From NCBI GenBank assembly GCA_020348065.1, contig CP070742.1:935458-978341 (forward strand): 42,884 bases of DNA, given 5' to 3'. Positions within the stretch are counted from its first letter, which is position 1; each line of letters opens with the position of its first letter. The translations under genes and the position numbers were made by a program. Shown here one piece after another: positions 1 to 42,884 of this stretch. The DNA is from Candidatus Zixiibacteriota bacterium (GTDB taxonomy: Bacteria; Zixibacteria; MSB-5A5; UBA10806). Below the pieces are notes generated by a model. It ran no database searches and was not told where the DNA came from. It worked only from the letters and a program-made list of their open reading frames with translations.

Positions 1-265
1 GGGATTTGACCGAATCTACAAATGTAGAGAAATCGGCCATAAAAAAGCCCAATGCATCTGCTGTAATGTTGTTATCTCCACGCGATATTATGCTATCAAT
101 TTGCCGAAGTATCTGCTCTTCGGTAGGAATAGGATGTTCCTCCTGAATTTGGCGTCTCGCTCCTCTTTCTCGGTCCTCCAAATTGCTACGCTGAGCCGAT
201 GCAGGGACATTAAACATTAATAGCGCCATAAAGAGCCAAAGTCTTACACATCTTTTATTGCACAT
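1..265 (-). CDS. N-terminal part of an unidentified secreted protein
   Basis: This is an open frame of 88 codons running off the left edge of the window, so only the N-terminus is visible. It begins with a charged segment and a hydrophobic stretch (LWLFMALLMFNVPASA), followed by a likely signal peptidase site before QRSNLED, so the product is probably exported. The mature part starts very hydrophilic and Arg/Glu rich, with no family I recognise. The ATG at 265 is well supported by an AGGAGG ribosome binding site at 270-275, only 4 bases upstream. It is separated from the 3' end of pcrA by about 200 bases, which must contain its promoter; a TATAAT-like hexamer lies there on the minus strand near 415-420. 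The function is unknown. Confidence 0.7.
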   Translation of the reverse strand, partial: MCNKRCVRLWLFMALLMFNVPASAQRSNLEDRERGARRQIQEEHPIPTEEQILRQIDSIISRGDNNITADALGFFMADFSTFVDSVKS

Positions 266-472
266 CAAACCTCCTTTGTGTAAATTTAAATTAAAATAGC
301 TCAACCCCGTAAAATTATCCAAATCGCGCTTATAATAATGATGGCGCTCTTTTTAATGAACAAAACTCCCCCATAGTTTACGATCAGCCTTGTCTACATT
401 TTGTATTGGCAAAATTATACACAATTAACTTGACGTGATCTTTGTCAAGGAAAATCAACTTTTTATTTGACT

Positions 473-2677
473 TTACCGCCCGATTATCTCTAAATTCGCG
501 TATCTGGCCATCAGCGTCTTATTGCCGTAACGTTCGAAGCGCACCGTTATCATCAGCTCCTCGCCGCCGCCCTCGCGGGATACGATGATCCCCTGCCCGA
601 ACTTGTCGTGAAGGACTTTCGTTCCTTCGGGAAGCATCTCGTCTATATCGAAATCCTCGAGCTCGAGTTCATAGCCTTTACGCTTTGTATAACTTGAGCG
701 TCTATTGTAACTATTCTTCGCGGCCGCGCCGTAATCGTTCCAGTAATTGAACCGTTCCACCTCCAGAAGGCTCTCCGGTATATCCCTGAGGAATACCGAG
801 GGCCCGCCGGTGTAGTCGCCCCAGCGCCTCCTGAAACCGGCCATGGACAGATAGAGCTTGTTCTTGGCGCGAGTTATGCCCACGTAACACAATCGTCTCT
901 CTTCATCCGGATCGGATGAATCGCCGAAATTCCTCTGCAACGGAAACAGCCCGTCCTCCATGCCGCTGATGAAAACCGTATCGAACTCCAGCCCCTTGGC
1001 GGAATGGAGCGTCATCAACGTAACCGAGGGGGTGGAATCATCCCAGGTATCGATATCGGTGATAAGCGCTACCTCCTCCAGGAACCCGGCCAAGGTGGGC
1101 GATTCGCTGCGTTCGGTATATTCGGCTATACCGGCTACAAGTTCTTTGACGTTATCGGCGCGAACGTCCGCCTCGGGCGTGCCCTCGTCATACAGGATTT
1201 CCAGGTATCTGATTCTCTCGATCAGCCGCGCGGCGATGTCGTTGGGGGTAAGCTCATCGACTTTGGAGGATAGTCCGTCCATAATTGATACAAACTTATC
1301 CAGCTCCTTTCTGGCCTTGCCGCCGATTCCGGATTCATCCAGTGAAGAAATTAGAACCGACATCAGGGACTGTCCTTTCTCGTCGGCCAATCGTTCCAGT
1401 TTCTCAACGCTTGTTTTCCCGACACCCCTTTTAGGCACATTTATAATTCTCCGAAGCGCCAGATCGTCGGCCGGATTGACAAGAATCCGCAGGTAGGCCA
1501 GAATATCCTTTACCTCCGCGCGTTCGTAGAATTTTATTCCCCCCACAATGGTGTACGGTATCCCTTTGTATCTGAGGGAATCCTCCAGCACGCGCGATTG
1601 AGCGTTGGTTCGATACAACACGGCGAAATCGGACGCCGCTTTATCGTTGACCATCCCCAGCCTGACCTTCTCCGTTATGCTTTCCGCCTCGTCCACCTCG
1701 TCACCGCATAAAAGCAGGGAGATTTTCTCGCCTTCAATTTTATCGGTAAACAGCTTTTTCGATTTTCGTCCCGGGATTTTTGTCACAACATCTCCGGCGG
1801 CATCCAGTATATTCTGGGTCGATCTGTAGTTCTGCTCGAGCTTTATAATTTTAGCCTCTGGATAATCTTTCTCGAAATCGAGTATGTTGTTAATGTCGGC
1901 GCCGCGCCAGCCGTATATGGATTGATCATCATCGCCCACAACACAAATATTCCGGCTTTCTTTGGCCAGAAGGTTCACCAGCCTGTACTGGGCATGGTTG
2001 GTATCCTGATATTCATCTATAAGAATATATTTGAATCTGTTTTGCATGTAGCGCAATACCGTCGATTCTTTCTCAAAAAGCTCCACCGTTTTCATGAGAA
2101 GATCATCAAAATCCATAGCCTGGTTCTTGAAAAGCCTTTTCTGATATTCTTCGTAGACTTTAGAGATATTTTCTTCGAGGAAATCATTTGCCTGAGAAGC
2201 GAAGTTTTCGCCCGTAATCAGCCGGTCTTTTGCCCTGGAGATACGGGTTCGCGCTGCCGGCGGCGGCGGCTGGGCTTCGGGTATACCGAGATATTTGTAA
2301 ATCCGCTTTATGAGGGCTATCGATTCGGATTCGTCATAAATCGAGAAACTCCTTTTAAATCCCAGCGAATCAGAGTATTCCCTCAGAACCCGGGCGCAAA
2401 AGGAATGAAAGGTGGAAAGCCAGACCCGGCGGGCCTCGGGACCCAGAAGTGCCGCTACTCGATCTTTCATCTCTCCGGCCGCCTTATTTGTAAAAGTAAC
2501 GGCCAGGATCTGGTTCGGTTTGGCCGCCTCCCTGGCAATAATATGCGCGATTCTATGCGTTATTACACGGGTTTTGCCGGAACCGGCGCCCGCCAGAATC
2601 AAAAGCGGCCCCTCAATATGCGTTACAGCCTCTTTTTGCGGGGGATTTAAACCTTTTAGATATGCCGGTTCCATCAC
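473..2677 (-). CDS. pcrA: ATP-dependent DNA helicase PcrA/UvrD
   Basis: This is a superfamily 1A 3'-5' helicase used in nucleotide excision and mismatch repair and in removing recombinase or stalled polymerase from DNA. Its 734 residues match the usual length of about 720-750. Visible motifs are Walker A GAGSGKT at residues 30-36, DEYQD at 221-225, GDDDQSIYGWRGA near 248-260, QNYRST near 285, and TLHSAKGLEF in the C-terminal motor. The C-terminal 50 residues carry the PcrA-type RNA-polymerase-binding Tudor-like segment (VLHDKFGQGIIV). The start is either GTG 2677 or the adjacent ATG 2674, and neither has a strong ribosome binding site. A proline run (PPPP, near 137) in the 1B region is a small local oddity. 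The gene is transcribed alone, divergently from the histidine kinase. Confidence 0.96.
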   Translation of the reverse strand: MMEPAYLKGLNPPQKEAVTHIEGPLLILAGAGSGKTRVITHRIAHIIAREAAKPNQILAVTFTNKAAGEMKDRVAALLGPEARRVWLSTFHSFCARVLREYSDSLGFKRSFSIYDESESIALIKRIYKYLGIPEAQPPPPAARTRISRAKDRLITGENFASQANDFLEENISKVYEEYQKRLFKNQAMDFDDLLMKTVELFEKESTVLRYMQNRFKYILIDEYQDTNHAQYRLVNLLAKESRNICVVGDDDQSIYGWRGADINNILDFEKDYPEAKIIKLEQNYRSTQNILDAAGDVVTKIPGRKSKKLFTDKIEGEKISLLLCGDEVDEAESITEKVRLGMVNDKAASDFAVLYRTNAQSRVLEDSLRYKGIPYTIVGGIKFYERAEVKDILAYLRILVNPADDLALRRIINVPKRGVGKTSVEKLERLADEKGQSLMSVLISSLDESGIGGKARKELDKFVSIMDGLSSKVDELTPNDIAARLIERIRYLEILYDEGTPEADVRADNVKELVAGIAEYTERSESPTLAGFLEEVALITDIDTWDDSTPSVTLMTLHSAKGLEFDTVFISGMEDGLFPLQRNFGDSSDPDEERRLCYVGITRAKNKLYLSMAGFRRRWGDYTGGPSVFLRDIPESLLEVERFNYWNDYGAAAKNSYNRRSSYTKRKGYELELEDFDIDEMLPEGTKVLHDKFGQGIIVSREGGGEELMITVRFERYGNKTLMARYANLEIIGR

Positions 2678-2918
2678 GATCGCTAATATAGAGGATTATA
2701 TGTCTAACTCAATTACATTCTTACTTATGGGTTTATATGCCGCCAAATCTATGGCGAAGAATCTATAAAGTATAATTTTAATAGATCTATTAATCCATTA
2801 TGTTTCAGCCTATTTTAAAGCGACCCAAGTCCAAACCGATATAATATAGGGAATGTAAACAATATTTTAATCCGTAGACTTATGACTACGGATGGATCCA
2901 TAGATTAGCCTAATTTTT

Positions 2919-4901
2919 ATGAAAATCAGTCTCTTGACAAAAAATGTTATCGGCATCTGCATTGCGCTGACAACGCTATTTTTCGCGGGATTCTATTATC
3001 ACTATAAGGATATAAAAAAATACCAGATCAATTCCGTGATAAACGATCTGGAATCCACCGCATATATGATAGCGACAAGGATAAATGACGAATATGATTT
3101 TAATGATTCTAAGAACATTCAACTTATATTAGATTATGCCATCAGGCATAAAAACGGCATTTTACAGACCGCGGTCATTGACACTCTGGATAACGTAATT
3201 GCCGGTATTCATAAACCCGGCGGATCGGAAATCGAAAAGAAATTAACCGATCCGATAAATGAGAAAAAAAGCAGGCTGGATACTTCCGGAGATATCTGGA
3301 CATATACTCTGGTCCTGAATATTCCCATAGAAACTACGGATTTAGCGCCGTTAAAGGGACGTCTGGTAATAACCAAATCGCTCAGGAACACTCAGGAACT
3401 ATTGCAGTCTATTACGAATAACCAGTTAATTATATTTCTTGTAGCCCTTCTGGGTATGATTCTGGTAACCATCTGGATTTCGACGGTCATGCTGATTAAC
3501 CCTATAAGGAGAATCTCCAAGGCCATCGGAGAGGTGGCGGCGGGAGAGTTCTCGCCCCTGCCGGAAATAGATACCCATGATGAAATAGGCGATCTGATCA
3601 GGTCATTTAACGTCATGACGGAAAAGCTGGCCCTCGTTCGGGAAGAGCTGGAACATCATAATAAAAATCTTCAGGAAAAAGTAACCGAGGAAGCCGACAA
3701 ACTTAAACTCGCTACCCACCAGTTGCACCAGAACGAAAAGCTTTCGGCCCTGGGTCAACTGATTGCCGGCGTGGCTCATGAATTGAATAATCCTCTGGCA
3801 ATAATAATGGGCAATTCCCAGCTGTTGCTGGCTCTCGATCCTGACGATGAATTGAGCAGACGAATAAATATTATATATCAATCGGCGGAACGATCCCAGA
3901 AAATCGTTCAGAACCTGTTGTCCTTCGCGAGACAAACGCCGTCAAAGAAAAGTTACGTAGGTATCAACGGCCTGATTTCGGATTGCCTGGAACTTAAATC
4001 ATACGACTATAAAACCCATAAGATTGAGACTTTTACCGATTTCGAGAAGGACCTTCCGAAAACTATGGCCGACTTCAATCAGCTGCAGCAGGTTTGTATC
4101 ATAATTTTTGAAAACGCTCAGCATGCTTTAATGTCGAATCAGAATTCAAAAATGATGCGTGTAAAAACCGAACACAAAGACAATACAATCATAATAAAAT
4201 TCTCAGATAACGGACCGGGGATTCCGAAAGATATTCAGAACCGTATTTTCGAGCCGTTCTTCACCACCAAGGAATTGGGTAAGGGCACCGGCCTGGGATT
4301 ATCAATAGCCTACGGCATAGTGAACAAACATGACGGCAAATTTTACGTGGAGAGCGAAAAGGGAAAGGGAACCACTTTCGTAATAGAGCTTCCCATTAAA
4401 AAAGATCCCACGGCGACCGATATCCCAATCCCCTCTGAAGAGGAGACTGTATCATCCGGGAAAGCTGAAAAACGGGCTCCCTTGCGCAAAAGGATATTGA
4501 TTGTGGATGATGAAATCGAGATGGTCGACATGCTGTTCAATCTGTTAAAAAATGAAGGTTATAGAGTTGATACGGCACGAAACGGCAAGCTGGCGCTGGA
4601 AAAATTACAGATCCGTAATTATGACGTTATCATATGTGACGTCAAGATGCCGGTTATGAACGGGATACAATTTTACGAGATATTGAAAGAACGCAAACCC
4701 GGGCTCGCCAAAAAAATAGTCTTTATAAGCGGCGATATAATAAATATAGATACCATAAAATTCCTTAAGACCTGCGGATGTATGTATCTTGGAAAACCGT
4801 TCAAGATCGAAAGCTTGAGAAATTGCGTTGCCAGCCTGATATCTTCAGGCGAGTATGTTGAACCGGTCGCTCCCAGCGTATTCCTGGAAAAATCTATCTA
4901 A
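2919..4901 (+). CDS. Hybrid sensor histidine kinase with HAMP and C-terminal receiver domain
   Basis: This is a membrane sensor kinase of 660 residues. A first membrane helix (about 9-28) and a second (about 169-193) bracket an extracytoplasmic sensor of about 140 residues. A HAMP linker (194-246) and a coiled coil follow. The HisKA domain has H-box histidine 287 in AGVAHELNNPL, and the HATPase_c domain has the N-box near N399, DNGPGIP 430-436 and GTGLGLS 456-462. After a low-complexity linker the C-terminus is a receiver with acidic pocket DD 530-531, phosphoacceptor D574 in ICDVKMP and K626. HAMP-kinase-receiver proteins usually relay phosphate through a separate Hpt or serve as self-contained phosphate sinks. 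No cognate regulator sits next to it, so it is an orphan here. The signal is unknown. Confidence 0.93.
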   Translation: MKISLLTKNVIGICIALTTLFFAGFYYHYKDIKKYQINSVINDLESTAYMIATRINDEYDFNDSKNIQLILDYAIRHKNGILQTAVIDTLDNVIAGIHKPGGSEIEKKLTDPINEKKSRLDTSGDIWTYTLVLNIPIETTDLAPLKGRLVITKSLRNTQELLQSITNNQLIIFLVALLGMILVTIWISTVMLINPIRRISKAIGEVAAGEFSPLPEIDTHDEIGDLIRSFNVMTEKLALVREELEHHNKNLQEKVTEEADKLKLATHQLHQNEKLSALGQLIAGVAHELNNPLAIIMGNSQLLLALDPDDELSRRINIIYQSAERSQKIVQNLLSFARQTPSKKSYVGINGLISDCLELKSYDYKTHKIETFTDFEKDLPKTMADFNQLQQVCIIIFENAQHALMSNQNSKMMRVKTEHKDNTIIIKFSDNGPGIPKDIQNRIFEPFFTTKELGKGTGLGLSIAYGIVNKHDGKFYVESEKGKGTTFVIELPIKKDPTATDIPIPSEEETVSSGKAEKRAPLRKRILIVDDEIEMVDMLFNLLKNEGYRVDTARNGKLALEKLQIRNYDVIICDVKMPVMNGIQFYEILKERKPGLAKKIVFISGDIINIDTIKFLKTCGCMYLGKPFKIESLRNCVASLISSGEYVEPVAPSVFLEKSI

Positions 4902-5152
4902 GGCGCGTCCTCCCAAGAAATCTTAAAATAATAAACATTATCAATAAGCCGGGGTATAATCTATCCCGCAATAATTTAAAGAAATTTGAACATTTATATT
5001 GCCAACCGTTTTTTTAAGATTATCTTTAAAAAATTTGAAATCCCGGTAACGGGGCGGTCCTGTTTCCTTTTCATTTTGGATTGCCTTTTTATGAGGATTT
5101 GTCTTGTGAAGAACCTTTTTTCAGGATATACGGCTTTTAGAAGGAGTGGTGT

Positions 5153-6541
5153 ATGGACCTGACAACGCTATTGATACTGATCGGCATTATAGCCGTCATA
5201 ATAATTTTTGTACTTGTTTTGTTATCGAAGCAGTACCGTAAAGTTGGACCTAATGAAGTATTGATAATCTCCGGCGGCAGGAAGAGAACGGTTGTCGATC
5301 CGGACGGTACTAAAAGGAAGATCGGTTACAGAATGCATATCGGGGGCGGTACTCTGGTTTTGCCGTTCTTGGAATCGGCCCAGGTCCTCCCTCTGGAAGT
5401 ATACACCCTTGACCTTCAATCCAATGAGGCCATTACCGCTAAGGGGATACAGATAAACGCGTTCGGCCAGGCACAGATAAAAATAGGAGGAGATGAGAGT
5501 TCCATCCGCCTTGCCGCGGAGCAGTTCCTCGGTAAAGGTGAGGAAGGAATAAGAGACGTGGCCTCCAAAATACTTGAAGGCCATATGCGTGCCGCTCTGG
5601 GTACCATGTCGGTCGAGGAGCTTTTCCAAAAAAGAGGGGAATTCGCCAGTAATGTGAAACGATCCGTAGCCCAGGATTTTGCCAGAATGGGTCTCGACGT
5701 TCTCTCGTTTTCATTAAAAGACATCTCCGATACTTCGGGATATATCGAGGCGCTTGGTAAACCGCGTATCGCCGAGGCCAGGAGCGAGGCCGCCGTGGCC
5801 GAAGCAAACGCCGAGAAAGAGGCCACCATAAAAGCGGCCGATGCCAGAAAGGAAGCTGATATTGCGAAGTTCAAGGCCGAGTCCGAGATTGCCGAAGCTA
5901 ATCGTGAATATGAGTTGAAGCGCGCCGAATATCAGGCCGCAGTCAACGAGAAAAAAGCCGCCGCTGATCTTTCCTACGAACTTGAACGCCAGAAAATGAA
6001 CCAGAAACTCAAAAAAGAGGAATATCAGGTTCGCCTTGTTGAAAAAGATGAAGCGATCAAGCTTGAAGAGAAGGAGATACAGCGAAAAGAAAAAGAGCTC
6101 GAGTCGACGGTTAAAAAGCAGGCCGATGCCCGCAAGTACCAGGTTATGGCGGAAACGGAAGCGGAACAATACCGGCTGGGAGCGCAGGCCAAGGCCAGAG
6201 CGGAAGCCATAAAGCTCGAAGGCGAGGCGGAAGCGGAGATAATGCATAAAAAGGCGGAGTCGTATTCCGAATACAACCAGGCCGCGGTCTACGAAATGCT
6301 TATAAAAATTATGCCGGAACTCGCCCGCGCCGTATCCGAGCCTCTGAGCAAAGTCGATAAAATCGTAATGGTCGATTCCGGCAGCGGAGGCGGGGCTTCC
6401 AAAATAACGAAACAGGTTGCCGATGTTCTTGCCCAGCTTCCTGCCGTTGTGGAATCGCTTTCGGGCGTGGATCTCAAAAAGCTTATAGAAAAAATCCCGC
6501 AGTCTGACAAGAATGCCAAAAAATCCGGTGAGAAATCCTGA
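5153..6541 (+). CDS. floT: Flotillin-like SPFH/band 7 membrane scaffold protein
   Basis: This protein of 462 residues has one N-terminal membrane helix (about 5-26), then an SPFH/band 7 domain (about 30-195, including GPNEVLIISGG), then a long alanine/glutamate-rich coiled coil (about 200-365) with repeated AEA/KAEAE segments. The C-terminal tail contains a Gly/Ser stretch (SGSGGGASK). This order is that of bacterial flotillins (FloT/YuaG), which oligomerise into cages that organise membrane microdomains and help assemble membrane protein complexes. The ribosome binding site AGAAGGAG lies just upstream of ATG 5153. The fused aminotransferase gene begins 37 bases after the stop and may be cotranscribed. 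No NfeD partner gene, which often accompanies flotillins, is adjacent. Confidence 0.92.
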   Translation: MDLTTLLILIGIIAVIIIFVLVLLSKQYRKVGPNEVLIISGGRKRTVVDPDGTKRKIGYRMHIGGGTLVLPFLESAQVLPLEVYTLDLQSNEAITAKGIQINAFGQAQIKIGGDESSIRLAAEQFLGKGEEGIRDVASKILEGHMRAALGTMSVEELFQKRGEFASNVKRSVAQDFARMGLDVLSFSLKDISDTSGYIEALGKPRIAEARSEAAVAEANAEKEATIKAADARKEADIAKFKAESEIAEANREYELKRAEYQAAVNEKKAAADLSYELERQKMNQKLKKEEYQVRLVEKDEAIKLEEKEIQRKEKELESTVKKQADARKYQVMAETEAEQYRLGAQAKARAEAIKLEGEAEAEIMHKKAESYSEYNQAAVYEMLIKIMPELARAVSEPLSKVDKIVMVDSGSGGGASKITKQVADVLAQLPAVVESLSGVDLKKLIEKIPQSDKNAKKSGEKS

Positions 6542-6578
6542 TATCAGGTTATCCTATTAATGCCGCAAGGGGAATCTA

Positions 6579-8909
6579 ATGCTTTCAGATAGAGTTCAAC
6601 GAATCGGATTTTCTCCGACTTTGAGGATCTCCGCCAAGGCCGGGACCATGAAGGCGGAGGGTATCGACGTAATAGACCTTTCCGTCGGCGAACCTGATTT
6701 TCCAACGCCTGAAAACGTAAAAGCCGCCGGCCAAAAGGCGATTGATCAAAACCTCACGAAATATACTGCGAATTCGGGCATCGTCGCTCTCAGAAAGGCG
6801 ATTGCCAGGAAATTAAAAGAAGAAAACAATCTCGATTATTCCATCGATCAGATAATTGTCAGCTCCGGGGCGAAACAATCTCTTTATAACGCCTGTATGG
6901 CCATTTTGAATTCCGGAGACGAGGTAATAATACCGTCTCCCTATTGGGTCAGCTATCCCGAAATGGTCAATCTTGCCGGCGGATCATCCGTTTTTATCGA
7001 GACCAAGGAGGAAAACGGATTTCGTATTACTCCCGACGAATTATCGGCCGCCGTCTCGCCGTCCACGAAGGCGCTTATTTTGAACAATCCCTGCAATCCT
7101 TCCGGGGCCGCCTATACCAGGGAGGAACTGACCGAACTGGCAAATATCGTGGCCGAAGAGGGAATAATAGTTATTGCCGATGAAATCTATGAGAAGCTGT
7201 TATATGACGGTCTGGAATTTGTATCGTTTGCCGCCATCAGCGAAAAGATGAAATCACAGTCGGTTATTATAAATGGCGTTTCCAAAGCGTACTCCATGAC
7301 CGGATGGAGGCTGGGCTATGCCGCCGGCCCCAAAGAGATTATTGCCGCCATGGATAAAGTTCAGTCCCACAGTACCTCCAACGCCTCCTCCGTTTCTCAG
7401 GAGGCGGCGGTGGAAGCTCTTTCCGGTCCTCAGCACGAAATAGCAAGAATGCGCGATGAGTTCCAGATCAGGCGGAATTATATGCTCGATCGTCTTAAGA
7501 ACATAGAGGGAATTTCCTGTTACAAGCCGCGCGGCGCATTTTATCTATTCCCGAACGTCGAATCATATTTCAATAAAGAATACGAGGGTATGCAGATTCG
7601 GAATTCCTATGGATTGTCATATTATCTTCTCAAACACGCCCACGTGGCGGTTGTACCGGGCGAGGCTTTCGGTAAAGAGGGATTCATCAGGCTTTCTTAT
7701 GCCACCTCCATGAAGAATATCGAAACCGCATTGAACAGAATCTCATCGGCTCTGGCCAAACTGCATGTCACCAGGCTCGAAAAAGCGATATCACTGAGCA
7801 ACTTCGTAACCAGGCGAAAGGGCATGGTGGCAACGGAGACCGCTATTGGATCGGATCTGCGGGACGCCATCGTGGCCGAGGCCGAAGCGCATCTCTCTCA
7901 CCAGGGATATTTCGAATGGAATGCGAACATAAACGGTATAATAATTCAGCTCCGCACCAATCTCTCTCACCTGTATGATTTCTGGGTGGAAAACTGGTAC
8001 CCGGGCCAGCTTGAGTCCGATCTCGAGCCGCATGGTGTTATATACGCCGTCGGATGGGTACCGGGACGCGAGCCGAGGGCCTATTACCATAGCGGTTCCC
8101 GGACCGCTGTGCTGTTCAAATCGGCTTATTACGGCCAGCTCCGATCGCTGGCCATCGGCATGGCCGACGATATATCATCGGCAACGTCCGATCTGTTCTC
8201 CGTGCGTGGTCTGGCGCTCGATTTTGATGGTTACGGCGCCATAATGATCGCCCCCAAGGGCACCGGGAAATCGAGATTCTTCGCCGAGCTTCTTCGCCAT
8301 CCCAGGGCAAAAATTGTAACCGACGACGTGCTTTTCGTCAGGGTGGGTCTCGATGCCGTAGCGGACACGCCCGAAAGAAAATTATACATGCAGGCCAAAT
8401 TCGTCGAGTATTACCCCGATCTCGCGTATCTTTTCGATAAATCCAAATGCGAGAACGTCATCACCAGCAAAGAAGACTGCGATAACGGCCCCTGCGAGAG
8501 ATCCAGGGAATGCCGTCTGGATAAGGGAGCGCCGTTCTGCTACGAAGCCTCCTCCGTCTCCAGAGTGATGTTCGATCCCTACTGGATCAAGGGACCGGAA
8601 AAACACGCCAAGCGCACGAAACTGAAATGGTCGCTTATCCTGAAAAACGATCCCATAAGCCCCGCTGTTTCCGCCCCCGCTATTGACGAAGCGGTTTCCT
8701 ATTGCGAGGATGGCCTGTCGCAAACAGGCGCCATGAAATCCACGCCGTTTTTCAATCCCCATATATTATCCGACAGCTCCGATAAGAGAGAATCGCGAAA
8801 GCGGTTCTACAGAAAATTGTTCGAAAAGGCGAATCCATACTTCATAAATATCGGAGCGGCCGGCGCGGACGAAATAACGGCGCGGATGAAAAATATAATC
8901 GGCATTTGA
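6579..8909 (+). CDS. Aspartate-type aminotransferase fused to an HPr-kinase/PEPCK-like P-loop domain
   Basis: One uninterrupted frame of 776 residues encodes two unrelated enzymes. Residues 1-395 form a complete class I PLP aminotransferase of the aspartate type. It has NNPCNPSG 169-176, D201 and Y204 in ADEIYEKL, the PLP lysine K236 in SKAYSMTGWRLG, and R371 of the substrate carboxylate site in FIRLSYA. Residues 410-776 resemble the C-terminal kinase fold of HPr kinase or PEP carboxykinase: a beta-rich stretch, a P-loop at 558-565 (APKGTGKS) and an acidic pair D582-D583 in IVTDDVLF. An insert then carries five cysteines (C624, C634, C639, C645, C654). Usual aminotransferases stop near 390-400 residues. 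The ATG has AAGGGGAA upstream. The function of the second half is unknown; phosphotransfer or nucleotide sensing is only an inference. Assembly fusion of two genes cannot be excluded, but I see no remnant stop or internal ribosome binding site. Confidence 0.85.
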   Translation: MLSDRVQRIGFSPTLRISAKAGTMKAEGIDVIDLSVGEPDFPTPENVKAAGQKAIDQNLTKYTANSGIVALRKAIARKLKEENNLDYSIDQIIVSSGAKQSLYNACMAILNSGDEVIIPSPYWVSYPEMVNLAGGSSVFIETKEENGFRITPDELSAAVSPSTKALILNNPCNPSGAAYTREELTELANIVAEEGIIVIADEIYEKLLYDGLEFVSFAAISEKMKSQSVIINGVSKAYSMTGWRLGYAAGPKEIIAAMDKVQSHSTSNASSVSQEAAVEALSGPQHEIARMRDEFQIRRNYMLDRLKNIEGISCYKPRGAFYLFPNVESYFNKEYEGMQIRNSYGLSYYLLKHAHVAVVPGEAFGKEGFIRLSYATSMKNIETALNRISSALAKLHVTRLEKAISLSNFVTRRKGMVATETAIGSDLRDAIVAEAEAHLSHQGYFEWNANINGIIIQLRTNLSHLYDFWVENWYPGQLESDLEPHGVIYAVGWVPGREPRAYYHSGSRTAVLFKSAYYGQLRSLAIGMADDISSATSDLFSVRGLALDFDGYGAIMIAPKGTGKSRFFAELLRHPRAKIVTDDVLFVRVGLDAVADTPERKLYMQAKFVEYYPDLAYLFDKSKCENVITSKEDCDNGPCERSRECRLDKGAPFCYEASSVSRVMFDPYWIKGPEKHAKRTKLKWSLILKNDPISPAVSAPAIDEAVSYCEDGLSQTGAMKSTPFFNPHILSDSSDKRESRKRFYRKLFEKANPYFINIGAAGADEITARMKNIIGI

Positions 8910-8970
8910 CGCCGCTGGCTATCGGCGATAAAATAATAAAAAGCTCCAATCGGTTTAAGGGGGTTTCATT

Positions 8971-10179
8971 GTGCAGTTGATCCTCATATTCATAGCCGGC
9001 GCGATATTCGGGGCCGCGGTGGTATATCTGGTTTACAGGCGGGCGAAGGCCATGTCCTCCGCAGAGGTAATTCAATTAAGCGCCGAGATGGAGAACAGAT
9101 CTAAGTCCGTATTATTCGATCTTACCAAACAGTCAATTGAGCAACTAACCAGTATATCAAAACAGATTCTCGACGCTAAAACATCGGAATCCTCAGCCCA
9201 GTTCGACGAGAAGAAAAAACTGATAGACCAATCCTTGACCAATATCTCAAAAGAAATGAAAGAAAAGCTGGAGACGGTTCAATCTCTAATGACCGAAATC
9301 AATAAACTGGTGCCGGAGAAATACGGCCAGGTCTCCACCGCGTTAGAAAATATCGCCAGGCAGAGCGACCGTCTCCGGGAAACCACGCAGCTATTGAGCG
9401 ACGCCCTGTCCGGCTCGCAGGAACGCGGCATCTGGGGCGAACGCATGGCCGAGGATATTCTGAGAATAGTCGGACTGAAAGAAAATATCAATTACGTAAA
9501 ACAGAAAGCCGTCGAAGGAGGGCGTTCCCGGCCCGATTTTACGTTTTACCTTCCCAACAATCTTAAAGTGAATATGGATGTGAAATTTCCATATAACCAG
9601 TATAAATCATATATCGAATCCGATAACGATACCGAGAAAGAACATGCCAAAAAACAGTTTTTGAATTCGGTCAGGGGACGTATCAAGGAAGTTACCGGGA
9701 GGGATTATATCAATCCCGAAGATAATACCGTCGATTACGTACTGGTCTTTATCCCCATAGAGCAGGTTTACACCTTTATACAGGAACAGGATTCGGCCAT
9801 AATCGACGAGGCATTGAGGCAGAAGGTAATTTTATGTTCTCCGCTCACATTATATGCCATGCTGGCGTTGATACGGCAGGCCATCGATAATTTCAATCTC
9901 CAGCAGTCGTCGAGAAAAATCCAGGAGCTACTGGGCGGCTTTTCGAAACAATGGAGCAAATTCATCGAATCGATGAAAATCGTGGGCGATAGATTGGACA
10001 GTACCAGGAAAGCATATGACGAGATGATCGGAGCCCGTTCCCGTCAGCTCGACCGTCAAGTGAAGGCGATAAATAACATAAACCGGGCCGACGGCATCAG
10101 CCCCCATGTATTGGATGACGATTCGCCCCCGGAACTGGAGGATAAAACGGGGGAGGACGAGAAAAATCTTTTATCATAA
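8971..10179 (+). CDS. rmuC: DNA recombination protein RmuC
   Basis: RmuC proteins are membrane-anchored factors with a PD-(D/E)XK-like nuclease fold that limit DNA inversions at short inverted repeats. This one is 402 residues long. It has an N-terminal membrane helix (about 1-21), a long coiled coil (about 30-130), then the RmuC domain with the typical GIWGERMAEDIL near 152, VDVKFPYNQY-like NMDVKFPYNQY near 207 and VLVFIPIEQVYTF near 265. The tail is acidic. The start is GTG 8971, preceded by TAAGGGGG. It lies 61 bases after the aminotransferase fusion. Its 3' side borders the accessory island, whose first IS remnant begins about 110 bases after the stop. Confidence 0.94.
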   Translation: MQLILIFIAGAIFGAAVVYLVYRRAKAMSSAEVIQLSAEMENRSKSVLFDLTKQSIEQLTSISKQILDAKTSESSAQFDEKKKLIDQSLTNISKEMKEKLETVQSLMTEINKLVPEKYGQVSTALENIARQSDRLRETTQLLSDALSGSQERGIWGERMAEDILRIVGLKENINYVKQKAVEGGRSRPDFTFYLPNNLKVNMDVKFPYNQYKSYIESDNDTEKEHAKKQFLNSVRGRIKEVTGRDYINPEDNTVDYVLVFIPIEQVYTFIQEQDSAIIDEALRQKVILCSPLTLYAMLALIRQAIDNFNLQQSSRKIQELLGGFSKQWSKFIESMKIVGDRLDSTRKAYDEMIGARSRQLDRQVKAINNINRADGISPHVLDDDSPPELEDKTGEDEKNLLS

Positions 10180-10289
10180 AATTCTTTCGGTTTTTTTCAT
10201 GTGTTTGGTTCCTCATTTTATTCAAAACGCCGGCCGCAATTTTAAGAACGAAAAAGATTATCTTTTATTATAATTAGCTTATTTGTGGG

Positions 10290-10420
10290 GTTCGCATAGG
10301 TCATTTCACATCTATGAACCTCGGATCGTACCTGCAGTTGTGTTCTTGAATACGTTCCCAGGAGGAATCAGGGGCTGCATAGACCTCCTCGGCAAGAGTG
10401 ATTTTTTCCACGGATTCCGG
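10290..10420 (-). mobile_element. Decayed 3' end of an IS481-like transposase (copy A)
   Basis: Read on the minus strand this encodes a C-terminal transposase tail ending RIQEHNCRYDPRFIDVK and a stop at 10301-10303. It aligns without gaps over 131 bases to copy B (12543-12673), about 84 percent identical by hand count. Upstream of the tail the similarity to the transposase ends abruptly near 10420, so the element is truncated. Together with copy B it forms direct repeats, in the same orientation, around the deacetylase/formyltransferase pair. Confidence 0.7.
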
Positions 10421-10426
10421 CCCTAA

Positions 10427-10660
10427 CTTCCCCTCGCGGTAGACAAGCCAGCCGAAATCATCTCTCAATTCAAACCCCTGATCTGTCCCTTTTCGTGGTT
10501 GAAGCCAAATAATCGCTTCGGTAATTCGGAGAGATTAATTCAAGCCCGCAAAGATAAATCGGCAAAGGCTCGTGAGTAGAGAAAGATTAAAAACCTTGCG
10601 AGGTTAAACGAGGCTAATCCCTCTGATCTACAACCGCCAGAAAGCCTATTTTGCGCTTGA
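10427..10660 (+). pseudogene. Degenerate unidentified reading frame with internal stop
   Basis: A plus-strand frame after the stop at 10424-10426 reads through PFSWLKPNNRFGNSERLIQ and a basic helix-like segment. It is broken by TAG at 10577-10579 and then continues as RKIKNLARLNEANPSDLQP to a TGA at 10658-10660. The composition on both sides of the stop looks coding-like and basic, as in the C-terminus of a DNA-binding or transposase protein. I do not recognise the family, and it could be chance. Confidence 0.25.
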
Positions 10661-10686
10661 TTATTAAAGAAATAGCTATTTATATT
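10657..10686 (+). promoter_or_regulatory. Candidate promoter upstream of the deacetylase/formyltransferase pair
   Basis: TTGATT at 10657-10662 and TATATT at 10681-10686 are separated by 18 bases. This resembles a sigma70-type -35/-10 pair, 260 bases upstream of the deacetylase start in an A+T-rich segment. The call rests on consensus resemblance only. Confidence 0.3.
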
Positions 10687-10946
10687 TAATATAGTCGTGT
10701 AGGGAAGGCCTGTAAAACGGCAAAGACGCCGAAACTGAGATTGGTACGAGGATGTGCTACAAGAACTTGTTGAAAACCCGAAGATGAGATTTGGCCGGAT
10801 ACCGGGAACAGCTAATGGTCTTCACTTGAATGCTTGCATGGCAAAAAGGATATTCATAAGGTTGGGGGTCGATTGACTGTATCGGAATTGTTTAAAAATA
10901 TCGCTCTCCAGGGAATCAATTTGGGGTTTAGTTAGGAGTGTATCGT

Positions 10947-11714
10947 ATGTTGGACTTTACATATGAAATGTATCGATACTTATGTCGGAGTTTGCTCGAT
11001 GCTGGCTATCATCCCACGAAAATGGAAAATTACCCGGACTGCTTATTCGCAAATCGCATATTCTTAAGACATGATGTTGATCGATCTCCAAAACAAGCTC
11101 TGGAGATGGCAAAAATCGAGAAGGAATTCGGGATTGTATCTACGTACTTCTTCAGGACTGTCCCTCAAGTCTATGATAAGAGAATCATTGAGGAGATAGT
11201 TGACCTGGGTTTCGAGATCGGGTATCACTATGAAGTACTTGACAAGGCCCATGGTGATTATGCGAAGGCTATTGCACTTTTTGAACAGGAACTCACGGAG
11301 CTTAGAGCGCTATTTCCAGTCCGCAGCATATCCATGCACGGAGTTCCATTTAGTCCTTATGACAATCGGGATCTCTGGAAAAAGTATGATTTTCGCGACT
11401 ACGGGATTAAAGTAGCTGCTTATCACACTTTGGACTTCACTAAAGTGCGATACCTTTCTGATACCGGGAGAACCTGGGATACTGAAAAAAGCAATCTGAA
11501 AGATCTGATCTCCGATGCTCCTGAGGTTCAGTTGGCCGGGACCTGTACTTTGATCGGGTATTTGTCCTCTGAACTCTCGGATACCTGCCTCCTTATTCAT
11601 CCCAATCGATGGACTAATCAACCGGCAATCTGGATCTATAACCTGGGGTATGACATGCTGTCTAATGTCGCCAAGATGATGATCAAGAAATTCAGAGGAG
11701 TAAAGCGGTTATGA
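10947..11714 (+). CDS. Polysaccharide deacetylase-like (NodB-fold) protein
   Basis: This protein of 255 residues belongs to the carbohydrate esterase 4-like superfamily, metal-dependent N-deacetylases acting on N-acetylated sugars. The metal and catalytic signature is visible as RHDVD at 41-45, H94 in GYHYE and H131 in SMHG. There is no signal peptide, so it probably acts in the cytoplasm on a nucleotide- or lipid-linked sugar. I prefer ATG 10947 over GTG 10938 because TTAGGAG at 10931-10937 abuts the GTG but lies 9 bases before the ATG. The stop overlaps the start of the formyltransferase (ATGA), so translation is probably coupled. Deacetylating an N-acetyl sugar would expose the amine that a formyltransferase could then formylate. 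Codon use looks less GC-rich than in the neighbours, and the pair sits between IS remnants, which suggests transfer. Confidence 0.8.
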   Translation: MLDFTYEMYRYLCRSLLDAGYHPTKMENYPDCLFANRIFLRHDVDRSPKQALEMAKIEKEFGIVSTYFFRTVPQVYDKRIIEEIVDLGFEIGYHYEVLDKAHGDYAKAIALFEQELTELRALFPVRSISMHGVPFSPYDNRDLWKKYDFRDYGIKVAAYHTLDFTKVRYLSDTGRTWDTEKSNLKDLISDAPEVQLAGTCTLIGYLSSELSDTCLLIHPNRWTNQPAIWIYNLGYDMLSNVAKMMIKKFRGVKRL

Positions 11715-12541
11715 GCTATCAGCGGATCATCGTGATATGTACCGAAGGTATGCCGGCTACCATATTCATGAGGAAATTTCTTTCATCAAACGATCAGGTT
11801 ACTCATATCTATTTCTCCCATAGCTTGCGCGGCGGGTTTTTTCAGAAATTGGGCAAGGCGTATAAATTGCTGAAGAAGAAGAGCTGGCAGTTTTTGGCTT
11901 ACAAATTACTTGAGACCAGTATCTTTAACCTGCTTTGCAGGATAGTCAATCCGTCCGCTACTATCAGAGTTATGGCTTCCGAAAGGGGGATTAAGATTGG
12001 ACATGTAGCTGATGTCAACGATCCAACATTCATTAAGGAAATAGAGAAGACAGGAGGCGATATCCTCCTTTCTGTTTATTCTAATCAACTAATGTGCAAA
12101 GAATTGATTGATACTCCTAACAAGTATGCGATTAATGTGCACGGAACTCTACTCCCGGATTATCGAGGAGGAGCAGGATACTTTCACTACCTGGCAGACT
12201 CGCATTCACGGGCAGGAGCTACTGTGCATTTTATTGTACCGGAAGCCGATGCCGGCGACATTATCTGCCAGGAGGAGCTGCAAATTGATCCTGGCGATAC
12301 GGTCTTCTCGTTGCATGCCAGGTTATGCGAGATAGGAGCTCTTGCCGTTATAAAAGCGCTGGATCTTCTGCAGAGGGATGATTTCAAAGCTAAGAAAATT
12401 GAGAATATCCAGAAGAAACTATATTGGATGCCTAATCGCGCGGAGATGAAACGATTTCATAGAAAAGGCAGGAAATTATTTACCTGGAAAGTCTCTTTTA
12501 ATTATTTGCTTGGCAGGACGGAGACCGCCGCAAAAGCATAG
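11711..12541 (+). CDS. Formyltransferase-family protein (Fmt/ArnA-type fold), probably sugar N-formylation
   Basis: This protein of 276 residues contains a Formyl_trans_N domain. The catalytic triad of folate-dependent formyltransferases is visible as N142 and H144 in INVHGTLLPDYRGG and D180 in EADAGDII. The family uses 10-formyl-tetrahydrofolate to formylate an amine. It lacks the C-terminal domain of methionyl-tRNA formyltransferase, and the N-terminal half has a basic helical insert (about 45-75). It is therefore more likely an amino-sugar formyltransferase than Fmt. Its ATG overlaps the deacetylase stop by four bases, so deacetylation then formylation of the same sugar is the natural inference. 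Glycosyltransferase and aminotransferase genes usually found beside such enzymes are absent. The stop codon lies one base before copy B of the IS remnant. Confidence 0.8.
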   Translation: MSYQRIIVICTEGMPATIFMRKFLSSNDQVTHIYFSHSLRGGFFQKLGKAYKLLKKKSWQFLAYKLLETSIFNLLCRIVNPSATIRVMASERGIKIGHVADVNDPTFIKEIEKTGGDILLSVYSNQLMCKELIDTPNKYAINVHGTLLPDYRGGAGYFHYLADSHSRAGATVHFIVPEADAGDIICQEELQIDPGDTVFSLHARLCEIGALAVIKALDLLQRDDFKAKKIENIQKKLYWMPNRAEMKRFHRKGRKLFTWKVSFNYLLGRTETAAKA

Positions 12542-12542
12542 C

Positions 12543-13136
12543 GTTCACATAGATCATTTAACATCTTTGAATCTCAGATCGTATCTGTAGTTATGTACTT
12601 GAATACGTTCCCTGGAGGAATCAGAGGCTGCGCGGACCTCCTCGGTAAGAGGGATTTTCTCCATACATTCCGGTCATCTGTCGATGCGGGTTTTCCTTCC
12701 AGGAGAACTATAAGGCCGCCCGGTTGTAGTAAGGTTGCCATTCCTGGAGCCGGGTGGGCGGATCTTCGCTCTGAAGGTTGACTGTGGAGTAGAACTCCTG
12801 AAGATCGGTTCGCCGGGAGCGCTCTACTTCCCGTTGAGGCGAAGAGAACGGGGCTTTATAGGACAAAACTTGATACCCCATCTCAACAGGCGCTACTGAA
12901 AAGCATAAGCAAAAAAACTCGCGCCCACGATCCGCCCGAATTCGTTGAATCGGGAAGGGTATTTCTTCTATCGCCTTTTCAAGAAGGCTGATTGAATTAG
13001 CGGCCGTCTTCCGCGAATGGAGAGCAAGGTCTTTGTAGCGTGCGCAATCTTCTATAGGGGTATACCGATACAGACCGGCCCTATTGTGCGGACATCCATT
13101 TGGTCCTGTCTCCCGGTATAGGGCGGCTTCCGCCAT
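12543..13136 (-). mobile_element. IS481-like insertion sequence remnant (copy B, largest)
   Basis: This segment includes a transposase pseudogene and a 3' end that matches copy A at 10290-10420. No terminal inverted repeats or target duplications could be identified with confidence. The left border is one base after the formyltransferase stop, which suggests that the cassette and this element meet exactly here. Confidence 0.65.
12554..13136 (-). pseudogene. IS481-like DDE transposase pseudogene
   Basis: The minus-strand frame 13136-12708 keeps the integrase core. A first catalytic Asp lies in IEDCARYKDLALHSRKTAAN, a second in IRADRGREFF, and the catalytic Glu in REVERSRRTDLQEFY, followed by EWQPYYNR. 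The frame then breaks at about 12712. A shift of one base restores RPYSSPGRKTRIDR, then a TGA near 12685. After that comes EKIPLTEEVRAASDSSRERI and a tail ending QVHNYRYDLRFKDVK with the stop at 12554-12556. The N-terminal helix-turn-helix part is not recognisable upstream of 13136. One frameshift, one in-frame stop and a missing 5' end make it inactive. Confidence 0.8.
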
Positions 13137-13162
13137 CTCCTTATAGCATGATCCCGGTGGCA

Positions 13163-13183
13163 GGTCGGGCCTGACGCCCGACC
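13163..13183. repeat. Perfect 8-bp inverted repeat hairpin
   Basis: GGTCGGGC at 13163-13170 and GCCCGACC at 13176-13183 pair perfectly around a CTGAC loop. No T-run follows on either strand, so it is not a standard terminator. It shares GGTCGG and CCTGAC sequence with the hairpins at 38903-38976 and may belong to the same dispersed palindrome family. Confidence 0.6.
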
Positions 13184-13357
13184 ATTTGTCGGGGTGAAAA
13201 ACGGACGTATTTTTTATGTAACAAATCCCGATTAATTTTATAAGATGTATAATTTAATATGTCTTAAATTATTCCAAAATCCGTATTTTGACGGATTTCT
13301 CTCCGGCTTTGGCGGGATCGAAATCCAACCTGCCACCGGCGCGTCTCGTAGGGACAT

Positions 13358-13543
13358 TCAATTTAACGGCCTTAAAAGAGGAATTTTTTCAAATGCCGCT
13401 ATAAGAATATCCTTATTTTCATAAACCTCGGGGCGAATTTCCCGCGCGGTCAGCCCCGCCATCAGCGGGATTTCCTGAACGGAATAACGCCGGATCACGA
13501 TTCGCCAAGGCCGCACGGAACCGGGAGAATAATTAATCCGCAA
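13358..13543 (-). CDS. Doubtful small ORF, 61 codons
   Basis: This minus-strand frame has no convincing ribosome binding site and no recognised family. Its second half (EIRPEVYENKDILIAAFEKI) looks protein-like, so it could be the remnant of a gene. It lies immediately downstream of the terminator of the NtrC-like regulator on the same strand, in an island with other broken genes. Confidence 0.2.
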   Translation of the reverse strand: MRINYSPGSVRPWRIVIRRYSVQEIPLMAGLTAREIRPEVYENKDILIAAFEKIPLLRPLN

Positions 13544-13555
13544 TCATCCAGAACT

Positions 13556-13578
13556 AAAAAGGGAGCCTCGCGGCTCCC
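13556..13578 (-). terminator. Rho-independent terminator of the NtrC-like regulator
   Basis: On the minus strand GGGAGCC, a GCGA loop and GGCTCCC form a 7-bp GC-rich stem (13561-13578), followed by TTTTT (13556-13560). It lies 34 bases after the regulator stop. Confidence 0.85.
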
Positions 13579-13611
13579 TCTGGATATTAACCTGAATTCC
13601 CGTTGAATGAG

Positions 13612-14931
13612 TTATTTTTCTATCTGCAATCCCTCGATTTTGAACTTCTTCATCCGTCTCCAGAGGGTAGTTCTGGAGATTCCAAGCTGTCGTGCGGTGC
13701 GGGAGTAGTTGTTGCTATTCTGTTTCAGCGCCTTGAGAATCAGGGTCTTCTGGTTGTCTTTCAGGGTCATGTTCAGGTATCCGACGGATTCTTCCCTCTC
13801 CGGCCGATCCTGCGGAAGGGTAAAGATCAGCGACTCATCCAGAACCTCGCTGGTGGCCAGTGCGCAGGCGCGGGAGAGAATGTTTTCCAGTTCCTGGATG
13901 TTCCCCGGCCAATCGTAGGTGTTCATCCACGCCATGGCGTCCGGCGAGATGGAGGTGATATTTTTCTGATATTGAGCCCTGTACTTTTCGAGAAAATGAT
14001 TGGTGAGGGGCGCCAGGTCGGCCACGCGCGAACGTAACGCTGGAATATAGACCGGCATGACGTTTAACAGGTAGTAAAGATCCTCCCTGAAATTACCGTT
14101 ATTTACCTGCTTTTTAAGATTTTTCGATGTGGAGGTTATTATACGGGCATTGGATTTTTTAAGAGTCGACGATCCCACGGGGAAATATGTCCCCTCGCTT
14201 ATAAATTTCAAAAGACGCAATTGCAGGGCGGGCGATAATCCATCGATGTCCCTTAAGAAGAGGGTGCCGCCGTTGGCCTTGGCAAGCGCTCCCGGCTTTT
14301 CGGCGGAATCGGCGACACCGAAAATTTCGACCTCGAGGTTAGATTCGGAAGAATTGGAGCACTCGACGATCACGAATTCACTATTGTACAGATCGCTGTG
14401 GCGGTGAACGTAGCGGGCGAAAAGACGTTTTCCGGTTCCATGTTCGCCCTCTATGAGAACCGTGATATTGGACGTCGCCGCCTTATCAGCCAGGTCAATG
14501 AGATCCTTCATTTGCTGGGAAGCCGCCACGATATGGGGGACCTGCTCCCGTTCGGGAACGGGCTGTTCTTTTCTGACCGAGGTGATCTTTTTTAACTTTT
14601 CGAGTATAGTAACGTATTCAAACGGTTTGGGAATAAAATCAGCGGCTCCGTTACGGACGACCTCCACGGCCAGAGGGATATTACCGTATGCCGTCATCAC
14701 GATGAATTCCATAGAGGGATGCGTTTTCCTGACGCGTTTCATAAGATCGTATCCGGTCATGGCTCCCATTTTATAATCGGTGATTACTATATCAAAATAC
14801 GTCTTATTTATTTTATTAAGGGCCTCCTCTGCCGATCCGGCGGTGTCTGTCGAATAGCCCTGGCTTTTAAGATAAAAAGCAAGGTTCTTGCGCAACGCCT
14901 TCTGATCGTCTACTACAAGAATTTTCGCCAT
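13612..14931 (-). CDS. NtrC-like response regulator lacking the GAFTGA loop
   Basis: This protein of 439 residues has a receiver domain (1-120; DD 8-9, phosphoacceptor D52, T80, K102), an AAA+ domain (about 133-370) and a Fis-type helix-turn-helix (about 395-432, ending SRTTLWRRMKKF). The AAA+ part keeps a Walker A (GEHGTGK 162-168) and an arginine-finger region (FREDLYYLLNVMPVYIPALR). However, the sigma54-contacting GAFTGA loop is replaced (EIFGVADSAEKPGALAKANG, 202-220), and Walker B reads GGTLFLRDID instead of GGTLFLDEIG. It therefore probably cannot remodel sigma54-RNA polymerase and may act as a sigma54-independent repressor or activator, as TyrR-like proteins do. No kinase gene is adjacent. 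It is divergent from the TPR gene across 325 bases. Confidence 0.9.
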   Translation of the reverse strand: MAKILVVDDQKALRKNLAFYLKSQGYSTDTAGSAEEALNKINKTYFDIVITDYKMGAMTGYDLMKRVRKTHPSMEFIVMTAYGNIPLAVEVVRNGAADFIPKPFEYVTILEKLKKITSVRKEQPVPEREQVPHIVAASQQMKDLIDLADKAATSNITVLIEGEHGTGKRLFARYVHRHSDLYNSEFVIVECSNSSESNLEVEIFGVADSAEKPGALAKANGGTLFLRDIDGLSPALQLRLLKFISEGTYFPVGSSTLKKSNARIITSTSKNLKKQVNNGNFREDLYYLLNVMPVYIPALRSRVADLAPLTNHFLEKYRAQYQKNITSISPDAMAWMNTYDWPGNIQELENILSRACALATSEVLDESLIFTLPQDRPEREESVGYLNMTLKDNQKTLILKALKQNSNNYSRTARQLGISRTTLWRRMKKFKIEGLQIEK

Positions 14932-15256
14932 ATTATCATTTCCTCCGTGTTGAGACGCCGTTAATCTGCGTCCTGATTATTTTTCGACATGTTAAAGTTA
15001 AAATTTAATTGGAATACCTGTAGAATTTCCCTTAAACGGGATTTGTTGTGAAGTATAAATCGGCATGAGAAAGAGCTATAACAACCAAAGGCCGGGGGAG
15101 GATTTATAACCTTATCGCAAAATACGATTTACGTTGAGCTGGTAGAATAGAACTCCCGAAGGTCGGCCGGGAGCGAAAATAATGCATTATTCTGCAATGC
15201 ATTTTACCCGAATTTTGCCTATATTTTATACAGGAAAGGGTGTGTTTTTTTGAAAA
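14932..15256. other. Divergent intergenic region with IS fragment and repeated AATGCATT
   Basis: This region separates the minus-strand regulator from the plus-strand TPR gene. It contains a short IS481-like fragment (15139-15175) and two copies of the palindrome AATGCATT at 15181-15188 and 15196-15203, 15 bases apart. An A+T-rich segment with a TATATTTTATA stretch lies around 15220. The promoters of both genes must lie here, but I cannot place them firmly. Confidence 0.5.
15139..15175 (-). mobile_element. Short fragment of the IS481-like transposase (copy C)
   Basis: This stretch of 37 bases matches the transposase segment encoding ERSRRTDLQEFYS near 12788-12825, with most bases identical apart from a gap of about four bases. 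It is out of frame and isolated, so it is only a scar of a third copy. Confidence 0.5.
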
Positions 15257-16342
15257 ATGATAAGGAATAATTCAATAGTGAAACGGTCTCGAGCGAGATT
15301 TCATAGAAAAATAATTTCGGGGACGATTACATTTATTTTCATTCCATTATTTTATATTCCCGCTTTCGGGGTCTCTTTAAGGCCCGATGAATCGCGCATT
15401 GCCGTCGTCGTGAAGGTTATAGACCATGTTTTTTCCGACAGTTTCGAGACGGCATACAGTATGGTTGAAACTATTAACGACACTCTGCCGGGAAGACCGT
15501 TTTATAACCTCATTACCGCAAGCATCCTTCACGCCGAGATGACCGATGCAGAGGATTTTTCGGAAAAAGACAGTTTTTTCTCCCGTCTGAATTCGTCAAA
15601 AAAGTTCTTTCAAAAATGGATAAAAAACAATCCCGGAGATCCCTGGGGCTATTATTTTTTGGGTACGGTTCACGCATATAAATCGGTATGGCACGGCCAG
15701 CATAAAAGCTGGCTGAAAACTCTGATTGAGGGTCTAAAAGCCAGGGGAAAATTTGCCAGGGCGCTTGAAATCGATCCGGGATTATATGACGCTTACGCCG
15801 GCCTGGGGAATTTCCATTTCTGGTCGTCTGTAAAGCTCGGAAAATATCTGCCAATTCTGAAGGATAACCGGGAAAAGGGATTGTCGGAATTGAGACTGGC
15901 GATCGACAGTTCTTATTTTTCATCCAGACCGGCGGCCACCGGTCTGGCCTGGGCCCTAATCAACCAGGGAAGATTCTCGGAGGCGTCAAAAATCGGTATG
16001 GAGCTTCATAAGCAGTCCTCCGGTGGCCGGGTTTCATTGTGGATACTCGGTAGCGCTTACTGGCGATGGGGACGATTGAAAAAGGCCGAATCTTTCTACG
16101 GTGAATTAGCAGAATCGTTCGACCGTCAGGAAAAACAGAATTATTACAACCTGGTTTTCTGCCGTTATCGCAGGGGCATCTGTCTATTTTTAATGAAGAA
16201 ATATGAGGACGCCCGATTGGAGTTCGATACCCTTCTTTCCTACGACGTACCGAAGAAAACCCGCGACCGGCATAAAAAGACCTATGAAAAAACAAAAGAA
16301 TATTTGGAGAAAATAGATCGGAGGTTTGAAAACGGAAAATAA
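15257..16342 (+). CDS. Exported tetratricopeptide-repeat-like protein
   Basis: This protein has up to 361 residues. A basic N-terminus followed by a hydrophobic stretch (TFIFIPLFYIPAFG) looks like a signal peptide or membrane anchor. The rest is alpha-helical with TPR-like signatures: NPGDPWGYYFLGTVHAY near 120, FARALEIDPGLYDAYAGLG near 160, LAWALINQGRFSEASK near 225, LGSAYWRWGRLKKAESFYGE near 253, and a last repeat near 300. TPR proteins act as protein-interaction scaffolds, and the partner is unknown. ATG 15257 has no ribosome binding site at normal distance. GTG 15278, preceded by AAGGAA at 10 bases, is an in-frame alternative that keeps the signal peptide. It converges with the flavodoxin-like gene. 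Confidence 0.8.
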   Translation: MIRNNSIVKRSRARFHRKIISGTITFIFIPLFYIPAFGVSLRPDESRIAVVVKVIDHVFSDSFETAYSMVETINDTLPGRPFYNLITASILHAEMTDAEDFSEKDSFFSRLNSSKKFFQKWIKNNPGDPWGYYFLGTVHAYKSVWHGQHKSWLKTLIEGLKARGKFARALEIDPGLYDAYAGLGNFHFWSSVKLGKYLPILKDNREKGLSELRLAIDSSYFSSRPAATGLAWALINQGRFSEASKIGMELHKQSSGGRVSLWILGSAYWRWGRLKKAESFYGELAESFDRQEKQNYYNLVFCRYRRGICLFLMKKYEDARLEFDTLLSYDVPKKTRDRHKKTYEKTKEYLEKIDRRFENGK

Positions 16343-16346
16343 AATC

Positions 16347-16940
16347 TTATTTTTTCGATTCAATCGCCGAAATTAATTTATCGGCGCAGGCCTTTATTTC
16401 CGATTCGACACTCTCATCGCGCCGGGCCTCTCCCGGCTCAAAGGATTTGGTTCTGTATTCTAATTCAAAGACAATATCGATACCGGCCCAGATGAAAAAC
16501 GCCCTGGCGGTCCCGAGAGCGCCATTGAATTTGCCGTCTTCGCCGCCCACCAGGACGATCCCCGCCTTTTTACCCCTGAACAGCGGTTCCTTTAATTTCG
16601 GCCCCCCGGGACTGTCGAAATCGACGGGTCGCAGGCAATTGGTCCTGTCGATGAATAGCTTCGCCTGCGCCGACACCGAATCAAAATAGATCGGTGAACC
16701 CAGTATGATCCCATCGGCTTTATTCATCAGGGCGAAGATCGGGTCCATGTCATCGTGAAAAAGACAGAAATCCGGTTCCGGGCTTTTCCCGCAGGCCTGG
16801 CAGGGAAGAATCGATTTTTCATTGAGGCGGATAAACCTTTTCTTTATATGATGGCCTTTAATATTATCCAATATCGCCTCGATAAGATAATCTGTGGACG
16901 ATCCGCCGGTGGGGCTTCCTGATATTCCTACGATATTCAT
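16347..16940 (-). CDS. Flavodoxin-like NAD(P)H-dependent FMN oxidoreductase
   Basis: This protein of 197 residues has the flavodoxin fold of the NADPH-dependent FMN reductase / iron-sulfur flavoprotein family. The FMN-phosphate loop is SGSPTGGSST (7-16) and the second flavin loop is GSPIYF (81-86). A cysteine group C47, C50 and C59 (CQAC...C) resembles the compact cluster motif of iron-sulfur flavoproteins, but only three cysteines are present there, so cluster binding is uncertain. The substrate is unknown. Its ATG overlaps the stop of the DUF5683 gene by four bases, so it is the last gene of an operon with that gene and the lipid kinase. It converges with the TPR gene four bases away. Confidence 0.85.
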   Translation of the reverse strand: MNIVGISGSPTGGSSTDYLIEAILDNIKGHHIKKRFIRLNEKSILPCQACGKSPEPDFCLFHDDMDPIFALMNKADGIILGSPIYFDSVSAQAKLFIDRTNCLRPVDFDSPGGPKLKEPLFRGKKAGIVLVGGEDGKFNGALGTARAFFIWAGIDIVFELEYRTKSFEPGEARRDESVESEIKACADKLISAIESKK

Positions 16941-17446
16941 GGCAGGCTAAACGACAAAATGGCTACCACTTCATCTTCGCGCCCGGGACCGATATACACC
17001 TCGAATGCCTTATCGGTTTGATCGAAATCCGAAAGGTGGGCGTCGACATAGGCGTCAAACATGGAGAAGAAAACGGTTGCGGCCAGAAACCAGGTGGAGT
17101 TACCGCGCCTGTCGAGTTCCTTCTCATACCTGGCGAATTCCTCGGCCTGATAGACGGGATTATCGAACGCGTTGGTGAAATGCTTTTCATGAAGATCGGC
17201 TTTATGCCAGTGCGTATAGACCTCGTTTATAAGATATATCTCGATTCCGGCGATTATTGCCGCCTTTATATATTTTTCATTATAAAACTGTCCCAGTCCC
17301 GGGACAAATAGCGAGCGGAATAAAGCTCCGGTGGGATTTTTTCTCTTCAACATGGTGGAATCCGCGTTCTGGCAAAACGCCTGAGAACAGAGGGCAAAAA
17401 AGACAATTAGAATCGCCGGGATTATCACGATTAGTCTATTTTTCAT
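16937..17446 (-). CDS. DUF5683-type membrane protein
   Basis: This small exported or membrane protein of 169 residues has an N-terminal hydrophobic segment (about 6-24, ending SQAFCQNA). Then comes the DUF5683 hallmark NPTGALFRSLFVPGLGQFYN with a following hydrophobic helix (AAIIAGIEIYLINEVY), and a second hydrophobic segment near WFLAATVFFSMFDAYVDAHL. The family is common in Bacteroidota and related phyla and has no known function. The frame is open further upstream, but ATG 17446 is the sensible start because it gives the signal-like N-terminus and overlaps the end of the lipid kinase by 11 bases. The stop overlaps the flavodoxin-like start. Confidence 0.85.
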   Translation of the reverse strand: MKNRLIVIIPAILIVFFALCSQAFCQNADSTMLKRKNPTGALFRSLFVPGLGQFYNEKYIKAAIIAGIEIYLINEVYTHWHKADLHEKHFTNAFDNPVYQAEEFARYEKELDRRGNSTWFLAATVFFSMFDAYVDAHLSDFDQTDKAFEVYIGPGREDEVVAILSFSLP

Positions 17447-18326
17447 TTCTATTTCCCATGGCGACGAGGATCTTTTCTTCACTAAATCTGAAATCCAGTT
17501 GCCCGGGTGATGGTTCCAGCGGCTCGCCGTCAACATGTACGGCCAGTTTCGATCTGGATCTAATAATAACTTTTTTACTTCTATATATGGCGGTAACGTC
17601 AAGCCGGACGTGCGAGCCGTTGAGAGCGCGAGGGAGATACTGGAATATCTTACCCTTAGATAATCCTTTAATGACACAGATATCGAAAAGACCGTCATCT
17701 ATGCGAGCGCTGGGGGTCAGGTAAAATACACCGCCGGAACTGCGGCCGTTACCGATACAGACCAATGTCACTTCTTTGCGCAAAATCGTCCCATCGAGAT
17801 CGATTTCTATTCTTATCGGCCTGAGGTTTCGCAGCGCCTTGAATACCGCTGACAGGTAGGCTCGGATACCCGATTTATTTTCGTCTTTCTTCACGATTTC
17901 CGCTACCTCGGCATCGAAACCTACCCCCACCGAATTGAAAAACGGTCTTTTGTTTATTGTACCGACATCGATTTCATGCGGCGCCCCGAAAAATGCGGTA
18001 TGGAAGACCCTGTCGAGGCGGCCGTTGGTGCCGGTCATCTTGAAAAAATCGTTGCCGTTACCGCCGGGAACGACTCCCAGAATGATATCCGATCCCAGGA
18101 GAGCCGAGCCGACCTCGTTTATGGTGCCGTCGCCGCCAACCGCAATTATCCGGTCGAACCGATCCAGACGGCATCGTTGGCCCAGCCTGTAACCGTCACC
18201 GGGGCCGGTGGTGGAGAAAAACTCGAAGGTGATCTTGTTTTTTCGGGTCCATTTAAGCAGTTTCAGCAGAACGTCGAAGGCCCGCCCGTTGCCACTGACA
18301 GGATTCAGGATTACCGCGTATCTCAT
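17436..18326 (-). CDS. YegS/DgkB-type lipid (diacylglycerol or sphingosine) kinase
   Basis: This protein of 296 residues is a complete DAGK-catalytic-fold lipid kinase. The nucleotide-binding motif GGDGT is at 64-68, PGGNGNDF at 87-94, NPVSGNG near 8-14, and the C-terminal beta domain ends with HVDGEPLEP. Members phosphorylate diacylglycerol or related lipids at the cytoplasmic membrane and recycle them into phospholipid synthesis. The substrate cannot be read from the sequence. The start ATG 18326 follows a modest ATAGGA sequence. It is first in a tight minus-strand operon with the DUF5683 and flavodoxin-like genes. Confidence 0.92.
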   Translation of the reverse strand: MRYAVILNPVSGNGRAFDVLLKLLKWTRKNKITFEFFSTTGPGDGYRLGQRCRLDRFDRIIAVGGDGTINEVGSALLGSDIILGVVPGGNGNDFFKMTGTNGRLDRVFHTAFFGAPHEIDVGTINKRPFFNSVGVGFDAEVAEIVKKDENKSGIRAYLSAVFKALRNLRPIRIEIDLDGTILRKEVTLVCIGNGRSSGGVFYLTPSARIDDGLFDICVIKGLSKGKIFQYLPRALNGSHVRLDVTAIYRSKKVIIRSRSKLAVHVDGEPLEPSPGQLDFRFSEEKILVAMGNRNEK

Positions 18327-18521
18327 GGTCCTATAATAAGGTGATTAGAGGCGTATGTAAATTGGTAATATTTGCGGAATCATAGTGTGGCATGATCGGG
18401 CGCCGGTTCTTAGGTAAAAAATCGTGGGAGTATCGTCCCGAATAGGTGCGTTATTACCTGTACGGAAAAAAATTGAAATGATCCTGACAAAGGCTTTTTC
18501 ATAGGTGCTTTTGCCGCAAGC

Positions 18522-18560
18522 ATAAGCATGCTGATTGATACCATGCAAATACATGCTTAT
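18522..18560. repeat. 9-bp inverted repeat with 21-base spacer
   Basis: ATAAGCATG at 18522-18530 and CATGCTTAT at 18552-18560 are perfect inverted copies. Further ATGC motifs lie between and after them. The repeat is upstream of the lipid kinase operon and could be an operator or an RNA hairpin. Confidence 0.4.
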
Positions 18561-18611
18561 CCGTCTTCGATGGAAAAGCATGGCACCCAAACCGGTATAA
18601 TATATAATGAT

Positions 18612-18644
18612 TCCAATAAAATACGGGGCGCGCTGCCGCGCCCC
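18612..18644 (-). terminator. Probable rho-independent terminator of the propeller gene
   Basis: On the minus strand GGGGCGCG, a GCAG loop and CGCGCCCC form a perfect 8-bp stem (18625-18644), followed by GTATTTTATT. It lies 40 bases after the propeller protein stop. The T-run is interrupted, so efficiency is uncertain. Confidence 0.65.
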
Positions 18645-18683
18645 TGTGGTGGCCACAATCATTCGAAATAATCCGAACGATAT

Positions 18684-19787
18684 TTACGGTTCAATATCAT
18701 TATCTCCGATATTGAGATCGAAGACTGTCTCGGCTAAAGAATTGTCTATGTCTTCCCCGTCGTCAATAGCGGGGTTAAGCTGTTCCGGCGAAACTATCTC
18801 CTCCCTTCCGTTAAATGTGAATATTCCATTGTTACGGGTGGCCACCAATACTCCCTTTTCCGATCTGCAGAAGGCGGCGATCTCCATTCCCTCGTATCCC
18901 TCCACCATTTTCAGGCTGTCTCCCGCGAAACGTAGCAATCCGCTTGTAGTCCCGATATAGGTCGCGGCCGGGGTGGTCATGATGGTGGTGATATCGTAGT
19001 ATTCGCTGGAATCGGCAATGAACATCTGTGCCCACTTGCCGCCGTCATAACGGAACACCGCCTCATCGGTGCCAACCCAGAGAAACGGGTAGACATACTC
19101 AAGGGCGTTGACATAATCGAACATGGAAGTATCACGATCCAGGAACCTCTCCCGCCATTTCTGCCCGTCGAAATAGTAGAGGCCGTCGCCGTGCGTTCCC
19201 ACCCAGAGGCCTCCGCGGTCCTCCACCAGGGCGGTGACTGCCATGCCGTCCTTAAACAGGGTATCGAAGGGGCAGCTCTCGAAGTAGCCGATATCATCGC
19301 AATGATACCACAGGCCAACGTCGGTGCCGACCAGAAGCCCCTCTCCGAATTGAATCATGTCATACACCCGGGAACCGAGCTCGATCCTATCCAGCGTGGT
19401 AGCGTAGTTGTTATCGAGCCGGTAGAGGCAGTCGGCCCCTACATAGCGACTCTCGTTGAAAGGCAAAATCGCATTCAGATAGGTGATCGCGGATTTTCTT
19501 TCTTCCGGCCGCTCTTCCTCGTTGAGCGCGGGCATAATATAGACGCCCTTATTAGTGCCGATAACAAGCCTTCCCTCGTCCATCAGGACGGCGGTGATTT
19601 CAGGATCGGCCTGGTTCTCACCCTGGAAGTTCTCATCGAAGGCGGCAGTCTCGGGTACGGCATAAATGTCCGCAATAGCGGACTTTTCCACGATGCGGGG
19701 TTTTTTCTTCAGGCTGGCGAAGATGACCACGCAGAATCCGATTAAAGAGATTACGATGATCGCCGCGAGTGAACCTTGTTTGTTCAT
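18684..19787 (-). CDS. Membrane-anchored two-component-regulator-propeller (Reg_prop) protein
   Basis: This protein of 367 residues has one N-terminal membrane helix (about 6-25), then at least five beta-propeller blades. The blades show Reg_prop-style signatures such as LVIGTNKGVYI, LLVGTDVGLWY, LWVGTHGDGLYYFDGQKW, LWVGTDEAVFRYDGGKW and TYIGTTSGLLRF. The C-terminal tail is acidic. Such propellers usually form the sensor part of large hybrid kinases in Bacteroidota; here no kinase follows, so it is a stand-alone, probably extracytoplasmic propeller. ATG 19787 is chosen because AAAGGAGGAT lies just before it; the frame extends 13 codons further upstream without one. Confidence 0.85.
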   Translation of the reverse strand: MNKQGSLAAIIVISLIGFCVVIFASLKKKPRIVEKSAIADIYAVPETAAFDENFQGENQADPEITAVLMDEGRLVIGTNKGVYIMPALNEEERPEERKSAITYLNAILPFNESRYVGADCLYRLDNNYATTLDRIELGSRVYDMIQFGEGLLVGTDVGLWYHCDDIGYFESCPFDTLFKDGMAVTALVEDRGGLWVGTHGDGLYYFDGQKWRERFLDRDTSMFDYVNALEYVYPFLWVGTDEAVFRYDGGKWAQMFIADSSEYYDITTIMTTPAATYIGTTSGLLRFAGDSLKMVEGYEGMEIAAFCRSEKGVLVATRNNGIFTFNGREEIVSPEQLNPAIDDGEDIDNSLAETVFDLNIGDNDIEP

Positions 19788-19938
19788 TTTATCCTCCTTT
19801 GTTTTTTGGTTGCCAATTTCGTTCAAAATAAAAACAAAGGCCGTGCCAAAAGACTAACTCTTTAATAAATAATGAGTTATGAAAAATATTTAAAAACGGA
19901 GGTGTGTCCCGTGGGACCGAGTGAGGAAAAGCTGACAC

Positions 19939-19964
19939 AAAAAAACCGCCCCGAGGGACGGTTT
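19939..19964 (-). terminator. Rho-independent terminator of rpmB
   Basis: On the minus strand AAACCGTCC, a CTCG loop and GGGCGGTTT form a 9-bp stem with one G-T wobble, running into a T-run of seven. It begins about 20 bases after the rpmB stop. Confidence 0.85.
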
Positions 19965-19984
19965 AAATTGGATAAATTTACTGC

Positions 19985-20170
19985 CTATTTCGTTACTTTA
20001 CCCGCTTTAAGACAACTCGTACAAACTTTCATCTTTTTCGGCTTGCCGTTAACTCTGGCGTGTACCGTTTGTAGATTTATCTTGAAACGCCTTTTGGTGA
20101 CGTTATGTGCGTGGCTGACATTGTTGCCGCTTCTCGGTTTCTTTCCACAAATTTCGCAAACTTGCGCCAT
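19985..20170 (-). CDS. rpmB: 50S ribosomal protein L28
   Basis: This is a complete L28 of 61 residues, a small basic component of the large ribosomal subunit. It carries the typical N-terminus [20 protein letters not shown], the segment KRRFKINLQ and the C-terminus [14 protein letters not shown]. Two CxxC pairs (CEIC, CTSC) mark the zinc-binding form of the protein. ATG 20170 is preceded by GGAGGATACTG, a good ribosome binding site. It is a single-gene unit with its own terminator. Confidence 0.97.
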
Positions 20171-20283
20171 CAGTATCCTCCAAAATTTTCACCAATATAT
20201 GGGATTTCCGGAATATAGCAAGAGTTTTCATTTTATTATTCTCGCCCTATCCGGCTGTCCCGATACGTCTTGACTTTAAATAT

Positions 20284-20331
20284 AACCGGTTTTAAGTTCC
20301 TCCTGTGCCTGAAAAACCGGTTTTAAATTCC
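20284..20331. repeat. 17-bp direct repeat around the recG start
   Basis: AACCGGTTTTAAGTTCC at 20284-20300 recurs as AACCGGTTTTAAATTCC at 20315-20331, 16 of 17 identical with a 31-base period. Each copy contains the palindrome AACCGGTT. The GTG start of recG lies between the copies. Confidence 0.6.
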
Positions 20332-22434
20332 AGAAACAAGAAGCCCCGGGGCCTCGATTTCCTCTTTTCAGACGTCCAGTATCTCAAGGGGGTGGGTCCC
20401 AGGAAGGGCGAGGCGCTGAAAAAGCATGGAATTAAAACCGTATTCGACCTCTTCTATTATGTCCCCCGAAAATATCTCGACAGGTCTTTGATCACACCTC
20501 TGGATAAGCTGGAGGAGGGAATGACGGTGACGGTTCTGGGTACGGTGGTCGCCTTCGGCGAACTCAGGAGGAGAAGAAGATTATTCAAGGTTATCATAGA
20601 AAATGATCGCGCTGAATTGGAGCTGGTATGGTTTTCGGGATACCGGTATCTGCAGAACGCATTTTCCGAGGGTGACGTTATTTGCGTGTCCGGGACGGTC
20701 AGGAGGTATGGCGGCCTCAATATCCCCCACCCCGAATTCGAGGTGGTGGGTTCAAGAGAAGACGAGACCATTCATACCGGACGGTTGATACCTATTTACC
20801 CCGAAAACTCTCTCTTTAAGGAGGTGGGGCTCCATTCAAGGGGACTGCGTCGGATAATTAAGCCGGCCCTCGATCATCTGGCTGAAAACCCCTGCGAGAC
20901 TATCCCGGAGAAGTGGCGTAAAGAATACGGGTTGTACGATCTCACCCGGGCGATTTACCAGATTCATTTTCCGGATAAGATGGAGACCGCTGATTCCGGC
21001 CGTCAGAGGCTGGCCTTCGAGGAGCTTTTTTACCTGGAATTGATTATGGCAGGCCGAAAAAGCAATCGCCGCAAAAAAATGACCGGGATAAAAATCGGGC
21101 CGCCAAAGAAGATGGGACGAAAGCTGCTCGACAGCCTCGGTTTCAAACTGACCAAAGCGCAGGTACGGGTATTAAACGAGATCTACGCCGACATGGCCGC
21201 CGGATTCCAGATGAACAGGGTTATTCAGGGCGACGTGGGAAGCGGAAAGACTATCGTGGCGGCGCTGGCCATGCTGGGAGCAATAGAGAACGGTTTTCAG
21301 GCGGCGATAATGGCGCCGACCGAAATTCTTGCCGAGCAACATTATTTTTCTATTTCAGGACTTTTAAAACCGCTGGATATTGATACCGTTCTAATCACCG
21401 GATCTGTAAGAGGAGCCAACAGGGCTGAGACGATGGATGCGATTGCGGGCGGACGCGCCTCAGTCGTTATAGGCACGCACGCCCTAATTCAGAAGAAAGT
21501 GGAATTCAATAATCTCGGTTTTGCGGTGATTGATGAACAGCAAAGATTCGGCGTCGCCCAGCGAGGCGATCTGCTGGCCAAGGGCTTGAATCCCGATATA
21601 CTGGTGATGAGCGCCACGCCGATTCCCCGTACCCTGGCCATGACCATCTACGGGGATCTCGATATTTCTGTTATTGACGAAATGCCGCCGGGCAGAATTC
21701 CGGTAAAAACAAAGCTTGTACCTGAAGATAAACGACATGAGATGTATGATTTTGTAAAAAACGCGGTTAAAAACAGCCAAACCGCTTATGTTATTTATCC
21801 CCTGGTGGAGGAGACCGAAAAATCGGACCTCAAGGCCGCCACGGAAGGTTATGAGCAATTAAAAGGAGACATTTTCCCTGATCGCACTGTCGGACTTCTT
21901 CACGGACGCATGAAGGGTGAAGAAAAACAGAAAATTATGATAGATTTTAGAGACAGGAAAATCGATATTCTGGTGGCCACTACCGTTGTCGAGGTAGGTC
22001 TCGATATCCCGACAGCGACAATTATGCTTATCGAGCATGCGGAACGGTTCGGTCTTTCACAACTTCATCAGCTAAGAGGCCGTGTGGGCAGGGCCGGAAT
22101 AAAATCGTATTGTTTTCTAATGACAGGTCCCAGAGTCACGGAGGACGCTTCGAGAAGAATCGAGGCTTTGACGGAGATTTCGGACGGTTTTAAAATATCG
22201 GAAATCGATCTTCAGATTCGCGGGCCCGGTGAGATACTGGGCACCAGACAACATGGAATGCCGGAGTTGAAAGTCGCGGATCTCACCGATACGAGATTGA
22301 TATCCCTCGCCCGCAGGCTGGCGTTCGATATGATAGAGGAGGATCCGGCATTGAATTCGGAGGAAAACCGTTTTATAAAAACTGTCCTGAAAATGCGCCT
22401 GGGCAAGAAACTCAAATACTCGAAAATAGGGTAA
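20305..22434 (+). CDS. recG: ATP-dependent DNA helicase RecG
   Basis: RecG reverses stalled replication forks and migrates branched DNA. This copy has 709 residues, normal for the family. A wedge/OB domain starts with the hairpin-binding GVGPRKGEAL (29-38) and runs to about 160. The motor has Walker A GDVGSGKT (309-316), motif III SATPIPRTLAM, and the C-terminal HGRMKGEEK and LRGRVGR motifs. The Walker B box reads DEQQRFG (410-416), where most RecG proteins have DEQHRFG. GTG 20305 is the first possible start after an in-frame stop, yet it has no ribosome binding site. It leads the plus-strand run, with the 59-residue gene 20 bases downstream. Confidence 0.96.
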   Translation: MPEKPVLNSRNKKPRGLDFLFSDVQYLKGVGPRKGEALKKHGIKTVFDLFYYVPRKYLDRSLITPLDKLEEGMTVTVLGTVVAFGELRRRRRLFKVIIENDRAELELVWFSGYRYLQNAFSEGDVICVSGTVRRYGGLNIPHPEFEVVGSREDETIHTGRLIPIYPENSLFKEVGLHSRGLRRIIKPALDHLAENPCETIPEKWRKEYGLYDLTRAIYQIHFPDKMETADSGRQRLAFEELFYLELIMAGRKSNRRKKMTGIKIGPPKKMGRKLLDSLGFKLTKAQVRVLNEIYADMAAGFQMNRVIQGDVGSGKTIVAALAMLGAIENGFQAAIMAPTEILAEQHYFSISGLLKPLDIDTVLITGSVRGANRAETMDAIAGGRASVVIGTHALIQKKVEFNNLGFAVIDEQQRFGVAQRGDLLAKGLNPDILVMSATPIPRTLAMTIYGDLDISVIDEMPPGRIPVKTKLVPEDKRHEMYDFVKNAVKNSQTAYVIYPLVEETEKSDLKAATEGYEQLKGDIFPDRTVGLLHGRMKGEEKQKIMIDFRDRKIDILVATTVVEVGLDIPTATIMLIEHAERFGLSQLHQLRGRVGRAGIKSYCFLMTGPRVTEDASRRIEALTEISDGFKISEIDLQIRGPGEILGTRQHGMPELKVADLTDTRLISLARRLAFDMIEEDPALNSEENRFIKTVLKMRLGKKLKYSKIG

Positions 22435-22454
22435 TTAAAATAAAAGGAGGATAT

Positions 22455-22634
22455 TTGAAGGAGAAATCGGAAAAATCGTTGAAGCTCGCCGGAGAGCTTC
22501 ATAGGCTGGTCAGGGAGATGATACCGCAGGTTCACGATCTCGATCTGCAGAGACTGCTCAAGCAGATTGAAGCCGATATGATGGACCTCGAGCATAAGTT
22601 GTCGATGGCAATAAAGTTATCATCAAGGGAGTGA
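22455..22634 (+). CDS. Small 59-residue helical protein of unknown function
   Basis: A TTG start at 22455, 4 bases after AAAAGGAGG (a strong ribosome binding site), opens a frame of 59 codons ending at 22634. The product is charged, predicted helical and methionine/leucine rich (MIPQVHDLDLQRLLKQIEAD), with no signal peptide or cysteine. I do not recognise a family. It sits 20 bases after recG and 4 bases before the DUF1844 gene, so it is probably translated in the same operon. The good ribosome binding site and exact fit between the two neighbours argue that it is real despite its size. Confidence 0.65.
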   Translation: MKEKSEKSLKLAGELHRLVREMIPQVHDLDLQRLLKQIEADMMDLEHKLSMAIKLSSRE

Positions 22635-22638
22635 AACA

Positions 22639-23034
22639 ATGGGCGATGAGGGGAAAGAGAGTAATGGTATCGGACCCGATATGAAAGGCCTGGGGTCCCA
22701 TTTTGTTCAACTGGTATTATCTTTTCATGCGGCCGCGTGGCAGCAAATGGGGAAGGTGGCCAGCGTAATAACGGGCAAGGTCGAACGCGATTTAAATATG
22801 GCCAAGCATTCCATAGATATGCTGGGAATGCTGGAGGAAAAAACCAAAGGGAATTTGACCGAGGACGAGGAAAAATACCTCAAACATACGCTTTACGAAC
22901 TCCGCATGAATTACCTGGACGAAATGAAAAAGGGGCCGGATAAAAGCAAAAAAGAAGAAGAATCAGCCGAAAAGAAGCCGGATGAAGGCAAAGATTCCCC
23001 ATCGGACAGTGCCGAAGAAAACAAAAATGACTGA
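22639..23034 (+). CDS. DUF1844 domain protein
   Basis: This protein of 131 residues has a DUF1844 domain (about 18-95) containing FVQLVLSFHAAAWQQMGKV and the conserved MLEEKTKGNLTEDEEKYL and LYELRMNYLDEM segments. The C-terminal 35 residues are a low-complexity Lys/Glu/Asp/Ser tail. DUF1844 proteins are small cytoplasmic proteins of unknown function, widespread in Bacteria. It follows the 59-residue gene by four bases (TGAAACAATG), implying coupled translation. Confidence 0.88.
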   Translation: MGDEGKESNGIGPDMKGLGSHFVQLVLSFHAAAWQQMGKVASVITGKVERDLNMAKHSIDMLGMLEEKTKGNLTEDEEKYLKHTLYELRMNYLDEMKKGPDKSKKEEESAEKKPDEGKDSPSDSAEENKND

Positions 23035-23242
23035 TAAATCCTGATTTGCTATTAATGCCGACAAAAAAACAGCAACAAGCATATCAAAAAACTACGGCGA
23101 TACCGGGGCCGTTGATCCGGGTAAGCTGGCTTTAATCCTTGCGGATGGGATGCTTTTTTTAAAGCTAAAAACCCGCAATAAAATGTCGAACTATGAATGG
23201 AACATGGAAGTATAATATCATGAGTAGGTTAGTGGAATTCTT

Positions 23243-24160
23243 ATGCCGAAAACAGCCGACAGGTTAAATTCCGCCCTGGGGGGGCGAATTGAGGAGAACG
23301 TAATTCTGTCTCCCCATACGAGTTTCGGGATTGGAGGGCCGGCCCGATATTTTTTCGCGGCGCATACCACGTCCGAACTGGTCCGCGCCGTCAGAAGCGC
23401 TCGCGCCAACGGTCTCAGGTTTTTCGTTCTCGGGGGCGGATCGAATATCCTTTTTGACGACGCCGGTTTTTCGGGATTGGTTATCAAGGATAATACCGAT
23501 AAGTTTCGAATAAAAGGCGGAATAGTTTTCGCCTTATCCGGTACAATAGTTGACAGGCTGGTTGACGCTACAGTCGAGCAGGGTCTGGGCGGAATGGAGT
23601 ATGCCGCCGGCATAATGGGCACCATCGGGGGCGCGGTGCACGGCAACGCGGGAGCTTTCGGCCATGCCATCAATGAAATATTGGAAAGCGCGGTTATTCT
23701 GTCGAATGACGATAAGATTGAAGTGGTAGATAATGAGTATTTCAAATTCGCTTACCGGAGCTCCAGGTTGTGCTCGAATGGGGATACCGTACTGTCGGTA
23801 AGATTGAGGCTGCGCGCTGAAGATCCGCTGCAATTGGCCGAAACAGTTAAAGATAGGCGGAAATTTCGCCGGGAAAGACATCCCGTGAATATGGGTTGTG
23901 CCGGTTCGGTATTTAAAAATATTCGATCGCTGGAGAAGCCGGATGAGGTTACCCCGGCGGGAAAGCTCCTGGAAGAAGCTGGCGTGAGAGGAATGAGCGT
24001 TGGCGGCGCGGCGGTTTTTGATAGGCATTGCAATATAATAGTCAACCGGGGAACCGCGACCTCGGAGGATGTAAAAAAATTGGTGGAGAATATGAGAAAT
24101 GCGGTTTTCAGCAATTTTGGTATCGACTTGGAACGAGAGATTTTATATATTGAACCTTAG
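23243..24160 (+). CDS. murB: UDP-N-acetylenolpyruvoylglucosamine reductase
   Basis: MurB reduces UDP-GlcNAc-enolpyruvate to UDP-MurNAc with NADPH and FAD, the second committed step of peptidoglycan synthesis. The 305 residues fit the family. The FAD-binding segments VLGGGSNILF (62-71) and GIMGTIGGAVHGNAGAFG (123-140) are intact. The catalytic proton donor S222 lies in AGSVFKN, and R172 in YRSSRL. The start ATG 23243 has only a weak GTGGAA upstream. It is an isolated murB: other mur genes of the usual division cluster are not nearby. The sprA frame follows closely. Confidence 0.95.
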   Translation: MPKTADRLNSALGGRIEENVILSPHTSFGIGGPARYFFAAHTTSELVRAVRSARANGLRFFVLGGGSNILFDDAGFSGLVIKDNTDKFRIKGGIVFALSGTIVDRLVDATVEQGLGGMEYAAGIMGTIGGAVHGNAGAFGHAINEILESAVILSNDDKIEVVDNEYFKFAYRSSRLCSNGDTVLSVRLRLRAEDPLQLAETVKDRRKFRRERHPVNMGCAGSVFKNIRSLEKPDEVTPAGKLLEEAGVRGMSVGGAAVFDRHCNIIVNRGTATSEDVKKLVENMRNAVFSNFGIDLEREILYIEP

Positions 24161-24281
24161 AATTAACCGCGGGAAAAGGAGGTCTAGCGAGAAATAGCTA
24201 AAGATTGTATTTAACTTATTTGGTCCGAGTGGGCCGGCAGGGATAATTCTGTCCAGTTTAGCAAAAATAATTGTAACGGTC

Positions 24282-27200
24282 TTGTTATTGGCCTCCCCGG
24301 CGCAGGCGACTGTAGGCGATATTGAAGTTCCTTTTACGGTAAGTAAAAGGTTTTTAGTAAGAGGTGAGACCGGTCCCCCCTCCGACAGGTTTGGAATCAA
24401 TAAATTTGCCCCATCGTTTATAATAAAAATACCGGCGGATAAATACAGCCGCGATATATCATTCACCGAAGACGGGCGCTATATAATCTTCCAGGATTAT
24501 TATGGCCGTGATAAACTCAGCCCCTTTCAAATTATCGAATTGAAAAACTATATCGATCACAGGGTTTCTTTTGCCTTTACCGAATCCTGGAAAAAGGATT
24601 TGAGAGGCGAGCTGGGCAAAAAGGCAGGAGAAAGCGGTGACGCGGCGGTTCAGATCGATATCCCCTGGGAACCCCCTAAACTGGTCAAGGGCATTATAGG
24701 AGAAGGAAAATCAAATATCAAAGTCTCGGGTACGAGATCTATTTCCTTTTCCGGCCGGTCGGAGTGGGAGGACGGACTGGAGAATACGGGTACTTTCAAG
24801 CAGTCGAAATTTCCGACCCTCCAGATGGAGCAGAAATCCAGGTTTAAGGTTACCGGTACGATTGGCTCCAAGATCACGGTCGAGGTTGACCAGGATTCAG
24901 ACCGCCATACCGAACTGGCCAATACCATAAAACTCCGATATACCGGGGAAGAGGACGAGATTATCCAGACCATCGAGGCGGGCAATACCAACCTGGCCCT
25001 CCCTAACGCGCAGTTTATCGGCTATTCCGAAAACGTGCAGGGACTGTTCGGAATAAAAACGACGGCGAAAGTCGGCGACCTGAACATGACCATGATAACC
25101 AGCCAGGATAAAGGCTCCAACGAGAAAGCGTCGTTCAGCGCCGGGGCCAGCGATGACACCTTAAATCTCAGGGATTATCAATATCTCAAGGATCGTTATT
25201 TCTGGCTGGGAAGGGATTTCAATCCTTTCACCGATTCGCTGATCACTGTGGAACTCTATACCAATGGAGAGCCGACCGATATACGGGGAACCGCGGTAGT
25301 AAATCCCATCGACGGCACGCCCAATATTACCGTCGAGGAGCGATTGCGAGGGGAATACGAAGAAAGCCGCAATTTCAGGCAGTATGATCCCAACCAGTTC
25401 ACATTATACAGATCGAGTTGGTTTGTGGTACTGGACCAATCGCTACAGCAGAATCAGGTCCTGGGCGCATATATCAAATATGCTGACTGGTCCGATCCCG
25501 ATAATGTCGATACGGTTGAAATAGGAAATCTTTCGTATGTGCCCGATTCCACCAACCCCGACAGCGTCATGCTGGTTTTGAAGCTGATAAAAGACCAGAC
25601 TCCGGATTCGTCCTTTACCACCTGGGATTATATGTGGAGAAACGTTTACGATCTTCAGGCCCGCAATATCTCCGCGGAAGGATTTGTGTTCAGGATTTTT
25701 AAAGGGGCGGGAGGCCAGGAGGGACTGATTAATAATCCCGAAGATCAGGACGGTACCTGTTTTGTAACTATACTCGGGGTGGATTCTCTGAATAACAATA
25801 CCAATGCTCCGGGTCCCGACTGCCTGTTTGATTTCAACAACACGGTTATTGATGCCGGCCGGGGACACGTAATATTCCCCATTGAAAGGCCGTTTGATTT
25901 TTCGGGCCTGGACGACCGGGTGCCGGAGATATACACCGTGCAATCCAACCAGCAGGATTATTCTCAATACTGGATATATGTAAAAACGGCGGAAAGAGCA
26001 TCCAGCTTCTCGCTGGGACGGGCGAATATAATCGAAGGATCAGAAGTCGTAAAACTGGGAGACGGAACCTTGCTGCGCCGCGGTGTAGATTATAACATCA
26101 ATTATGATATCGGACAGATAACATTTTTATCTGAAGAGGCTTTAAATCCGGGCGCGAATGTTTCGGTAGATTTCGAATACGCTCCTTTTTTCCTGCCTGA
26201 AAAGAAAAGCCTGTTCGGTATAGCGGGGCAATACAGCCTTTTTAATAATTCCAATATATCGATGGCGGCCATGTATAGATCCGAGACCGTCACCGACCCC
26301 AGGCCCCGTGTCGGTCGGGAGCCGCGCAAGGGAATGGTATGGGATGGCAATTTCGCTTTTAATTTCGAGCCGGGAGTGATGACGTCGCTGGTTGACGCTC
26401 TTCCATTCATCGAGGCCGACGCCAATTCGGCGTTGAATTTTTCGGGCGAGATAGCCCAGAGCTTCCCCAATCCCAATACCAAGGACAGAGCCTATATAGA
26501 TGATTTCGAGGGCACCCGCAATTATACCGATATGTCCAATCGCCGCGGCATATGGACCAGATGTTCGCCTCCGTTGTCTGAAGATGGCACGAAGCTGTCC
26601 CTGGCCGACAGGGCGGATTCATGGTGGTATAATCCTTTTGATCCTATCAGAATAACCGAAATATGGCCTGAAAGGGAGGTTCAGGCGCAGGATGATCGTC
26701 AGGATGTCCTGTTTATCCATTATTTCCCCGACAGCGTCGCCGTTAATCCTGAATCATCGTGGGCCGGTATCATGAGACCTTTCTTTACCGGTCTGGCCGA
26801 TCAGACACAAACCAAGTTTATTGAATTCTGGTATAAACCCGATCCAGGTGTCACGTCGGGGGCGCCGATACTGCATCTGAATTTCGGTTTAATATCGGAA
26901 GATATCGACGGCGACGGTATCAAGGATACGGAAGACAGGCTTAACGGGCGTGAGGACGGTATTTTTCAATTCGAAGAGGACACCGGACTCGATGGATTAT
27001 TCAGCGTCAACGAACCGGGGTATTCGCCCGGAAATCCCGATCCCGGCGGCGATGATTGGGCGTACAATGATGACAATCCCAATGATTATTCCCGCATAAA
27101 CGGAACGGAAGGGAACAGAAATGATCCGGATCGCCGGGGAAGATTTGATACCGAGGATATTAACAACAACGGTTCTCTCGATACACAGGATGGCTATTTC

Positions 27201-30140
27201 GAATACGTCATAGATCTCAACGATCCCGACTACTATGTCGAAAGCACATCCACCGGATGGAATTTTATTCGGATTCCTTTTCAGGACCCCGAGGCGTTCA
27301 ATATCAGGGGGGCCGTAGGCTCCGCTGATTTTGCTCGGATAAATTACGCGCGCATGTGGCTCACCGGGTCGGCCGAACCGTACCTTTTACGGGTCGCTCT
27401 ATTTCAATTGGTCGGCAATAAATGGAAGGAACTGGAAATCAGTATGCCCGAGGGTGACACTCTAATCAGGGAAGAGAAATTCGAGATCACGGTAAAAAAC
27501 ACTCAGGAAAACTCGGATTATATTCCTCCGCCCGGGATCGCGGGGGAGCTTGACAGGAAGACCGGCATACGTGAAAAAGAACAATCCCTGGTTCTTAATT
27601 ATCAGAACCTGAAACCGGGTCATACAGCATCCGGTTACTGGCAGCTTTACCAGCCCGAGAATTATACCCTTTATAACAGAATCCAGATGTTTGTGCACGG
27701 GGATGCATCGACTATCGACAGCTCGGTCACATTTTTCTTCAGGATGGGTCAGGATACGCTAAACTTTTATGAATACAGGACTATACTCGAACCGGGGTGG
27801 TCGGAAAATAATGAAGTGGATATCGATTTTACCGAAATGACCAGGCTCAAATATGAAATGCAACAGAGGATACTCGAAGATACCACGGCAGTTGCCGACA
27901 CAATTTCGGGCAAATATCGGGTAAAAGGTAATCCGTCGTTATCTACCATAAAACGTTTCAGGATAGGCGTAATTGCCCATCCCCCGCCCGACAATGAGGT
28001 TAAACCGGAATATTTAGAGCCGGTCTCCGGCGAGGTCTGGCTTGACGAGTTGAGAGTTACCGATGTGAGAAAGGAATCGGATTTCGCCGGCCGCATGCAG
28101 GTAACGGCCAAGTTTTCCGATTTTTTCGACATAAGTCTTAATTACAGCAAAACGGGCGCGGATTTCTTTCCGCTCTCGGCGAAAGTCCCTTCGGGCGCGA
28201 CGGCTATCAGCAAATCCCTGAGATTCAGCACCAGGCTGGATAAAATTTTCCCGCCGTCTTTCGGGCTCAGTCTGCCGGTAACTTATTCCTGGCAGAACAA
28301 TCTTTCTCTTCCTCGATTGAAACCGGGATCGGATATTATTCTGGGCGATGACGTTCGCCGGGAAGAACGCAGCGAATCGACGCAGAAATCTTATTCAATA
28401 AACCAGTCTTTTAACAGAAACACCACTAATCCCTTATGGAATCTAACGTTAAATAGAATCAGGACAAGTTACTCGTATTCCGAATCAAACAGCAGATCCC
28501 CGGCAAATCCCGTTGGCAGACAGGAACGATACAAGGGCACCGGCAACTACGATCTTACCCCCCGCTCCAAACCCTCGATAAAACCGTTTTTCTGGACGAA
28601 ATATCTTTTCCTGCCCCGGTCGCTTTATGATACGCAACTTATGTATTTTCCCACAAGACTTACATTCAGCGGAGAAATTAACGGCAATAATTCTTATACC
28701 GTGAATCAGCGGGGAATTCCCACCTATACACGGACCAAGGATCTCTCTCTGAACGCATCGACGGGCCTGGGACTGTTCTCGTCTCTCAGATCCAATTATT
28801 CCATGGGGTCGATAAGGGACATTTCCGATCCGAAGAGGTTCAGGCTCAGCATCGATCCGTCGAAACTCAAGCTGGGGCAGGAAAGAGAATTTCAACAGAG
28901 GTTTGATACCAGTTATCAGCCGAAAATACTAAAGCTGTTCGATCAGAAATTTTCATTCAATTCCAGTTATTCGGAAAATTCGGATTTGAAGAGGAATCCC
29001 GATTCAACCCGGACGTCGATTATGCAGTCGGCCGCGCGGGCTGATGTTACATTTAAAATAACGGAACTTTTTCCGGGGGGCGGGGGAGGCAGAGGCACCC
29101 CGCGGAGGCCGGAGAAACCTCCGAAAGAACCGAACGGTGAGAATGAGGACTATGAGGACGATGAGGACGATGACGAGGGAAGAGATAGATTTTCGCCGCT
29201 GGATATTTTCGGCGGATTATTCAAGACCATTAAATCTATCAAACCGCTCAAAGGTTCTTATGTCAAGGATAAAAAACTGACCCGGCAGGGACTCCTGAGC
29301 CGCCCGTCATGGGAATACGTTTTCGGCATTTCGGAGAATCCCAAAGCGGAAACGAAGGCTACCACCGGACGAAATCCCAACCAGACGATTTATTCCGACA
29401 CTTATAAATTAGACAGTGGATTGAAACCCGGCAGGAATTTCGATTTTGGAATCGCATATAGCACAAAAACGACAATATCCCGGGCAACCACCGATCCGAC
29501 CAAGGCCAAGTCGGTGACCTTCCCTGATATATCCGTAAACATTTCCGGGCTGGAACAGTTGTCTTTTTTCAAGAAGTTTTCGAGGACCGCCACATATCAG
29601 TTCGTGTATTCCAAAAATATAGATGAAAACGGACGTGAGGATACGGGCGAGCTTTATAAGCGGGATACGGCGAGGAGATTTTCGCCTCTTATCGGCCTGA
29701 ACCTCACATTTAAAAACAACGTCAGGGCGACCATACGTTTCGACAAAACCAGGTCGAAAAGCGAGGACCTCAGGCAGACCGGTCAATCTAACAAAACTGA
29801 ATTCAGTTCAAGTACGACTTTTAAAATAAATATTACTTACAGCCTGACGGCGCCCAAGGGATTAAAGCTTCCGTTTTTGAGAAAAATAAAATTCGACAGC
29901 CAGCTTTCGATGTCGCTTGATATCGAAGTGGGTAAATCGAAAAGAGAATCCTTATTGAGCGGGACGAGGTCAATGGATGCGGATCGCAGCGATATAAAGG
30001 TGCAGCCGAGACTGACGTATCAGTTCTCGAGATCCATAACCGGCGGAATAAGGGCGCTCTGGAACGATACCAACGATAAAGTCCAGCAGAGAAAACATCA
30101 TATACGCGAACTGGGGTTAACCACGGAGATAAGATTTTAG
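24282..30140 (+). CDS. sprA: SprA-like giant outer-membrane translocon protein
   Basis: At least 1952 residues resemble SprA (Sov), the huge beta-barrel that forms the outer-membrane channel of type IX secretion in Bacteroidota. Recognisable are the family-typical AYIDDFEGTRNYTDMSN near 735 and MVWDGNFAFNFEPG near 685. The C-terminal half consists of alternating amphipathic beta strands rich in Ser/Thr/Asn and aromatic residues, ending in a terminal strand LGLTTEIRF. Two calcium-loop-like motifs (DIDGDGIKD near 876, DINNNGSLD near 957) and a Gly/acidic insert (about 1598-1636) stand out. The annotated start TTG 24282 cuts through a signal peptide: in-frame codons upstream to 24198 encode SSLAKIIVTVLLLASPAQA. 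The real start is therefore probably a rare codon such as CTG 24249 or ATT. The stop overlaps the M28 start by one base. Confidence 0.88.
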   Translation: MLLASPAQATVGDIEVPFTVSKRFLVRGETGPPSDRFGINKFAPSFIIKIPADKYSRDISFTEDGRYIIFQDYYGRDKLSPFQIIELKNYIDHRVSFAFTESWKKDLRGELGKKAGESGDAAVQIDIPWEPPKLVKGIIGEGKSNIKVSGTRSISFSGRSEWEDGLENTGTFKQSKFPTLQMEQKSRFKVTGTIGSKITVEVDQDSDRHTELANTIKLRYTGEEDEIIQTIEAGNTNLALPNAQFIGYSENVQGLFGIKTTAKVGDLNMTMITSQDKGSNEKASFSAGASDDTLNLRDYQYLKDRYFWLGRDFNPFTDSLITVELYTNGEPTDIRGTAVVNPIDGTPNITVEERLRGEYEESRNFRQYDPNQFTLYRSSWFVVLDQSLQQNQVLGAYIKYADWSDPDNVDTVEIGNLSYVPDSTNPDSVMLVLKLIKDQTPDSSFTTWDYMWRNVYDLQARNISAEGFVFRIFKGAGGQEGLINNPEDQDGTCFVTILGVDSLNNNTNAPGPDCLFDFNNTVIDAGRGHVIFPIERPFDFSGLDDRVPEIYTVQSNQQDYSQYWIYVKTAERASSFSLGRANIIEGSEVVKLGDGTLLRRGVDYNINYDIGQITFLSEEALNPGANVSVDFEYAPFFLPEKKSLFGIAGQYSLFNNSNISMAAMYRSETVTDPRPRVGREPRKGMVWDGNFAFNFEPGVMTSLVDALPFIEADANSALNFSGEIAQSFPNPNTKDRAYIDDFEGTRNYTDMSNRRGIWTRCSPPLSEDGTKLSLADRADSWWYNPFDPIRITEIWPEREVQAQDDRQDVLFIHYFPDSVAVNPESSWAGIMRPFFTGLADQTQTKFIEFWYKPDPGVTSGAPILHLNFGLISEDIDGDGIKDTEDRLNGREDGIFQFEEDTGLDGLFSVNEPGYSPGNPDPGGDDWAYNDDNPNDYSRINGTEGNRNDPDRRGRFDTEDINNNGSLDTQDGYFEYVIDLNDPDYYVESTSTGWNFIRIPFQDPEAFNIRGAVGSADFARINYARMWLTGSAEPYLLRVALFQLVGNKWKELEISMPEGDTLIREEKFEITVKNTQENSDYIPPPGIAGELDRKTGIREKEQSLVLNYQNLKPGHTASGYWQLYQPENYTLYNRIQMFVHGDASTIDSSVTFFFRMGQDTLNFYEYRTILEPGWSENNEVDIDFTEMTRLKYEMQQRILEDTTAVADTISGKYRVKGNPSLSTIKRFRIGVIAHPPPDNEVKPEYLEPVSGEVWLDELRVTDVRKESDFAGRMQVTAKFSDFFDISLNYSKTGADFFPLSAKVPSGATAISKSLRFSTRLDKIFPPSFGLSLPVTYSWQNNLSLPRLKPGSDIILGDDVRREERSESTQKSYSINQSFNRNTTNPLWNLTLNRIRTSYSYSESNSRSPANPVGRQERYKGTGNYDLTPRSKPSIKPFFWTKYLFLPRSLYDTQLMYFPTRLTFSGEINGNNSYTVNQRGIPTYTRTKDLSLNASTGLGLFSSLRSNYSMGSIRDISDPKRFRLSIDPSKLKLGQEREFQQRFDTSYQPKILKLFDQKFSFNSSYSENSDLKRNPDSTRTSIMQSAARADVTFKITELFPGGGGGRGTPRRPEKPPKEPNGENEDYEDDEDDDEGRDRFSPLDIFGGLFKTIKSIKPLKGSYVKDKKLTRQGLLSRPSWEYVFGISENPKAETKATTGRNPNQTIYSDTYKLDSGLKPGRNFDFGIAYSTKTTISRATTDPTKAKSVTFPDISVNISGLEQLSFFKKFSRTATYQFVYSKNIDENGREDTGELYKRDTARRFSPLIGLNLTFKNNVRATIRFDKTRSKSEDLRQTGQSNKTEFSSSTTFKINITYSLTAPKGLKLPFLRKIKFDSQLSMSLDIEVGKSKRESLLSGTRSMDADRSDIKVQPRLTYQFSRSITGGIRALWNDTNDKVQQRKHHIRELGLTTEIRF

Positions 30141-31051
30141 TGAGAAGCGCATCTGCAGGCGCTGTTTTATCGGGGCTGGGTTTGGTTTTCATATTTTGTT
30201 CGGGTCAGCCGCGGTTTGACGCGGAGCGCGCATTCATGGATCTGGAAAAAATATGTACCTTCGGCCCCAGGATCGCGGACACGGAATCACATTTGAAAGC
30301 GGGCGAATATATTTATAATTCCATGAAAGAAACCACCGATATTTGCCGGATTCAAAGGTTTTCCATATATGATTCCGTCTTTAATATAAACAGGAATATG
30401 TTTAACATAATAGCGTCATATTATCCGAAGTCAAAGAATCGAATTATGTTATGTGCACACTGGGACAGCAGGCCGGTTTCGGATATGGAAAGCGACTCCG
30501 GCAAGATGCATCTTCCGGTTCCGGGAGCCAATGACGGGGCATCGGGTACGGCCGTCCTTATGGAAATGGGGCGGATATTAAAGAAGCGCAAACCGCCGGT
30601 CGGGGTGGACATCGTATTTTTCGACGGCGAGGATTACGGATCGGACGAGTGGTTGACGGGTTGGTTTTTGGGTTCGATGCATTTTATGGAACAAATAGGC
30701 GGATACAGGCCGAGGTTGGCTTTGCTTATCGATATGGTTGCGGATAAGGATCTTCAAATCTACAGAGAGGTTATATCCGAAAAATACGCCCGCGATCTGA
30801 ATGATTATATCTGGCGAATAGCCGAAGAACAGGGATCGCTGGTTTTCATCGATTCCGTAAAACATACGGTTTCCGATGATCATATATCCCTGCTTTCCAG
30901 AGGAATAAAATCCATTGACATAATAGACTTCGATTATCCATACTGGCATACGCAGCAGGATACTCCCGACAAGTGCTCGGCGGAATCGCTGGGAGAGGTC
31001 GGAAAGGTACTGGTTACAGCCATTTATGACGAAAGGATAAAGGATTTTTAG
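30140..31051 (+). CDS. M28-family zinc peptidase / glutaminyl cyclase-like exported protein
   Basis: This protein of 303 residues has an N-terminal hydrophobic stretch (about 7-20) ending at a cysteine (FCSGQ), so it is exported and possibly a lipoprotein, although the lipobox is imperfect. The catalytic domain keeps all M28 metal ligands: H107 in CAHWDSRP, D132 in GANDGASG, E164 in FFDGEDYG, D198 in LIDMVAD and H270 in YWHTQQDTPD. This set and the length are shared by zinc aminopeptidases and bacterial glutaminyl-peptide cyclotransferases. The DGEDYG and YWHTQQDT spacing resembles the latter. The GTG start shares a base with the sprA TAG stop, so the two are translationally coupled. N-terminal pyroglutamate formation on exported proteins is one plausible role. 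Confidence 0.85.
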   Translation: MRSASAGAVLSGLGLVFIFCSGQPRFDAERAFMDLEKICTFGPRIADTESHLKAGEYIYNSMKETTDICRIQRFSIYDSVFNINRNMFNIIASYYPKSKNRIMLCAHWDSRPVSDMESDSGKMHLPVPGANDGASGTAVLMEMGRILKKRKPPVGVDIVFFDGEDYGSDEWLTGWFLGSMHFMEQIGGYRPRLALLIDMVADKDLQIYREVISEKYARDLNDYIWRIAEEQGSLVFIDSVKHTVSDDHISLLSRGIKSIDIIDFDYPYWHTQQDTPDKCSAESLGEVGKVLVTAIYDERIKDF

Positions 31052-31098
31052 ACGCAACAGATTATTTTTGCCGCCGTATAAATAAAAGGGTTAATGCT

Positions 31099-32250
31099 AT
31101 GAGATTTAACGGCTTGACGATTGTTCTGAAAACAATAGCGCTGGTTTTTTTCATTTGCCGGATTTGCAGCGCCGACTTTACATCGGTCCGGGAAGGAACA
31201 CTGGAAGAAAAAGCCCGGAAGTGGATGGATTTTGTTATTCAGGCCAATGTTGAGCTGACCGGGAAAATTCAGGTCATCTCCAATCAAACCGGAGATATCA
31301 GGATCACATATACTATCACTGCCGTCGCGGAATCCAAAACCGAGGCGAATAGATTCCTGGATCTTGTGGATATTAAGATGGATACCAACAGAAGAGAAAA
31401 AGCGTTTCTGGAAATTATTGCGCCCTCTTATGTGCCCTGGGGCGGGAGTAAATATAGCGTGAACCTGGAACTTCTTGTGGAGATCCCCGAAAAAGTAAAT
31501 ATCGAGGGCGAATGCCGTTTCATGAAAATAGAAATTATCGGGCCTTTTCAGAATATAAGCCTCGACTGCGATAGCTCACCGATCTCCCTCAGTAATATTT
31601 ACGGATCAGTCAGATTAACTACTACCAATAGCGATATAATCCTGAAATCAATCAGAGGCGATTTGCGGGCCGAGACGACCAATGGAACAATCACCGTAAA
31701 TGGAATGGAAATCGTATCGGGATACGCTTTTCTGGAGACGACCAACGGAGTTATTACGCTGGACGGCATACAGGGTTCGATTGAGGCGTATACGACTTAC
31801 TCTCAGATCAAGGCCAATAACATAGACGCGTCCGATGGATCTGTGGTTTTGAGAACGAATTACGCGCCCATAGAAGTATCTAAAGTCATCGGTGAAATAA
31901 TATGCGAAACCAATTACTATCCGGTTAATATCAGCAACTCGGATATTAATCACGGTCATTCAAAAATCGAGACCAGTTATGCTCCGATAGAGGCTCAGTT
32001 TAACAGGTTGGAAAACTGCGAAGTCTATATTTCCAGCGAATATAACAATATCAAACTAAGAATGCCGTCGGAAACGTCGGCCAGGCTTGTGGCCTCTGTG
32101 GATGAAGGCGGGAGAATACATACAAAGGGTTTAGCAATAGTGCCCGTTTCGCTGAAACCGACGCGCTTGGAGGGTATACTGGGTGAAGGCGAGGCCCGGA
32201 TCGAAGTCAAGGTTAACGGCGTCGGCAATATCGATATAACCGGGCGGTAA
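31099..32250 (+). CDS. Exported DUF4097-type beta-solenoid-like protein
   Basis: This protein of 383 residues has a signal peptide (about 1-25, ending ICSADF). From about residue 150 it shows repeated strands of the DUF4097/putative adhesin kind. The repeat unit (SVRLTTTNSDIILKSIRGDL, then RAETTNGTITVNGMEI, FLETTNGVITLDGIQGSI, AYTTYSQIKANNI, RTNYAPIEVSKVIGEI and ETNYYPVNISNSDI) is about 20 residues long, consistent with a beta-helix. The N-terminal part up to about 140 is a separate domain. Function is unknown; surface or periplasmic localisation is inferred. It starts 47 bases after the M28 gene and ends just before sppA. Confidence 0.75.
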   Translation: MRFNGLTIVLKTIALVFFICRICSADFTSVREGTLEEKARKWMDFVIQANVELTGKIQVISNQTGDIRITYTITAVAESKTEANRFLDLVDIKMDTNRREKAFLEIIAPSYVPWGGSKYSVNLELLVEIPEKVNIEGECRFMKIEIIGPFQNISLDCDSSPISLSNIYGSVRLTTTNSDIILKSIRGDLRAETTNGTITVNGMEIVSGYAFLETTNGVITLDGIQGSIEAYTTYSQIKANNIDASDGSVVLRTNYAPIEVSKVIGEIICETNYYPVNISNSDINHGHSKIETSYAPIEAQFNRLENCEVYISSEYNNIKLRMPSETSARLVASVDEGGRIHTKGLAIVPVSLKPTRLEGILGEGEARIEVKVNGVGNIDITGR

Positions 32251-32309
32251 TTCGGTTGTTCCTTTACGTTTCCTACCTTGGGTTAAGCTGGCATAAAAAA
32301 GGAGTGCTT

Positions 32310-34679
32310 ATGACGCGTTTATTTCTGAAGGGAACAATATTAAGCGTTATCCTTTATTCTTCTTCGATGGGCGGGATGATCGACGGTTTGGAATATCAAT
32401 CGGAATCCGTAGCCACGTCCACTCTCGTATCATCCGGTTTGATCAATCCCGCCGGGCTTGCCTTTTTCAGCGCCATGGGATTGAGGTATTCCCACAGTTT
32501 CTCGGATTCATCGTTCAAGGGAGATAACGCGCTTATGATAAGTTCCAGGCGAGGTTTTTTCGGCCTGGAATGGCTTAACCATACCGAGGATGTTTTCCGA
32601 AGGAAATTCACTCTGGCTCTCGGCGATAGATTGCTGCCGAATTTCTATGCCGGTGCGTCGTATAGCTGGTTTAACGGCAGTCCTCTTTATGATAAGATAA
32701 AATTATGGAAGATAGGTTTGTTATATCATCCCTTTCCCAGGGCGTCGCTGGGATTTGTAGCCGACAGGATAAATGAGCCGAAATTCTCTTCCCTCAGGCA
32801 GAGACGGCTCTACAGGCCGGGAATAGCCGTTCGTCCCTTCGGGGAAAAATTAACGCTTTCGTCGGATTTGCGATGGATTGAAGGACAGAATCCGACAGAA
32901 CTCAACGGCAACTTCAGGATTGAAGCGCTGCCGTTTTCCAGATTTCATTTCAGCGCGGAATATGCTACCGAGGGATTGTGGCGGTTGGGATTCACCTATG
33001 ATTTCGAGAAAACCAAAACCGGCGCGCAGGGGCGCCTGGACAGATCGCAAGACTACGCGGGGGGAAGCTTTTTTATCGAATTGGGAGCTCTGAACTACAG
33101 TCCATATCTGAGATCCGGGAAGACCGGTTATATGATACTTGACGGCAGTATTGTCGAAGAATCAACCGGCCGGAGCCTCTTCACGTCTCCGGGAAAACCC
33201 TTTTATAAGGTCTTGTTGTCGTTAAGGAAGGGCGCTGCCGATCCGGCAATAGAGAGGCTTATTATAAAGATTGACGGCGCGCGTTTCAGTTTCGCCTCGG
33301 CGCAGGAGTTAAGAAACGCCATTATAGAATATAGAAAAAGAGACAAAGAGGTAATTATCTTCCTGAAGAACGGAAGCAATATTTCATATTATATAGCTTC
33401 CGCCGCAAGTAAAATTGTTATGAGCCCGTCCGGGTATCTCGACCTCAGAGGAATTTATGCCACGGCGACGTTTTATACCGGCACCATGGAGAAACTGGGA
33501 ATAGAAGCGCAGGTAATAAAAACCGGATCTCATAAAACCTACGGGGACGCTTTCACCGAAAAAGGACTATCTGATGAAGCCAGGGAGCAGTTGGGCTGGC
33601 TGATGGACGATCTTTATGAACAATTTATAGGAGACATATCGAACGGCAGAAAATTAACGTCAAAAAAGGCACATGATATGATCGATAATGGGCCTTATAC
33701 TGCAAAAGATGCCTATAAGGCCGGACTGGTGGATAAGCTCGCCTATTACGACGATCTGAAAAGCGAAATGGTCTTGCGCCCCGCTGAGACTGTCGATATA
33801 TATCAACATTTCAACGAGAATTATTACAATTCCAGATGGAGCGAGCCGAAAACGATTGCCATCGTGTACGCCGACGGAAGCATAAGGCCGGGCAAAAGCG
33901 GCAGGAGCTTCTGGGAAGGCAAAACCGCCGGATCATCGACAATATCAAAAGCCCTTGGAAGCGTCAGGAAGAATAGAAACATAAAAGCCGTGGTACTGAG
34001 GATTAATTCCCCGGGCGGCGATCTTTTCGCCACGGACGATATATATCGCCAGATCGAGCTTCTCAGGGGCAATAAACCGTTGATTGTCTCCATGGGCGGG
34101 GTGGCCGCCTCCGGAGGGTACTACATCTCTATGGCGGGCGATGATATCCTCGCGTCGCCTTCCACAATTACCGGCTCCATAGGCGTTGTTGTAGGCAAAC
34201 CCGATATGTCCGGGTTTTATGAAAAAATAGGTTTGAAAAAAGAGACGATTAAAAGGGGAAAACATTCGGATATAAGAAGTATCGATAGATCCGCTACGGA
34301 AGATGAAATCAGGTTGGTTGAACGCCAGGTGCAACAGTATTATGGTGATTTTGTTAACAAAGTGTCGCAATGGAGAAAGATCGATGTCGACTCTGTCGAG
34401 GCTATCGCCGGGGGAAGAGTCTGGACCGGGAAACAGGCTATGGAAAATGGTCTTATCGATTCATACGGGGGCGTCTGGGATGCCATTGAACTGGCGAGGA
34501 ACAGGGCGGGAATAGACAGCGATGACAGGCTGGTCATCAGAACCTATCCGAAATACGGATTCTCGCTGTTTGACGCCCCGGTAACGTCCGTCATTGAAAG
34601 CGAAATAACCGATATTTTCGATGGTCGATACCGAAGCGGTTTCAGTCTCAGGTTGCCATACGATCTGGATATAGAATAG
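32310..34679 (+). CDS. sppA: SppA-type S49 protease with PorV-like N-terminal barrel domain
   Basis: This protein of 789 residues has a short signal peptide. About 265 residues of outer-membrane barrel character follow, starting with the SGLINPAGLAFFSAMGLRYS pattern typical of PorV/FadL-like proteins and continuing as alternating strands. Then come two S49 modules as in long SppA: the first (about 295-490) carries the likely catalytic K409 in TGSHKTYGD, the second (about 510-720) the nucleophile S601 in GGVAASGGYYI. Between them lies RINSPGGDLFATDDI. SppA normally degrades signal peptides in the inner membrane; the barrel-like front suggests an outer-membrane location instead. ATG 32310 is chosen because AAAAAAGGAGTGCTT precedes it. 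Confidence 0.85.
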   Translation: MTRLFLKGTILSVILYSSSMGGMIDGLEYQSESVATSTLVSSGLINPAGLAFFSAMGLRYSHSFSDSSFKGDNALMISSRRGFFGLEWLNHTEDVFRRKFTLALGDRLLPNFYAGASYSWFNGSPLYDKIKLWKIGLLYHPFPRASLGFVADRINEPKFSSLRQRRLYRPGIAVRPFGEKLTLSSDLRWIEGQNPTELNGNFRIEALPFSRFHFSAEYATEGLWRLGFTYDFEKTKTGAQGRLDRSQDYAGGSFFIELGALNYSPYLRSGKTGYMILDGSIVEESTGRSLFTSPGKPFYKVLLSLRKGAADPAIERLIIKIDGARFSFASAQELRNAIIEYRKRDKEVIIFLKNGSNISYYIASAASKIVMSPSGYLDLRGIYATATFYTGTMEKLGIEAQVIKTGSHKTYGDAFTEKGLSDEAREQLGWLMDDLYEQFIGDISNGRKLTSKKAHDMIDNGPYTAKDAYKAGLVDKLAYYDDLKSEMVLRPAETVDIYQHFNENYYNSRWSEPKTIAIVYADGSIRPGKSGRSFWEGKTAGSSTISKALGSVRKNRNIKAVVLRINSPGGDLFATDDIYRQIELLRGNKPLIVSMGGVAASGGYYISMAGDDILASPSTITGSIGVVVGKPDMSGFYEKIGLKKETIKRGKHSDIRSIDRSATEDEIRLVERQVQQYYGDFVNKVSQWRKIDVDSVEAIAGGRVWTGKQAMENGLIDSYGGVWDAIELARNRAGIDSDDRLVIRTYPKYGFSLFDAPVTSVIESEITDIFDGRYRSGFSLRLPYDLDIE

Positions 34680-34688
34680 AGGAACTTT

Positions 34689-36014
34689 ATGAAATTTACG
34701 ACAATTTTATTCTTGACGTTCTGCGTTCCGTTTCTCCATGCCGGAGAGTTGTCGTTTCCCGTAGAGAATTACAAGCTCGATAATGGTCTGGAAATTATAT
34801 TAATTCCCGATCATTCGTGCCCGTCTGTTACATTACAGGTCTGGTATAAAACAGGAAGCCGAAACGAAAGACCGGGCATAACCGGGATTTCGCATCTGTT
34901 CGAGCATCTGATGTTCAAGGGCACCGAAAAATATCCCGCCGGCGCTTTCGACAGGTCGATTGAATCCTGCGGAGGCCGGGATAACGCCTGGACCTGGCTG
35001 GACAATACCGCGTACTATGAAATCGTACCCTCCGGCAAACTGGAATTCGTTCTTGAACTCGAAGCCGACCGCGCCAAAAATCTGACTTTAAACCCGGATA
35101 ATATGGAATCGGAAAGAAATGTTGTAATTAATGAACGTTTGCTGACCGTCGAAAATTCCCCGGAGTATTCGGCCTATGAGGTTCTAATCAATAACGCCTT
35201 CGTTCTGCATCCGTACCGCTGGGAGGTTATCGGTTTTATGCAGGATATTCGCGCCATAAGCCTGGAGGATTGCCTCCAATATTACAGGATTAATTACGCT
35301 CCCAATAACGCCTTTCTTGTTATCGCCGGTGATTTCGATACGTCTTGGGCGAGGAAACTGGTTGATAAACACTTCGGTCCTTTGAAAGCCGAACCTCCTC
35401 CTTCGCCCGTAAAAGCAGTCGAACCCGAGCAGAGGGGCGAAAAAAGAATAGATTTTCATCGCGCCGCTCAACTGGAAGCCGTCATGATAGGCTACAAAAC
35501 CCCCGAGGCGTCGCATCCGGATATCGTGCCGCTACAGGTGGCGGCGAAGATTTTATTTGACGGGGAATCGTCTCGCCTTTACCGCCGGCTGGTATATGAT
35601 GAAGAAAAAGCCTTCTCTATATACGGAGAACTTTCGGTGCATCATGATCCCAGCCTATTTTATATATATGCCCAGGCCAATCCCGGCAGGGATCCCGAAG
35701 ATATAGAAACGGTTATATACGAGGAAATAGAAAGAATAAAAATTGAGCCGTTGGATCAATATGAGATCCAGAAAGCGAAAAATCAGCTCGAATCGGATTT
35801 TATGATGGGCCTGCAATCTAATGCCGATCGAGCGGACGCCATAGGGATGTTCGAGGTAAACACCGACGATTACAGAAACGTGTTCGACTATCCGGATAAA
35901 ATTCAGGCGGTTGCTCCTGGCGATGTTATGACGGTCGCGGACAGATACCTTTCTAAATTGAGAAGAACCGTGGTTAATATAATTCCCGATAATGGGGAAA
36001 CTGAAATAGAATGA
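34689..36014 (+). CDS. M16-family zinc peptidase, catalytic member
   Basis: This protein of 441 residues has a signal peptide (MKFTTILFLTFCVPFLHAGE). The inverted zinc motif HxxEH is present as HLFEH at 69-73, with the third ligand E149 76 residues later in INERLLT, as in pitrilysin/PqqL-type peptidases. The C-terminal M16 half includes SSRLYRRLVYDEEKAFSI. It is thus the active partner of a clamshell heterodimer that degrades or processes peptides, here in the periplasm. ATG 34689 follows AGAGGAAC. It lies 9 bases after sppA and 26 before the second M16 gene, a typical active/inactive pair arrangement. Confidence 0.93.
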   Translation: MKFTTILFLTFCVPFLHAGELSFPVENYKLDNGLEIILIPDHSCPSVTLQVWYKTGSRNERPGITGISHLFEHLMFKGTEKYPAGAFDRSIESCGGRDNAWTWLDNTAYYEIVPSGKLEFVLELEADRAKNLTLNPDNMESERNVVINERLLTVENSPEYSAYEVLINNAFVLHPYRWEVIGFMQDIRAISLEDCLQYYRINYAPNNAFLVIAGDFDTSWARKLVDKHFGPLKAEPPPSPVKAVEPEQRGEKRIDFHRAAQLEAVMIGYKTPEASHPDIVPLQVAAKILFDGESSRLYRRLVYDEEKAFSIYGELSVHHDPSLFYIYAQANPGRDPEDIETVIYEEIERIKIEPLDQYEIQKAKNQLESDFMMGLQSNADRADAIGMFEVNTDDYRNVFDYPDKIQAVAPGDVMTVADRYLSKLRRTVVNIIPDNGETEIE

Positions 36015-36040
36015 TGAATTGAAAAATAACATAGGATAGC

Positions 36041-37423
36041 ATGAAAAGCAGAATTGTTATATTTTTACTCCTTCTTATATCGATAAATGTTCCGGCTCTG
36101 TGCGACGAGATTACTATGCCGCCTGTTACCGAAAAGATTCTGCCCAACGGTTTGGAACTGCTGCTGGTCGAAAACCACGAGCTGCCTATTGCTTATATGA
36201 AAATGGTTGTGGCTTCGGGTTCCATGAGAGATCCCGGGGGCAAAGAGGGTCTCGCGGGTTTTACGGCAAATATGCTGAAAAGGGGCACCGGGTCCCGTAC
36301 TAAAAATGCTATAGCCGAAGAAATCGACTTTATCGGCGGTAAAATGAAAATTTCCGTCAATCGTGATGCCGTGGAAATTACTGTGGAACTGTTGACCAGG
36401 CATATGGATGTGGGGATCTCTATCCTTTCAGATATGATGTTAAATCCGGTTTTCGATTCGACCGAAATCGAGAAATATAAAAAGCAGGTTCTCAATGCCA
36501 TAATTCAATCAAAGGAAAATCCGTATCTGGTTTGCTCGGAGAATTTTAACAAGTTACTTTTCGGAAATCACCCCTACGCTCACCCGGTAAGAGGCAGCAA
36601 AGAGTCTGTCGAACGCATTACTCGAGATGACATAACCGTATTTTACGGCGATTATATCAGGCCCAATAATTCGTTTCTGATTGTCGCCGGCGATATCGAC
36701 CCCGACGTTATACTGCCTGCCCTGGAGACAGCTTTCGGTTCCTGGAAGAGGGAAGAGATACCGCCTCTTTCAATAACTACCCCGCCGGTTCCTGACGGCC
36801 GAAGGATTTTGCTGATAGATAAACCGGATGCCACCCAATCACATATTACCTTCGGAACGATCGGCATCACCCGTCAGAGTGAATATTATTATCCTTTCCA
36901 GGTGATGAATTATGTACTCGGCGCCGGCGTTTCGTTCGTGAATCGATTGATGACGGAGGTGCGGGTCAAAGGCGGTTTGACCTATGATATCAGGACGACT
37001 AACGATTTCAACATATTGCCGGGAGGATTTTACTGCAGCACCTCCACCGAAAATGATTCGACATTAAAAGCGATAGAGATGGCCCTGGCTGTAATGAAGG
37101 ATATGGCCGAAAATGAGGTAACGGATGAGGAATACAATCAGGCAATCGGATTTTATTCCGGCTATTATCCGATCTCTCTGGAAACTCCGGAACAGTGGGC
37201 AGATGAGATCTCCAAGATCAAGCTTTATGGGCTTCCCGATAATTATATTAAGGATTTTGTGAAAAATATCGGGGCAGTCAAAAAGGAAGATATTCTTAAG
37301 GTCGCCGGGTATCTCATAGATACCGACAATATGGTTTTCTGCGTTGTTACAAACGCCGCCGACGTGAAATCGGATCTTGAAAAACTGGGCAGGGTCACTG
37401 CCGTTAATCTTGACGATCTCTAA
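36041..37423 (+). CDS. M16-family peptidase partner lacking the zinc motif
   Basis: This protein of 460 residues has a signal peptide (MKSRIVIFLLLLISINVPALC). The M16 fold is complete (GFTANMLKRGTGSRT near 72, NHPYAHPVRGSKESVERIT near 170, VKGGLTYDIRTTND near 310). However, the position of HxxEH reads KEGLAGF, so it cannot bind catalytic zinc. Such inactive members pair with an active M16 subunit and help substrate binding. The cysteine at the end of the signal could mark a lipoprotein (PALC), but this is uncertain. It follows its active partner by 26 bases. Confidence 0.92.
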   Translation: MKSRIVIFLLLLISINVPALCDEITMPPVTEKILPNGLELLLVENHELPIAYMKMVVASGSMRDPGGKEGLAGFTANMLKRGTGSRTKNAIAEEIDFIGGKMKISVNRDAVEITVELLTRHMDVGISILSDMMLNPVFDSTEIEKYKKQVLNAIIQSKENPYLVCSENFNKLLFGNHPYAHPVRGSKESVERITRDDITVFYGDYIRPNNSFLIVAGDIDPDVILPALETAFGSWKREEIPPLSITTPPVPDGRRILLIDKPDATQSHITFGTIGITRQSEYYYPFQVMNYVLGAGVSFVNRLMTEVRVKGGLTYDIRTTNDFNILPGGFYCSTSTENDSTLKAIEMALAVMKDMAENEVTDEEYNQAIGFYSGYYPISLETPEQWADEISKIKLYGLPDNYIKDFVKNIGAVKKEDILKVAGYLIDTDNMVFCVVTNAADVKSDLEKLGRVTAVNLDDL

Positions 37424-37483
37424 ATTATCTTTTAGACCGATTTTTTGCTGGCATTCGGCCCTATAATTTCCCATATATAGGCA

Positions 37484-38722
37484 ATGGCAGTGATAGACTT
37501 CTTGAGGAAAATCAATCTCACCGGCTGGATATTCATAGGCATTATCTGCGGTATTTTAACCGGCTGGCTGGTGGGCGAACCGGCTCTCGTGGTCGCCGAA
37601 CCTCTGGGCGACATGTTCATTCGGCTGTTGCGGATGATAATTATCCCGCTTATAACAGCTTCGCTGATTTCAGGTATCTCCAGTATCGGATCCGGCGAGG
37701 GACTGGGGAGGCTCGGCGGCAAGACCTTTATATATTACATGTCCACGTCTATTATGGCCATTACAGTCGGAATGATTATAATGAACGTCGTATCGCCCGG
37801 TTACGGTATCCATCTCGACCTCGGCGCGGTGCCGGAAACTTTTAAAGAGACCACCTCGGTGTGGCAATCTGTTTACAGCCTGATTCAATCCATGGTTCCC
37901 ACCAACCTGGTGGCTGCAATCGCCGATGGCGATATCCTTCCTCTTATTTTCTTCTGTATTCTATTCGGCATTTTCATTACCCGGCTGCCCGAAAAAGGGC
38001 GCGTGCTTTTCACCGATATATTCTCAAGTTTTTTCGAAATAATGATGAAGATCACTCATCTGGTTATAATGGTCGCCCCGATCGGGATCTTCGGGCTTAT
38101 TACCAAGGTCGTCGCCACCACCGGCTTCGACGCCCTGGTGCCCCTCTTGAAATATTTCTTCTGTATTCTCGGCGGACTTGTATTCCATGCCTTCATAACC
38201 TTGCCGCTTCTTCTGAGGCTGGTCGGAAGAGTCAGTCCGGTGCGTCACGTAAAAGCGATGACACCGGCGCTTTTGACCGCCTTTTCCACGGCATCCTCCG
38301 GCGCGACGCTGCCTTTGACAATGGAATGTGTGGAAAAGCGGGCGGGGGTATCAAATAAAGTTACGAGTTTCGTTCTGCCCATGGGGGCAACCATCAATAT
38401 GGACGGCACCGCGCTGTACGAGGCGGCGGCGGTGCTGTTTATAGCCCAGACCTACGGTATTCATCTTGATATAGTACAGCAGCTTATTGTGGTTATCACG
38501 GCTCTGGCGGCATCGGTAGCCACCGCGGCCATACCAAAAGCCTCCCTGGCAACCATCCCCATGATCATGGCCGCCATCGGCGTGCCCTTCGAGGGGATAG
38601 CCATTATACAGGTGTTCGACCGTATCCTGGATATGTGCCGCACCACCGTTAATGTTTTCTCCGACTCCTGCGGCGCGGTGGTAATCGCCAAAACCGAGGG
38701 CGAGACGCCGCTGGCGGGGTAG
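37484..38722 (+). CDS. DAACS-family Na+(H+)/dicarboxylate or glutamate symporter
   Basis: This protein of 412 residues is an inner-membrane transporter of the GltP/GltT/DctA family. About eight hydrophobic segments and two re-entrant loops are visible. The signature PMGATINMDGTALYEAAAVL is near 298, with the serine-rich hairpin STASSGATLPLTME near 265. The C-terminal helix carries FDRILDMCRTTVNVFSD, where the arginine R385 region selects acidic amino acids or C4-dicarboxylates. The precise substrate cannot be fixed. No strong ribosome binding site precedes ATG 37484. It ends the long plus-strand run, followed by a hairpin that may stop transcription. Confidence 0.92.
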   Translation: MAVIDFLRKINLTGWIFIGIICGILTGWLVGEPALVVAEPLGDMFIRLLRMIIIPLITASLISGISSIGSGEGLGRLGGKTFIYYMSTSIMAITVGMIIMNVVSPGYGIHLDLGAVPETFKETTSVWQSVYSLIQSMVPTNLVAAIADGDILPLIFFCILFGIFITRLPEKGRVLFTDIFSSFFEIMMKITHLVIMVAPIGIFGLITKVVATTGFDALVPLLKYFFCILGGLVFHAFITLPLLLRLVGRVSPVRHVKAMTPALLTAFSTASSGATLPLTMECVEKRAGVSNKVTSFVLPMGATINMDGTALYEAAAVLFIAQTYGIHLDIVQQLIVVITALAASVATAAIPKASLATIPMIMAAIGVPFEGIAIIQVFDRILDMCRTTVNVFSDSCGAVVIAKTEGETPLAG

Positions 38723-38752
38723 CCTTAATTAAGTTACAATTATTTAATTGTT

Positions 38753-38790
38753 ATTTGGTGGGGATTTGATTAATCAAACCCCCACCAAAT
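38753..38790. terminator. Long hairpin between convergent genes, possible bidirectional terminator
   Basis: ATTTGGTGGGG (38753-38763) pairs with CCCCACCAAAT (38780-38790), and the inner TTTGATTAATCAAA (38765-38778) is itself palindromic, giving a stem of about 16 bp. No long T-run follows on either strand. Its place 31 bases after the symporter stop and between convergent genes supports a terminator role. Confidence 0.5.
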
Positions 38791-38804
38791 ATGTATTATC
38801 TGCG

Positions 38805-38905
38805 TTACCTCGCCTCCACCACCTCTATCCCATCTTACCCATGACTCGATATAATATACTCGCCTGATCGACGAGGTCGCCGGTGGTCAGGGCGATATTC
38901 CGTTC
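38805..38905 (-). pseudogene. Decayed duplicate of the transglutaminase gene 3' end
   Basis: Read on the minus strand this encodes IALTTGDLVDQASILYRVMG followed by KMG and an early stop. Restoring one missing base gives IEVVEAR and a stop. It matches the last 30 codons of the gene at 39000-40460 (IALTTGDLVDQTSILSRVMG). The similarity begins abruptly near 38896 next to a hairpin. It is a partial tandem duplication that has drifted. Confidence 0.8.
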
Positions 38906-38938
38906 CGTCAGGTCGTAGCGCAGTGTGACCTGACGGAA
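38903..38938. repeat. Perfect 12-bp inverted repeat
   Basis: TTCCGTCAGGTC (38903-38914) and GACCTGACGGAA (38927-38938) are exact inverted copies around a 12-base loop. There is no T-run. It directly follows the duplicated transglutaminase fragment. Confidence 0.75.
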
Positions 38939-38942
38939 AAGA

Positions 38943-38976
38943 GGTCGGATCACGCCCTGCGGACTACGATCCGACC
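38943..38976. repeat. Perfect 9-bp inverted repeat
   Basis: GGTCGGATC (38943-38951) and GATCCGACC (38968-38976) pair exactly around 16 bases. It sits four bases after the previous hairpin. On the minus strand it is downstream of the transglutaminase stop, so the pair may also end that transcript, although no U-run follows. Confidence 0.7.
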
Positions 38977-38999
38977 AAACTAAAAAAATTCCCTGGACC

Positions 39000-40460
39000 T
39001 TATTCCGCCTCCACCACCTCGATACCCATTTTGCCCATGACGCGGGATAATATACTCGTCTGGTCTACGAGATCGCCGGTGGTCAGGGCGATATGGGCGG
39101 GGTTGACTATATCCTCGCCCCAGGACGGGTCCATCATCACCCACTCCCCCACAAAAACCTCCACCCAGGCGTGGTAGCCGAAACCCTCGCCCGGCGGCCA
39201 GTAGACCAGCCCGGCGACAGGTCGGGCGGGAATTCCAACGGCGCGTAACAAGGCCACCGTCAGGGCGCTGTGTTCCCCGCAATCGCCCTGTTTGGTTTGC
39301 AAAGTCTGCAGGGCGTTGGAGAAATCAGGGGTAAACTGCTTTTCGATATTATCAAATACCCATTGATTGATTTTCTTTGCCGCTTCCCAGGAGTTTTTTT
39401 CATCGCCGATAATGTCAGCGGCCAGCGATTTTATCTCTTCGGCGTCCGACTGGATATAGACAGAAGATGCAAGATACGGCTTCATTTCCTCTGACTCTAT
39501 CGGCAGGTTGAGAACGGTTTTTGGAATGTTACCTTTTCTAATTTCAGCATTCAAAATATCCTCTGTCACCACTGTTATCCTCTGAAGGTCGGTATTCAGG
39601 ATGTCGGCCTCACCAATGCCGGTTATTTTAAGAGTTAATGCTCTTAATTGTTGAGGATCTTCGATTTTGGTTTCAGGCCTGACCAGGTTAACGTCGAGGA
39701 GATCAAACTCCTCGTCGATCTTTATCGCCTGTTCCCGCCCTTCGAGCTTGAGTATCATGCCGCCGCCGAGGTTCATTTCGAGCTCTCTTCCGGTCATATC
39801 GTAAATCGAGGTGCCTGAAAACTGCATTTCAGCTATCGTATAGCTGACGGTGTAAACGTCGGTCGGCACACCGTTAAATATATATTTATCGATGGATTCG
39901 ATTCTCATGCCGGTATGCACCGGCCCGGTGAGCGGGGGAGTGGGTTCGAAATAAGTTATATTTATGCTGTCTTCGACACTGATTTCGCCGCCCGCTATCA
40001 TGAGGTTCGGTTTTTTCAGGTTATCCAGATAATCGACCGGATATTCGAATGTTTGTTTTGTTTCCTGCCCGCCCAGGTTGATTGTTACTATGTATTCGTC
40101 GGCTTCCTTAACCCCGGTTACACTCATACCGCCGGTAACGCTGGAGAATTTCGACTCGTTCGAATAGAGTTCTCCGCCCGGCAAAGTATAAAACCTGGTG
40201 TCGGTGATTTTCATGGTATCGGTTTGCCCCATGATGCTGAGGATCATGATTATCGATTCGCGGGTTCGCCATCCCGCCAGGGGCGCGTCTATCTTTTCAA
40301 AATACATTTCAGCGTAACCGACTTTGCCTCCCTGCATGTAAACGCCATACCACTCGGTTCCCAGGAAAGAATCGAACCGATTCGGATCGGATTCCGTATC
40401 GAGGCCTTTACATGCGAATATAAGGAAAATCGCATAGATAAGAACGTATCTGTAATTCAT
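39000..40460 (-). CDS. Transglutaminase-like lipoprotein
   Basis: This protein of 486 residues has a lipoprotein signal peptide ending in IFAC (Cys17), so it is exported and lipid-anchored. A beta-rich N-terminal region (about 25-330) is followed by a transglutaminase core fold. Its catalytic triad is visible as C394 in QGDCGEHS, H430 in YHAWVEV and D444 in MMDPSW. Such proteins act as cysteine proteases, crosslinkers or amidases; the substrate is unknown. ATG 40460 is preferred over the frame's earlier start because GGGAGAG precedes it and the lipoprotein signal starts there. The 3' end of the gene is duplicated in decayed form at 38805-38905. Confidence 0.9.
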   Translation of the reverse strand: MNYRYVLIYAIFLIFACKGLDTESDPNRFDSFLGTEWYGVYMQGGKVGYAEMYFEKIDAPLAGWRTRESIIMILSIMGQTDTMKITDTRFYTLPGGELYSNESKFSSVTGGMSVTGVKEADEYIVTINLGGQETKQTFEYPVDYLDNLKKPNLMIAGGEISVEDSINITYFEPTPPLTGPVHTGMRIESIDKYIFNGVPTDVYTVSYTIAEMQFSGTSIYDMTGRELEMNLGGGMILKLEGREQAIKIDEEFDLLDVNLVRPETKIEDPQQLRALTLKITGIGEADILNTDLQRITVVTEDILNAEIRKGNIPKTVLNLPIESEEMKPYLASSVYIQSDAEEIKSLAADIIGDEKNSWEAAKKINQWVFDNIEKQFTPDFSNALQTLQTKQGDCGEHSALTVALLRAVGIPARPVAGLVYWPPGEGFGYHAWVEVFVGEWVMMDPSWGEDIVNPAHIALTTGDLVDQTSILSRVMGKMGIEVVEAE

Positions 40461-40549
40461 CTCTCCCTCTCTTTTTATATATCCCGCTATTCTTGTCATA
40501 CTCTCGAAATTCGGGCAAACGCAAGATTAATTACCGGAATTTCAAAAGC

Positions 40550-41215
40550 TTAAATCCCGAAAATCCTGATAGCCATTCCGGAAAACGCTATTATCCCGCC
40601 GGCGATGGCGTGAACGTATTTTTCGATAAAATCTGTTTTAATGGCGGTAACTCCCTTTACGCCGGCATAAACCATGCCGGTCATGGTAAGGATCGTTGTA
40701 ATTCCGAAAACTGACGCTACCAGTGTGAGCGCGTACCAGCTATGAGAGACCGCGGGAAACATCAGAAGAGGTATCAGCGGCTCGCAGGGTCCCAGTACAA
40801 AAATGATAAACAGCGTCCAGAAGGTAATGGATCGCGCATTAGAAGCGTCCAGGTGTCTGCCGCCGTGGAGATGTTTATGACCGTGGCCCTTTCGGCCCCG
40901 CCATATTCCCCAGAGCCCGTAGATTATTCCAAAAAATATCAGCGCGTAACTGGCGATATCGCCCCTGACGCTTTCAATCGCCACCAGTTTCCCCAAAGCG
41001 CTTCCCGCCGCTATGCCGATAGTTCCGATCAAAATCGAAGATAATACATGTCCCACGCCGCACATTATCGTCACAACTATGGTTCGGGTTGCAGACCAGC
41101 TCCTGGCCCGGCTTATAACAATAAACGGTACGTAATGATCGGGACCTATGACCGTGTGGATAAAGCCGATAGATAACGCGCTTCCCAGAAGAATCAGAAT
41201 TGAGCTTTCAGACAA
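40550..41215 (-). CDS. NicO/UreH-like nickel or metal permease
   Basis: This membrane protein of 221 residues has six predicted helices. It carries the metal-transport signature HTVIGPDHYVPF (20-31) in the first helix and GVGHVLSS in the second. A cytoplasmic histidine-rich loop (KGHGHKHLHGGRHLD, about 109-123) fits metal capture, and GPCEPLIPLL lies in the fourth segment. The family (NicO, HupE/UreJ and urease accessory UreH) moves nickel or cobalt, in either direction. The TTG start at 41215 is supported by GGAGGAACGAAA upstream. It lies 69 bases after etfA, downstream of larC, which needs nickel for its product, so nickel supply is a reasonable inference. Confidence 0.8.
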   Translation of the reverse strand: MSESSILILLGSALSIGFIHTVIGPDHYVPFIVISRARSWSATRTIVVTIMCGVGHVLSSILIGTIGIAAGSALGKLVAIESVRGDIASYALIFFGIIYGLWGIWRGRKGHGHKHLHGGRHLDASNARSITFWTLFIIFVLGPCEPLIPLLMFPAVSHSWYALTLVASVFGITTILTMTGMVYAGVKGVTAIKTDFIEKYVHAIAGGIIAFSGMAIRIFGI

Positions 41216-41284
41216 TTTCGTTCCTCCAGATCCTTTGATTGTGTTTATTAATATATATGTCGAGAATAATAATCCTCAACTCCT

Positions 41285-42277
41285 TTAATTCGCCATCCCT
41301 TTCAGTTTTTCCGTTAACCTCGGCAGAATCTCGAAAATATCGCCGACAATACCATACGTCGCCACCTTGAATATAGGCGCCTCCGCATCGCGGTTTATGG
41401 CTACTATAGTCTTCGAGGACTGCATTCCCACCAGATGCTGTATGGCCCCGGATATTCCGCAGGCGACGTATAATTTAGGATTAACCGTTTTGCCCGTCTG
41501 GCCCACCTGGTGTGAATACGACACCCACCCGGCGTCCACAACGGCCCTGGATGCTCCGGCGGCGGCGCCCAATACACTCGCCAGCTCCTTGATCATTTTA
41601 TAATTATCGGCGTTTTTTATTCCCCTGCCGCCCGATACTATTATATCGGCGTCGGTAAGACTGATCTCCTGGCCGCCCTCCGAAACGCTCTCCAATATTT
41701 TTGCGCGCGAACCGAATTTTGATTCATCATATGCGAGTTCGCTTTTTTCGCCGGAGCGGCTATCATCCGGGGAGGGATCAGGAAAGGCCTTGGGTCGTAA
41801 TGTCGCCATCTGCGGGCCGGGGCCGGCCGGCGAGATCTGTATTAACGCTTTGCCCCCGTAGGCCGGTCGAATGGCCAGAATGTTATCGCCATCCCAGCCG
41901 ATCGATGTGATATCCGCCGCCAGACCGGAGGACAGCGACGTTGCGAGACGGGGGAACAGCGATTTCCCGATAAACGTAGCGCCGCCCAGTATTACCGCCG
42001 CATCTTCAGATTTTGATATATCTGCCAGTATCTTACAATATGACTCATCCAGATAGCCCGCCAATACCGGATTCTCGCATATTACGACTTTATCGGCGCC
42101 GATTTTGGTAAGGTTATCCGCTAACGACGATATTCCATCGCCGATTAAAACCGATATTACTTTAAAGGATTTTTCATCGGCCAGCTTTCTTGCCGCCCCG
42201 ACAGCCTCTCTGGCAACAGGTGTAAGTCTTCCATCCTTGGTTTCAGCAAATGTTACAATACCGGTACCGCCCGCCAT
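41285..42277 (-). CDS. etfA: Electron transfer flavoprotein alpha subunit
   Basis: EtfA binds FAD and, with EtfB, carries electrons from acyl-CoA or other dehydrogenases to the quinone pool. Its 330 residues fit the family. The N-terminal alpha/beta domain is followed by the FAD domain with SGGRGIKNADNY near 213 and GAAAGASRAVVDAGW near 236. The signature segments YSHQVGQTGKTVNPKLYVAC near 255, GISGAIQHLVGM near 275 and AINRDAEAPIFKVATYGIVGD near 294 are all intact. ATG 42277 follows AAAGGAGA and directly abuts the larC stop. The usual partner etfB is not adjacent in this window; it could lie beyond the right edge. Confidence 0.96.
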   Translation of the reverse strand: MAGGTGIVTFAETKDGRLTPVAREAVGAARKLADEKSFKVISVLIGDGISSLADNLTKIGADKVVICENPVLAGYLDESYCKILADISKSEDAAVILGGATFIGKSLFPRLATSLSSGLAADITSIGWDGDNILAIRPAYGGKALIQISPAGPGPQMATLRPKAFPDPSPDDSRSGEKSELAYDESKFGSRAKILESVSEGGQEISLTDADIIVSGGRGIKNADNYKMIKELASVLGAAAGASRAVVDAGWVSYSHQVGQTGKTVNPKLYVACGISGAIQHLVGMQSSKTIVAINRDAEAPIFKVATYGIVGDIFEILPRLTEKLKGMAN

Positions 42278-42884
42278 CTATGTCTCCTTTCTTAAGCTGC
42301 TCAGTATCTCAAAATATATATCGTCGTAACTTTTGTCAGCATTTTTCATGGCTTTGACCATATCATCGTATTCGGGAAATAGCAGCTCTCTGCCGCCAAG
42401 GCGCCCGATCTTTACGGATACGTCGCCGCCCTCGGTAGGAACGGTGATCTCTTCACGGCGAAGCTTAATCCTCGGTATGGTCCCGATTCTGATCCCCAGT
42501 GTCAATCCCCGGCGAAACACGATTTTCGCCAGTTCATCGAGGTTTTCCTGTTTGCACAATATCGTTAAAAGCTGACCGGGCCGGTTTTTTTTCATTAATG
42601 CGGGCGTAATGAAAACGTCCAACGCGCCGGCCGAGATAAGTTCATCGAAAATACCGCCCAGGATTTCGGGAGACGTCCTGTCGAGATTAGTCTCCAGGAT
42701 TTTTACGATATCGTAATCGAACCCGGTTCCCGTTTCGCATATCATCACCCTGAGCAGGTTGGGCAACTCCTGCAGGTCCCGGCTTCCGGCGCCATACCCT
42801 ACCTGTTTCGGTTCCAGGATTTCGGGAGCGTTAAAATCGGCGAGGGTTGTCAGAACAGCGGCGCCCGTGGGTGTGGTTAACTCG
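42278..42884 (-). CDS. larC: LarC, nickel-pincer cofactor biosynthesis (3' part of the gene)
   Basis: LarC inserts nickel into the pincer nucleotide cofactor used by lactate racemase LarA and related enzymes, in a CTP-dependent reaction. The C-terminal about 200 residues are visible; the N-terminus lies beyond the right edge. Family landmarks are ELTTPTGAAVLTTLA at the truncated end, KQVGYGAGSRDLQELPNLLR, LETNLDRTSPEILGGIFDEL and GALDVFITPALMKKNRPGQL. Its reading frame is intact in the window. The stop is immediately followed by the etfA start, so both belong to one operon. larA, larB and larE are not seen here. Confidence 0.93.
   Translation of the reverse strand, partial: ELTTPTGAAVLTTLADFNAPEILEPKQVGYGAGSRDLQELPNLLRVMICETGTGFDYDIVKILETNLDRTSPEILGGIFDELISAGALDVFITPALMKKNRPGQLLTILCKQENLDELAKIVFRRGLTLGIRIGTIPRIKLRREEITVPTEGGDVSVKIGRLGGRELLFPEYDDMVKAMKNADKSYDDIYFEILSSLRKET

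Follow-up and report, generated by a model that had tools for sequence, protein, structure and literature searches.

Aspartate, oxaloacetate and PEP stand at the junction of gluconeogenesis, the TCA cycle and amino acid synthesis. In a 42,884-nucleotide stretch of a Candidatus Zixiibacteriota genome (contig CP070742.1, positions 935,458 to 978,341 of the forward strand; 'the window'), one gene joins an aspartate-type aminotransferase (AAT) to a C-terminal domain (CTD) with a P-loop. Is this join genuine, and what might the second domain do for the first? In the initial annotation both halves looked functional, and the CTD was suggested to be a phosphotransferase of the HPr kinase (HPrK) or PEP carboxykinase (PEPCK) type.

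The two halves are an old fusion

The gene is one intact frame, as first described (Table 1), and AAGGGG, a ribosome-binding-like sequence, sits 7 bases 5′ of its ATG. Genome contigs were scanned with an alignment of the CTD only and 80 loci were kept; all 80 encode AAT and CTD in the same frame, in proteins of ~780–800 aa. These loci carry the labels Zixibacteria, Aminicenantes, KSB1, Calditrichota, Latescibacterota, Fischerbacteria, TA06 and others, the phylum labels of several metagenome bins being possibly unreliable. Among 58 genomes of relatives searched with the C-terminal half, 20 have the fusion. Identity to the window's copy is 92% in a congener, 70–66% within the family and ~47% within the order (overall range 92–45%), and pairwise distances of the AAT and CTD halves correlate (r 0.88). 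Between the window and the congener (L032), dN/dS is ~0.05 in each of the AAT half, the linker (residues 390–410) and the CTD.

The possibility that relatives carry two separate genes was raised at the outset; no relative has such a split pair. A stand-alone CTD of the fusion family was seen neither in the 80 loci nor in the relatives' genomes, and the AAT half occurs alone in three genomes (G007, at 61% identity, G132 and G157). A chance join, or an assembly or frameshift artefact, is excluded because all 80 loci of an independent collection are fused, the relatives at 92–45% identity are fused and dN/dS is ~0.05. The join is a true, old fusion, retained in several little-studied phyla.

Table 1. 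Positions of the fusion gene and its parts, the flotillin gene and an example of PEPCK2 (window positions unless a locus is named).
Feature	Position	Strand	Remarks
Flotillin/SPFH gene (Band_7 + Flot)	5153..6541	+	37 bp upstream of fusion; probable operon partner
AAT-CTD fusion gene	6579-8909	+	Single 776-codon open frame, zero internal stops
Class I (Ib-type) aspartate aminotransferase domain, residues 1-395; PLP lysine K236	6579..7763	+	PF00155, E 9e-83
Interdomain linker, ~residues 396-405	7764..7793	+	Low confidence at 401-405 in full-length model
PEPCK-fold CTD, residues 406-776 (~375-residue domain)	7794..8906	+	AF2, Foldseek, hhalign
P-loop APKGTGKS, residues 558-565 (= PEPCK GLSGTGKT)	8250..8273	+	Profile alignment; varies in relatives
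T-D-D step, residues 581-583	8319..8327	+	D583 aligns with PEPCK metal ligand D269
Cysteine-rich segment: C624, then C634-x4-C639-x5-C645-x8-C654	8448..8540	+	70-sequence alignment
PEPCK2 example	L055:6177-8006		PEPCK2 alignment A4

The N-terminal half is a complete aspartate-type aminotransferase

The AAT half is the complete class I enzyme that had been annotated: its full PF00155 domain holds the PLP lysine K236, invariant in 70 sequences, and the carboxylate-binding arginine R371, which is likewise invariant in the alignments, as are N173, D201, Y204, R244, K99 and W123. Over residues 1–395 it resembles the Ib aspartate aminotransferases (PF00155; PDB: 6f77, 6f35, 8wkj, 1j32, 1bjw) in its PLP lysine and aspartate-type active site; enzymes of this type, 8wkj and 6f77 among them, are its nearest PDB relatives. 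Known Ib members stop at ~390–400 residues, whereas the fusion protein goes on into the CTD; no C-terminal PEPCK-fold domain was found among the PDB and family matches to Ib aspartate aminotransferases. Since its active-site residues are conserved, the AAT half would interconvert aspartate and oxaloacetate, and it is very probably active as a transaminase.

The C-terminal half has the PEPCK fold

From about residue 398 onward no Pfam family reaches its cut-off in the fusion protein, and PF01293 gave no match above cut-off for the CTD in the members scanned. The AF2 model of the CTD is confident (pLDDT 91, pTM 0.90); in the full-length model the domains are confident (pLDDT 88) but their mutual placement is not (pTM 0.54; linker residues 401–405 below 50). 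A Foldseek search of the PDB returns E. coli PEPCK first [6com, E 1.8e-17, TM-score 0.71 by query length], nothing but PEP carboxykinases appears among the best 50 PDB matches, and the CTD profile matches PEPCK (hhalign prob 95.5, E 1.4e-8). With ATP-dependent PEPCK (PF01293; E. coli PckA, PDB: 6com, 1oen) the CTD has in common the fold, the P-loop, the D-D step and the ENV and NxG motifs.

The C-terminal domain of HPr kinase/phosphorylase (PF07475, TIGR00679; PDB: 1ko7) aligns weakly with the CTD, in the P-loop region and the acidic step. The structure 1ko7 matches the CTD profile at E 0.002 over the P-loop region only (~60 residues), and the weak Hpr_kinase_C and TIGR00679 matches in several fusion members are confined to the same region and stay below the curated cut-offs (best 30.4 bits against 33.3 for PF07475 and 34.1 against 240 for TIGR00679). 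The CTD is larger than the HPrK domain and the SxHG histidine is mostly R in it. Because the PEPCK match is domain-wide and the HPrK match is limited to the P-loop region, the CTD is PEPCK-like, not HPrK-like; the match in structure, which the initial annotation had named as a check, upholds its assignment of this half to the HPrK/PEPCK superfamily.

The two further weak matches in the 58-genome search come from a distant stand-alone CTD homologue of 575 residues in two zixibacterial genomes (L028:499-2232 and L029:499-2220). It is homologous over the full length of the CTD (hhalign prob 99.9 over 372 columns) but differs in having neither an AAT half nor the cysteine motif, in its intact GTGKST P-loop and large insert, and in its other neighbours. 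In the one genome looked at, it adjoins ABC transporter-like genes.

Most canonical PEPCK residues are changed in the CTD

Residue equivalences between CTD and PEPCK were taken from a profile alignment at ~13–22% identity. On this basis the PEPCK positions K212, K213 and H232 are occupied by R522 (R in 69/70), S523 (S in 56/70) and R543 (R in 65/70); K254 corresponds to the P-loop lysine K564 (K in 66/70) and D269 to D583 (D in 58/70, E in 12/70). The position of K288 is mostly P or Q in the 70 sequences, and that of R333 is variable, with R not kept. The CTD has therefore retained only the last of the PEPCK Mn ligands K213, H232 and D269, and neither K288 nor R333 of the active site. An equivalent of R65 could not be placed by profile alignment in the CTD or in PEPCK2, the divergent PEPCK described below. 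Alignment to E. coli PEPCK stops at residue 442 (NxG/NTG, E. coli 440–442) and 17 CTD residues remain, so the post-NTG segment (E. coli 443 onward, which holds R449) is mostly missing.

The P-loop and acidic TDD step that were first noticed are present, and the P-loop is altered in many relatives. At the Walker A motif the window's copy reads GTGKS; most Aminicenantes have GTKKT there, one zixibacterial branch has KRGS, and a deep acidobacterial group has G[ST]GRT, in which arginine replaces the P-loop lysine. In 40/69 fusion sequences a lysine takes the place of the Walker A glycine. A canonical P-loop persists in several lineages, including that of the window.

With K213, H232, K288 and R333 changed and the post-NTG segment nearly gone, canonical PEPCK activity of the CTD is doubtful, and as judged from these residues the CTD is unlikely to be a working canonical PEPCK. 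The view that both halves are functional fits the AAT half, whose catalytic residues are all there; for the CTD, with these losses and a variable Walker A motif, the proposed PEPCK/HPrK-type phosphotransferase activity finds no support. Intact PEPCK chemistry would instead belong to PEPCK2, a separate gene near the fusion in other genomes and out of view in the initial annotation because the window's genome lacks it. Many charged CTD residues, including R588, R600, K601 and R679, are invariant, so an active enzyme of new specificity would also fit.

ATP-dependent PEPCK also differs from the CTD in having neither a fused AAT nor a four-cysteine motif. The initial annotation had described a five-cysteine insert, and all five cysteines are present; the widely conserved set, however, is C634/C639/C645/C654 (all four in 62/70 fusion sequences), and C624 is part of the PEPCK 'ENV' motif. 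C624 is L in the deep acidobacterial group, where the four other cysteines persist, and C634 and C639 are lost in the zixibacterial branch with KRGS P-loops. Five fusion sequences have H at 639, with the last cysteine three residues later than usual, and this Cys/His exchange hints at a zinc-type site.

Flotillin and a second PEPCK often accompany the fusion

A flotillin gene lies directly upstream of the fusion on the same strand in 66/80 loci, mostly with a gap of 20–30 bp. In PADLOC neither the fusion nor PEPCK2 matched anything, and the window's flotillin matched only weakly (JetC); an anti-phage defence role for the fusion and PEPCK2 was rejected.

PEPCK2 is a divergent ATP-PEPCK gene of ~610 residues (PF01293 at 83–91 bits) found within the fetched stretch of 46/80 fusion loci, most often immediately downstream of the fusion or upstream of it in divergent orientation. 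Its product (alignment A4) is homologous to the CTD (hhalign prob 93.7), with which it co-occurs. Unlike the CTD it is encoded by a separate gene, lacks the cysteine motif and has the canonical catalytic residues intact, equivalents of K212, K213, H232, K254, D268, D269, K288 and R333 being kept in 14/14 sequences.

PEPCK2 was called in 17/20 fusion genomes and 0/38 genomes without the fusion in the Zixibacteria sample, counts that are uncorrected for shared ancestry; these calls are weak PF01293 matches of PEPCK2 type, two of them confirmed by direct comparison. Likewise uncorrected, 18 of the 22 PEPCK2 genomes in the Acidobacteriota sample have the fusion, and 0/15 PEPCK2-negative Acidobacteriota genomes tested have it. 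The remaining four PEPCK2 genomes comprise one cut at a contig end, two with AAT only (G132, G157) and one with neither half. The pairing of PEPCK2 and AAT without a CTD in G132 and G157 counts against a PEPCK2-linked module. G007, which has the AAT alone and is missing CTD, flotillin and PEPCK2, was counted in favour of one, as a joint loss of its parts. The window's own genome lacks PEPCK2 and has a canonical PEPCK at another site. PEPCK2 is also missing from 15 fusion genomes in a set of 30 that were selected mostly for having no PEPCK2 next to the fusion; it is therefore dispensable for the basic role of the fusion.

Several other observations were made on these genomes. Most zixibacterial genomes carrying PEPCK2 also have a canonical PEPCK, and another divergent PEPCK (~600 residues, 99–114 bits to PF01293) occurs in zixibacterial families without the fusion (G016, G046, G050, G054). 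A gene resembling aromatic amino acid/histidine ammonia-lyases, assigned by eye, lies within a few kb of the fusion in L042, L059, L061, L070 and L105. Within the window, positions 10938-12541 encode a formyltransferase domain with ~100 residues in front of it, below all curated NCBIfam cut-offs and preceded by a 258-residue frame without a family match. Positions 24282-30140 encode a 1952-residue SprA_N protein (PF14349), a gliding/type IX secretion component; the genome groups with Zixibacteria.

Possible roles of the CTD

The reading we favour, while thinking it somewhat more likely to be wrong than right, is that the aminotransferase carries a pseudo-PEPCK that senses or scaffolds, that the AAT half and, where it is present, PEPCK2 perform the catalysis and that flotillin holds the module at the membrane. 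The AAT half would exchange aspartate and oxaloacetate. The CTD would be attached to it by a flexible linker. It retains the PEPCK fold and a P-loop region, but most canonical residues for metal and PEP/oxaloacetate are gone, as is nearly all of the post-NTG segment, and it has acquired a motif of four cysteines that probably binds zinc. It may bind a metabolite or nucleotide, a partner protein, or both, and in this way control the aminotransferase or hold it in place. PEPCK2 could be that partner in many genomes, so that aspartate would pass through oxaloacetate to PEP in one assembly, held at the membrane by the flotillin encoded upstream. Gene order and co-occurrence are what link PEPCK2 and flotillin to the fusion; activity, direction, complex formation, metal, ligand and membrane role are what we infer. 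A more specific version, in which flotillin is the scaffold of a membrane-anchored aspartate-to-PEP assembly, the zinc-bound pseudo-PEPCK on the transaminase is paired with catalytic PEPCK2 and oxaloacetate is not released, seems to us improbable, at about one chance in five.

The fusion could instead be a bifunctional enzyme. Its CTD would then be a working phosphotransferase with a new specificity, for a compound that the AAT half makes or uses (oxaloacetate, aspartate or another dicarboxylate), and its active site would be rewired around R522, R543, the ERK motif and a zinc site. We consider this unlikely, if still a serious contender, both as to the activity and as to the rewired site. The many invariant Arg, Lys, His and Asp residues of the CTD, the acidic residue at the D269 position in 70/70, the P-loop lysine in 66/70 and the strong purifying selection would suit such an enzyme; the lysine in place of the Walker A glycine, the P-loop arginine of the deep acidobacterial group, the KRGS branch and the near-absence of the post-NTG segment would not. 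That the CTD tunes the AAT half of an allosteric aspartate/prephenate aminotransferase by binding PEP or an aromatic-pathway metabolite has a small probability. In its favour, bifunctional aspartate/prephenate aminotransferases (5wmh) are among the relatives of the AAT half, T14 and K99, which we take to be determinants of acidic substrates and prephenate, are present in it, and the lyase-like gene is nearby in five loci; a literature search on prephenate determinants found nothing. Yet T14 and K99 are expected in ordinary Ib aspartate aminotransferases as well, and the genes that recur beside the fusion encode flotillin and PEPCK2 and do not belong to the shikimate pathway. Least probable, and in our judgement very unlikely, is a reading close to the initial annotation, an HPrK-type protein kinase/phosphatase whose target in response to metabolites would be a protein, perhaps the AAT half itself: the weak P-loop-region matches to HPrK are set against a PEPCK fold matched across the whole CTD, the histidine before the P-loop strand that HPrK and PEPCK share is R in 65/70, and none of the genes noticed next to the fusion was an HPr-like partner.

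Significance of the fusion

Both superfamilies are known; the domain order, the cysteine-bearing pseudo-PEPCK and the flotillin/PEPCK2 context appear undescribed. No description of the AAT-CTD order, of flotillin/PEPCK/AAT operons, of PEPCK-like fusions or of HPrK fusions was found in the literature searched (open-access full text), in agreement with the initial statement that no enzyme of this order is known to have been described. Together with its flotillin and PEPCK2 context, the fusion is suggestive of an aspartate/oxaloacetate/PEP module that is new to the literature. Its retention in several uncultured phyla and its near coupling to PEPCK2 point to a form of control at the aspartate/oxaloacetate/PEP node that the papers searched do not describe, and the series of intact P-loop, altered P-loop and lost CTD offers a natural test of an enzyme fold turning into a regulator. 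If the membrane assembly is real, central carbon metabolism would contain a case of an enzyme paired with a pseudoenzyme.
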